Origin: Liolophura sinensis
Lineage: Eukaryota; Mollusca; Polyplacophora; Chitonida; Chitonidae
Assembly (NCBI RefSeq): GCF_032854445.1
Contig: NC_088300.1
Span: forward strand, 37,478,458 to 37,542,457
Direction of reading: 5' to 3'
DNA: 64,000 bases
Shown here: positions 1 to 64,000 of the stretch, in pieces
Layout: each line of letters opens with the position of its first letter
Numbering within the stretch: position 1 is the first letter of the stretch
Translations under genes and position numbers: made by a program
The notes under the pieces: model-generated
Told to the model about the DNA's origin: nothing
Seen by the model: only the letters and a program-made list of their open reading frames with translations
The model's database searches: none

Positions 1-179
1 ATTTTGTGCTTCACATATTGCACGTTTTGGTTAAACTATATTTACAATATTCCATCTGCGTTCTGCTGACAGAGACTAATGACCCAATATAAAGAGGAAA
101 AAAAAATCAAATAGCATGCCATACTATCTACAACAATGTGTGGCTTACTAGTGTGCAAACAAGTTCTTAAAACGACTGA

Positions 180-1174
180 TATAAATCAAGTTTTTTATTA
201 CAAACCTTTCTAGGCTATTACATTGCAATAAACAAATTGGCATGTTAAAAGTGAAAACATCACATGAAAATCTCCAACTGATGGACAGTCTTTGTACAAA
301 AATTAAATGAAATCCTCAACATGGTTTGTGCTGGTAGGCATTGACAAGAAATGGTAATGTACATAAAAGAATCCCCACACACATGTATATACAAATGTTC
401 CAGCCAAAAAAACTTGAAGATTACTTAAATGTATCATTGAGCACTTGCAAGATGATAACCATACAAGGGTAAACAAAAAATTGATGTGGTAATGATAGCT
501 TTTGTCCAATGAAAATTTACAGTATGACGTGAAATTTTCTGCACTCAAAATATGACACAAATACATCTTATTTCCTAAAATAAACCACTTATGGCATATA
601 ACTTTTCACCTTGTAAACAAATTTCTAGTTTGGGGGACAGCAAAAAATAAACAGCCTTAAATACATCAATTTCTGAAACAATCATAAGTGTAGCGCCGGT
701 AATATCATCACACCTGTGTGCTTGTATAAACAATGATATATATGTACACAAGGCTATCTCCACTAGCAGCCTGGCAGTCTGGTCCGTCTACAAAATAATG
801 CTTGTTTCACATGTTAGGGCAAACTCATGTGAGAAATCAATAACTTAAACATTTCAGAGTCTTCTTTAAGCAAATTATATAAAATTGATGAATGCAAATG
901 AGGCCCATGCATGTACACTTGTCTACACATGGTAATTCTTTTTAAACAAATATACAACATTTTGCACCCCGATTCTTACTAATTAGAACAGCTTAAGAAA
1001 TGGAAATGTGTCCAAGCATGTTCAAATATGAGAATAAAAAAAAACACGTTAAAACAATACAGGACAATCAAAAACTTTTGCACTCATTCTTTTTTAAATG
1101 CTTATCTCCTTTTAGGGGCCTGTGAGATATGAATGCAGATTTATGAACTTCAAAAACATGTAATATACAACATC
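180..1174 (-). other. NXF1: NXF1 3' untranslated region (inferred)
   Basis: This AT-rich stretch follows the NXF1 stop codon. It has only small open frames, which I treat as chance. A canonical AATAAA on the minus strand (199-194) would place cleavage near 170-185. The exact end is inference. Confidence 0.5.
194..199 (-). terminator. AATAAA polyadenylation signal, probably for NXF1
   Basis: The plus strand reads TTTATT here, so the minus strand is AATAAA, about 975 nt past the NXF1 stop. I saw no other canonical hexamer on this strand between the stop and this site. Confidence 0.45.
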
Positions 1175-3027
1175 CTAATGCTTGAAGGCTTCAGGTGGAA
1201 TCCTCCCCTCTTTCTGGAAGAAAACAAAACAAACACAACAAAATAAGCAAGTCACCATTAACATGTTTGTTTCCACAGCCAAGTGCATTAGCCTCACACA
1301 ACAGTGGTAAGGTTTCTTGGTTTAAGAAAGCGGTACAAATATATGACAAAGGAACTTTTGAGTGTAAAGCTACAGGTAAATCAGCAAAGTTTGGATTTAA
1401 ACAAAAATAGAACATTTTTTTTACCAATCTGAGCATGCAAGTATAATCTACTGTAATTTTTCAGATTTTTTATTTACATATTAACCATGTAAAAGGCAAA
1501 AAAATCCAGTTCTCTAAAAGTCTACAGTTTTTTTGCAGAAAGATACAAACGTGTTGTTCATTAAATGGACTAACCATGTGAGAAAAGAGAAACGCTGTAT
1601 TCTTGTTATATTTACCTGTATACCATCAAAAAGGAGCAGAGGAGATGTCCGAAAAAGTGAAAAGAAATACGAGAGCTACTAATGATCTCGCTTAATCTTT
1701 ACAAGAATGAATTCTAGTATGGAGAATACACACCTGAATACTTCATCATCACAAAAAACTGATGATGCAAGACTTCCATGTATCTTTGCTGATTATTTTA
1801 TATTACGTTTATATAACGCTAACAAAGCCCCAACACTCACCTGGAGATCAGTAAATATTTTGGCTGCCTTTTCAAAATTCCATGCATTCTGTTCAAGACA
1901 CCTACAAGCAAAAACATGAAAATTTTAATGAAAATTGATGCAAAGCAATCTAAAACAAAAGCGTAGAATATGTTGTATATCTCCAAACTACCTAAAATCT
2001 TCAACCACCTCTGAAATCTATACTCTGAAACATTCTGAGGGGGCTATGGGGTGTAGGGAAAAACATTTGCCTAGTTTTATGAAGCTTAGATGTTTAGTGC
2101 CACAAACATGTCATTTCTATTGTCATTTTCATCATAACCATATGCATAACTTCCACATGAGAAAAGTGATTTAGGGGCTGAAAAAGTAGAAGATTTACAG
2201 TACACCTAACAGGCTGGTTAAACAGTTGCTGCTTAAGGGATGCATCTATACTGGCAGTAAACTAAACGGCTGGCGGTCATATTGATAGTGCAGAGAAGTT
2301 CACAGCAGAACAGATCAAGATCAACATCTCTTCATTCACAACAATCAGAATCATACACTTCCAAGAAAGTCAAGGGTTACTGTGAATGTTCACTGTGCAT
2401 TACAATTTGAGATTGAGAAAAAGTTGGTGTTTGGAGTACATCTACGCTTCTCTAAAGATACATTTAATGTCTTCGTGATGGCTTTTATTATAAGAGAACT
2501 GAATAAAAGCATCTTCGAAAAAAGTGGGAACAGTCCTGGATACTGTTAAGGACCAAACTCGCTGTCAACCCTGCAGATGCCTCCTGCTATCGTGCTGTGT
2601 TAAACACAAAGAAGCACGAAGTATATGTCAGATGAAAGTCTTAGTCCATGAAATACTGTACAGGAAAATAAATCAGCTTATGTTTTTTAGAATATTTTCA
2701 ACCAAGCAAAATTCATCTGAACCCATGAAATTGATGGTGGCTTAATCTGTGTCACATCACATCAGGTGTTATTGGTCTTTCATCTGCCACAATGGATATT
2801 TCATTTTAGCATCTCATTTGCCTATAAAGAAACAGAGAAATGGATTTGTGATATCCTGGAAGTCTTCCTTACTTTGATGACCACTCCATATTCATGCCGG
2901 ACTCAGTCGAGAACTGTTGCACCATGGCCATGCGAGCACCATCAGCTCCTTCTAAGGGGTTCTGTAATGGGGCAGCTCCTAGCACTGGGCTTGACGATGG
3001 GGTGGGGGCTGGATTCTTAAAGGCTCC
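1175..3027 (-). CDS. NXF1: NXF1 exons 22-24: proline/serine linker and C-terminal UBA-like domain
   Basis: Residues 575-658. Exon 22 (2873-3027) encodes the linker [10 protein letters not shown] and then [17 protein letters not shown]. Exon 23 (1841-1901) reads [19 protein letters not shown], and exon 24 (1175-1213) reads [12 protein letters not shown] and stops at TAG (1177-1175). This is the TAP-C/UBA-like fold that binds FG repeats of nucleoporins; the human counterpart ends KAKGEIPEVAFMK. Donors and acceptors are GT-AG. Confidence 0.94.
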
Positions 3028-6000
3028 CTGCTCAAGCATATTTAGAAAACAATATCAGCCAGATTGGAACTTCATAAAAACAAGGGTTGTGAGAATCTAA
3101 ACAACTCATCACTTCACTATTCATTAATCGTATGAGCATTAAACCATACTGAAAACTTGTATCTCTAAGATAAACAATACAAAATGCCTCACCCACTGTT
3201 GGTCACTAAATGTTTTGCATATATGGTGCGATATTTTACATTATAACAGGCCTTAAATTTAGTCTGAATGATAAATTTCTCCTGCAGTTCATCTTAAATT
3301 AGCTAATCAAGGAAAAGGAAAATGATATGCATAAAAACTGCACATTGAGATAATTGATATGCATAATGTAACTCCACAACCTTTTCGCATGTTTGCAAAG
3401 TGTGTATTCAGGCATATCCTGTAGGCATATAATTATACTTTTTGTGAAGCCCTCAAATTTCAAAACCCAACCAAAGTAGTTTTGTGTCCAAAGTCAAACT
3501 AAAAATGTGCATAAATTGCACTGGAAGTTGATCTTTCATGTGCGAAAAGGTTGACGAATTAAGGTACCATCTGCTGCAATTACAATATTCCCCTTTATGC
3601 ATGTTGGGTGAGCTTAGCATCAACATCAAGAATAATGGTGACAGATCAGGGAAAAAGAATATGAACAGGGCTGGACTGGATGAAGCTCGTGTTATAAAGG
3701 TAATTACAATGTGACACATCTATGAAATGTGCTATATCCCCTCATCAGGTGTGATGCTTTTGAGGTTAATTCCACCTGTAGTTTGGAATACACTGCCTGC
3801 AACACGATTTTTATTATTTTTTTCTTTAAGCTAATTTGTATGTCAAACCTGCTGAATTAACCACATTCCCCTCTTTAAATGTCACATTCATTGTACATCA
3901 AGTTGAAAATGTATTTAAAAAATCTGGTAAAAAAAGGGTATTAAAATGTGCACCAAATTTAAACAGTGATTAGTTTTCAAGACATTGCACGATACGCATG
4001 CTCAGATCAAGACATATTGCATCCACCGTACTCAAGAATATTTCACTTTTACAATGGTGGTTACAATTATGGTGAGAGGAAACCAAGCATGGGGGAATCC
4101 ATAACCATACGCAGGTCACTGCAAGTAAGCTGGACTTGAACTCACAGTGACCACCTTGGTGAGAGGCTCCTCATTCATTGCACTATCACACCTATCAGAC
4201 CTAACCACTGGGGCACGAAAACCCTTGGTATCTTTCATACAATGCATTTGTAATTCTATCCCTACTCTTTATGCTGAGCTGTAACCTAGAGAACTACCAC
4301 TCACCTGCACCTGCTCAGGGCTGGCATTGGTTACAGACAACATGTCATTGGTGATCACAATCCTGTGAAAAACAAGAAGCTCACCTTTGTGACAAACATC
4401 CATATTGTAACCATACCAAAGGAAGATTTGGTCTTGGTACCCTACATGTAGTATGTAGTATGTGTCTACGTATGTATGTTTGGCAGTTTAAAGTAGAACC
4501 CAGCAATGTACCTTCCAGCACTGAACCTTGAACTGCACATAGATGATTTTATGTTCCCTGAATTGATTCCGATCGTTTAAGACGACAAAATATTTGCTGT
4601 AAAACTGTTTACTGATTTCCAGGTGCTAATGAAGAGGTGTACACATAGGCGTAATTATAGATTTTGTCATACGATAGCTTCAGGATAAGAAACAGTGGGT
4701 AGGTCTAATGCATGGATTTGTCAATGATTTGCAGGGTTTTTCAATACATAATCCCGGCAGGTCTTCACAGTATGACATTATCTTGCCACGGTTCTGCGGT
4801 CGACAAGATAGGCAGACAGTCCAGCTTTAATGTTTTTTTTATAAGTGGAACTAGTTAAAATAATATTTTTTTAAATGCAGTTCACATACTAAAATAGCAA
4901 AAATATGGTGTCTAAGGAACATTTAGCATGAAAATAAAGGCGCTGGAGTTCTCCTTTAAAAAATTTTCAGTCATCTGACGACAAGGAGTCATTAGGTATG
5001 TGCACATCTATTGTATCTTCTTGACATGCCACACGACCACATTATATGGACACTGGGGAAACCAGTCCTGTTTCCTTCCTCTAACAACACAAAACCAACC
5101 AGTAATGCACACATTATCCTTTTTTCAGTTATATTTTGTCTTCCATTTTTGTTTTATGTCTATTAAATCTGAAACAAGTTTGCTGCTTTTTTTGTGATAA
5201 AACATTTGTTTTTCTTTGTATACGAGACCTACCCTCCACCCAGTGAAATGGTTGAAAACACACGCCGAAACGCCCGCACGATTTCACGATCATTTCTCGA
5301 TGTAACTGAAGCAGAAAGAAAAGAGTTAACAATGAAATGGAGGCAAGAGTCAGGTGAAAAGATCTAGGGAAATGCTGATTGTGACACAAACGGTGAATTA
5401 ACATGGCCGAAAATCAAACCTAGCTATTTATTAGAATATATCAAAACTAACCTTTCAAACGGCATTTATATAGGAGTGGCATGACAGAGAAGAGATTCTT
5501 ATGGTATCCTACATGTAAACGCCATCCGCCCCCCCCCCCCTCCCCCAATTTTCTGTTACTACTCATTTACTGATCTATTTTTCATACTTTTCATTGTTAT
5601 TTTCAAATTACTGCTCAAGTTAGGACATTTGTCTTTCACGTCTCAGTTGCACATTTGTTACCCTAACTGACCTATTGATTAACACTGTTAGTTTCATCGA
5701 AATATCATCTTCAAATTAAGAAAAAGGTTAATAATATAATTTTAAAGGGACAATAACACATAAACACTTAAATTAAATGTCATTTTACCTTCTTTAAATA
5801 GTCCAGTTACAGAAAACATGAGCAGCTCATTCTACAACAGAAAACATTAAAAAAAAATTTTACATCACCAGTCATAAGCATTCTGTTTTTTCTTTTTTGT
5901 ACTTCATGATTATTATGAAATTAAGTTGAAGCAAGGTTGTTTCATTAACCGAGAAAAATAAGTGCTTAAAACATTACAGTAAATCAATGCTGAAAAGCTC

Positions 6001-9000
6001 TGGTAAAGATTACAAATGAAGAAAAAAAATGCTGCATGTCTGGCTGCGTATGCTTAGAGTGAGGGATGTACCTATCGCTGAATGCCTCACTGTAACACCT
6101 ACACATACCTGAAGCTTGCATTAAGCTGAAGGGAAACACAGGCATGCCTTTAAGACATGAGGTGTACACCTCGGTGTCAGGTAACAGACATGACAGAGGA
6201 GGTCAATACCTCATCAATAGTATTTGAGGTGTACTGTATCTTAAGTATATCTCAGTCACGTCTATGTTTAATATGCAAATATTACAACACTTAAACCAGT
6301 TAATTTCAAAAACTTTTGTGTAAAAGAGGATGTACCTCAAATACACGTGATCAGCAACTGGAAGAAAACATCAGCACTCAGCAGATACGTACGTCAGAAA
6401 CTACGACAGTTTAAACAAAACTTAGATCTGGTAGTAAGGCTACTGGTATACACACAAAGCAGCAATGATGCAAGATCTCCCTCACATCAATGTGCTCTCT
6501 AAGTATGTAACACTTCAACTTAATACACACGGTGCTTTTTAAGGTACCACCGCAAACATCTACCTTAACGGGGACTCTAATACATAATACACGGAGTCGT
6601 AAATTTTGTAATTTACAGTTATTAATATGCACACAGCACATCAATCATGGAATATCTCCCTTGTGTTATTATTGTGCTTTATATGTATGCAAGACCTCAG
6701 CTTCATGAGATAACATCCTTAACATTAAGTTACCACTGCTTTCCTTGTTTATACTGGACACCAATGCTCGTGCTCGGTTTATGACGTAAGCTACATGTAT
6801 GCCTGTACATGGTACAGGAGAGCTAAAAACAGATGATGTACATATACACCTCAGAAATTTTGTGAGTTCTAGATAATTCTATAAAGGGATCAGAAATTGT
6901 GTTATCCAAAGAAATGCATTATCTCGCAATTGAAAAGTTGCTATTCATTAACAGCAACTGACCATTTAACTTAACAATGTTTACCTGTTTTAATGATTTG
7001 AAAAGGTTACGTTATGACTTCTGTGAACTAAAATCTTTCTTTACAACATCTGCAACATTATCAAAAGTTGAAGAACACAAGATTACTCAGAAATTCAATG
7101 TTCGCCATCACTGTTATTGTTGCCAGTCAAGATTGAAAGCCACTTTTATTTCTCACCGTAACAATGTTCACATCAACATGTAAGGAATTACGATCATGTT
7201 TGGTCTTGGGAAAACTACTGGAGCTCAGAAATGAGACAATACTGAGTTTGCCACATTTTAACATCTTGAGCCTCCTCTCTACAAAAAAGAATAAAGCACG
7301 CATGTTAAAGAACAAGGCGAATCTTTTTGCCAAATGAATTTAAGTTATATAAAATACTTGTATCTGTATCATTCCTCGACACATGATGAAACAATCTCAT
7401 AATGATGTTCCAATAACTATCCAAGCCAAAAATTGTTCATTTTCAGACAGACACTTGCAGTAAATATATAATTACCAAACGTAACTGATTGACTGATTTT
7501 GTTTAATGGACACATAAGAAAAGGGGAGTGCCTGGGGTAAACTACTAACTTACCTATGTTGGATATACAGACTTACATGCCAATGACATGGATGGAGGAC
7601 AAGCAGCCTTCACCAATAACTCTACATGACCAAAATTTCGCCCAGAAAAGTGCATTTTTAGAGTTAAATGTCACAAAACATTATTTTTTTTGCTGAAACT
7701 TACAATTTTCCAGCAATATCGACATCGACCCATGTTCCAAGCAAAACCTCAAAACACCTTTTTAAAATCAATTGAACTCTCGGAATCAGGAGAAATGGGC
7801 AAGTTAGTCTAGGGCGAAATTTATGGTTATTCTGCTAGCAGGGCAGTTACTTATGCAAGTTTCAATTATGTTCATCATTAATGTTGTAGCAACTAGAAAG
7901 AGATTTTTGGCCTCATTTGTTGTTCTTAAGACTCCCACATAAAAACAAAGAGTCCACTGAGAAAATCAAGTCAACTGAGAAACTCAGTTGAAGCTTTGCT
8001 TTAATGTTACTTTTCATCTTTATAATTTATCAAATGTTTGTATTCGAGTCAGATTACCTGCTGACATGTACTTACCTGTATCTTTAACTCTGAGTAAATT
8101 CCGACAATCCATCAAATCTTGCCAGTTCGGTTGTCTGCGAATAACAATTATAAATCAGTAAAAGAATAGTAACAACTGTACCTTCTCCATAATTTCAGAC
8201 ACATTTTCAGGAACTCCATACCACGATGCCTTGCGAGAACTGTTGTCTTAAGTCATAAATTCTCTGTGGGGGTGGAGGATTACCGATAGTCTATCAGTGA
8301 CAGTTGTAAACACCTCTGTCACACTTCAGTGAGCCTCACCAGCTTGGCAAGGCTGGGAGAGACATGCTGTTGGGATTTTAAAGATTCACTTTTTGTGCCA
8401 TTCAACAGTTGTTTTCCAATTCTGCTTAAAACTCCACACACTTTGGCGGATCTACATGTATATAAACTGCAAAATTGCAGAAAAATTCACGTTTCCACAA
8501 TTTTTCACTTGCTACATGCGGGTAAATCACATTTGTGGTGCATCCACTGACTAGCTGTGTTCAACTGAACATCAGCCAATAGAATCTCTAATGACATTGT
8601 CAAAACATGTGGTTCTTGAAATTTGAAGGCTAACCATTAGCCATTCATACTAACTAATTAGTGTCACTCACAACTTACAAGAAGATTATCTGAAACTTTC
8701 ACTTTATTTCAAACACCGTTGTGTAAACTGGCAGGCAGTTAAACACTACCAGCGCACACCAGAAATAAATCTGGAGAAACAACAACGACAACAGCGCCAT
8801 GTCTCGATACAAACCTTTCTTAAGGAAAATTAAAGTATCGTACAGTTTGGCTTTCATACATAGGTACTTACTTATTTTACGATATTCCCGAGCCCATAAT
8901 ATTGGCCTAGATGTGTGGTGTGATATGTTTTATGTATGTTGACCTACGTGTTCGTCAGAAATTGACACCAGGCTTCAGCCGCTAAGGGGGTTTTATACTG

Positions 9001-12000
9001 GGCTGTGTTGGAGTGCACTTGGTGCTGAATACTATAATGAATAATGGCTGTTTGTCCAAATTCAAGGAAATCATGGCTTGGAATCTAATGAAAAATACCA
9101 ATGTTTATGGATCACGTCCATTCTTGGGTTTCTTGATGAGGCAATCAGGTGTTGGAGACTCCTGCTGATCAAGCCCTGCTTCCCTTGAATTAAAAGCGTT
9201 TACTGCCACATTAAATACAAAACCTGGTTCAAGAAGTTTTTTCACAGAAGGTAATTGTTCATTCACTAATATATGTACCTGTGGGCCTGCCCGTGATTAG
9301 ACAAACCTGCTTAAAAATATATTATCAGTAGGATGCACACAAGCTGCGAATTTCCATAATATTTTTATCATGCTTTTTGTTGTGAGATTGTTATCTGGTA
9401 TAAATTTCTAAAGCCAGTGCCTGTAGCAGCTGTTTCTCATGCAATCTTGGTGTTTGTCATCGATGTACCCATATACACATTGCATATTTTGTCTCATTAA
9501 CATTCATCTGAAGAATTTGTCAAGGTCATTCATTCATTTGTACTTCAGTTTAACTGATGTCAGAATAAGCTGAGTGAGGTTTCTAAGGGATGTGTGTTGA
9601 GGTACCTGGTAATGAATTTACTGATACCATGTCATATCCCACATCATTCACAACTTTTGAGTATACCTTTCAAAAGATTATTAGATAAATACACATGAGA
9701 ATTTGGCAGTTATTAGACATTTATTATTTGACATTTATTACGATGCAGAACATGTACGTATTGTCCTGTATGGTTTGGAAATGACATTCCAGCATCTGAC
9801 ATTTCCCAGACCTGCAAGAGCTAGATGAAATCTACATAGTTTGTTTTCTCATAAGGGAACTGGGAAATCAGGCCTTTCATATTTTTCAATTGGATCTAAC
9901 CACTTGAACAAAGTTTTCTAAGCGAACATTATTTATATACTTTCGGTTAAATTAGCGATGCCTTTCACAGTAATACGTACTACTCAGATATTGATATTCT
10001 CTCAAGGTCGTGTGGTACGTAGCAGCGGGCTTTGAAGACATTTAAAAGTGTAATGACCGGTTTAGCTTATTTAAAATTTTTTAAAAAATTAATCTGAAAA
10101 GGGTGCCACACAACCATTGATTTTAAATAGCCCGCCATATCAGTCCAGCCACTATCACATCATGATGAAATCACGCTATGCACCAGATCAGAAAATTAAA
10201 TTTGTCACAAATTTCTTATTGCTATATTTCATATTTCTTTACTTCAGTTTGGTTTATTTAAGTTGTTTAAGATTCTTATTTTTTCTTCACAAGTGACAGC
10301 CAGCGATCATCATATACAGATGCTGTGGTTTTCAACAAAATTTGGGTCATTACTTTATTTGAATCAAGCCATAGAGAGCCCTGGTCTTAGTCACATGGTT
10401 TTTAAATATTTTAGGAAATTGGAAAAACATCCACTGTTAGGTGCTTCCTTATGCACTCTCCACGCATTCAGAATATGGACTTTTCACTTGAAGTAATACA
10501 AACGTACTTGCAGACAAACCAGTTCTCTTTTGAGGGGCTGGCAAGATATGTCAAAGTGCTCAAGGACGGTTCGTTTTTAATCATGTACAATGTTAATCTA
10601 CACAACTGCCACTGAATACTAGTCCAATTGCTAAGCCTCTAGTACCCACAAATTATAAAACGGTGACAACATCTCTTGCAAAGCATCAAGAGCTGTCGTT
10701 GCTAAAATGTTTCTGATGTCATAGAGAAGGTATCAATTCTTAACGGCTGGTATAGAAGCAAGATTAACATGCGAGTTGTGACACAGGTCAAATTAATGCT
10801 AATGGAAAACATGAATGAATATGATGAGACTTGTATTAAATATTTAGACAAGCAATGAGATAATGTTTCTCATAAAATTACTCACTTTCCACTGATCATT
10901 CTGTTGTACCCAAATGTCATTGAGAATGTTGCCTGTAAACAAGTGAACAGAATATTATAAACTTAATGTGAATACGGTACTGTGAATAAGAATAGAAGGC
11001 TTTGGAAGCAAAACATCTCCAACCAGTTCTCATAAGGCTCCAAAAGATGAGGATATGCTAGAAAAATGAATTCCAATCACATCCCACATGATCAGTTCTG
11101 GAGTCAAATATATGTAATTAGCCTCAAATCAAAAGTCAACTGAATACAGCCCAGATATTCTGACAATATCAAACGTGGACAAGAATACTGCCCATGTGAG
11201 AGTATCAAATAATGAAACACAGACAAATAGGTAAACAGGCACGCCCTTAAAGTTAATTAGTTCTCACTTTTGTTACCTACAGGCCTCTTCTATTGTGGAA
11301 AGGCAATGACAAAATATGCTTATTCAATCAGTGCTACAAATTACAAGCTACATGCATCATCTTTACTCAGGAAGCATGCATCTTACAAAACTTATATATT
11401 ATATAATAAATGCTTATATTCTTTAACTAGTAACCTACTATTTATCATATGGTCTAACTGCTAAAAGGCTTTATTGGAAAGAGTGTATTACATCAGAAAC
11501 CTACAGCACAATTAATGTTAATAACAGTGAAAATATGACAAAATGCCACAACTTTAAACTGTTTCTAAAAAGATTTAGTACCAAAACCAAACTATATCTC
11601 TGAATGGCTACATCAAAAGTCTGTTTCCTATTAACGAACGGCAAGAAAAATACCTAAGTTATAATTAGACAACTGTTTAATGAAGGAGCCCATTTCCTCA
11701 CTGAGAACTGTTTAAAGAGAGCCTTTGGTACTGATAAAGTGTACTGATGCTCCTGCTCCTCTCTGACGAGTCTTCACATCTTTGTGTGTGCATGCGTGCG
11801 TGCTCGTTTGTGCTTGAAGGCAAACAAAACACTAACATGAAGAATATGTCATATTAAGAACCATAAAAGGGACATATCGCTGAAAGAAATTCAGAATTTT
11901 TTAGTTGGCTCAGCTAAATATAAAAAATCTCCTGGGCCTGTATTTTCCGAAAAATGTCAATTAAGAGAATTTTAAGGGGAAATCCGTCAGTAGTCTGAAA

Positions 12001-15000
12001 TGCCTGCCTGCCGAGATAACATGTATCTAAACATGTAAACCAAATACGATCTTCCTTTCTACGGACTTTCGGCCATGTTTCTAAATTTATCGACTCAGTA
12101 AGTTGATGGTCGAAGGGAAACCCCAAGCAAAACTGAACATTCGACTGTTCACTCAAAGTCAGACATATCAGTAGACACATGAAAGTGTTACTTTTATGTT
12201 GATGACGTCTAAAATAATAGCACAATTTTTTTGTATTTGGCAGTAGATCACTTACCACTGTCCATAAAAATGGTTTGATTAACTTTTTTAGAATTTTTTC
12301 AACCTAGTAAAATGCACTGGAAGCTTTGCATTCCAATGTTTTGTTTTTTCTGGCCCTATCTGGACCGGTTACATCAAATCATGTTTTACCGCTTAAATAA
12401 CACACATCATCTAATTCTAATTCAAAATGCATATATATGAGAACTATGAGTGCATGTGCTGAACTGACCTTGCAACAAACTATTTCGAGCAAAAAAAATA
12501 TGGCTGTGACATAACTGATACTATCAGGGTCACTTAAGACCATTGTAAACTTTTAGGTTTTAAAACCATTTTATTTGGTTGGAAAAATTTGAAAATATGA
12601 GTCCAACTATTTTCCTTGACAGTGTTTCAGGGTCTGTCGTCTGAATTATACATTTTAGAGTTTTCTTTGCCTTTAACAGTGCTATACTATCATACCTGGT
12701 CATGGTAAGCAGCCATTAGATCATGTCTACTGTCAGAATCAAACACATCCAGGTACTGCTTGAGAAACTTCACCATCAAGTCCCGAAGACCATCAGTCTT
12801 GAAGTAGTTATCCTGTACAACATAAACATTTATTAAATTAATTAAGTTAAAGTTATGATAATTAAAAGGAGATATCTTTGTAATGAAGGAGCACCTGGAT
12901 TAAAATTAACCATGCAAGCGCTTCAAAATTTCGAAGGAAAATATGAAAAAAACCCAAAAATGGGTAGCAATTTGAACCATCAACAAAGTGGGTGGGCACC
13001 TGATCCTTCTGTACCAAGTTGGCTTTCAATCGTTTAATTTCAAATTCTACTAAGATATTCAAAGATTCAGTATTACTGACAAACTTGTGCATTTACAGAA
13101 CAATTGTAACATGGCTTTAGCAAACTGTCTTCTGACAAGCAGCCTTTGATTTATTTATTTATTTGATTGGTGTTTTACACCGTACTCAACAATATTTCAC
13201 TTATGCGACGGCGGCCAGCATTATGGTGGGTGGAAACCGGGCAGAGCCCGGGGGAAACCCACGACCTTCCACAGGTTGCTGTCAGACCTTCCCACGTACG
13301 GTCGGAGAGGAAGCCAGCATGAGCTGGACTTGAGCTGACCATATTGGTGAGAGACTGCTGTTTCATCACGCTGCGCTAGTGGGCTAACCAACTGAGCCAC
13401 GGAGGCCCCATTAGCCTTTGAAACACATCTGAGGAACCCAATAATTGTATGTCATAAAAAAAATCGGCTATGAAAACTACACATTTAGAGACAAATAAAA
13501 GTCATAAAAATATAACTTCTGGTTCAGAATCTTACATTTTCCCAGTAGGATATTACCATAGCTTTTTATATAAAAAAAAACACCTCAAAACTATTTTCTA
13601 AGACCAATAAAATTCCCAGAAGCAGGATTAATAGGTAAGTTAGCCATGGACAAAATTATAGGTCAAATACAGAATGTACCGAAGCTCTCACCAGATACAG
13701 TTGATGAGGTGGAATGATACTTCAAATAAAAGATGACAGTCTGCTATAGCTGACTGAAGAAAAATGTCTACATCCAGGCAATCCTGTTACACACAGCACC
13801 ATAAGGAAAACACCACAATACTATACAGGGTATTGACAATACATGTACACAATGAATAAGTCTTGCAGAAAAGAAAAACAGGGTCAAACCAAAGCATTTT
13901 GTTAGAAAAAAAGCGTGCCATATAATTTCAACGCTAACAAGCATTGAAACATAAATATTCCAACATGACTTCAATAAAAGAGTGCAGTGGTATACGTACC
14001 TTTGGCGGTGGCAGATCCGTGGAGGATTCCAAGTCAAAAGTTATTGGTGGGGGTAAGTCTTGGCCATCCTTCAGACAAAAAAAAAAATGACCGCACAATT
14101 TTACTCACTATTTACTGGATTTTTAAAAAATTTTTATACAGATAATTACAGTTCTATGACAGCATTCATGTCAAGGAAAACGGTAAAGTTACTAAGCCCA
14201 TAGTTGACTATAGCTGGATTTGATTTATTTATTTGATTGGTGATTTACACCGTACTCAAGAATATTTCACTTATATGACAGCGGCCAGCATTATGGTGGC
14301 AGGAAACCGAGCAGAGCCTGGGGGAAACCCACGACCATCCGCAGGTTACTGGAAGACCTTCCCACATACGGCCGGAGAGGAAGCCAGCATGAGCTGGACT
14401 TGATCTCACAGCGACTGCATTGGTGAAAGACTCCTGGGTCAGCTGGATTTAAACACACAATCTGACTGAAGTATTAAAATTCCAATAAAAGACTTAAGTA
14501 TATTATATAATATCTATCTTACTTTCTTAATGTCACAATGTATGTAATCAATTCACATATCCAATTTGGCAAAGTACCTAAATACCAGTAAATAGTCATA
14601 GTAATGATCTACAGAGGAATACATTATACCATGCAAGCTCAAATAGTGATTCAAAGAAAAGATGTCTTACCAGCTTTAGTACCTTAGGTTGATGTTTGCG
14701 TACAGCACTGAAATACAGTAGAAGTAACGAGAGCATGGGAAACAGCAGGCAAAAGAAAAAGAAACACAATTTCACTGTCTGTCAATGCAATCATATTACA
14801 TGGACTTATGACTTTAACAATAACAATAACAATAATGACTAAAATGTCAAAGTGAAAGGAAGCTTTGATTTCAAATAGCTGCATTCATGGATATAGCCAT
14901 GGTATGTCTGCATTAGCTGATAAGCAGAGGAAACAAAATTCTCCCACAGTTTTTTCATTAGTCTCATTTATGTGATCAACCAGAGAGGTTTACACAGCCA

Positions 15001-18000
15001 CGCTGTAAGTTCGTCAAGTTCTTCAAGGATGTTGATTATTCAGATGTCAAGCCTTGATCTTCATGCTGATAAGAAAAGGCAAAAAAAAAACTGTAGTTAT
15101 TGTATATCACCTAAAGTTTAGCTCTCTTTAAGTTTCGATTGATTCAGACTGATTTATCCACGTTATAGGACCACTCAGAGAGATTTTGTTCAAGTTTGAA
15201 TAATTTCTTATCTGAAAAAAAATGTTGGCATCAAAAATAGCATTTTGAGGGTTTTATATGCTTCTGAAAGTGCATTTTAATTTTTTACAGGCCAAAACCT
15301 TGTGAAATACAGCACTAGCTACTCAATATGACTACTGTTGCTCAGACTTGTGCAAATCTCATGTGACTTTCTGGATGTTAACACAAGGAATGCTAGTTGG
15401 TATCAGAGCACAGCACTGCAATCAATCTTGTCTTTTCACAGCCAAAATCACTGATAGCCAAATTTTCTTGATGTGTAAGGTTACTCAACACTTTGAGAGT
15501 GTTCCTCCTTTGTCCCTTACTCTGAATCTGTGGACAGTGTTGGACAGAGTTGGACAATGTTACCTTGCAGTTATCATCATCATCATCACCACCAGCTGGC
15601 TGTCTGTCACCCACTCAAAAGAGCTGACTTCGCATGTAGCTTACAGTCAAGTGCCAGGTCGCCTTGTCTTAGGTTGTCTCCCCTTCTGGGAGCCCTTACC
15701 CGTCCTCGGCTAAACTCTGGCAATCATGACCATGGAGGGGACCAGTTTGGTCTACATACCTCTCCATCTTAACACTTCCAATCTGATGGGCAAACTTTGC
15801 ACACATAAAAATGGTATAGGTTTACACAGAAACAGAGAAACCATCTCACTGCACAACATCGGGGATTCTTGAGGGAGGAAGACATCTTGAGATCTGTTTG
15901 ACTAGCTATAAAGCGACAGAATGTCATCTGTGTTGTTATCTGCTGTCTCACGGCACCACAATTCTGAGAATGGGGACAAAGGAGATCCTTTCTCTATCTT
16001 TATTTCCACTCTATCTGTCTAAGTAAAACAGGCAATTCTTTTCCAGCTCCAGGAGAAGACAAAGGCTTGATCTCTAAGACCATCAGCAAAGAATCGAGAA
16101 GGTTGAAGAACTTATTGCAGCATTGCATCGTGTTTTAGTTGTGCTCAGATGAGCAAGCACTGGTTAAGTCACGATCAATATTCAGAGAAATAATGACTTG
16201 GATGACAAGCAGAAGTTTACCTATCCATAATGATCTAGCTTAACCTGAAGCTGAAGTACAATAAGACATGAAAACTTTGAGCTTGACAATAGCACACACA
16301 TCACGTTGCCCTGGCACAGCGGTGTGCCACAGTGACCATGAACATCGGTTTCATCATGCTGACCAAGGGTAGTGTGCCACCTGGCAGACTTTGACCTTGA
16401 CAACAACACGCGCGTTGGTTTGATCATGTTGCCCTAGTTGAGTAATGTGCCACTCTGATCATGAACAGTAGCACACACATTGGTTTCATCATGTTGCCCA
16501 AGCATAGTGTGCCACCTGGCAGACTTTGACCTCAACAGCAACACGCGTTGGTTTGATCATGCTGCCCTGGTTGAGTAATGTGCCACTTTGACAGACTTCG
16601 ACCATGACAATATCACAGGGCTTGGTTTCATCATGATGCCCTTGTGTAATAGCATGCCACCTGACAGACAGAGTACCCTAAGTGGCCCAGGGTGTAGGTC
16701 CTCTCACGGCAAGCTGACAGGGTAGCACACAGGCTGGCACCCTTGCTCATTCCTCGTTACCTTATATAAGCCGATCTCTCCTTGTAGTTGTCACACAGAT
16801 CATTACCATCTAATACCAATTCTGTTAGTTTCCAGCCCCGGATTTTAGACAGTTCATCAACCAGTTTCAGCTGGACATGAAATGAAGAGAGAGAAAAAAA
16901 AAAAAAAAATGACAAAGCACTTTAATACATAATAAATAAAAAAGGGCACAGAATGAGTCTGACAACACAATGATAATGGTGTAGATGATTCCATACACAT
17001 TAATTAGAACGACTCAAAACCCAGTGAGATTACTACTGAATTTACACTATGTGATCTTATATTTCACACACAAACACAAATGTTCTAAAAATTACACTCT
17101 ACTTACGCAGTTTTTACCCAGGTTCAGATGAGTCATATTAGGAGTTTTGGATACCAGTGCTTTGAGACTGTCCAAGGACATAAGCCTATTGTTGCTGAGA
17201 TCCAAACTTGTCAACTGTCGGCAAGAAAACAGGGCCAAATTTTCACACACTTCCGTGTCATTAAAACTGAACACAAAATATGATTATGTATAAATGACTA
17301 AAATACATGTAAATCTGTAGCACCTAATTACTGTATGCCACTGTCATGGAAAATCATAGGATTTGGCTAGGTGGCTCCAAATTTTGTTAGCATACTAACA
17401 CAATATGGTTATTCATAGTGATTCTGATCAGAGAGAAGTGTGCGGTTGATTAGATTTTCTCTACTCAATGAGCAGGGAATGGATTTTAACTTGCACGAGA
17501 GATCACAAAGGTAGTATTTGAAAATAATGCATGACAAAATCCACACATTTTTCTATGAAACTAATGCATATGTACATGAGTGATGCACGTACATGAGTGA
17601 TGCATATGTACATAAGTGATGCACATGTACATGAGTGGTGCATACGTACATGAGTGATGCACGTACATGAGTGATGCATATGTACATGAGTGATGCACAT
17701 GTACATGAGTGGTGCATATGTACATGAGTGATGCACATGTACATGAGTGGTGCATATGTGCATAAGTGATGCACATGTACATGAGTGGTGCATATGTACA
17801 TGAGTGATGCACATGTACATGAGTGGTGCATATGTGCATAAGTGATGCATATGTACATAAGTGATGCACATGTACATGAGTGGTGCATATGTACATGAGT
17901 GATGCACATGTACATGAGTGGTGCATATGTACATGAGTGATGCACATGTACATGAGTGATGCACATGTACATGAGTGATGCACATGTACATGAGTGGTGC

Positions 18001-21000
18001 ACATGTACATGAGTGATGCACATGTACATGAGTGATGCACATGTACATGAGTGATGCACATGTACATGAGTGATGCACATGTACATGAGTGATGCACATG
18101 TACATGAGTGATGCACATGTACATGAGTGGTGCATAGGAACATAAGTGATGCACATGTACATGAGTGGTGCATATGTACATAAGTGATGCACATGTACAT
18201 GAGTGGTGCATATGTACATAAGTGATGCACATGTACATGAGTGATGCACATGTACATGAGTGATGCACGTACATGAGTGATGCATATGTACATAAGTGAT
18301 GCACATGTACATGAGTGGTGCATATGTACATGAGTGATGCACATGTACATGAGTGGTGCATATGTACATAAGTGATGCACATGTACATGAGTGATGCACA
18401 TGTACATGAGTGATGCACATGTACATGAGTGGTGCATATGTACATGAGTGATGCACATGTACATGAGTGATGCACATGTACATGAGTGATGCACATGTAC
18501 ATGAGTGATGCACATGTACATGAGTGGTGCATAGGAACACAAGTGATGCACATGTACATGAGTGGTGCATATGTACATAAGTGATGCACATGTACATGAG
18601 TGGTGCATATGTACCTAAGTGATGCACATGTACATGAGTGGTGCATATGTACATAAGTGATGCACATGTACATGAGTGATGCATATGTACATAAGTGATG
18701 CACATGTACATGAGTGATGCACGTACATGAGTGATGCATATGTACATAAGTGATGCACATGTACATGAGTGATGCATATGTACATAAGTGATGCACATGT
18801 ACATGAGTGATGCACATGTTAGAAATATAAACAACAAAAGTTTCTTGCGGTATTTCTAGAAGTTGATCACTATATAAATGAAACCTGCACAGATTAGAAT
18901 AAGACACCACAAAATGATTTCCAGCTAGCCATGCATGGATATGACACTAACAACAGTTAACTCATTAGGTCTCGGGAGCGGCTTAAGCTGCAGCCTAGCC
19001 ATTTGACGGCACCTCATTTCCCCGCGAGTGGCTTAAGCCGCATAAAACACTGTCTATTTTTCCACGGAAATTGGAATTTTTAGGGGCCTAAACCAATCAA
19101 ATGCTGCATAGAAGAGTCTTCCGACAAAGAGGAACTAACTTTAGGTCAATTACGCTCCAGAATCAACGAGAGACGCGAACCTGAACTATCGGAAACTGTA
19201 CCGTAACAACAACAACGCGAACTATGGAAACGCAATTTTACTCAAATCGAGAGATACACTGTTCTGATAAAGTGATTAATTTTATGTTTACACGCTTCAC
19301 AGAGCAAAAATACCAACTGCTACCGAATATCTTATTCTGGAATTATCCCAAAATCATAAAACAAAACCTTTGAATTTTTTAGTGCAAAATTGTATTTCTG
19401 CTGTGGCCTGCTGGGGACCAAGCGGTGACCAGGGTTGCAGTAGCGAGGGCTGTATGACGTTGTGGTAGCAAATGAGTTAATACCTCAGGAATATGCTCCT
19501 CTATGATCTTCACCACTTCATTCATGACATGGAATTTATTAAGAGCCAGGTGGATTCCTTCAGCAGAGAGTTCTGAAATATAATGAAGTACATAATCAAT
19601 GTTACCCATACAGTGTACAGCTCGATTCTGTTAGTTCTATTGATCTTAGAAAGGTGTTTTCAGGTTTGTTTTAGTTCTATTGATCTTAGAAAAGGGTTTT
19701 CAGGTTTGTTTGTTTTAGTTCTATTGATCTTAGAAAGGGGTTTTCAGGTTTGTTTTAGTTCTATTGATCATAGAAAGGGGTTTTCAAGTTTGTTTGTTTT
19801 AGTTCTATTGATCTTAGAAAGTGGTTTTCAGGTTTGTTTTACTTCCTAGAGTAGAGTATAGTAGATAATATCCTAATGGAAAGTGTAAGATTCAGTACCA
19901 AGGGTAACAGTTTGTAACATTCACATGTATTTGCCTCTAAAAATGTACTGAGTGAATTTTATTTCATTCATTATTTCATTGGAATTTTATGCCATACTCA
20001 AGAATATGATACTCCTGCAACAGTGACCAAGAATTAATTCAGTGAAAGAATTAAAAAATATTTCTGTAATTATTCCTCTAGTTATTTAAATAAACCCTAT
20101 ATAACCTTTTCATAAAATTGAAACTGAATCACCTCCCTTAATGAACCACCCACTTGTTGAATTTGCTTTCTTTTATCCTCAATTTCTACTGAATTGCTAA
20201 GATTCTCTAGCCAATACTTAGTTTATTTGTGTGTTTACTTTACTTTAGTCAAGGACATATTTTGCTGAAAGTTGGCACTGTTTAGGTCCTCAAAATGAGG
20301 TCAATGTACGACGTATTTTTTTTCAACACAACAAGATGAAGAGTGACAACTACAATTCACAGTTTGCCTTTTGAAATTAATCGATTTTGTCTAGGGCAAA
20401 GAGCGAAAATAGACTTTTTTGAGACCTTGAAAATTTGAAAGTGTGTGGCACCCAAATTGTGGCACCCAAACTGAGTGTAGTTACATGTACATAGCCGTTG
20501 TTGAAATTGAGTTTTTAACTTTAAATATCCAGTTTCAAATCATAAAATTGAATTTTAAATTCAACTGTACAAACTGAATACTGGTCAATAAATACAACAC
20601 GTATGAATCCCTTACTTAATCATGCTTAAAAATACATACTGCAACCTTCTGCAATTCATTGATGTTAGGTGAAACAAAATTCTGATTTACCACTAAAACT
20701 AAATTTCAATTACACAAACTGCACCCGGTTCTTTTACATGGACAATGACTGAATTTGGAATCCTCAAGTCACTATCATGCTGTAGAAAGCTGTATGGGCT
20801 GATGAAGTTCATCTGGATTGTCGGCTTTCTTCCAGACAGCCACACATGCATCTGTATAGGTATACAACAACGGTTAAATCAAAAAGTACTCCACTTACTT
20901 GGATCTTGGAACAAAGAACTAAGGTCCAATGCCTTTCCAGCAGCATCATATCGGTCACTCATGCACACCTGAGAAATCAACATCAAAGATATTCATCAAT

Positions 21001-24000
21001 CAAATCACACATCAAACCCAATGGTCAGCATTATTGTTAAGGCCAGAGAATTTGCTTTCTGACCAGCTGATTTACATAATCTGAGGTAACCAAGGAGAAT
21101 TGATTAGCAGATACAATACCTATGACACTTTTTTTTAATGCAGCTGCTATTAACAAATACCAATCACAATTAATGTAAAGCTGTTACACAACAGTTCAAG
21201 GAAAAACTCAAGGATTTTTTGAATCCTTGTAGGGAATTCCACATAAAAAGTGCTAACAAGAATTTCATGTCTATTGCTTCAGACATTCTGGAGAAGAAGA
21301 TTTTTAACCTTATCAATAAAATTCAAAATGGCCGCTAAATCATGTGACTGACCAAACAGCACAAAACATCAAAAGTTGCTTCATATGTTTGCTATTAAAA
21401 CTGCTTTAAAAAAGGTTTTGTTACCGTTAACAGTTTTCAAGTAGACTAAGAATAATAACAATAACCCAAAATATGTCAAGAGGCGTCCTGCTAGGATAGC
21501 GTGGATCCCTAATAATAAAACTGGGGCCATGAAATAATTACAAAATCTTTACAAAGCATAATGCCACACTGGAGACAAAGGAAATCTCTTTGATGTCTCC
21601 TTGGTTCACTGGCACATATCATTAACCAACAGGTCATATCACAAAAACAGAAAAAAATCAAAAAAAAATCATACATCCAGGACTACATGTATATGTATGT
21701 CTTGTCATTTACAGACATGACCAATTCACTGATCCTGTTCCACCCCTTGATTTTATTTGTGAAGAGTGTGGCCAGTTTTTGGGCGAGATCTAGATATTGC
21801 CTATACCATTTTCTATGCCATACTGGGCTGAATTTCCACGTCATAGACCTATATATATACATGTAGATTTTTTCCAGTATGTTGTAGGTCACAAATTCAT
21901 TAAAGTTTGGTTTTAGAACATCGTAAAAAGAGAGAAATCATATATATATATAACAGAAAAACATAGAGTGCCCATAACTTTCAACAAGCTATCTTGACCT
22001 CCACAAATGACCAAACAAATGCTGGACTGTGTGATCCAAATTTGAAATTATTCAGCATGTAATATGCCACTTGAGCAAACTCTTTATGTGGGGAAAACAA
22101 GATACCAATTAAATTAAATGTTACAGTGCCTGCCTCACCAAAAGTAGGAATGTCAATCCTATTTTAAAATGCCCTTGATCTGTCACTTACTCTGCACTTA
22201 CCATATGTATTAGATTGCGTTTCAAACCATTATAACACAACATGGATGTGGATAAATATATATATAACAACAATCATATATAACAACAATCATGTATAAC
22301 AAACAATCATTTATGTGCCTGAAATTGTGAAATTTTGACATGATTTAAAATCATCTTTCTGATGATCTCAGTGAACGACCAAACATGCTGATTCCTCATT
22401 CAAGGTTGTTGCTCAGCAAATGATCAGTTTAATTCTTGTAAACCTGGCGCAGACACACTACATGAAGATCAGTCTGCCTGGGCAATTTCTAATTTGGTGG
22501 CCCACAGAAATGCTATTAAAGTAACACAAAGAGAAGAAAAAATTTTGCTAAAACGAGAAGAAAACATTTGCTTCAACACCAAATGTCTACATACCTTTAG
22601 TTTTTCAATGGTTGACTCAGTTATGTGGTTGGCTGGAGGGTAACATGGACGCACAACTGTGATTATCTGTAATCAGTAAATAGCACAATGTTGGAATATT
22701 CTTGAGTATGACGTATAACACCAACCAAATAAATACATAAATAAATAAATAAATGTCACAGTATGTGCCATTAACATCTAACCATTTGATCAATGCCATT
22801 TGTAGGACAGACATGTCCTACACGAACACAAATGTACACTACAGTTCAAGCTCGAAGTCAAATGTTTATTGCTCGTATCGCACTCCCATACACTGAATAA
22901 CGCTCCACTGGTACGTGACAAACCCTCTACTGGGCTGTGTCTGAGACCTGCTAAGGTGTGCAGGATTATCGTCGGAAGGTGTGAATATAGTTCTGTCTAC
23001 AGACACATCCTTGTTTTCAAGCGAAGGTGCAACCTGTGTTTCAGCCATTTGCACACAAACCAGCCGTGAAAAGCGGAAAGTTTATCTTGCAATGTGTAAC
23101 CTACCTCCGCACAACAAAATCAACTTGATTATTGGGATTAACTGTGTGATCAAATCATCGACTGGTGTCACCGGTCGGCACACTCATTTTGATGTACACT
23201 TATATTAGAACCACGCAACAGGTATTTTATAGTAAACTGGCCAAATCTCCACATAAATTTCACAGACCACTCCACTTTCTTGTGAATAAAGCACGTGCAG
23301 TAGTGCGTGCTTCTCTCCTGGGATATCATCCCAACATAGGCAGATAGCAGTCTCGTGTGGCCGTGAGTCTACGTGATTCTTTGCACTGATGTCTTATCAT
23401 TTGTCGCGCCTGTATAAAGGTGACATCTAAACAACATCATGTATTCACACTGCTCTAAGGATCATGTAAGCCTCATGTCAAAAGAGCTTAAAAAAAACAA
23501 AAAAAAAAACACCACCACCCAAAACATGTATGTTCAGGTCAGAATCAAATATCCTTGTCTTAATTTTTAGGCGATAACCTGACAATGTCCTTGTCTGAAC
23601 TTTTAGAGGATAACGTGACAGTGTTCGTGTCAGTCTGTTGATTTGCAAGCTTGCCATAGCTCTATGGGCACTGTAAACACCTCCCACCAATCTCAAAACC
23701 TGTTGGCAAGTGCTCTGTGGTGCGCACTCAAGTTAGTCCCTTTCCTTGCGGCATGCTTGTGATGTAGGAGACCCAACTGAATTCGTCTTGGAACTGTTCA
23801 CATATTGTAAATAGATGGCAGTTGCATTAGTTGTGCTCCGTGACTGGTCAGCTCCATTGGCAAGTAAAATGCCACCACTCGGTGAGTTTTTCACCTTCTC
23901 TTTGGTTGTTGTTGGAAGATTCAGGAGCATCATTTATAGGAGTTCCTCTGAAGAGCATGATTTCTACCAGTGTCAAGGCCAGCATAAAGGATGGGCTAAG

Positions 24001-27000
24001 TCAGACACTGGCTACAGAAGCAGAAATAATAAATCACTTGCCTTAAATCCAGTGGGAAGAGTTATCTTTTGGGTGGCTCCTTTTATTGCATTAGCAGCTG
24101 ATTCATCGTCAAGGTAGAATACAGCTGATTTATTTTCATGACGATACTGAAATGATAGACAATAAAATCATTTTCTTAATTTCTGGAAGATAACTTGGCG
24201 AGATAAAACTCATTGATTGCTTGATGTTAAATGGTACATGTATACTCGAGAATATTTCACCCATACAACACTTGTGTCAGTCATTTTTTGGAGGAACCAG
24301 ACTGCCAAAGTAAAACTAACAAGATCCGTTGAGTAAATGACAAACACTCTAACATCTGACAAACAAATCTTTACACACACACACACCAGTTCAATGCCTA
24401 TGTCATATTACTGGATGGAAAGTCATCTTGAACAAACTTCCAATTACTGCCACTAAGACCACAAAATGTCTGATTAATGATTTAAATTGACCTGAACAAC
24501 AATATGGGGGGTTTCAACCCAAACTCTCCTTTCAATAAACTTACAGCTTATACAGGTGGCAAGTCAATTTTTTCTCTTCAATCTTGGAGCAACTTTGCTA
24601 GTGCTCACTGATTGTGGAGATGAAAACAGCAATATAGGCTGTGATATTGTTTTTTAGTTCTGCTCACCTGTATAGGTTGAAATGGGACATCAAGGTGACT
24701 ATTGAGGAGATCAAGTAGAACTTTCTTGTCTGTCTTACTCCCGTAAGGTATCTGTTTTCAAACATAAACAGCAGAGAGTTGATATGAACCATTTTACAAA
24801 CACAATACAAAAGTAATAGATTCAATGCCTTTAAACATCATTAAAGTAGATCCCCAGCCCTGGGTCTTCCAATCTGCAGATGGATAGTTTTACGTTCCCT
24901 GAATCCATTCCGATTGTTTAAAAAGCTGAAAACAGAGGAAAATCTACTTGGCTACAATCAGGCCACTACTTGTGACGTCACACTACCTGTGACGTCACAG
25001 CAGTACATTCACTGCAGGCATCTGGATGTGTAAAATACAGACAGCAGGAAACAATGGAAATACTTTTACAGATAATTTTGAGATTATTGCATGCCTAAGC
25101 ATGGCTTGTGACTGCAGTAACACAACGCTGGATACTGTAAAGTTACATACATAGCCTAGAAATGCCACAGATTTAAAAAAATATGGACTAGATCTCGTCA
25201 AAAATGCTCTTAGATTACGGGTGACTCTATTGTAGTCGTACAAGACTTGCTAATTCAGCCATGACTTCTAAGAGAAAAGGCCGAAGGACGAGCCTTATAA
25301 TATCCCCACAAAAAGCCAAACAAGCCAAAAAACACTTATTTTAAATTGGCATTTCTACATGTTACCAATCAATGTTTCTATTCAATATAATTCAAGTCTT
25401 ATTTATTTTTGCTCATGATATTTTTCTAAAACGCAAAAGATTAACTAGACTGTCACTCGACGACTGTTGTCATTGGTGCAACTCGCGCTCAATTTTTCAG
25501 TCATATGACCACGAAGGAATCCTTAGGGTGTATGTAATGTACCTCCTTGTTGCAGGACGGATTTCCACTGCTCTTTTAGTGCTGCTTCACTGAGATGACT
25601 TACCGAAGACAAGTAAGCCGCCCTGCCCGAGTCATTATACTGATTCAGGTTAACCAGTAGTTGCACTATCCCCTTCATTCTGAACGCCAAGCGAGCATTT
25701 AGTTGAACTTTTCAGTATTTCTCAGATATAGAGCAATGTATTATTAGCGATTTCAAAAATGTTGATAAAACAAACTTTCCCAAGAAAATGTCACCATACA
25801 GTACACAGTAGCTCAAGTTACATGTAGTTCTGCCGTCTTAATTTCGAGGCTCTTCCAGACCCAACTATAAAACCGCAAGATTTTCCTGGCTCTTCAAAGG
25901 CATGGAAAAGATAACTTTCAAATTTCAGGTTTTTCAAAATCTTAATCCTGTAAAAAAAGACGCACCGTGACTTTATACCAGCCTGTATCAGAAAGCTCGT
26001 TATATCTGTCGAAGTCCCTGCCTCGTCTCTTGTTCCTGGACCCGCCACCTGCTGACCCAACCCTATGGCTAATGTCAGTACGTTCTGAAAACACAATCAC
26101 ACAGACAATCATAGAAAAACAATGACTACAATACAAAGGTCAGCATTATAAAACATGCTCTTATTCATCTGACTACAAGAATTTAGTTGTTTATTTTAAT
26201 TGGTGTTTCACGTAATGTACGATATGGCTTGGGTTTATGGTATGTGTAATACGTTTAAGTCTGCATACCAAATCAGGCATAAACAAGTGTATTCAGAGGG
26301 CAATATTACAGAATTTGAGACGTTTGATAAATCAAAAGATATGCACCAACCACATGTGTCTCAAATATTCCATGAAATCTGTCAGTTTCATGATTCCCCT
26401 TGGATTGTTCTTCAACATACACATAAACGTATGAGAAAAAAACACCTCTTCCACAGATGCGTAAGGATGCATACGAATTGATCACAAATAAGGCAAGAAA
26501 TATTAATTTGCACGTACTTGACTCATGTTTAATGCCTTAATCAAAAATTGTTCACCTATATAATAGCGGCAATCACTTTTATGGGTGGAGAAAACTGGAG
26601 TGCTCAGGGTAAACCACTGACCTTTGGCAACTTACTGATGAACATTCTCATGTGTGACATGCAGATATGGACACCATATTGGTGGAAGACAACTGGTTTT
26701 CAACGAATGAAAAGACTGAGCAAAAGACCACATGAACTCTGTTGTCTGCTGATAGTCACCAAATGCCCCACAAACAGTGAGAGTGGAGGAAAATCATACA
26801 TGAACTGTGACCAGTGAAATACGTGTAGGTCAAGGTCAATTGCCCCTATCATACTGGGAAGCCCTCCAGCGGATAAATGTATGATGCTTCATTCGATTTA
26901 GCTCCATAGTCTTTGGCAGACAAAGACTATCACGCCAAGCATGAATTCTGACCATAAGAAAGTAGGTCACTAAAATACTGCCGGACAATGTTCACTTTCA

Positions 27001-30000
27001 ACAGGCTTCTTACTGAATCAGAGTTCATAAAAATTTATTACAATACAAGAATCGCCTCAAGATTGGTAATCTACGAATGGCCAGAAAAAAACATATAACT
27101 AAAACAAATGCTGTGTTCTCATGAAATTTGGAACTTGTATCAAAGTTAAGGCTGTGTAAATCAACAAGGGCAGACTATACTACAAAACCCGTTCTATATG
27201 TAGAATGTGAAGCACCCGCATGTTGCAGACCAAGCTTTGATCTTCAAGACAGTGTTCACACTTTCAAATTTTTACCTAGTCTAGGAAATCAGAGAGGCAC
27301 CCTGGGGTAAAACTGTACAAGAGAAATGTGGTAGTCTGAACTAGGCACGGTGCTATATCAATGTTCCTAGCACCTGTATAAACAGTTGAATATTTAGTAT
27401 GTCACCTGATCTGTCCATGGCCAACTTGCTACCCCCAGGGACGTACGTCCGTCTGTTGTTAGGGCGAGCTCCATACGGTGTGCTGTAACAGAAGAATTTT
27501 GGGATAGAATCATACACGTTGTATCTATTCATTTAATAACGTGTATTTGATAGAATACGAAAAATGCAAAGGTTTTCTCACCTTTACTGAGACTATGAGA
27601 AGGCCACACTTTAAGTTTTAACACAATGTTAATTTGTTCCTCTCAAAACACCTTTATTTCTGCTATTCTTCTTATTTTATCATATCTTTTGGATTATCCC
27701 AATGAATCGTTCCTTTCTTTTTATGGATGACTTGCGGTTGCTACATGACCAGAAATCTTTGGCGACAAATGAATAGGTTTTAAAGAATATGTGTCAATCT
27801 TTGCATCAAGGCCTTGGTTCAGATGTCATCAGATGGTAGTAGGTTTTGTATAGGGAGAATGAAAAGTTGTCGTCTTGACCTGATTGCAGGTGTGTGTCTC
27901 CAGCCAGGGTGTTTTTATCCTTGGCCTAACCTGGACTGTGTCAGGTGTCTTAAGACTTTTTTTTCTTCCCTAAGATATGTTTTATTTAGTTATTGAGCTT
28001 AAACACTGTGCATCAATGGCCTGGCTTAACACTGACCTGTTGTAATGTTTGCTACGACAATAATAAATCATGCTTTCTACTTGTTTCAGCACACCAATTT
28101 TACAATCAGAAGTGAAATGGGTTCTACATGAAAAAAAACAGTGAGTCTGAACAGGAACACTTATTCATCTGATTGGTATTCAATCTGATTGGTGTTCAAT
28201 CTGATTGTTATCCAGTCAATGGTGCTAAGGTGTGTGTGATGTGCTACTATTTAAGCTTTTACATGAACAGTTAGAATAAAACCTTAATTGAGAAATCTGA
28301 TAAGGGGCCAGATGTCACTGGTTATGAGCGACTACCTGTCAACTATCACATCATTGTTACTCCTCTGCCTGTACTCTCCACGCCAGAAGATTTTTTGCAA
28401 TCAAAGCTATAGTCAAACATTTTATACTGATACAACAGGTTTATGGGTAACAGAAACGGGTGTGCATGTTGTAAACCACTGCCATTTGTAAGGTACAGTG
28501 TACCTGAATCGGAAGGTAATTTTGTAAGGTATTTGTAAGGTACAGTGTACCTGACAAACTTTCCTCGCCTTTCTCACCACTAATCCTGAACTTACTATCT
28601 GCTTGTTGATGGGCCTACGGAATCCTCTTTCATGCTTGTATCCCCATCTTCATCAAGCCTGGAGCGGGGGTTTGGGCCGTCTCTGTCACGTGGACCTGCA
28701 TACAGACGAACAGTAAACCTGTAACTAATCTTATCTATGCAAACTCAAAAATTCAGGGTTACTAAACAAAAGCACAATTTTAACGACCCTGGTGGGTGAA
28801 CATCAGTACATGTGGGTATAGGTAAGGGTGGAGTTTCTTTCGAACTACATTTATCCAATCTATCACAGACTTGCTAACAAAGAATGTGCTTGGAAATCAA
28901 ATCTTTTATCAAACAGGCTCAAAAATGCATAAAATAGACAGAGCATATTTCACCCTAATGGATAAATGGCAATATTAAGTAGTTTTTGCATAATTAAGAA
29001 CTTGAATGTTGTTGATACCTCCATAGCCTCTCCCTCTACCTCTGTACGAGCCTCGTCCTCGTCTGAAATTTTTTCGGGGTCCACCAGATCTTCTGTCATC
29101 TGTAAAAGAAATATGTATATGTATATATGTATATGTTTCGATAAGGAGTAACATTTAAAGGAAAAGAAAACTTTAAAAAATGACATTATAGGCGGAAAAG
29201 AGGACATTTTTTTCTATCTGGTGGTGCCTGCTGCATAATTTTGCAATTTTTCCCCGCCATGCACATAAGGCCTGAAAACGGCAAAGCTGGCATAAATCGC
29301 TGAGTCCATCGCATCCATCTTTAACACCCTGTAATTTATGCTGGGGGTGTGTTCCCTCTCAGCCAATGAGAGTCGTTACAACTGCTGGCTTGTTCATGTA
29401 AACTCGGAACCTACGTCCAACATTCAGGTTTTCCGATACCTGTTCCCTACGTTCTGGAAAGAAGAGTTCTATCAGAAATGTACGAACTGCACTTTGGCAG
29501 CTTCCAATGGCAATAGTTCTTAGGCAAAATGGAGTCGCCCACAGCGGAGTTTGGCGCTGACTTTATTCATAATTTATCAACTTGAGGTACATATTAGAAT
29601 TTTTTTATGGCATGCACTTGTGAGGAAATGCATACTCTTTTCAATGGTATTTGTTTGATATTTAAATTTTCTTCTCCTTTAAAGTTAAAGTGAGCAATAG
29701 CATGCCACTAAAGCTGAATCAATTAATAAAGTAGTATTCCAGAAATATTCTAAAAATATTTTAAAAATTCTACACCGCTTATGAACAAACTAAATAGCAA
29801 ACAATTGTCAGTACCTAGTCTCTCATTCAGTGATGCCATATTGCCATGTTATAGATATCTAGAGTGTTGTCACAAAACCAAGGCGCCCTCCTGTACCAAA
29901 GGTGGCAATGGGAAAATACGAACAAAAACGAGTACACACATCACCTCTACTCCGTTTTCAAAGGGCCGATGTTTCTTTTAGTTTCACGCTCAGTCAGGGT

Positions 30001-33000
30001 GATGTTCATGGACACAATGGTCCAGCTCATCCTTGTCCTGCATGGGTGTAAGCATTTGGTACCCGCCTCAGGGGATTTACCTAACATAGCAGGGCCTTCT
30101 GACTGATAACAAACCCTTCCATTCAGATTTTGGGAAGATATTTTCGTAATACAACTGACTTTGCTAAGGAAAAATAATGCCAAGTAACAATATTTTTCTT
30201 CATGCAATGCCTCTCCTGGGCGGACTTCTTGCCAGTTTACCCTGACAAGTTACTGCAGTATCCTGCCCAATAATGACGGCATCGTGACATGGGCAGCCGT
30301 TCTCAGTTCCTTGCTCATAAATGTGTGGTTCAAAATGCATCAGTTTAACATTTAAACCACAAAATCCTCTTTATTGCATGGATACCTGTCTATCCACTAT
30401 AAGAAACAATACTGACAATCAAGAGCTAATAGGTTTTTTGACATGACAGCAAATTACTACAGGACGCTTTCAGCGCTAGTGATTGATCAATTTCATACGG
30501 GCTTCTACATCATGGCTACTTTGTAGAATAATTTACAATTTTTCTGTGATAACTACATGTATATCATTTTTCTCTGTATATATAGCCTCAGACTTTATGT
30601 TGACTTTAAAACAGCACTTATTATTTTGTAGGATGTAGGATAACCAAAATATCGCAGTTCAAAGTACGCAAAAACACCCAGGTATGGAATATCAAATGAG
30701 CCACTGTGCTCTCAAATTTAACCCATCAAAGGCAAGATATTCCCACCACCCGAGAAAATATCTATACCACCATGACATCACCTGTCCCTACTTCAACATT
30801 TTGCCATGTAGAAGTACTGTTAAATCAGCTGTTTTCCTTCTGCTCAGAGATAATTTTGATACATTTTAAACCCATTTTCAATCAGAAAGTGATAATGGAA
30901 TACCTCTGTCTCAACCAGGAAACACAATGTGTGGCCTTTGGTTGTTATAAGCGGGACCATACTAAGGCATGTCCCACCTTTAATACCGGTACGGATAAGG
31001 TTTCTAGTTTCTCTAAAATTGAGTATCCCACAGCCTCATAAGAATTCCTGACTAAAAGGTGATTTATAGAGTTACCAAGTACGTAATTAAAAATTGCCTA
31101 TGCCCGTTTAGATCTGTATGGACCCTCTTCTGAAATAACTTTGGTTATGTTTTCTTGTTGTCTTTTCCTTTAAGTAATCAGAGTAATCTATGTAACAATG
31201 AATACGTTGTATTGCACACGAAGCCTAGAAATCATTAGGCTTTGCAATGCACCGTGTGCGCACCTTAGCTTCGTCTACTTCATGTTACAGCGATTGGAAT
31301 AACCACTGGCCCCCTGACTTGCAGAGAGTGGCATCTTTGGAACTGCATGCATCCCATTTCTAAAATTCTCTTCCATATTTACAATGCTAAAATGAACAAC
31401 AAAGATCAGGTGATCAGAGACATTATTTCTATTCTATAAAGCATACTTTTACACAGGTCTACATATTTACTACTTACACCTACGACAGAAAAACAAAGCA
31501 GAATTAAACAAAATTTTTACCCTCCGTGGTGACGCTATATGTTCACTTGTAATCGAATGCATGAATTCAACACAGGGCGTGAAGCATATATGCAGCAAAT
31601 AAACTTCATTTATGCATTGCTTGATATTCTTTGAAGTTAGTTTTTGCATAATCTCTCTGTACGTACAGTCATGTTTGCCACAGAGAACCCAAGGGCGATC
31701 ATTTAGCTTGCAAAACTATACAAATGCCAGCATCTTTATCAGCTACAACTATCTTCAGTCTCCTGTCGCCACAAGACAGACAGGTTAATCCCCTGTTAAA
31801 ACAAAGCCTGAGTCCTGTACCCAAAACCTAACGCTAAGGGCAACGTATATTTCATTGGCCAATGACAACCCCAACGCAGAATATATTTTCTTTTTGGCGT
31901 CAGGTGTTTGGGTTACGAGTCCTGTTACGCCGGTATCATACTTTGAAGACTTGACGATCCTGAGTTGTTCCGCCTTCTATAGGGCCCATGAGGGATTCAC
32001 AGTCTAGGGAGTTCTATGTGGGGGTGTTTGCGCAAATACTGAAAACTGGTGTTAGAATCCTGGCTGTACACGGCCTTCGCATACATGAGTTTTGGGCGAA
32101 TGGAAAGTGTTCTCAATTAAAAAAAATCTACATTCTACCTTTGATTATGACTTATTTGTTTTCTTGTCTTTTGTGGCAATATCTATATGTCAGTAGTTTA
32201 TTTAGATCACACTAAGCATTGGTCCATTCATAATTCTGACATTCATTGTAACATTGAGTCCATCACCACCTCTCAAACAAATCGTCGCACATCTGCGCAC
32301 TCTAACTTGATCGGAGGGATTTTAATAAAGTGCGTGAACATAGCCCCCAAATTTACCTGCACTAAACACGCAAGTTATATTTTATGCCTTCCTGGATTGA
32401 ATTAAGAAGTTTGAAGTTGTTCTTACAGACAGCAATCAAAATACAGAAGTTTTCTCGAAGATTTCAATGCCAAAACTCATCTGTATTTCAAACCCAGAAG
32501 TAGGTCACGTGACACTTCAAAATGGCTGTCTACGGCAAGGCACTTGGTACCACTGAAACACTCAATTCCACCGAGGCTCGAGCAGTCCATGTGACCACCA
32601 TGCAGTGAGTTAATTAGTTTCATGCGTGAGGATAGTAAATTAAAAGGATAGTATTAGAGATTCCACCTTAAAATTACATACAAATGAGCACATGTATCAC
32701 AATTTAAGGTTACTGCGTGTATGCCTTAAAGTGGCTACATGGGCCAAACATGTAATCTAACCTCAATTTCTGGTATATGCACCCTCACCCAGAAATTCCG
32801 AAAACGTGAATCCCTAATAGGGCCTACATATACCTCCATGGTTTAAAGATGCTTGATATTTTACATTACTATACGGCATACGCCAGGATCACTGGACCTT
32901 CAACATCTTACCCAATATTAAAAGTTTCTTGCTAACAAACCTCTAGTACATGAAAAAAAAAAATTTCATTTCATTAGCAGCCAGTCACATGCAATTCTCT

Positions 33001-33887
33001 GGGTGTTGTAAGGACTAGGGTTATAGCTACGTGTTGATTTCCACGTGCATTCTGATGTCATCTTTTCCCCCCCCAGTCGTATGCTTTTGCCGATTTTTCA
33101 TTGGTTAAAATTGAATGGGGGAGATGTTCAATTTGCACACAAAGAAGAACAGCGTAAGTAAGACGTTCATCATTTTAGATTTCGTCATGTGTCAGTGTCA
33201 TTCATATGGCATTGCTGTGCTGTATAATTCGTGACTTATACCTTTATGAAAGGATTTACTTCACTTTTTTGTGAAATCCTTCGTATTCGAACTTCCATCA
33301 GTTAGCATGTCGGGTCTGTAGCCGGTTGCTTATAATACTTCACCACTGGAGTTGATGTGCTGTAACATGTTTTTTTTTGTTGCCTTTAAGACAGATGAAC
33401 CCAGTAAGGGTTGAATGCGCATGTACGTGTGTCATATGCCTTGGTCAAGTGAACTACATCTGAAAAAGGTCTACACCATAGAAAGTGATGTAGAAAGTTA
33501 CACGAACATATAATTCTAGTCTTTACAATAGCCCAATTCTTTGAACAAAGATAATAATACACAATCACATATCAGAACAATCTACAATCTTGGAACTTAT
33601 TAGCTCGGTGGTTTTTCAGAAGCTGTAAATGATACAGTAGTATTTACGTGTAACTTCTTATGTCACCACTAATTACGTCAATTCATTCATGCTTCCCTGA
33701 ATGAGGCTGACCAAATATGGAAGAAGTTCGAATCCAGAGCATTTCACAACTTTTGAAAATACTATGAATCATAACAACAACAACATGTCATGCAGTAAGA
33801 TGTACCGTCAAAAGATCTTGAACCATCCCGCTCTGTGGTCACAGAAAATCCTCCACCAGTCTTGCCCCTACCTCCCCGATAACTCAT
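1175..33887 (-). CDS. NXF1: NXF1/TAP nuclear mRNA export receptor, complete, 24 coding exons
   Basis: NXF1 carries bulk mRNA through nuclear pores as a heterodimer with NXT1 (p15), binding adaptors and RNA with its N-terminus and FG nucleoporins with its C-terminal domains. Coding exons (minus strand, 5' to 3'): 33806-33887, 29019-29099, 28596-28695, 27406-27482, 25966-26084, 24668-24751, 24042-24146, 22595-22666, 20899-20968, 19484-19572, 17107-17214, 16761-16870, 14671-14707, 14000-14068, 12696-12812, 10886-10932, 8076-8134, 7157-7278, 5789-5831, 5233-5305, 4305-4362, 2873-3027, 1841-1901, 1175-1213. They sum to 1977 nt, giving 658 aa plus TAG; human NXF1 is 619 aa. Every junction keeps phase and has GT-AG borders, except a GC donor after exon 7. 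The family call rests on collinear similarity to NXF1 over the whole length. The start is the first ATG of exon 1 (33887), with A at -3. No upstream in-frame stop is seen nearby, and an acceptor-like tract just before the ATG allows a 5' UTR intron. The gene looks intact. Confidence 0.96.
2005..2195. repeat. Dispersed repeat family Y, copy 1
   Basis: It shares GAAACATTCTGAG, GTGGGGTGTAG-like, GAAGCTT, ATAACTTCCAC and GATTTACAGTA with 44497-44675 in the same order and orientation. I see no terminal repeats. Confidence 0.6.
3377..3553. mobile_element. 177-bp MITE with CAACCTTTTCGCA terminal inverted repeats
   Basis: It begins CAACCTTTTCGCATG and ends TGCGAAAAGGTTG. A second copy at 34193-34376 shares the interior (TTTTTGTGAA, GTAGTTTTG, AAAATGTGCATA). 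There is no open frame. It lies in NXF1 intron 21. Confidence 0.78.
4024..4217 (-). mobile_element. Old SINE copy, NXF1 intron 21
   Basis: CACCGTACTCAAGAATATTTCAC, TTATGGTGAGAGGAAACC and GCTGGACTTGAACTCACAG identify the family. The copy is clearly diverged and has lost its tail. Confidence 0.8.
4305..12812 (-). CDS. NXF1: NXF1 exons 15-21: NTF2-like domain
   Basis: About residues 402-574. Exon 15 (12696-12812) reads [18 protein letters not shown], the first helix of the NTF2 fold that pairs with NXT1. Exon 16 (10886-10932, 47 nt) has [12 protein letters not shown]. Exon 17 (8076-8134) has [15 protein letters not shown]. Exon 18 (7157-7278) carries [16 protein letters not shown], matching the LPKTQHDVNSFVVD block of human NXF1. 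Exon 19 (5789-5831, 43 nt) reads [14 protein letters not shown]. Exon 20 (5233-5305) has [11 protein letters not shown], and exon 21 (4305-4362) has [17 protein letters not shown]. Exon 19 is too short to stand out as an open frame. It was found by requiring phase 0 in and phase 1 out plus the expected GLFKEV motif. Confidence 0.92.
4484..5005. repeat. Possible longer dispersed element, copy A
   Basis: Its left part (AAAGTAGAACCCAGC ... TATGTTCCCTGAATTGATTC) and right part (TTTTCAGTCATCTGACGAC) match 24843-24920 and 25493-25534 in the same order. The interiors do not align by eye. Confidence 0.45.
7612..7815 (-). repeat. Dispersed repeat family X, copy 1
   Basis: On the minus strand it has GAGAGTTCAATTGATTTT, AGGTGTTTTGAGGTTTTGC, GGAAAATTGTAAGTTTCAGC, CTCTAAAAATGCAC and GGGCGAAATTTTGG. 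The same order of words is found at 13490-13662 (-), 19632-19950 (+) and 40490-40730 (+). No frame or terminal repeat was recognised. Confidence 0.7.
8135..12695. other. NXF1 introns 15-16, nothing recognised apart from exon 16
   Basis: AT-rich intron sequence without an identifiable tandem array or SINE. A 114-codon minus frame at 11914-12258 has no recognisable domain. Confidence 0.5.
13150..13412 (-). mobile_element. Full-length tRNA-derived SINE with 9-bp target duplication
   Basis: On the minus strand the element starts GGGGCCTCCGTGGCTCAGTT, which carries an A-box-like tRNA part, and ends in an (AAAT)n tail after CACCAATCAAATAAAT. It is flanked by AGCCTTTGA at 13141-13149 and 13413-13421. 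It lies in NXF1 intron 14. Confidence 0.92.
13490..13662 (-). repeat. Dispersed repeat family X, copy 2
   Basis: It is collinear with the copy at 7612 on the minus strand: CTAACTTACCTATTAATCCTG, TTTTATTGGTCTTAGAAAA, GTTTTGAGGTG and TTTGTCTCTAAATG. Confidence 0.65.
14000..20968 (-). CDS. NXF1: NXF1 exons 9-14: leucine-rich repeat domain and linker
   Basis: About residues 241-401. Exon 9 (20899-20968) gives [16 protein letters not shown]. Exon 10 (19484-19572) ends KIIEEHIPE. Exon 11 (17107-17214) starts [18 protein letters not shown], a textbook LRR. Exon 12 (16761-16870) holds [20 protein letters not shown]. Exon 13 is only 37 nt (14671-14707), and exon 14 (14000-14068) carries [14 protein letters not shown]. 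For exon 11 the acceptor at 17215-17216 was chosen because it keeps phase 0 and restores the IPE-LTSL match. Another acceptor-like AG about 54 nt upstream would read straight into TAA. Intron 10 (17215-19483) contains a TTAA-flanked MITE and a large minisatellite. Confidence 0.93.
14222..14440 (-). mobile_element. 5'-truncated SINE with perfect 10-bp target duplication
   Basis: This is the same family as the copy at 13150, but the tRNA-like head is missing; the copy stops at the CCCAGGAGTC position. AGCTGGATTT flanks it at 14212-14221 and 14441-14450, so the truncation arose at insertion, not by later deletion. Confidence 0.9.
16282..16672. repeat. Imperfect ~120-bp tandem repeat, NXF1 intron 12
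   Basis: TTGGTTTCATCATG or TTTGATCATG, AGTGTGCCACCTGGCAGACT and TTGACC recur in order over 390 bp. The half-unit is about 60 bp. Confidence 0.8.
17564..18819. repeat. 19-bp minisatellite, about 66 copies, in NXF1 intron 10
   Basis: The unit is GTGATGCACATGTACATGA with a variant GTGGTGCATATGTACATAA; the two alternate in places as a 38-bp dimer. Each unit contains the palindrome CATGTACATG or ATATGTACAT. The minus strand has no stop codon in any of the three frames over most of the array, which yields long meaningless [11 protein letters not shown]-like translations. Confidence 0.97.
18957..19480. mobile_element. piggyBac-like MITE with TTAA ends in NXF1 intron 10
   Basis: The 524-bp segment begins TTAACTCATT and ends AATGAGTTAA, a perfect 10-bp terminal inverted repeat that includes the TTAA target typical of piggyBac-type elements. 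It has no transposase frame. Its right end lies 3 nt from the end of NXF1 exon 10, so the exon's splice donor GTATTA is partly made of the TTAA site. Confidence 0.7.
19632..19840 (+). repeat. Tandem array of 40/44-bp units made from an internal piece of family X
   Basis: TAGTTCTATTGATCTTAGAA starts at 19632, 19672, 19716, 19756 and 19800, so spacing alternates 40 and 44 bp (an 84-bp dimer). The sequence after the array (to about 19950: GTAAGATTCAGTACC, CCTCTAAAAATGTACTG) is the rest of a family X copy, so the array arose inside it. Confidence 0.85.
22595..26084 (-). CDS. NXF1: NXF1 exons 5-8: RRM-type RNA-binding domain
   Basis: About residues 149-240. The domain runs from [16 protein letters not shown] (exons 5/6, 24668-24751) through [17 protein letters not shown] (exon 7, 24042-24146), equivalent to the AQFFVEDASTASALK strand-helix segment of human NXF1. 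It ends in exon 8 (22595-22666) with [16 protein letters not shown]. This is the non-canonical RRM of TAP that cooperates with the LRR in binding RNA. Exon 7 ends AAG followed by GCAAGT, so intron 7 (22667-24041) is a GC-AG intron. All four exons end in phase 0, and the reading frame is fully open. Confidence 0.93.
22689..22754 (+). mobile_element. SINE tail fragment, NXF1 intron 8
   Basis: GGAATATTCTTGAGTATGACG followed by CACCAACCAAATAAATAC and (AAAT)n. It lies just upstream of the exon 8 acceptor on the minus-strand transcript. Confidence 0.75.
22840..23960. other. NXF1 intron 7 interior, unassigned, less AT-rich
   Basis: This part of the GC-AG intron is less AT-rich than its surroundings. 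It has minus frames of 60-70 codons ([40 protein letters not shown]) that look mildly protein-like. No family was recognised; decayed transposon sequence is the likeliest explanation. Confidence 0.3.
23535..23645. repeat. ~38-bp tandem repeat, about 2.5 copies, NXF1 intron 7
   Basis: TCCTTGTCTTAATTTTTAGGCGATAACCTGACAATG-type units recur as TCCTTGTCTGAAC...GATAACGTGACAGTG and then TTCGTGTCAG. The runs are quoted here in parts. Confidence 0.7.
24843..25534. repeat. Possible longer dispersed element, copy B, NXF1 intron 5
   Basis: AAAGTAGATCCCCAGCC, TTTTACGTTCCCTGAATCC and TTTTTCAGTCATATGACCAC are shared with copy A at 4484-5005. It also holds a CTTGTGACGTCACACTACCTGTGACGTCAC pair (24969-24998), split here as two TGTGACGTCAC words. 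Confidence 0.45.
25966..33887 (-). CDS. NXF1: NXF1 exons 1-5: arginine/glycine-rich N-terminal region
   Basis: Residues 1-153. Exon 1 (33806-33887) begins [12 protein letters not shown]. Exon 2 (29019-29099) carries the RGG-like stretch [15 protein letters not shown]. Exon 3 (28596-28695) holds an acidic [11 protein letters not shown] segment that matches the human SRLEEDDGDVAMSD segment. Exon 4 (27406-27482) reads [12 protein letters not shown]. Exon 5 (25966-26084) ends in GWYKVT, the first strand of the RRM. In the family this region binds RNA non-specifically and contacts adaptors such as ALYREF; it also carries the nuclear import signal. The junctions are phase 1, 1, 2, 1 and 0. The donors include GTACAT (exon 1) and GTGCGT (exon 5). 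Exon 1 is separated from exon 2 by a 4.7-kb intron. Confidence 0.9.
26545..26650 (-). mobile_element. Old subfamily SINE-related fragment, NXF1 intron 4
   Basis: TTTTATGGGTGGAGAAAACTGG and GGTAAACCACTGACCTTTGG are the reverse complement of the older subfamily core seen at 53600. Confidence 0.5.
29100..33805. other. NXF1 intron 1, no gene recognised
   Basis: The 4.7-kb intron contains only short chance frames. A TCACGTGAC E-box at about 32505 precedes an ATG frame of 28 codons ending in a GTGAG donor-like site (32522-32604), which I do not trust as a gene. No tandem array is seen, and only scattered AT-rich sequence. Confidence 0.5.
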
Positions 33888-34190
33888 TATTTCTTGCTGA
33901 GTCAAAATGGTAGCCTTTCAGTCAAAACGGCTGTTGTCTGTTAGGGAAATTCTGTAACTTTGGGGACTTCCAAAGAAATCTCCATCACGCGCTAAGGCAA
34001 CCTGGAGTTAACGAAAAACGGTACCCAACAGTGCACCTCGTTACTGGGACCTCTCAGGGGAGATTTCATGCTGGAACTGATCGTCGCTTACATCAATCAA
34101 AAACCTGAAAAACGTTGCCTATATGTACACAACCTTGTATACACATGTAAATAAAATCGTTTTATACATTTTTATTATGTACTGTAAGTC
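33888..34190 (-). promoter_or_regulatory. NXF1 5' flank, promoter region (inferred)
   Basis: This is the sequence upstream of the NXF1 start codon. I see no TATA box. Directly before the ATG lies a T-rich tract ending in CAG, which could be a 3' splice site of a non-coding first exon, so the real promoter may be further upstream in the 34-38 kb spacer. Confidence 0.25.
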
Positions 34191-34192
34191 TT

Positions 34193-34376
34193 CAACCTTT
34201 TCGCATGTTTGCAAGGTGTTTAATTAAGCATATTCTGAACACAGTATTCCGTGTAGACTGATGAAATTATAGTTTTTGTGAAACCCAGAAATTGGCCAAA
34301 TCGAATCAATGTAGTTTTGGACGCAAAATCAAATTTAAAATGTGCATATATATTACAATGAAATGCGAAAAAGTTG
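34193..34376. mobile_element. 184-bp MITE, second copy of the CAACCTTTTCGCA family
   Basis: It begins CAACCTTTTCGCATGTTTGC and ends TGCGAAAAAGTTG, about 300 bp upstream of the NXF1 start. Its interior is collinear with the copy at 3377-3553. Confidence 0.78.
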
Positions 34377-34523
34377 AAAATTTAGGTGATTAAACTTTGT
34401 AGTTGCTTTTTTTGATGCATGAAAGGTATATGCCTACAGTATATACATATGACAATCTCTGAACGCTAAGTGGGTCAAGCCTCTAAATTAGCTTCCCGAT
34501 CCATGGACCCCATTGGGCAAATG

Positions 34524-34616
34524 ATTTACTTGGTGTTTTACGCCATACTCAAGAATATTTCACCTGCACGACGGCGGTCAATATTATGGTGGTTGGAAAC
34601 CTGGGCAAAGGAGAAC
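34524..34616 (-). mobile_element. SINE 3' fragment in the 5' flank of NXF1
   Basis: The tail-proximal core only: TTGGTGTTTTACGCCATACTC through ATTATGGTGGTTGGAAACC. Confidence 0.75.
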
Positions 34617-34989
34617 CCTAAATGCAGTTCTGCACATCCCAGCTCTACGTTCTCTTCTTGAGCACGGTTCAGCAATATTTGCATCACGAGTATCATCGGT
34701 ATTAAAAACTCCATTAAAAATATACATTAACAAACATTCGATTTCATCTTCGTTTTCATTTATTTGCAGCAATACTCAGAGAAAGGGAAAACTATCTGTA
34801 CTAATTTGTGTAAATGTTACACTCACCTCCACAATACTTCTGTGTTCTCATTCTATACTGAGAGATACTACAAAAAAAAAATTTTTTTTTTTAAGACGGC
34901 AACCATTTACTTGTTGACACGGGGACTGTAGGCTTACAGATGGACATTCTTAATATAACCAGCCCTATACTTATCTATTTAGTGTATCT

Positions 34990-36050
34990 GAATGTCCAGT
35001 TCCCTCAAGTAGATGGCTCCATATAGTATCTATACAGTGTATCTGAATGTCCAGTTCCCTCAAGTAGATGGCTCCATATAGTATCTATACAGTGTATCTG
35101 AATGACCAGTTCCCTCAAGTAGATGGCTCCATATAGTATCAATACAGTGCATCTGAATGACCAGTTCCCTCAAGTACCGTAGATGGCTCCATATAGTATC
35201 TATACAGTGTATCTGAATGACCAGTTCCCTCAGTAGATGGCTCCATATAGTATCTATACAGTGTATCTGAATGACCAGTTCCCTCAAGTAGATGGCTCCA
35301 TATAGTATCAATACAGTGCATCTGAATGACCAGTTCCCTCAAGTACCGTAGATGGCTCCATATAGTATCTATACAGTGTATCTGAATGACCAGTTCCCTC
35401 AAGTAGATGGCTCCATATAGTATCTATACAGTGTATCTGAATGGCCAGTTCCCTCAAGTAGATGGCTCCATATAGTATCTATACAGTGTATCTGAATGAC
35501 CAGTTCCCTCAAGTAGATGGCTCCATATAGTATCTATACAGTGCAACTGAATGACCAGTTCCCTCAAGTAGATGGCTCCATATAGTATCTATACAGTGTA
35601 TCTGAATGACCAGTTCCCTCAAGTAGATGGCTCCATATAGTATCTATACAGTGCATCTGAATGACCAGTTCCCTCAAGCAGATGGCTCCATATAGTATCT
35701 ATACAGTGCAACTGAATGACCAGTTCCCTCAAGTAGATGGCTCCATATAGTATCTATACAGTGTATCTGAATGACCAGTTCCCTCAAGTAGATGGCTCCA
35801 TATAGTATCTATACAGTGTATCTGAATGACCAGTTCCCTCAAGTAGATGGCTCCATATAGTATCTATACAGTGTATCTGAATGACCAGTTCCCTCAAGTA
35901 GATGGCTCCATGTAGTATCTATACAGTGTATCTGAATGACCAGTTCCCTCAAGTAGATGGCTCCATATGGTATCTACAGAGCGTATCTGAATGACCACTT
36001 CCCTCAGTATATGGCTCCATATAGTATCTATAGGCCTACAGTGTATCTGA
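34990..36050. repeat. 55-bp tandem satellite, about 19 copies, in the NXF1-TIMM50 spacer
   Basis: The block TCCCTCAAGTAGATGGCTCC recurs at 35001, 35056, 35111, 35166, 35226, 35280, 35335, 35395, 35450 and onward every 55 bp to 36000. Two 60-bp units carry an extra CCGTA, and the order of variant units around 35111-35280 repeats at 35280-35450, which is a three-unit higher-order duplication. The last units are more diverged, as expected at the array edge. Confidence 0.97.
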
Positions 36051-36089
36051 AAAACAATTTCTCGCCTTAAGGTGATTCTGTAGTAATCA

Positions 36090-36975
36090 GAACATGACGA
36101 GATGATTAGCTGACGAAATGATGGTGAGATGATGATGATGGTGATATCGATTTTCTGACGAGATGATAACGACCTGACGATATAGTGATGAGATTACTTT
36201 TGTTTGCAGTTTTATAAAATAAACCTAAAGTTAATGCTTCATGCTTCTTGGATTATAAAATCTTCATGAAATGTTTATTGAAGAGGCCGGGAATAAAGTG
36301 TTAAATGTTGATTTCTCTATGTTCCCTTTCAGATTCTTCCACTTTACTGACGAGATGACCAGCTCAGATGAAGACATATAGAAATGATGGCACTTCCCCA
36401 AATGATGCTGACGAGCCAGAAGAATGGTGACCTGACGAGATGAAAACGACCTGACAAAGTGATGATTTGACTAGATAATGATGATGATGATGTTCTGGCC
36501 AGGTGATGATCTAATGATATGATAAGCAGCCGAGATGATGACCAGCCGCAAAAGATGTTTTATTTTTTTTAATTTTTGTTTCTTTTGTGTATAGTTTTGT
36601 TAAATTAAACCTAAAGTTAATGCTTCTTGATTAATTTTGTTTATAGCTTTATTAAATTATGCCTAAAGATACATGTAATGCTGAAGCTTCTTGTATTATG
36701 AAATCTTCATGAAATGTCTATTGAAGGGGTTGGGACGGGATATGTTAAATCTTGCTTTCTCCAAGCTCTATTTCAGATTCTGCCCGTTATTTTGACCAGC
36801 ACAGATGATGTTCTGTCCAAATGATGATACTTTCTGAGATGATAATGGCCTAACAAGATGATGACTGGACGAGATGATGACTGGACGAGATGATCACCGG
36901 ACGAGATGATCACCTGACAAGCTGATGATGACCTGACGAGATTATGACCTGGCGAGATGATAATGACCTGTTTTA
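36090..36975. repeat. GACGAGATGAT-rich degenerate repeat with an embedded ~200-bp duplication
   Basis: Blocks of CTGACGAGATGATGA-like sequence occur at about 36090-36185, 36345-36550 and 36785-36970. Between them two related copies occur, about 36200-36345 and 36600-36780, sharing AAACCTAAAGTTAATGCTTC and AAATCTTCATGAAATG. The structure is an older two-copy tandem of a ~400-bp compound unit. Confidence 0.75.
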
Positions 36976-37132
36976 TTTAAATTCTTATTTCTTTTTTTCG
37001 TGGTATTATAGACCACTTTCACGACACCAGCTACCATTAATGTATTTATTTCTTAAATTCTTGATAGCTTTATTATAGCACCATAAAATCAAGATTTATG
37101 TCAGTGTTGAGTATTACTGTTCAGTAAGTGTG

Positions 37133-37350
37133 AATTCATAACCCATGAGCCCATTCCGTGGCTGTGAGTTGAAGTCCACTTGGCTTCTTCCTCGGCCGTA
37201 CGTGGGAAGGTCTGACATCAACCTGCGGATGATCGAGGGTTTCCTCTGGACTTTGTCTGGTTTCCTCCCACCACAATGCTGGTCGCTGTCGTATATGTGA
37301 AATATTCTTGAGTACGGCGTACAACACCGATCAAATAAAGAAATAAATTC
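37133..37350 (+). mobile_element. Diverged SINE in the NXF1-TIMM50 spacer
   Basis: It has the core words CGGCCGTACGTGGGAAGGTC, CCACCACAATGCTGG and GAAATATTCTTGAGTACGGC, with a tail of AAATAAAGAAATAAAT. The 5' end is unclear. Confidence 0.83.
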
Positions 37351-37435
37351 GATTTTTTCTCTCAATTTCTGTCAGTTTCTACAAAATCATTATATTTTCC
37401 ACTGGGTAGAATAACATGCGCTATTTTTTCATCCA

Positions 37436-37625
37436 CAGCGATCCACAGGACCAGTCAGCCAGAAGACCAAACACCCAGACGACCAGTCAGACAGAAGCCC
37501 AGTCAGCCAAAAGGCCAGTCACCTAGACAATCAGTCACGCAGAAGTCCAGTCACCCAGAAAACCACTCGCCCAGAAAACAGCGACCCAAAAGACAGTCAC
37601 CAAGAAAAGCATGCACCCTAACCAG
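37436..37625. repeat. Degenerate CCAGTCACCCAGAAGAC-type short repeat
   Basis: Interspersed CCAGTCA, CCCAGA and AGAAGACC words recur over 190 bp, the remains of a short-period tandem array. No coding potential was recognised. Confidence 0.6.
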
Positions 37626-38398
37626 CCATTTCATTAGCTTCATGAAATTAAACTTACACCTGCAACACTCATTGTTAGTCAACCGAATTAAAGAGCGGAT
37701 GTTGTGTTTGTACTCCAGTAATGAGTTATGTCATTTCTTATACTTGGTCACGAAGTCGAATACATAGAAATCCGCCTTTAGCATGTTCGGGGATAGTTCA
37801 TGTTCCTCTGAGAGGAGTTTCTAAGTGGTCTTAGTTTTGAGGTAACCACTTTAATTTTCTTTGATTTGATAGCTTATTGTTATGAAGCTTTAACATTTGC
37901 TACTTCGATTCTATTTTAATGTAAGGTATATTTTAAAAATTTAACCCAACAACATGTCCTTACCTAAAATTTAACACAACAACCAAAGGGTCACTTCTCA
38001 GAAACTGACGTTTAGCTACAGCTTTACTACCGCTAGAATGTCCACAACTGTGCCTGTCAAGCCTACACAACACATTTTTAAAGACGAACGTTGCTTTAAG
38101 GCAATGACTTCCGTGCTCGGCCGGTCGTTACTATCCATTAAAAAAAAGGACGAAAACAATACTGCGTCAGATACACCATAAAATGTATAGCATACTTTTA
38201 TAGAGACTTTTTATATAAAAAAAAATAAAATTGATCAAAAGGCGGCTTGAGGGTATTTGGGGTTGATGTTGGCGACAACCAGTCCCAGCGTGGTGCAGCT
38301 CCCTGGTGCCGGTCCCGGCGTAGAGTTGCATTGGACCCTAGCCGTCACGGTTTCATGTGTATTCTAAGGGCAGATAACTGTCATTGTGTTAGTGCAAA

Positions 38399-41300
38399 AT
38401 GGCTTCAATTCACAGATGCACGTTGCTTTGGCGAAGTGTAAAATGCATACCTAAAGTGAGAATTCCAAATCTTTGTTCGGGACATGAACGGTTGTATTGT
38501 GCAATTACGAGAAAGAACGTACCTCTCTTGTCACGGGCCACGCCTTCAGTTTGTTTTTGTTCCAAACAGAAAAATGAAGAAACACCTGAAGGACTCAATG
38601 AAGAAATTTTGAAAGCTGGAGTTGTCGAGGCTAGTGGCAATAGTACCGTAACCAGGTAAAAGCCAAGAGCTGGCATTAACAGAGAAGAAGAGTAAAAGAT
38701 AGGAGATTTTGTGTATTTCAATTTCCACGTGACTTCAGATGATTTTTTTCTTTTTATCTCTCGGTCACTCTTAACTTTTTACTGATTTTACTGACACGAA
38801 AACACGTGTGTAAAATTATTCCTATTCGCACAGCACACTGTCACATGTCAGCACGTTGCATCAAACATATCAAACTTTACCCTATCAACACAAAGGCGAA
38901 AATGTTGGCACATTCCATGGAAGTGAATGCAAAATTTTGTTTTACTGCGACATGTGCACAACTATAGCTTCATGAAGCTAACAATTTACACGTGTTATCT
39001 TTCACCTCGTTGTCTGCTAGTTACTGCCGCAGTCAAGTGGAATTCTCAGATGTTAGTCCAGAGCTAAGCTGGACGTACTTACCTAACCCCCAAGCTGCGG
39101 TATAGAAGGGTTGCATGTGCCGTCATCACCTTGGCAAAACAATTGTCAGGTAGCCATGTTGGAGTCCTGTTAACATGGGCTGTTATAGGTAAAAGTATTC
39201 CAATATGGCTATCAGAAGTAGGTCATTCAACCCCTGTATAAGCCCTTATCTAGTTCCATGTGGACAATTTAACCCGAAATAACAGCCTGAATCCTACCTC
39301 ACTTTTCTTAAGGTTTGAACCAATGTCCTCCATGTTTGGAGTTGATTATAGTTGTTCAATTCAAAAGCTTATACAGCTGGATTATACTGTTGGAAGATGG
39401 TTCCCGATGCTGGCTTCGGCATATTTACTCTTCAGACGTTTTAGGGAATCGGTGAATACAAAACAATAGGTCTGCACCAGATCGCGTCCCTTGAGGTCGC
39501 TCTCCTGTTCAAAAGGTGCATTTTTAGGAGTAAGCTGTGGATAGCTACTAATAGATCTCGACACATTCCTGGGACTCGTAAAGGCTGATATCATGTTTTT
39601 TTTGCATTCTGTTGATTGCAAAATATTTTAAACATTCTGCATGAGCTTTACTAGGTGAGGTCCAATTTCTCATAATTTCACGCCCCAAAAACTAATCTTG
39701 CGTTACATCGTGGTGGCTATCACGTAACAAGGGAGGTAATACAGAGGAAGTCTATTGTCCACGTGGATCTAGATTGTCCTGAAGCTGGGTATTACGTAAG
39801 TACATCCAGCTTAGCTTTGGGCTACCTGGATATGTGCAGTCTTCAACATGATCAATACAGAGATTTCAAACTATCAAATTTTTTTTCTTGCCCTTCAGTT
39901 GTGCAGTACTCAGCGAAAAAAAAATACAAAATTTGAAAAGAACTTGATTTTCTGCTTTGAGAAATGCGTCCCCCTGAAAATAGAAAATCCCCTGATGTAG
40001 TCCTTCTGCATGATATGTTAATTTCCTTGCCAGTGACACTAATTAACATGCAGACTATGGTCATGTGAACTGAAAGAACTTGGAAGGTACAGAACTACAG
40101 GCACTGTCACGTGGGAAGGTCTGGCAGCAACCTGCTGATGGTCGTGGGTTTCCCCCGGGCTGTGCCCAGTTTCCACCCACCATAATGCTGGCCACCGTCG
40201 TATAAGTGAAATATTCTTGAGTACGGCATAAAACACGAATCAAATAAATAAATAAATAAACAGGCACAGTCTCTAGCCATTTACAACCCACATTTGTGAC
40301 TTCGTGCTGTTTATATGATTAGCAATATTTTTAACTTTGGAAAAAGTTTTGTTTTAGACATCCTCACATATGGCTCCCAACATAAGGCATAAAACATCAA
40401 TCAATTAAATAAATTAATCTCACACAATGTATTAAGGTGAAGTGCCACGTGTAAGCTGATTCAAGCTTTTTAGAAATTACCCTGAAGGACCATAAATTTC
40501 ATCCATAAATAACTTACCTATTTTTCCTGACTGAGAGTTCTATTGATTTTAGAAAGCTGTTTTGAGGTTTGCTTGGAACATGGGATGATATTCTACTAGA
40601 AAATTGTAGATTTCAGCACCAAAAATAATATTTTGTGACATTATTTGCCTCTAAAAATGCACATTTGTGGACGAAATTTTGGGTCATTAAGGGTAATCTT
40701 AGTTCATGTTGGACTTGGAGGGACACTTTACTCTGATTCCTACTTTCAGCAGAGACTTGGGTAATTAGTCCAAACTATTGATAGTGAATTAATTAACAGA
40801 ATTGAGTAATTGATTATTCTACTGCGTTTTTATGAAATATTAATTCTTGAATTTTCAAACGTTTCTGTGCAAGACATAGTTTGTTACTGTATATCATTGT
40901 AATTTTTTCTGTGATTTGCAGGTTTTGTACTTTGGCTGTCATTCAAAGCATAGAGGTTTGAAATTTTCAGTTACCTGGGTAAGGGCTGTGGTTTACTTTA
41001 AGGATGCCAGGTTCCTCCATCCATGGCATAAGCCCAATCGCTGTCATATTTCAGTGAAATCTTCTCAAGTTAAGCCTGAAAACGAGTAAATGGCCGTATG
41101 TGGGGACGTTTTCCAACAGCAAATGGATGATCATGGGTTTCCCTCGGGTTTTCTTCCACCATAATGCTGGCTACCATTGTATTAGTGGAATATTCTTGAG
41201 TACCATGTAAAAGAATCAATAAATTAAACTAATAAGTAAATGAAGAGGGTTTGTACATTGCATCATTCTGGACTGTCTGCATCAAAAATATTCCTGAAAT

Positions 41301-41474
41301 TGGTTTTTGACAGGCGGGACCCTATTATCACGCACAATGCTAAGAATACTGGGGATAAAGCAAAGGAGAAGAAAAAAGAACCAAAATGGACTGGAAAAAA
41401 CATGTGGAAACTTGGCTTGATATTTCTAGGAGGCTACACAGTAATTTCAACTGGTGCTCTGGTTTATATTTGGG
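38399..41474 (+). CDS. TIMM50: TIMM50 exons 1-2: mitochondrial presequence and transmembrane helix
   Basis: Exon 1 (38399-38655, 257 nt) encodes the targeting region and a low-complexity acidic end. Exon 2 (41314-41474) encodes a lysine-rich stalk ([12 protein letters not shown]) followed by the hydrophobic segment [20 protein letters not shown], which fits the single inner-membrane span of TIM50 with its C-terminal domain in the intermembrane space. The exon 1 donor is GTAAAA, and the exon 2 acceptor is a T-rich tract ending GACAG. Confidence 0.9.
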
Positions 41475-44400
41475 GTATGTTATGTATGTAAGCACAGTTA
41501 TGTGAGGTCAGTTTTTAGTTCAGCCATGGATGGCAACAACAAAGGCCAGAGCGCGTTTTAAAACCCTGATGCAGTTACCTGCCCTTGTCAGGTATGTTGA
41601 GGCTGTTCGTACAGATGTTCGCTTTGAGCATCACCATGTGACATATGAAATAACAGATCAACAGATACGTGTCTACAAATTTAAGGCCTGAATTGATGGA
41701 TAATTTTTGTCTCAAATCCCATGACACACTGCCACGGCAACTGCATCACAGTTTTTAAATGCAGCATGCTCTGACATTGGTTTTTTGCCATCCAAGGCCT
41801 AACAAAATTTTGTCAAATGTAACATCAGAGCAATCCCGAACTAGCTGTTACGAAGTTATTGTAATGATGTAGGAAAATTGATATCCAGTTAGAGTATTTG
41901 TGTCGGTGAAGAAGCCTACAATGTAAGTGTAGTTCACACATGTACGTTGATGTGTTTGCTTGCACTCTGGTGGTTCTCCAGCTTTTCATTAATACTTTTT
42001 CTTTTCCGCTTCATCCATGAAAGCCTTACTTCAGTTTCTACTTCATGTACATCATTATGTGACACCAATTTTATATTGTGTTTTACGAGTGAGCAACACG
42101 ACAAAAAATGCAAAAATGAAATAAAAATTAAACTGATAATCGTGTTTAGCTCGCCTGTAACAAAGTACAGGCATAGTGGCCTTGAGTGTCAGCGTCGGCA
42201 TTCAGTCACCGGGAAACAAACATTAAACAAAATGTTAGGGGTGGTATCTTAAGAAGTGCTGCATGTATTGGCCTTAATTATACACATACGTGTAGAGAAC
42301 AATAACACAAGGAGGATGTTCCATCGTTGATTCACTGTGTCCATGACTTAGTGTATGCTGTGTTAGAATCAGTGTTAATTAAAAAGTAGGGTAGGTACAT
42401 GTATCTCAAAAAGTACTGCATGTATTGAATTGAAGTTTTACATGCGTATATAGCATAGTGACAAGGGGGAATCCTTATGCTCTGTGTGCATATTAATTAC
42501 CATAAATTACCATAATTTCATGATTTCAGCACTTCATGCATTGAACTGAAATTTTGCACTCGTGTCTGTGACAGGCTGGATCCAAGCTATTTTGTCCGGT
42601 CTTGACGTTTTTATGATGCTCTTGTTTTTCAAGGCTTTGCTATCAAATTGCTGGGATAGTCTATATTTTCCTACAAGATTTTCAAGTTCTGTTCTTAAAC
42701 TCTCCTCTGCTATTGGAAAAAGATTTTTTGAGCTCATCAAAGAACCATGTAAATTTGTGTGGCCTGAGAACAACCACGGTTATTAATTTCAGGCTTCCTA
42801 CTATCTGACCCTGTCCCCAGTGGGAGTAAAGCAATATACATTATTAGCTGTTACATTCTTCCATTCTTCCAAGCACACTTTTGTCATCTTGGTATCTCCT
42901 GAAGCAAATATCTCCTAGTAACAAAACTGAATGTCAAGATACATTATGGGTTTTCTAACCCTTGTGCGTATCATTCGGGTCTATCTTTGATCTATTTTTA
43001 GGCCAAAGTCCAGAGTGATTAGTTTGTTAAGGCCTGTGTTTATTTTATCATTCATCCCCCCTTTACCCAGTTCATTGAACATTTAATTTATACATATATG
43101 CACTTTATGAGGTTCCTACAACTATATTAGAGTTTTTCTGGAACTTACTGTAACTGACATTTGACTTGCTCCGTATTAAAACTCAAATGTCATACGTGTA
43201 CGAATTTCTTCGTCTGCTCAAAATGTTTCAAACTACATGTACATGTACGTGACTGATTTTTATAAGATGTACAAGATAGATCATCCAAGTCTTTTTCATA
43301 CCATGTCAGATTTTCACCCATCATTGTACGAAATTTTTGCTCTTGTGTTGGTGGGGCCTCCGTGGCTCAGTTGGTTAGCGTGCTAGCGCAGCGTATTGAC
43401 CCAGAAGTCTCTCACCGATGCAGTCGCTGTGAGTTCAAGTCCAGCTCATACTGGCTTCCTCTCTGGCCTTACGTGGGAAGGTCTGTCAGCAACCTGCGGA
43501 TGTTCGTGTGTTTCCCCCAGGCTCTGCCTGGTTTCCACCCACCATAATGTTGGCCACTATCGTATAAGTGAAATATTCTTGAGTACGGCATATAACACCA
43601 ATCAAATAAATAAATAAATCTTATGTTGGTTGTGTGAATTTTACTGATGTTATTGACGAAGTACACCATATGAAAATGTGGTTAATGCTTAAAAAAAGTA
43701 AGAAAATTAAGAGTTTACGAATGTAATTCCTTCTGTATACCTGTAGCTTACAATTGTGATTTTGTGCTACCAAAATATATAGAAATATTGTAATCGTAGA
43801 CATCACCATGGCTCCTCCCACAATAATGCTACATGTAGCTGCGATCATATACTAGGAAGTGAAATATTCTTGGGTATGGTGATAAACACCCCTGAAATAA
43901 ATAATAAATGTGTATGATTTGATTTCAGGTGCACCAGGTAGAGATCCGGAGGGAAATGAGGTAAAACACCGGTGGTTACAAAAGTCACCTATAATTTTGT
44001 TGAATTTTTCATTGACAAATTCAGCCCAATGTAATAACTAGGAAACAATAATGTGAAATTCTGTTTGATTTGTGGTGTGTCACTTATTACCTTTTTTCAC
44101 CAACCATTTTCTTGGCTAGAGTGGATACAGCTAGGGGGATAGCTGATGAAAATCTCCATGGAATCATAGGTGATTTACTGTATTTTGTGTAAATGGTCAG
44201 TGTATATTGTGATGTACCATAATGCCAGGCTCAGCAGTTTTGCTGCTGGAAACAGGATATTTTGTGCGTCTCAAAATCCAGAGAACGGAATTAAAATATT
44301 CTGCATGTGTAATATTTCAAATACAAAATGTCCGGGGGCAAAATTCCCAGGGCCAAAAGTCATCTTGTGCAGTAATAAGGATTTGAGTATTCAGATCTGA

Positions 44401-47400
44401 TCACCAGCCTCCTAGTGTAATGTAATACTGCTACTCAATTCTAGATTCTGGGTCAAATCCCTGCCCTAATTTTTCAACCTTTTCAACCCTGCAACATTAT
44501 TTTGAAACATTCTGAGAGAACTGTGGGGTGTAGAGAAGTAATTTGCGTAGTTTGATTGAAGCTTGCATCTTTTATGACACAAACAAATCATTTTTTGCCC
44601 CATTTTCATAATAATTGTACACATAACTTCCACTGAAAATGTGCTTTTCTGGTTGAAAGGATTGAAGATGTACAGTAAATAGTAGTTTCTGTTGTTATTT
44701 TAGTCAGATACTCCGGTAACTGAAATTGTTCATGAGCAGTGGACATATTTGTTTGAATGTTCTGATGCTAAAACAAAATACATTCACCTGTATTGTTTTG
44801 ACAGCAACTGTGTGCTGTTTCTTTGACTGTGATACAATACGGTGTCATCAAAACTGTTTATAATGCACTGTTAGTTGAGATAAATTAATTGTTGTGGAAT
44901 CGTGTGATTTTTTAAAAAAAAATAATGCATTAAAGGATAGTGGTTGATGTTAACATCCTGTATATGTGTAAATAGAAACACAACATAAAGCATAAAAAAT
45001 TGCAAAACAAATGATTTAGAATGGAACTAATACTGTCAGATATGAATGACCTGATCATGACTGCTGTTTGCTTTGAACATTGTTGAATTAGATCTGACTC
45101 CAGTTGTGGCAAATTTTTGTTTCTTTTGCAGATGAAAGATGAATTTTCTGAATGTAAGTATTTTGATAAGGGAAAAGAATAATGTCCATTTGTATAACAT
45201 TTACCCTGTGAGGGCTCTTCACAATTTTTTTGGATGTTGGCTGGTTTACTTCTTTGTTCAGTCTTGTAATCTTGTAAAAAAATTACCAATATTTCCTTTT
45301 TATTTACTTATTTTTTTTTTTAGTCAACTTTGACTGAAGAATATCATCGTAATCATTTGGTAATAATATTTGATGAGCTTAAAATCTATGTTCCAGTAGG
45401 AAGCCTGTCAAAAATGAACATAACTGGACAACTCACTCCAAACTGATTTCATCTATTTATTTGATTGGTGTTTTACACCGTACTCAAGAATGTTGTACAC
45501 ACTTGTATGACAACGGCAAACGTTACGGACTGCCTATTTGACTTCTCACGGCTGCGTAACTCTTAACTATTGAGCCAAAAGCAGTGAAATTCACTGTTGT
45601 GCTCTTCCACACCTGATCACAATGAAAACAGTGCAGATGACATTTCAGAAGTCCTTATTTAGTTCGTCAGCTGAGAAAGGTCTGTCCATAATTGTACACT
45701 GGATACCTGCATAATCTCTAAAATGATGATCAAAGTCAGCGTGTTTTGTCCGTCTCTAAAACATTCACAACGGAATACATATTAAATTTCCTTATGCATG
45801 TATAAATAATAGCTGTACAAGGCCTATCCATTTCCTGCGAGTAATGGCTGATGATGCTTTAATTCTATATTGCAAACGTGTTGTCTCCTATATATGAATC
45901 TTTAGACCCAAGTTTGTATGTGAGAAAACCCTTTAACGTGCTAGAATTTCCGCTTTCAGAGGTTTGTTTGGCTCTGAAAAAGATTCTTTGTTGGAAGTCA
46001 TACTGTGGCTATATCGTCAGATCTTCTCACCATGGGCTGGAGTTTGCTCATGTACCTTAAATCCCCCGGAAGATATTTATTTATTTATTTATTTATTTCA
46101 TTGGAGTTTTACGCCGTACTCAAGAATATTTCACTTATACGACGGCAGCCAGCATTATGGTGGGTGGAATCCGGCAGAGCCCTGGGGAAACCCACAACCA
46201 TCCGCAGGTTGCTGCAGACCTTCCCACGTATATGGCCCTGAAGATATATTCACATGGGATCTCAGGCCACCTTCTAGACCGCCCTGTTCTGGAGGAGATT
46301 CTGTCAACAGATTCTGTACAGTACCACACTAAAAAAAATGCCTGTGCCAACAGTAAACTGGCCAGAGATATAGGTGTAGGCCGCATTGTATGGTACAGTA
46401 TACACAAAATATGTACACACCCATGTCCTTGAAACATACAAAGTCATTTGAGACCTGCCACAGCATTGGTCATCTTACAGCCATTGAAAACATAGGGTTT
46501 TCAATGTGTTATAATGTGATCAGGTTCAGTTTTAGTGAGAGGAAGCGTCCTTTGTTGTTGTGATCTCTCAAGGAAGAAATAAAATTAATTAGTGGATTGC
46601 ATGAAGGGGTCGGCAAGTTTAGCACTGTTAGACAGGTGCTGACCTAGAAAGGTTGACCTGATTTCACCGATTTGGAATCCCTGCTTGAGACATTCAGCAT
46701 TGTGCGATGGGTGTGATCAAACTCGTCTTACGATTATGACGCATCACGGTGGGAATTTCAGGAAATTATGGATTTAAAGGAATATCTGTGCAGTTTTAAT
46801 CTCGGCCATATGCGGTACTGCTGAGGCACCACTCAGATTTAGGGGTTAACACTGCAAATCTTCAGCCCTGCGAGCGTTGTCTATACCTATGCCACTCATC
46901 ACGCGGTCTGCTGGCAAGTGCTTGGTCTTGTGAAAACAGGTTCGTCCCTCTACACGCGGCATGTGCTTCTTATGTACGGATAGCTCGAAGCAATGTTGCA
47001 GAGTTGTGATGTCATACAGCAAACTGCCTCATTTTTGAACCTGAAAATGTTGTGGAAATACAGTAATGACACTTGCGTATAGGGGTCGCTATTTTGAAGA
47101 GCTGCAGAGTTGATGGATTTTCATTAACAAAGCTTCATTCTTCTTTTTTTTTCAGTATCTAGCGTGGTTGCTTATTTCAAACGAGCAGCAAGAGAGTTTG
47201 ATTTGTACAAAAAGGTGAGGAAAGCATCTTTGCGTTAATTGAGTTTTTATACAAGTAATGATTAGTATTATTATCATTACATGTAACTCAGTTGTTAAAC
47301 AAATGACAAGAGTGACAGTTACTTTGTATGATACTGTTTCACAAGTTGACCACTACATATACATTTGAGCATTAAATTTGTGCTTTGTTGAGTAGACGAA

Positions 47401-50400
47401 CAAAAGATGTAAATGTAATGGTACTTAACAGTTTGTGTTTTTCGGTAAGTGTTAGAGTATCCCTCAGGTTCATAAAGGCCTTGAAAACGTTGAAAAGCCT
47501 GGAATTTGAGTAGACAAACAAAATTTGTAAATGTAATGGTACTTAACAGCTTGTGGTTCCAGCAGGTGTTAGAGTATCCCTCAGGTTCATAAAGGCCTTG
47601 AAAACCTTGAAAAGCCTGGAATTTGAAAGTAACTTTTCTAGGCTGTGAAAAGCCTGAAAAATAAGCATGGAAACCGAGACTACAGATTTCATATAGGCTA
47701 GGGGTAGTAGTATGCTGACATTCTCATGGAGAAATGTGTTTTCCAGCATGTTTCAAATTGCCTAGTGCCTTGTACAAACTGAACTAAGAAAAGTCATCAT
47801 GCATTGCTTTAAGTATGTATAAGTGCAGAATATTCATTCCAAGTAGCAAATTGAAGTGATACTGGAAAAAGTGATTTATGGGCCTGGAAAAGCCTAGAAA
47901 AATGCTATAAATTTGAAATCTTTGAAGTGTTTAAAACCTGATCCCTCTTTATTACCTACCCCTGACAGAAAAGTAAATGTTCAAAAAGTGGAAAGAACAT
48001 ATGTAACTGTAGGTAACAATATATACATATACTGGATGTTCATGGGGAATTTTGTTGAGCAAGAACAGTTGCAAAGTATAAAGGACTACAGGTATATAAA
48101 GTGGAAGTAATATTCTGTTAATTAAAAGGTAAACCGTTTGTTGTGTCTTTTTCACATTTATGCGCATATGCTGCAGGTTCTCCCATTGCTTGTGTCTGTC
48201 AAGCTGTTTTACTGTGAAGAGCTCAGGCATAAAAGCAGACAAACACCATGTATTTTCTTCGCCGTACTCGAGAATATTTCACTTATATGAAGGCAGCCAG
48301 CATTATGGTGGGAGGAAACCGGGCAGAGCCCGGGGGAAACCCACAACCATCCACAGGTTGCTGACTTACCTTCCCACTTACGACCGGAGAGGAAGTGAAC
48401 TCACAGCGACCGCATTGGTGAGAGACTCCTGGGTCATTATGCTGTGCTAGCGCGCTAACCAACTGAAACACCATTTATGCCAAGATACTGAAAACATTGA
48501 ATTCATAGAATTGTAAACTTTTTTTGTGAATTTGCAATTGATCTTCCTACATTGTAGTAGTTAACTTTTTACACCTACTTTCATATATCTGCATTCCTTA
48601 AAACAGGAGGTACAGTGTAAATACAAATGTTAAATCTGATTCGAAATAGAAAAAGTTAAATGGATTTGTCTGTGTTTGTGCCTGAACTATTAATATATCC
48701 TTCGTTCCTGTTGTTGTTGTCAGATGATTCGTGACCCGTCCAGTGAGAAGTTGTTACCTGACCCACTGGGTGAGCCCTATTATCAGCCTCCCTACACGCT
48801 TGTCTTGGAGATGACAGGAGTCCTCGTCCATCCTGACTGGACTGTGAGTTACCCCCCTTTGAATGCAAAGTTAATTTTCTCAGAGCTTGTACTCCATTCC
48901 TCATCTCATACCTGAAGCCACTGAACTGCTCTTGCAGAGATTTAGGAAATTGGAATGCATACAGAAGATTAGGTCAGTCAAAGAATAAGAGTAAGCAACA
49001 AGCCACACTCAGAGTATCATTGGATATACCTCACTGCACTTTTTATTTTACCTCGTCATTAACACTAGCTCATTCTCTTTTATGGGCCTTCTTGGGGAAT
49101 TCCCCATGACACGAAATTTACCAGCTGCATCAGCCAGTGAAGCATATCTAAACACACCAGCTGTTGTACAATAGAATGTTTACCTGAACTGTGGCAGTAA
49201 AATCCCTGGGGGAATTCTCCATCACATGTAATATGGGTGGAAACCCAACCGCAGTCAGTTTATGCTCTAGTATGTTGATAAGGCTGACCAGTAGGAATAC
49301 TAAAACAATGATGTCTTCTAAAATTTTGAAGGCACTGGTTAATCAGCAGTTGTTATTTTCTTCACTTTGATTTGATGAGTGAGCACTTTTTGAAGTGCTT
49401 TCCTTTACCACTCAGTTTACACACAAGTTTTTTTAAATGAGACTATATTTGCCAAATCAGCTTTCTGAAAAGCTTTCAGTATATAGTCTTGTTGAAAATT
49501 TCTTTTTTAATCTCCCTTAGGGGTCTTGTCAAATTTGAATGTGGAGTCATTTATGTTGCCATTGAGCTTTAAGTTGGATTACACAATAATATTTTGTGGA
49601 TGGATTTTCCATGTCTTCAAGGCATTTTGAAGATTTGATTGGCTCACTGATAACTGGGTCACTAGGCTTCTTGATTAGAAAATGAGATTTTATTTATCAG
49701 CAGGTATAGCAAATAGCATGGAGAGGTTTAGCAGCTGATATTATGAGTGTAGCAAAGAAAGTATGTGGAGAACTGCTTGAAAGATTTTTATTAGATTTAT
49801 TGCATTATGATATATTGTGTTACTGTTCAGTTCTGATGAAATTTTGCATTTTGTTGGACCTTAACAATACGTCTGTGTGAGTGTTCTTTTTCAGATCAAA
49901 TCTTTTTTGTGATTTATAGTGTTACTTACATTTGAAATTGTACTATTAATTACAAAATATGTAGTGTTAATAAAAACAATGTTAATTCCTAAGTAAAGTT
50001 TTTGATCTCAAAAATCCCTATGTGTGCCATTATGAGGAGCAGTTTGCATTATACTTATAGGGCATGGCTTTTGTTAGTAATCACAGAGTCTTGTCTCATT
50101 TCAGTATGGTACAGGCTGCAGGTTTAAAAAGTGACCTGCATGGCTTTAGTTAGTACTCATGGAGTCTTATCTCATTTCAGTATGGTACAGGCTGGAGGTT
50201 TAAAAAGCGACCTGGAGTGGATAACTTCCTGCAGCAGATTGGGCCACCTCTGTTTGAAGTGGTCATCTATACCTCAGAACAGGGATTTGTAAGTCTCACA
50301 TCATTAGCTGCACTTCCTGCAACAGATTGGGCCACCTCTGTTTGAAGTGGTCATCTATACCTCAGAACAGGGATTTGTAAGTTTCACATGATTAGCTTCA

Positions 50401-53400
50401 CTTCCTGCAGCAGATTGGGCCACCTCTGTTTGAAGTGGTCATCTATACCTCAGAACAGGGATTTGTAAGTCTCACATCATTAGCTTCACTTCCTGCAGTA
50501 GATTGGCCCGCCTCTGTTTGAAGTGGTCATCTATACCTCAGAACAGGGATTTGTAAGTTTCACATGATTAGCTTCACTTCCTGCAACAGATTGGGCCACC
50601 TCTGTTTGAAGTGGTCATCTATACCTCAGAACAGGGATTTGTAAGTTTCACATGATTAGCTTCACTTCCTGCAACAGATTGGGCCACCTCTGTTTGAAGT
50701 GGTCATCTATACCTCAGAACAGGGATTTGTAAGTCTCACATGATTAGCTTCACTTCCTTCAGCAGATTGGGCCACCTCTGTTTGAAGTGGCCATCTATAC
50801 CTCAGAACAGGGATTTGTAAGTCTCCCATGATTAGCTGCACTTCCTGCAACAGATTGGGTCACCTCTGTTTGAAGTGGTCATCTATACCTCAGAACAGGG
50901 ATTTGTAAGTCTCGCATGATTAGCTTCACTTCCTGCAGTAGATTGGCCCGCCTCTGTTTGAAGTGGTCATCTATACCTCAGAACAGGGATTTGTAAGTCT
51001 CACATGATTAGCTTCACTTCCTTCAGCAGATTGGGCCACCTCTGTTTGAAGTGGTCATCTTTCCTCAGAACAGAGATTTGTAAGTCTCACATCATTAGCT
51101 TCACTTCCTTCAGCAGATTGGGCCACTTCTGTTTGAAGTGGTCATCTATACCTCAGAACAGGGATTTGTAAGTCTCACATGATTAGCTTCACTTCCTGCA
51201 GCAGATTTGGCCGCCTCTGTTTGAAGTGGTCATCTATACCTCAGAACAGGGATTTGTAAGTCTCACATGATTAGCTTCTCCTCCTGCAGCAGATTGGGCC
51301 ACCTGTGTTTGAAGTGGTTATCTATACCTCAGAACAGGGATTTGTAAGTCTCACATGATTAGCTTCACTTCCTTCAGCAGATTGGGCCACCTCTGTTTGA
51401 AGTGGTCATCTATACTTCAGAACAGAGATTTGTAAGCCTCACATCATTAGCTTCATTCCAAGTATAACCATTGATGATGTTGGAAGGTGTGGTACATTTT
51501 GGGGGGTTGGTTGTCACAAAGTGCACAAGTGTTCACAGTATTCAGAGATAAAGGAGTCCCTTTCTTAATCTCAATATCTCTGGAATCATTTTTTTTTTTT
51601 CAAGATAAACCAGGTTCAGGACATTGCAAATGGAACTGGTGATGAATTTGTGAAAGGAAGATATGCTATCTTTGCATGCATTGCTTAGGTCTTCTGTCTT
51701 GTTTTGTAGACTGCCTATCCTATCCTGGACAGCTTGGATCCTAATGGTTACATCATGTACAGACTGTTTCGTGATGCCACAAGGTACATGAATGGCCATC
51801 ATGTCAAGGTGGGTTCACATGCACTGATTATAACAGAATGTGGATAACTCTAGTCCCTTCATTTTCTTCACCCATAAACCTGATCACAGTCACACATCTG
51901 AAACATTGTTTAGTACGCCATAAAACAAATTAATCTAGTGTGTAAAAAGTTTGGCATAGTGTGCTTGCTTGTTGGCTGACTGGACAAGTAGTCAGTAAAG
52001 ACTGATAACTAAGGTAGCCTTCATCTTTTCTCAAATGTATATTAAATTTCCCTTATCTTCAGTTGCTCTGGGGGCCAGTGGCAGAGGGCATTAACAAGCC
52101 AACACGGCGCAATGACCCTGGTGCCTCTTACCAATGCGGTTGCTGTGAGTTCAAGTCCAGCTTATGCTGACTTCCTCTCCAGCCGCAAGTGGGAAGGCTG
52201 CTAGCAACCTGCAGTTTCCCCCCACCATAATGCTGGCCGCCGTCCTATGAGTGAAATATTCCTCAGTGAGGCGTGAAACACCTATCAAATAAATAAATAT
52301 ACCATTTGCTATGCGATGTGGCATTAGGCCTTAATCATTCATTCATTCATTCAGTTGCTGTGAGATGTTGATTTTGTGGGGGGTTTTTTTTTTTTGCTTT
52401 TCTTTTTAGGATTTAAGTTGCCTGAACCGAGATTTGTCAAAAGTGATTATCGTAGACTGGAATGAGGAGTCGTATCGTCTTCAGCCGCGTAATGCTCTAG
52501 GTGTAAAACGCTGGACTGGTAATGATGAGGACAGAACCCTGATGGATCTGGCACAGTTCCTTAGAAGTATGTATAACAGAGCAGTGCCTCCATGTAGTCA
52601 TGCCCCATAAACGTGTTCAGATCAACAAACTTGCAGAAATACATGTACATGCAAAATTCGGAAAGAAGCATGGTTTCCTTTTCACCTGATCAGATACGTT
52701 TGAGTTAGGAAGATTAACTCTGTTCAGAACTTTGACCACAGTAGAACAGAAAACTCTGAAGACCATCAGCAAAGAGTTGTGCTTAAAGGGATACGTGATT
52801 GATACTGATTGGTTGACAATGGGAACAGCGTTTCCTGGGTTAAATCCTGCAGCCTTGTTCACGCTTGAATAAATCTGACATACCTTAAGTTCAGCGGAGG
52901 CTAGGCATAGCCTGGACTTGCATATCTCTCACACCAGCCAATCAGAATCGACAAGGCATAGCCTGGACTTGCATATCTCTCACACCAGCCAATCAGAATC
53001 GACAAGGCATAGCCTAGACTTGCATATCTCTCACTCCCAGCCAGTCAAAATCAATATTGTATCCCTTTAAGATGTGTGTTTAAGATAAAATCGAGTATAG
53101 CAAAGAATAATGACAAAAAATTACAGTTCTGGTCAGGTGTGAAGTCTTTCCATTAAAGTGAGTTGGATACATCAGTCAAGCTTCTGGCATATGTGTGCAT
53201 ATACATGTGCATGCCAGGCAATGGTTTTTGCGATTTGCTTATGATAGCGAGGGGATGAGGGTGTAAAAAAGTGCATGATTTGTGCATACCTTGTTAATGG
53301 TTTCACCAGTGCTGTGATATAATTAGTTTGAGTTTCACGCACTGCAAATGGCAATGGCAAATCTCATAGACCTTTTCATTGACACAAGCGTATAATTCTC

Positions 53401-56400
53401 TCACGTTTGACATCAGTGAGTATTAATTTGCATGGCATGTCCTACATAGTATATTTATAGTTGCTCAAAATGAACATCTAAAGCCATGAAATAAATCAGA
53501 AGGACAGTATATCCAAGTTCCATTATTAAGTTGTGTGCAGTTTGTGCTGTCTGATGTTTGTCGGTCTTCAAACAGTATGGTGTGCGTACCTCTACACCAT
53601 TTGAGGGTATTATACAGTTTGTTAGCAACTTGCCAATGGTCAGTGGTTTACTCCGTACCCTCCATTTTCCTCCATCCATAAAACTTAACCGTCATCATGC
53701 ATACATGTACAACTGAAATATTTTTGAGTATGACAAGCAATAATCCAGCATTGCAGTCATTTCCGTGAGATTATATTGAGTACAGCATATAAAGTACGTT
53801 GATGTCCTTGAAATGATTGTATCATTGTATTATATGTCAGTCTATCATCTGGTAATCACATGTTCAGTGAAGGTTGCCAAAGTAGAGAGCTGTGTCTTGT
53901 TGTTGTAGCTGTGGGCATGAGTGGTGTAGAGGATGTCAGAACAGTACTAGACTACTACAAGCAGTTTGATGACCCTATAGGAGCTTTTAAAGAAAACCAA
54001 CAGAAACTTCAGGTTTGTCATCTATGAGTTTTCCTCACTCACTAGCCCAGCGTAGTGACCCAGAAGCCTCTCACCAATGCGATCGCTGTGAGGTCAAGTC
54101 CAGCTCATCCTGGCTTCCTCTCCGGCCGTACGTGGGAAGGTCTTGCAGCAACCTGCGGATGGTCGTGGGTTTCCCCCGGGTTTTGCCTGGTTTCCACTCA
54201 CCATAACACTGGCCGCCGTCTAAGTGAAATATTCTTGAGTATGACGTAAAACACCAATCAGTTAAATAAAGAAATAAATTTATGAGTTTTTCTCAGTCTT
54301 GAGATGCCACTTGAGGGTATACTGAATCCCTTTTACAGTTGAGGTCACATTGTAATACCTGTCCTCTACCTTAGGGGCAAAAATTTACGGCAACTTTTTT
54401 TAGCACTCGACATATTCTTAATGGTAGTTGTAAAAATAGTACATCAATTTCCTTTGACATACAATACAGCCATTTCCTTTGACATACAGTACAGCCATTT
54501 CCTATGACATAATGTACAGCCATTTCCTATGACATAATGTACAGCCATTTCCTTTGACATACAGTACAGCCATTTCCTATGACATAATGTACAGCCATTT
54601 CCTATGACATAATGTACAGCCATTTCCTTTGAAATACAGTACAGCCATTTCCTATGACATAATGTACAGCCATTGCCTATGACACAATGTACAGCCATTG
54701 CCTTTGACATACAGTACAGCCATTTCCTATGACATAATGTACAGCCATTGCCTATGACACAATGTACAGCCATTGCCTTTGACATACAGTACAGCCATTT
54801 CCTATGACATAATGTACAGCGATTTCCTTTGACATACAGTACAGCGATTTCCTATGACATAGTGTACAGCCGGAGCGAAACCTTAAATCCTGTGCCCATT
54901 GTGGACAAAGGACGGTCGGGGTATTATACGCCAACCGTCCGCATATCATATGTCGACCGTCTATGGATCATACACATACCCTCCACGGATCATACGCGGA
55001 TAATGTTTCCCTCCTTACATGCGTGGTGATGCCATCCTACAGCCACCATACATAGATGATAAATCTTGATGAGAGTTTATTATCATTGTGAAGTACTGTT
55101 TTCTGGCACACCTTCCAATCAGGTGAAGCTGGACTGGCATGCTGATTCCAGTCATGTTTCAAAAAGGGAAAATTGATGAGCTCTTTATAATCTGATTATA
55201 CATTTTTCTACATAGCCAAGCCATAATAAATCCCCAAGGGGACACTTTACATTATTATGTAATCTGTTGCAGACATCTGTAATTTCAAGTGTGCATCCAT
55301 GTTTGCCATTTTCGAACATGTGCTTGTGAGTAGTGAGGACCGAAAGGCCTGTTTTCGACAGCCGTTTGTTTTATGCATAGAGCTGTGTTATAGATATTTC
55401 GGTCCTCAAAACTGCCATGAAATTGAAGCGCGTTTGGCGAGGATTGAAAGGCCAGGGTGTTCTATTTTCAACAACTAATGTACACAATGCATGGAGCTGT
55501 GTGATGAAAATACTGATGTGACCTTACGAACCTCCCACGTGTAAAGCTGTGTTAATTTTTGCTCAGCAGCGATAGAGAGTACAGGGTCGTGGCATTGGGA
55601 CAGATTTCCATAATTTTATAAGGCTTATTGCCCATGACAGCCTTTATGATTAAACTAGCGCAGCTTTATTGGATGTAGATTGACTTTCACTCCTCCATCA
55701 CAGTTTTACAGGGAAGTATATCTGTAAACTGAAACTAGAATTGTTTGCCTATTGGTTAGTGTCATAAAACCATACCCTGATCGTAGCACCATATTGCCCT
55801 TGTATGGTCCGCATATGGTTAGGATCCAGCTGTAGGCCTACTGTAGTTTGATATTTGAATTGATCCGTAAAATAAAACATTTTCCAACGTCACCCTTGTA
55901 AAATACTATTTACAATGGAAACACAAAATGGCAGTGTAAGTGTCGTTTTTATTGAAAGCAAAGTTGGGTAACGCACTAGCGCAGCGCAATGACCATGGAG
56001 CCCCTCAGCAATGCGGTCGCTGTGAGTTCAAGTCCAGCTCATGCAGGCTTCCTCTCCAGCTGTATGTGGGAAGGTCTGGCAGCAACCTGCGGATGGTCGT
56101 GGGTTTTCCACCACACCCCCCTCCCTGGGCAGAGCCCGGTTTCCTCCCACCATAATACTGGCCGCCGTAGTATAAGTTAAATATTCTTGTGACAGTTTGG
56201 TGAAACATTGGTGTAAAATACCAATCAGATAAATAAATAAATGCTGAAAGCAGAAGAATCAATCATGATTTAAAATGGTGTAGAATTCAGACTTTTTTTG
56301 CATTTCTTGGAGCATTAACTACATATATCCGCTGTGTTTTTGCTGTAGGAGGAGCAGTCCAAACAAGCCCTGAAGTCCAAGGATGCGCCCAGTTCTTCAT

Positions 56401-56435
56401 TTTTATCTTCCCTGTCAGCTAGAAAGAGATTATAG
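38399..56435 (+). CDS. TIMM50: TIMM50, receptor subunit of the mitochondrial TIM23 translocase, complete, 11 exons
   Basis: TIM50 sits in the inner mitochondrial membrane, receives presequence proteins from the TOM complex and passes them to TIM23. Exons: 38399-38655, 41314-41474, 43929-43960, 45132-45153, 47156-47214, 48724-48843, 50181-50288, 51710-51808, 52410-52566, 53909-54012, 56349-56435. They sum to 1206 nt, giving 401 aa plus TAG. All introns are GT-AG and phases agree throughout. Residues 1-85 form a basic, acid-poor start ([19 protein letters not shown]) typical of a matrix-targeting presequence. One membrane helix lies near 116-138, and the FCP1/NIF-like domain spans about 195-340 with [38 protein letters not shown] and CLNRD. 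As in animal TIM50 generally, the DxDx(T/V) phosphatase motif is not conserved. The start codon context is AAAATGG. Exon 7 is the seed of a large tandem array. Confidence 0.96.
40109..40259 (+). mobile_element. 5'-truncated SINE, TIMM50 intron 1
   Basis: It keeps the core from CACGTGGGAAGGTCTGGCAG to the AAATAAAT tail. ACAGGCACTGTC and ACAGGCACAGTC flank it (40097-40108 and 40260-40271). Confidence 0.88.
40490..40730 (+). repeat. Dispersed repeat family X, copy 4
   Basis: AGAGTTCTATTGATTTTAGAA, GTTTTGAGGTTTGCTTGG, AAAATTGTAGATTTCAGCAC and CTCTAAAAATGCACATTTG match the copy at 7612 in order. Confidence 0.7.
41095..41240 (+). mobile_element. Diverged truncated SINE just before TIMM50 exon 2
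   Basis: GTATGTGGGGACG, CCACCATAATGCTGG and GGAATATTCTTGAGTACC match the family core. The copy lies within 75-220 nt upstream of exon 2. Confidence 0.75.
41940..42575. mobile_element. Non-autonomous element with a hairpin and ~120-156-bp internal period, TIMM50 intron 2
   Basis: TAGCTCGCCTGTA is followed by a perfect stem-loop (GCCTGTA, loop ACAAAG, TACAGGC at 42153-42172). Then AGTGCTGCATGTATTG (42255), AGTACTGCATGTATTG (42411) and CACTTCATGCATTG (42532) mark three diverged internal repeats. Bivalve pearl-type elements also have tandem cores of about 160 bp; placing it there is inference. Confidence 0.4.
43353..43619 (+). mobile_element. Full-length tRNA-derived SINE with 11-bp target duplication
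   Basis: It starts GGGGCCTCCGTGGCTCAGTTGG and has a B-box-like GAGTTCAAGTCC, a conserved core with CCACCATAATG and TATAAGTGAAATATTCTTGAG, and an AAATAAAT tail. It is flanked by CTTGTGTTGGT (43342-43352) and CTTATGTTGGT (43620-43630). It lies in TIMM50 intron 2. Confidence 0.93.
43806..43912 (+). mobile_element. SINE 3' fragment directly before TIMM50 exon 3
   Basis: CTCCCACAATAATGCT, GTGAAATATTCTTGGGTATGG and an AAATAAATAATAAAT tail. It ends 16 nt before exon 3, so it supplies part of the intron's 3' end. Confidence 0.75.
43929..47214 (+). CDS. TIMM50: TIMM50 exons 3-5, including a 22-nt microexon
   Basis: Exon 3 (43929-43960, 32 nt) reads [10 protein letters not shown]. Exon 4 (45132-45153) is a 22-nt microexon reading MKDEFSE, flanked by TTCTTTTGCAG and GTAAGTATT. 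Exon 5 (47156-47214) reads [19 protein letters not shown]. The phases are 1-0, 0-1 and 1-0. This is the region that links the membrane helix to the receptor domain, corresponding to the IPDEFDND-type segment of vertebrate TIM50. The microexon is supported by phase, splice sites and the conserved DEF. Confidence 0.8.
44497..44675. repeat. Dispersed repeat family Y, copy 2, TIMM50 intron 3
   Basis: GAAACATTCTGAGAGAACTG, GTGGGGTGTAGAGAAG, ACATAACTTCCACTG and GATGTACAGTA match the copy at 2005. Confidence 0.6.
45448..45537 (-). mobile_element. SINE 3' fragment, TIMM50 intron 4
   Basis: TATTTATTTGATTGGTGTTTT and ACCGTACTCAAGAATG identify the tail and the end of the core. Confidence 0.75.
46077..46239 (-). 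mobile_element. 5'-truncated SINE, TIMM50 intron 4
   Basis: It has the core and a long (TTTA)n tail read on the plus strand. GAAGATAT flanks it at 46069-46076 and 46240-46247. Confidence 0.87.
47391..47627. repeat. Direct tandem duplication, about 119 bp x 2, TIMM50 intron 5
   Basis: GTAAATGTAATGGTACTTAACAG ... AGAGTATCCCTCAGGTTCAT ... AAAAGCCTGGAATTTG occurs twice in a row, with a few substitutions. Confidence 0.9.
48256..48471 (-). mobile_element. SINE without its tail, TIMM50 intron 5
   Basis: It runs from GCCGTACTCGAGAATATTTCAC through the core to the tRNA-like head GCGCGCTAACCAACTG. The A-rich tail is absent. Confidence 0.85.
48724..52566 (+). CDS. TIMM50: TIMM50 exons 6-9: FCP1/NIF-like receptor domain
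   Basis: Exon 6 (48724-48843) carries [20 protein letters not shown], the most conserved block of the family. Exon 7 (50181-50288) reads [16 protein letters not shown] and ends [10 protein letters not shown]. Exon 8 (51710-51808) has [15 protein letters not shown], and exon 9 (52410-52566) has [18 protein letters not shown]. Exons 6, 7 and 8 are all phase 0 at both ends, so skipping exon 7 or including extra phase-0 units would keep the frame. Exon 7 is followed directly by 13 further copies of its 3' half. Confidence 0.94.
48844..50046. other. TIMM50 intron 6, left part, nothing recognised
   Basis: AT-rich intron sequence of about 1.2 kb with no repeat I could match elsewhere in the window, up to the duplicated exon half. 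Confidence 0.5.
50047..50180 (+). repeat. Duplicated 5' half of TIMM50 exon 7 with its acceptor (decoy)
   Basis: The sequence TCTCATTTCAG|TATGGTACAGGCTG occurs twice, with the exon borders at 50105 and 50181, 76 bp apart. The upstream copy has TGC for TGG and TGA for the CGA arginine codon, so splicing to 50105 would give YGTGCRFKK and a stop. It is therefore a non-functional or regulatory decoy. Confidence 0.9.
50225..51460 (+). repeat. 88-bp tandem array of a partial TIMM50 exon with its splice donor, 14 copies
   Basis: The 54-nt coding block CAGATTGGGCCACCTC... (18 codons, [18 protein letters not shown]), its GTAAGT donor and 34 nt of intron recur with a period of 88 bp. Blocks start at 50235, 50323, 50411, 50499, 50587, 50675, 50763, 50851, 50939, 51027, 51114, 51202, 51290 and 51378. 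The first belongs to the real exon 7. One unit is 87 bp long. Each unit begins after CTTCCTGCAG, CTGCAACAG or CTTCAG, which resemble acceptors. Units 4 and 9 share the variant TAGATTGGCCCGCC, a sign of multi-unit duplication. Confidence 0.97.
52078..52301 (+). mobile_element. Diverged SINE, TIMM50 intron 8
   Basis: The head (GGGCCAGTGGCAGAGGGC) is diverged, the B-box GAGTTCAAGTCCAGC is present, and an internal deletion removes part of the core. The tail is AAATAAATAAAT. Confidence 0.83.
52783..53070. mobile_element. TTAA-flanked MITE with three internal 51-bp tandem units, TIMM50 intron 9
   Basis: The left end TTAAAGGGATAC and the right end GTATCCCTTTAA form inverted repeats that continue imperfectly for about 30 bp. 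Inside, the unit GGCATAGCCTGGACTTGCAT... starts at 52904, 52955 and 53006. The TTAA at both ends suggests a piggyBac-type target site. Confidence 0.65.
53600..53755 (+). mobile_element. Old subfamily SINE-related copy, TIMM50 intron 9
   Basis: AACTTGCCAATGGTCAGTGG, CCTCCATCCATAAAAC and GAAATATTTTTGAGTATGAC match the older subfamily. Both ends are indistinct. Confidence 0.55.
53909..56435 (+). CDS. TIMM50: TIMM50 exons 10-11: C-terminal segment
   Basis: Exon 10 (53909-54012) reads [18 protein letters not shown], matching the [19 protein letters not shown] block of vertebrate TIM50. Exon 11 (56349-56435) encodes a short polar tail ending LSARKRL and stops at TAG 56433-56435. The intron between them holds two SINE copies and a 25-bp minisatellite. 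Confidence 0.92.
54038..54280 (+). mobile_element. SINE, nearly full length, with 15-bp target duplication
   Basis: It has the family core and tail, and lacks the first ~30 nt of the head. It is flanked by TATGAGTTTTCCTCA (54023-54037) and TATGAGTTTTTCTCA (54281-54295). It sits 26 nt past TIMM50 exon 10. Confidence 0.9.
54445..54870. repeat. 25-bp minisatellite, about 17 copies, in TIMM50 intron 10
   Basis: CAGCCATTTCCTATGACATAA alternates with CAGCCATTTCCTTTGACATAC variants at 25-bp spacing. The minus strand stays open (MSKAMAVHC / [10 protein letters not shown] translations), a by-product of the repeat. Confidence 0.95.
55964..56244 (+). mobile_element. SINE copy with internal insertions, TIMM50 intron 10
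   Basis: It starts near GGTAACGCACTAGCGCAGCG and ends AATAAATAAATGC. TGAAAGCAAAG and TGAAAGCAGAAG flank it. A C-rich insertion near 56110 and a short insertion before the tail set it apart. Its end is about 100 nt before the last TIMM50 exon. Confidence 0.88.
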
Positions 56436-56940
56436 CAGTGTTTTGTGTCATGACAGTGTTATGTGAAATTTCAAATTCTCTGCAGCAAGAGAGAAGGAAC
56501 ACAATCATTGGATAGATGAACAGAATCTACATATACCTGACATCTGGACTTATCATACTGTGAGTAAGACCAAGTCCGTGCTGCTGTGTTTTAAGATCCT
56601 TGTTTTCACTGTGTACATATTATAACCGTGCATGACTTACAGTGTAAGGCAAGCTGGAATTATCATCCAGCAGTGTACTGGCAGAATGGTACTGTTTGTA
56701 CACCATCATCATCTAGTGCTGTTAAGGTTTTGTAAGAATAGGATATTGTGGATGCCTGTCAAAACGAAAAGAATGTACTCCTGTTGCCATGACTTCACAA
56801 AGGTGAAGCGTTTTATCTTCATTTGTGATGCAAGTTACTTCACCAAAATCCATGCCAGAAATATACAACATATAGATAACATTTTGCTATCCAGAGGAAG
56901 AGAAATAGTGAAAGGGTAAGACAAGTGTGTGTTTGAGAGA

Positions 56941-58262
56941 CTCAGTGCGGCAGCAGCGCTGGTGAAATACGAACCCAACTCTGTGACAGCATAACTTGTG
57001 AAGGAGAGACCCAACTCTATGGCAACAGTGCTGGTGAAGAACAGATCCAACTCTGTGGCAGCAGAGCTGGTGAAGGACAGACCTAACTCTGTGGCAGCAG
57101 AGCTGGTGAAGGAGAGACCCAACTCTGTGACAACAGAGCTGGTGAAGGAAAAACCAACTCTGTGGCAGTAGAGCTGATGAAGGACAGACCCAACTCTGTG
57201 GCAACAGAGCTGGTGAAGGACAGACCTAACTCTGTGGCAGCAGAGCTGGTGAAGGACAGACCTAACTCTGTGGCAGCAGAGCTGGTGAAGGAGAGACCCA
57301 ACTCTGTGACAACAGAGCTGGTGAAGGAAATACCCAACTCTGTGGCAGTAGAGCTGATGAAGGACAGACCCAACTCTGTGGCAACAGAGCTGGTGAAGGA
57401 CAGACCTAACTCTGTGTCAGCAGAGCTGGTGAAGGACAGACCTAACTCTCTGGCAGCAGAGCTGGTGAAGGACAGATCCAACTCTGTGGCAACAGAGCTG
57501 GTGAAGGACAGACCTAACTCTATGGCAGCAGAGCTGATGAAGGACAGATCCAACCCTGTGGCAGCAGAGCTGGTGAAGAACAGATCCAACTCCGTGGCAG
57601 CAGAGCTGGTGAAGAACAGACCCAACTCTGTGGCAACAGAACTGGTGAAGGACAGACCTAACTCTGTGGCAGTAGATCTGGTGAAGGACAGACCTAACTC
57701 TGTGACAGCATAACTTGTGAAGGACAGATCCAACTCTGTGGCAACAGAGCTGATGAAGAACAGACCCAACTCTGTGGCAACAGAGCTGGTGAAGGACAGA
57801 CCTAACTCTGTGGCAGTAAAGCTGGTGAAGGACAGACCCAACTCTGTGGCAGCAGAGCTGATGAAGAACAGACCCAACTCTGTGGCATCAGAGCTGGTGA
57901 AGGACAGACCTAACTCTGTGGCAGCAGAGCTGATGAAGAACAGACCCAACTCTGTGGCAGCAGAGCTGGTGAAGGACAGACCTAACTGTGGCAGCAGAGG
58001 TGGTGAAGGACAGACCCAACTCTGTGGCAGCAGAGCTGGTGAAGGACAGACCTAACTCTGTGGCAGCAGAGCTGGTGAAGGACAGACCTAACTATGTGGC
58101 AGCAGAGCTGATGAAGGACAGACCCAACTCTGTGGCAGCAGAGCTGGTGAAGGACAGACCCAACTCTGTGGCAGCAGAGCTGGTGAAGGACAGACCTAAC
58201 CTTGTGGCTGCAGTACTGGTGAAGGAGAGACCCAACTCTGTGGCAGCAGGCCTGGTAAAGGA
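56941..58262. repeat. 36-bp minisatellite downstream of TIMM50, about 36 copies
   Basis: The unit GTGGCAGCAGAGCTGGTGAAG plus GACAGACCTAACTCT repeats every 36 bp. On the plus strand it reads as a 12-residue repeat VAAELVKDRPNS. The frame is broken by GCATAA stops (near 56990 and 57710), a 1-nt loss near 57150 and a 2-nt loss near 57987. The minus strand also stays open for long stretches (ELGLSFTSSAAT). A 5-unit (180-bp) higher-order duplication is seen, for example 57129 against 57309. It lies 0.5 kb past the TIMM50 stop and may be in its 3' UTR. I favour a non-coding array. Confidence 0.9.
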
Positions 58263-58994
58263 TATTTTTGCCGACAACTGCTTTCAGGAAGACATATTAT
58301 GTGATGCCAGTTTTAGTCTTTTTTTCAAATTTTCCAATTGTGCTTTCCTGCATTGAGGCTTTTCGTTTGTGGTACAAGTCTGTGATTCCTGATGTGAATG
58401 TACATATAATTTGCACATTAATCCAAGAGAAATCTACCTGGAATGAACTCTGCTTGTGGTGAAGGGTGGGTAGGTAAAGCTTGAAAAAAAGTTAAGTAGG
58501 AAATGCATTTAACAAAGCTCTTTATCCACATCAAACATTCACCAAGATATGCAATTGCTCTAAAATGTTAATACTAGTTTTCTTCAGCATTTGTACAAGA
58601 ATTAAATTTTAAATTGCATTATTTAGTTTGTATACACACAATGAGTAAATATGCACTGCTCACTTCATGTTATATAGGACCGGTTTTAGTTTTAAGTTTG
58701 AGTGAAATAATTACAGTAAAATGTGTTTTTGCTCCACAGACCTTTTTGCTAAAGTTGCTGCCTTGTATTATTGATTACATGCTATACAGTTATGATTAAA
58801 GAAGTTTTGCCCCTTGTCCAGAAAATGTTACATTTCTGTTGTAACTGAGTATACCAGCAAAAGCAACATGGACTTGCTGGAAAATTGTGAAATAGACTGT
58901 GTAGGGGACATCAGAGGATTTTTAGGGTTGCGTGACATAATGCATCAGTAGTTAATCATCATGTTATCTGAAATTTATTGTTCCTTCTCCATGG

Positions 58995-59000
58995 AATAAA
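58995..59000 (+). terminator. AATAAA, candidate TIMM50 polyadenylation signal
   Basis: AATAAA is followed by GT-rich sequence (TGTTTTTGTTG). ATTAAA variants occur earlier near 58604 and 58795. If this site is used, the 3' UTR includes the 36-bp array and is about 2.6 kb long. This is inference. Confidence 0.3.
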
Positions 59001-59472
59001 GAACAAATGTTTTTGTTGCAAGGCCCAACAAACCTATGCAATTTCGAGGAAATCAAAAGTTGTTGATATTCATAATATATAACTGAACACTAGATGATTA
59101 TGAAGTGCTGTAGACATCCTGACTTGATGTTAACACTGTGTGTATACTTATATAATCTGATGGTCTACCTGTGTTAAGTTTAGATTATACGTATACGACT
59201 ATGTTGTAGTTGTAATTGTATCAGCACCAGTATAATATGTGAATACGTTGCCATAAAATACTCTACACCCACATACAGCAGTGTGTAGAGCAGTAAGTAT
59301 ATGTATATATCTGCTTACTGTTTGAACACGCATTCAGCCTTTACACCAGGGGAGCCATGCTGACCTGCGGGATCAGAACTTCCAGTATTAAATGGGGGCA
59401 ATAGGTAATCTTTTTCAGTCATAAAAACATCACCCAAACCATCGCATACAGGAACAGGACACCTTCCTCAGC

Positions 59473-59890
59473 TCAGTCAGACTTATATTTACACAGGGGA
59501 AGTTGGCCACTGTTCTTCTGATAAATGTCCTTGCAAATTTGTGACAAGGTTTTATGAGCTCTCTCCGTTGTTGTGTTGACCTGTTTTTGACTTAAGAACA
59601 CAACTGGTAGGCCGGCCATGATGTCAGCTTCATGGTGAAGTAGGAGGTCTACATGTGAGAGAATTCTACGATCTTTCTCTGACAAGAAACATATCCTTTT
59701 GTGTGGGCTTGCAAGTGTTGAATCGAGGATGAGACTGGTTGCTCCTTCATCTACAAGAACCACCTCTTCATTTGCAAAACCCCCTGCTTCATCTTTAACA
59801 CCCCGTACCTCATCTCCAAGATCCTCTTCTTCATCTCCAAGATCCTCTGCTTCATGTGTAAGACGCCCTCCTTCATCTGTAATACCCCCT
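59473..59890 (-). pseudogene. Protein-like minus-strand frame downstream of a heptad-coding repeat, unrecognised
   Basis: The minus frame runs open from about 59890 to a stop at 59473. It gives an acidic repeat part (AEDLGDEEEDLGDEVRGVKD) followed by a non-repetitive tail with RILSHVDLLLHHEADIMAGL and SQICKDIYQKNSG. The tail looks like real protein in composition, but I do not recognise a family. Upstream the frame is lost by single-base deletions and stops in the 21-bp repeat. It could be the last exon of an unknown gene or a decayed copy. Confidence 0.3.
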
Positions 59891-60320
59891 GCTTAACATG
59901 GCAGACCCCTGCTTCATCTCAAAAACCCCTTGCTTCATGTCCAATACTCCTTACTTCATCTGCAAGACCCTCGACTTCATATGTAAGACCCCTACTTAAT
60001 CTGCAAAACCCCTTACTTCATGCTGAAGAACTGTACTACTTCTGTAAGACCCCTGCTTCAACTACAACACCCCCTACTTCATCTGTAAAACATTCTACTT
60101 GATCTACAAGACCCCTTACTTCATCTGCAAGACCCCTTACTTCATCGGCAAGACCCTTTACTTCATCCGCAAGACCCCTTACTTCATCTGGAAGATCCCT
60201 ATTTCATCTGTACGACCCCTTACTTCATCTGCAAGACCCCTTACCTCTTCTGTAAGACATCCTCCTACATCTGCAACACCCCCTACTTCACTTGTGGGAT
60301 CCCCTGCTGCTTCTGCCAGC
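59760..60320. repeat. 21-bp repeat, coding for a heptad (RGLADEV) on the minus strand
   Basis: ACTTCATCTGCAAGACCCCTT recurs with 21-bp spacing and moderate decay. Read on the minus strand it gives RGLADEV-like heptads. Several 1-nt deletions (near 59893, 60057 and 60190) and stops break the frame. The plus strand gives a proline/serine-rich frame of no clear meaning. Confidence 0.8.
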
Positions 60321-60894
60321 TGTAAGCACTCAGTAGCCACCCACATTCTCAGAAGTTTGGAAGGTTGATATTGTCATCAGACGATTAAAACCATAGGGTA
60401 AGTTAGTGCCCCAAAATAAGCAGAATTATGGAAGCAGTCATGGCATTTATTTGTAATTCAGGCAGGGACTTTTCCAGAGTAGTTGGGTGTAACAGTTTTT
60501 TTTTTCCCATCTGATTGATGATTTATCACATCACACTTATTGTTGTGTAATAACCTTGTTTCCCAAACATCATTGGGATATTGTTTTGAAATATAAAATG
60601 TAGTTGTTTAGACCAACATTTAAATTCTGTAATACATGTGTATTAAATGAAGCAGTGGTTATTCTTCTCGATGTCATTTAATAAATGATATTCTTTTTAC
60701 TATATGTATGATATGTTTGATGTGTTCATTTATACCTTATTATTAGAGATTGTATTTTACATTAGGTAAAACTTTTCAAATATATATATATATATATGGA
60801 TGTGCTTAAATTGTATTGCGTGGAACTATTGGTTGAGTGGATTACATATGTATGTATGGTCCGGGAGCTCTTGAGGGGAGAGCCCTCATGTTGC

Positions 60895-61390
60895 CCCTGG
60901 GTTCTCCCATCCAGAACGTTGCCAATGGTTTCCCCATCCAGAGCTTTGCCACTGGTTTCCCCATCCAGAACTTTACCACTGGTTTCCCCATCCAGAACTT
61001 TGCCACTGGTTTGCCCATCCAGGAAAACTGCACGTCTCTCAAGGAGAAAAGTGCCTCTGTGGTCTTCCTCCATAAAGGAGGACTGTGCCTCCATGATTTT
61101 CTCCATACAAGAGAACTGTGGTTTCTCCATAAAGAACCGTGCTTTATCCATACAGGAGAGCTGCACCCTTATGGTTTCCTACATCAAGGAAAACTGTACC
61201 TGCATGGTTTTCTCCTCCATCTGTTCCACCTTGGGTTTTCCCATCTAGGAGAACTTTGCCTCTACGGTTTTCCCTATACAGGGAGCCGAAGGATATGCTA
61301 TTCTGTATTCAGAAGAACTGTGCCTTTAGGATTCCCCTGTCCAGGAGAATTGTGCCTTAGTGGTTTTCCCTATCTGAGAGAAACATCCAG
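60895..61390. repeat. 27-bp repeat grading into degenerate ~30-bp repeats, with a 258-codon open frame
   Basis: GGTTTCCCCATCCAGAACTTTGCCACT repeats every 27 bp at about 60928-61030. It then decays into words such as CCATACAGGAGAACTGTG up to about 61390. A plus frame from about 60837 to 61613 stays open across this (TGFPIQNFT units, then GELCLYGFPY-like units) and ends in a non-repetitive tail. No family was recognised. Confidence 0.7.
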
Positions 61391-62000
61391 GCTAAGTTGT
61401 TCATTTTTATCCAGTACCTACACCTTGTTTTGTGATAGATCATGCGGCAAAAGTTTTGCTGTTTATGATAGCAAAACTAGCATATGGGCATATGTTACAA
61501 TCTCATCATACTCTGACTCTGCTCTAGTATTACTAGAATATGTTCCAAGCCCTATAGCAAGCCTTCAGTCCTCGAGGAGTAAATATACAGTTGGCCACAG
61601 TTGCACTGGCTGATATGTATTGATTTGTTACTGCAGTTCAGATGTTTTTTTTCATTAGGCAATGTCCATTGTATGTAAATCAATGCTATATGTAGAAAGT
61701 TTTAACTGTGGCGTAAGAATGATCACAGTGCAGACAGTAATCAGTGCGCTGAGCTGTTTAGGAGAGGCGGCTAAGCTGTGATGATCTGACCCGAACCGTG
61801 AGATAAGCCAATCAATAGCGGGTGAAGCTTCTAATCAGGATCAATACTCCTGCTAAACCTAATTGATGATGTGCCATATAAAACAGTTAAGCCCATTTGA
61901 TGGGCAGATTTCGATGATATTTAACCTTGATGAGCAGGCGGTTGGCGAGGCAGATGTCAACACCATATGTCACTAGACGCCTGTCAACAGATCCACTTAC

Positions 62001-62101
62001 TTTATATAACCCGCCATCTTGATTCGTAGAAAGCACACTGGCCGTGCAGTGCAACTTGTCACACTGCGCAAAATGACATCTGCTGCAGGTTCTGCATTAA
62101 G
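62001..62101 (+). promoter_or_regulatory. Possible TATA promoter and short first coding exon of an unknown plus-strand gene
   Basis: TTTATATAAC at 62001-62010 is followed by CCGCCATCTTG, which resembles a YY1 site in reverse. About 70 nt later comes AAAATGACATCTGC, an ATG (62073-62075) giving MTSAAGSAL and then AAG|GTACATG, a possible donor after 62101. A later block with acceptor TTCCATGGCAG (ending 63806) would join in phase to LNSDQQLAGNQSS and stop at 63880-63882. The resulting peptide would be about 34 aa, so the model is weak and could be chance. Confidence 0.2.
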
Positions 62102-62677
62102 GTACATGTACTTGGGGTTGTAGAGTGCACCTCGTGGGACAATGCTGTGGCAGTCAGGTAAGCGGACAAGATTTGATGATTATTATCACCGTATAAGCTC
62201 GTTAATTTTAAAATCTATGGAAATTTCTTGGCAGGTAAAATATCATAGAGTATGTGATGTTAGGTTATATTATATGTAGCACCTGTCTCTAACCCTCTGC
62301 CCCTTCTCCCTGACTTTCCTGGACTAGGATGGTTCATACCTTGACCTAATTTAGCCTTGTACTCATGGTGACAGGTACAATAGTTTTGAAAGCAGTTTGA
62401 TTAACAGTTCCTTTAAATTATATTTTTAGAATTCTTAAAGTGTAAAAAAGAATGCTTGGCTTTACTCTTATTACTGCATAAAAATGGTACACAATAATTT
62501 AACCCATCTCATCTGGCTGTAGTGTGTTTTCTCAGAACTTTGCTTAAGCCCAGAATTGGCATAACTTCGAAACCTCTACTTGAAGCAGCTGTGTGTACAC
62601 CTACATGTACCAGCCATTTAGTAGAGCTAGGGTGAATTTAGTACCATGCCAAGTATGTGTCTTTGATGATGAATAAC

Positions 62678-62868
62678 CATGGCCAAGTGGTTTGCATGCT
62701 GGCCTGCTCGCAGGTCGTGCCCAGGATGGGCCATCTGCAACCTGCAGGTGGTCACGTGCTTCCCTTGGGCTCAGCTCGGTTTGCTTCCACCGTAATGCTG
62801 GCGCACTGTCTTGTACGTGTAGTTTTCTTTTGTACGACGTAAAACACCAATGAAGTAAGTAAATAAAT
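62678..62868 (+). mobile_element. Diverged SINE downstream of the repeat block
   Basis: The head ACCATGGCCAAGTGGTTTGC is A-box-like. The core words AACCTGCAGGTGGTCACG and CCACCGTAATGCTGG and the end ACGACGTAAAACACCAATGAAG are present. The B-box region is deleted. Confidence 0.78.
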
Positions 62869-63254
62869 TGATCACTTAAGCATAATGAAGAGTATTCATA
62901 CACTGAGCAAGGCAGTTGTGCCAAACGTGTTGGCAATGGCTTATTAATTGATGATCCGGCCAACGATAAAGGGTTCATCACCAGCCAGCCTAACTTGTAT
63001 TCTTTGTTGTCATGTTTACGGTTTTTTTATGTCTTGCCGTTATAAAGCTATTTGACTTAATTGTTATGCGTACACATTGCAAAATGTAGACTAATAATAT
63101 GTAATCCGGGAGTTGCCCAAGCTGACCTCAGAATAGTGAGCAAGTTGTGGCTATGTGGGTAAAATCTTTTGTATTTCAATCGCACGGAAAGGAAGAAGAG
63201 GTTGGCAACACTTGTATGTCTGTTTGCACAGTCTGACGTGAACGTGGAAGACTA

Positions 63255-63421
63255 CTTGCAAATCACGTGGGAAAGTTTTTGGTAGCTCGCCAAAGATTGT
63301 TGGTTTATACCAGGCATTCCTGGTATTTCTTCCATCCATAAAACTGACTGCCATCATATAGATGTTAAAAATTCTTAAGTATGGCGTTAAAACAACAATC
63401 GAATAACTAAATAAATAAATA
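63255..63421 (+). mobile_element. Old subfamily member of the SINE core
   Basis: It shares TCCATCCATAAAACTGAC, CCATCATA, AAATTCTTAAGTATGGCG and an AAATAAATAAAT tail with the copies at 53630-53745 (+) and about 26545-26650 (-). These differ from the main family by the block GTTGCCAAAGGTCAGTGG-like sequence. Confidence 0.65.
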
Positions 63422-63483
63422 AATTCATAAGAAAATGCACATCTAAATTTATGATCTGTGTTAAAGCTCAATGCAATTCTTGG

Positions 63484-63590
63484 GAGAAATATCATTTAAC
63501 TAAGTATTAGAGAAATATCATTTAACTAAGTATTAGAGAAATATCTTTTAACTAAGTATTAGAGAAATATATTTTAACTAAGTATTAGAC
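63484..63590. repeat. 26-bp tandem repeat, 4 copies
   Basis: GAGAAATATCATTTAACTAAG with TATTA repeats four times with one or two changes per unit. Confidence 0.95.
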
Positions 63591-64000
63591 TACATCATGT
63601 ACATAATAATAATACAAGTTATTTTGTTTGATCTGTTTTTTTTTTTTACACTATATAAAAAATATATATACACATCTGGTTATAGGTATATATTGGAACA
63701 ATTTTCATTGCTTCGTTCAAGGTTACCTTATGTCATCACCACAAACTCATTTGCTTGTGTATAGTGGTTTGTTGACACGTACAAAGTTTAACTTCTTCCA
63801 TGGCAGGTTAAATAGTGATCAGCAACTCGCAGGAAACCAATCTTCCCTTCAATTCTTCCAGCAAGCCTTGGCAAGCCTTTAGGAAAATACCATCACAGAC
63901 AGTTACAGGTAGATACTTTACAAATTTCATGTGCAATAATTCTTAAAAGCTGATCTGAATTTTTTAAAATCACCTTTCATAGAAAGGGTACAGTTGATTA

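Follow-up and report, generated by a model that had tools for sequence, protein, structure and literature searches.

The TIMM50 locus of the chiton Liolophura sinensis, whose genome was published under the name L. japonica (PMC11068029), raises the question of whether the row of exon-like units following exon 7 is a set of extra exons open to alternative use, as an earlier note on this DNA had proposed, or a tandem repeat that happens to contain a splice border. The window analyzed is a stretch of 64,000 nucleotides, and all features described here lie on its forward (+) strand. Using tblastn with a human TIMM50 sequence as query, together with splice sites and reading frame, we placed exon 6 (48724–48843, phase 0 at both ends), which precedes the array exon, exon 7 (50181–50288, 108 nt, phase 0, 36 residues), exon 8 (51710–51808), exon 9 (52410–52566), exon 10 (53909–54012) and the final coding exon with its TAG stop (56349–56435). 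The human probe did not reveal the N-terminal exons, and neither Rfam nor tRNA scans returned anything in the window. When exon 7 is spliced to exon 8 from its first donor, the frame stays intact, and the joined protein covers Pfam NIF 1–160 and can be aligned to TIM50 chains without an insertion where exon 7 ends, confirming the previous identification of the gene as TIMM50.

At the donor side of exon 7, TRF detected an 88-bp array (50224–51459) with 14.1 copies, 94% matches and a score of 2185, far above chance. The alignment of the units, which recovered the 14 units, donors and acceptor-like borders already listed in the earlier note, shows that the repeat unit consists of 65 nt from the end of exon 7 (from ACTTCC) followed by the initial 23 nt of intron 7 (starting with GTAAGT). 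The 88-bp period had been correctly recognized before, but its division into 54 and 34 nt was the same period cut at the CAG. GATTT/GTAAG donors occur 14 times in the array at steps of 88 bp, with a single exception of 87 bp, and GTAAGT is perfect in 13 of the 14 units, with GTAAGC in unit 14. The exon-derived part of unit 1 (50224–50288, 65 nt) lies within the true exon 7 and is followed by the GTAAGT (50289–50294) that the conserved protein points to as the true donor, and which recurs in units 2–13. On these grounds the first unit is taken as the true end of exon 7 and the others as part of intron 7 (50289–51709), which is 1421 nt long and 82% filled by the array. A whole-genome DNA search with the array, of a type that skips very common words, returned the array itself as the single match. 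The 10-nt microhomology ACTTCCTGCA between exon and intron, previously put forward as a sign of initial slippage, proved to be the start of the unit itself; read directly, the sequence after the last unit is CTTCATTCCAAG, leaving at most an imperfect A/TTCC match.

The other side of exon 7 is also duplicated, which had been overlooked. Here TRF reported a period of 76 in two copies (50062–50214), and the two copies (50062–50137 and 50138–50213) are identical at 69 of 76 positions. The extra upstream copy of the acceptor border (50062–50137) includes 43 nt of intron and 33 nt of exon, the latter with a W to C change and a TGA stop.

Compared with the consensus, units 2–14 carry 18 distinct variants in the 65 exon-derived columns and 6 (in 5 columns) in the 23 intron-derived ones (Fisher p = 1.0), and counted as tokens the variants amount to 29/845 and 10/299, respectively (p = 1.0). 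Synonymous codon changes make up 6 of the 16 distinct classifiable ones versus 30% expected under our own transition weighting (p = 0.59), a small test given the 16 changes. Besides, the mini-exons of unit 4 (50488–50575) and unit 9 (50928–51015) start with TAG, as had been noticed before, and unit 10 (51016–51102, 87 bp) has a 1-nt deletion that shifts the frame. Contrary to what had been stated, the phase is thus not intact in every unit, and the unchanged 18 residues are encoded by only 4 of the 13 extra units (2, 3, 5 and 6). Taken with the stops and the frameshift, the 16-change test gives no sign of coding constraint in the exon-derived parts. Units 2 and 5 are identical at 88/88 positions and units 4 and 9 at 87/88 though not adjacent; this near-identity of non-adjacent units represents concerted change among array units, as expected from minisatellite turnover.

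Mutually exclusive tandem exons also show a series of similar exon-like blocks. However, tandem alternative exons need complete copies that replace each other as well as coding constraint, whereas the TIMM50 array repeats only the 3' part of exon 7 (the last 65 of 108 nt), has no synonymous excess or other sign of purifying selection, and with a single unit in use 18 residues would be missing. The choice of one unit in place of exon 7 was rejected as a swap for this reason, the first 18 of the 36 residues of the exon being the ones to go, and splicing of exon 7 from a later donor was rejected since the extended exon runs into a TGA at 50343, inside unit 2. The proposal that the units serve exon choice thus found no positive support, considering the equal variation, the synonymous proportion, the stops and the frameshift. 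Neutral satellite growth, which the earlier note had offered as its own alternative, is the better fit, and border-spanning arrays are also present at 12/128 other exon loci, as detailed below.

The splice signals within the units nevertheless deserve attention. In a crude scoring scheme, the donors of units 2–13 score the same as the true donor, and the acceptor-like CAG sites, formed at the junction of intron and exon ends, reach 3.99 (units 3, 4, 7, 9–12 and 14) or 4.71 (unit 13) compared with 3.39 for the true exon 7 acceptor. As these sites score no worse than the true ones, cryptic use is plausible, and a unit might possibly be spliced as an 18-residue exon. In such optional use, exon 7 would skip the neighbouring unit and be joined to one further on (unit 3 onwards), re-inserting 18 residues in frame and giving TIMM50 isoforms. 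The distance from CAG (or TAG) to the donor is 54 nt in every unit but unit 10, nine units have an acceptor-like site scoring at least as high as the true acceptor, the introns from donor 1 to successive units would be 34, 122, 210 nt and so on, hence at least 122 nt for unit 3 or later, and the frame is kept when exon 7, unit 3 and exon 8 are joined. Against these features, the first AG is missing in units 2, 5, 6 and 8, the unit sequences carry the stops, frameshift and residue changes described above, and the insertion would presumably duplicate a stretch of the core domain, so that we consider the use of the units as optional mini-exons very unlikely. Less far-fetched, though still unlikely, is that the array is tolerated with some leakage, low-level cryptic splicing leading mostly to premature stops and the copy number setting the amount of TIMM50 mRNA. 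Fourteen competing donors, 13 of them equal in score, and the stop encountered when exon 7 runs on to a later donor are compatible with this, and an intronic VNTR that affects splicing has been reported in human ABCA7 (PMC5954066), but the comparable amphioxus repeats known as mirages are reported to leave regular splicing undisturbed (PMC3087553, PMC3902484). It is also hardly credible that the array is an assembly artefact. The published coverage is only 14x (PMC11068029) and another contig of the assembly carries mtDNA as a tandem concatemer, but the mean HiFi read of 8,347 bp (PMC11068029) is several-fold longer than the 1.24-kb array, the units are distinguished by shared and private variants, and positions 50000–51800 contain no N.

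To place the TIMM50 array in the context of the genome, we surveyed 128 of 263 exon matches, taken best-scoring first (TCP1 48/50, kinesin 40/132, myosin 40/81), with exon borders called by crude scores rather than RNA. Border-spanning arrays were present at 12/128 of these loci, three of which (L012, L020 and L021) share one gene region, with eight on the donor side (L012, L020, L023, L034, L052, L071, L091 and L099) and four on the acceptor side (L104, L107, L039 and the marginal L021). TRF did not flag L071 and, for L020, L034 and L099, located the array only in the vicinity of the match; all four were found via the recurrence test or by reading; reading also added L039 and L099 and graded L021 as marginal. 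Two loci were excluded from the count because the Pfam match extended into the intron (L063 and L112), and eight because the array was near the exon yet intronic (L019, L035, L050, L083, L088, L093, L097 and L106). Of the 202,971 bases surveyed, a number that counts some bases twice owing to overlapping loci, 8.9% lie in arrays.

These data also bear on whether splice borders are favoured as birthplaces of minisatellites through a property of the donor sequence or through transcription, a reading suggested by the 12 border arrays and the predominance of donor-side over acceptor-side cases among them. In the automatic recurrence test, whose score cut-off dropped 40/128 donors and 22/128 acceptors and which the donor of TIMM50 itself (score 1.81) would fail, 7/88 donors and 2/106 acceptors recurred, compared with 157/1292 positions in the intron 30–180 nt downstream and 93/1543 in the upstream intron (positions within one locus not being independent) and 2/127 exon middles. 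Recurrence climbs from approximately 1% in the exon to 8% at the donor and 8–16% in the intron, without a peak at the border. Splice borders do not seem to be favoured sites of origin, their recurrence not exceeding that of the adjoining intron, and the favoured-birthplace reading is highly improbable. The excess of donors over acceptors (7/88 versus 2/106, p = 0.08) counts against the chance inclusion of borders favoured below, as position by itself does not explain it, but selection against additional upstream acceptors could account for it. The same survey could be read as minisatellite growth in this chiton that, at a considerable fraction of exons (12/128, eight on the donor side), keeps copying exon ends and their donors into the intron that follows, creating a stock of ready-made mini-exons, some of which would be spliced in to give length isoforms that track repeat copy number. 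TIMM50 units 3 and 13 would be candidates, since in both the fusion of intron and exon ends produced an acceptor at least as strong as the real one. We regard this as very improbable; if true, exons and introns would here be observed as they arise.

We conclude that the array is, with high probability, a minisatellite that by chance includes an exon–intron border, that is, of the type called mirage in amphioxus. In the scenario we propose, a tandem duplication of the final 65 nt of exon 7 together with the initial 23 nt of intron 7 came first, and unequal exchange, slippage or conversion would then have expanded and reshuffled the repeat to 14 units. Unit 1 would remain the real exon end, with splicing from donor 1 to exon 8 yielding the conserved TIM50 protein, and the other 13 units would be spliced out as intron. 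The donor used by the cell, the neutrality of the array, its growth mechanism and the silence of the extra units are what we infer from the DNA; the effect on TIMM50 is probably nil or small. The presence of a splice border within the array looks like chance in a genome with minisatellite-rich introns.

Mirages are tandem repeats over exon–intron borders described in amphioxus Adh3, the globins BflGb6 and BflGb9, and troponin C, with similar repeats in PGBD5; their units of 10 to about 160 bp consist of an exon end, the splice signal and intron, at either border (PMC3087553, PMC3902484). In BflGb6, the units are 81–100% identical, and the two haplotypes carry 6 and 3 copies; turnover of the tandem repeats within clusters is also described (PMC3087553, PMC3902484). 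The TIMM50 array resembles them as a minisatellite-sized repeat (88 bp x 14.1) whose unit spans the exon–intron border of a real gene with its GTAAGT signal, although it has 14 copies, both borders of exon 7 are affected, and it occurs in a mollusc rather than a cephalochordate, a difference in range and not in anatomy; on the TIMM50 side, the comparison covers the DNA of one assembly. The mtDNA gene order, judged by recognition of the encoded proteins, is consistent with a mollusc, whereas a genome search for the GFP family, considered as a test for amphioxus, gave no hit for either target or control and so carries no weight. Our open-access literature search turned up no description of a mollusc mirage. 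The word "minisatellite" is absent from the main text of two chiton genome papers (PMC11068029, PMC7850002) and a five-chiton comparison (PMC12005716), and occurs in a cone-snail intron paper only in the reference list. Internal tandem repeats at exon–intron boundaries have also been described in humans, where minisatellites at gene borders can activate cryptic splice sites, but those concern primate segmental-duplication genes and were compared with transcripts (PMC2812944). The intronic minisatellites linked to alternative splicing in C. elegans are a different case (PMC4039745).

Mirages have been offered, from amphioxus genes, as a source of new introns (PMC3087553), and the same paper links them to Rogers' idea that introns are gained when AG/GT proto-splice sites are duplicated. 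A new exon and intron could come from coding sequence that is duplicated along with its splice signals, but in TIMM50 the array has enlarged an existing intron and no new intron position is seen. The eye-catching oddity in TIMM50 is explained as ordinary repeat turnover, most likely neutral, with the splice donor included by accident. With mirages at roughly a tenth of the exon loci sampled in this mollusc, the intron-source idea becomes testable at scale: real splice sites have been duplicated many times, apparently independently, their copy number is likely to vary, and RNA can be set beside the genome.

The TIMM50 gene lies on the + strand of the window, where six coding exons were placed between 48724 and the stop at 56435; N-terminal exons were not found in the window, and the exon numbering follows that of the earlier, sequence-only note. 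The joined protein spans the whole Pfam NIF profile (E 5e-40) and matches TIM50 chains in solved structures (E 4e-38). Between exons 7 and 8, at 50224-51459, we detected an array with an 88-bp period (14.1 copies, 94% matches by TRF), occupying 82% of the intervening 1421-nt intron. GTAAG is present in all 14 units and the full GTAAGT in 13 of the 14, in agreement with the proposal that the end of exon 7, its GTAAGT donor and the intron start repeat 14 times. The period proposed for the unit also stands, while its division into 54 and 34 nt does not, each unit being composed of 65 nt of the exon 7 3' end and 23 nt of the adjoining intron 5' end. A DNA search of the whole genome, which passes over very common words, returned the array itself as the sole match. 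The chiton assembly, first issued as Liolophura japonica and afterwards corrected to L. sinensis, is based on HiFi reads averaging 8,347 bp according to the available text of PMC11068029, and a 1.2-kb array should therefore be resolved. We conclude that the TIMM50 array is a real, well-formed splice-border minisatellite. The acceptor border of exon 7 is also duplicated once (76 bp, 69/76 identical), the extra copy carrying a W to C change and a stop. Upstream of exon 6, a two-copy 117-bp repeat (47388-47626, 90% matches) has copies that differ by CGGTAAGTG in one and AGCAGGTG in the other.

The units had been described as exon-like, with donors and intact phase; the donors are indeed there, but unit 10 is frameshifted, and units 4 and 9 show the reported TAG at the first acceptor, although not if the second acceptor, three bases on, is used. 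The first AG is absent from units 2, 5, 6 and 8. Exon-derived and intron-derived columns carry variants at equal density (18 over 65 vs 6 over 23, p = 1.0), and 6 of the 16 distinct classifiable codon changes are synonymous, with 30% expected. Judged by these patterns, the units do not resemble selectively constrained exons, and the near-identity of distant units (2 with 5, 4 with 9) appears to be the mark of reshuffling inside a minisatellite.

Splicing from donor 1, taken as the true donor, to exon 8 would give the conserved TIMM50 protein, whereas extension of exon 7 to a later donor would close the frame at a TGA (50343). The suggested choice of one unit in place of exon 7 fails as a swap, since a lone unit would cost 18 residues. 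The 34-nt gap is a hindrance as claimed, but for joining neighbouring units only; from exon 7 to unit 3 or later the intron would be at least 122 nt, with 18 residues repeated in frame whenever the chosen unit is intact. Since acceptor-like sites at most unit borders equal the true acceptor in score (on a crude scale of our own), such joining would be possible on sequence grounds. The reading of the units as an exon reservoir is nevertheless unsupported.

The border array is not special to TIMM50. Among 128 exon loci of the same genome (128 of 263 matches in the TCP1, kinesin and myosin families), border-spanning arrays were identified at 12 by combining TRF with a recurrence test and reading: on the donor side at loci L012 (11 donor copies found), L020, L023, L034, L052, L071, L091 and L099, and on the acceptor side at L104, L107 (14 copies), L039 and L021, the last taking in just a few exon bases. 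Three of them (L012, L020 and the marginal L021) lie at different exons of one TCP1-family gene region (contig C8:53404471-53413982). In the recurrence test (a border 24-mer recurring at >=20/24 within 240 bp), 7/88 donors, 2/106 acceptors and 2/127 exon middles were positive, as were 157/1292 intron positions 30-180 nt downstream and 93/1543 upstream. Along the donor profile, recurrence is ~1% within the exon, reaches 8% at the donor itself and stands at 8-16% in the intron; along the acceptor profile it declines from 9% (200 nt upstream) to 2% (border) and ~1% (exon). Considering that no peak at the donor border appears at the surveyed loci, it seems that arrays arise at any non-coding position and that they are tolerated as long as the original splice site is retained. 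Arrays were rarer at acceptor than at donor borders (p = 0.08 in the automatic test; 8 donor vs 3 acceptor arrays among the 128 loci by reading, L021 left out, p = 0.22); extra upstream acceptors may be more harmful, which could explain this rarity.

The window is rich in large minisatellite arrays, among them 19 bp x 66 at 17564-18819 and 55 bp x 19 at 34972-36032 (TRF). A 36-bp x 36.6 array (TRF) at 56949-58262, ~0.5 kb 3' of the TIMM50 stop, has a period divisible by three, which leaves long frames open on both strands. Elsewhere in the assembly, the 108,685-bp contig C99 carries COX1 seven times in ~15.5-kb steps (one copy partial in match), a concatemer of mtDNA that probably reflects an assembly artefact. 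By reading of the proteins, COX3, ND3, ND2, COX1, COX2 and ATP6 share one strand there, unlike the nad2-to-cox3 block described as inverted in L. japonica in the accessible part of PMC12111177.

The TIMM50 array shares its anatomy with the exon-intron boundary minisatellites of amphioxus, named mirages. In the portions available of PMC3087553 and PMC3902484, these are reported to occur at either border, vary in length and leave regular splicing undisturbed, and are put forward as a route to new introns. The matches listed from the open-access literature, mostly titles and abstract starts, with subscription journals largely outside their scope, include no report of mollusc mirages. Splice-border minisatellites recur in the sample from the Liolophura sinensis genome and, as far as the searched literature goes, place the mirage type of minisatellite in a new phylum.
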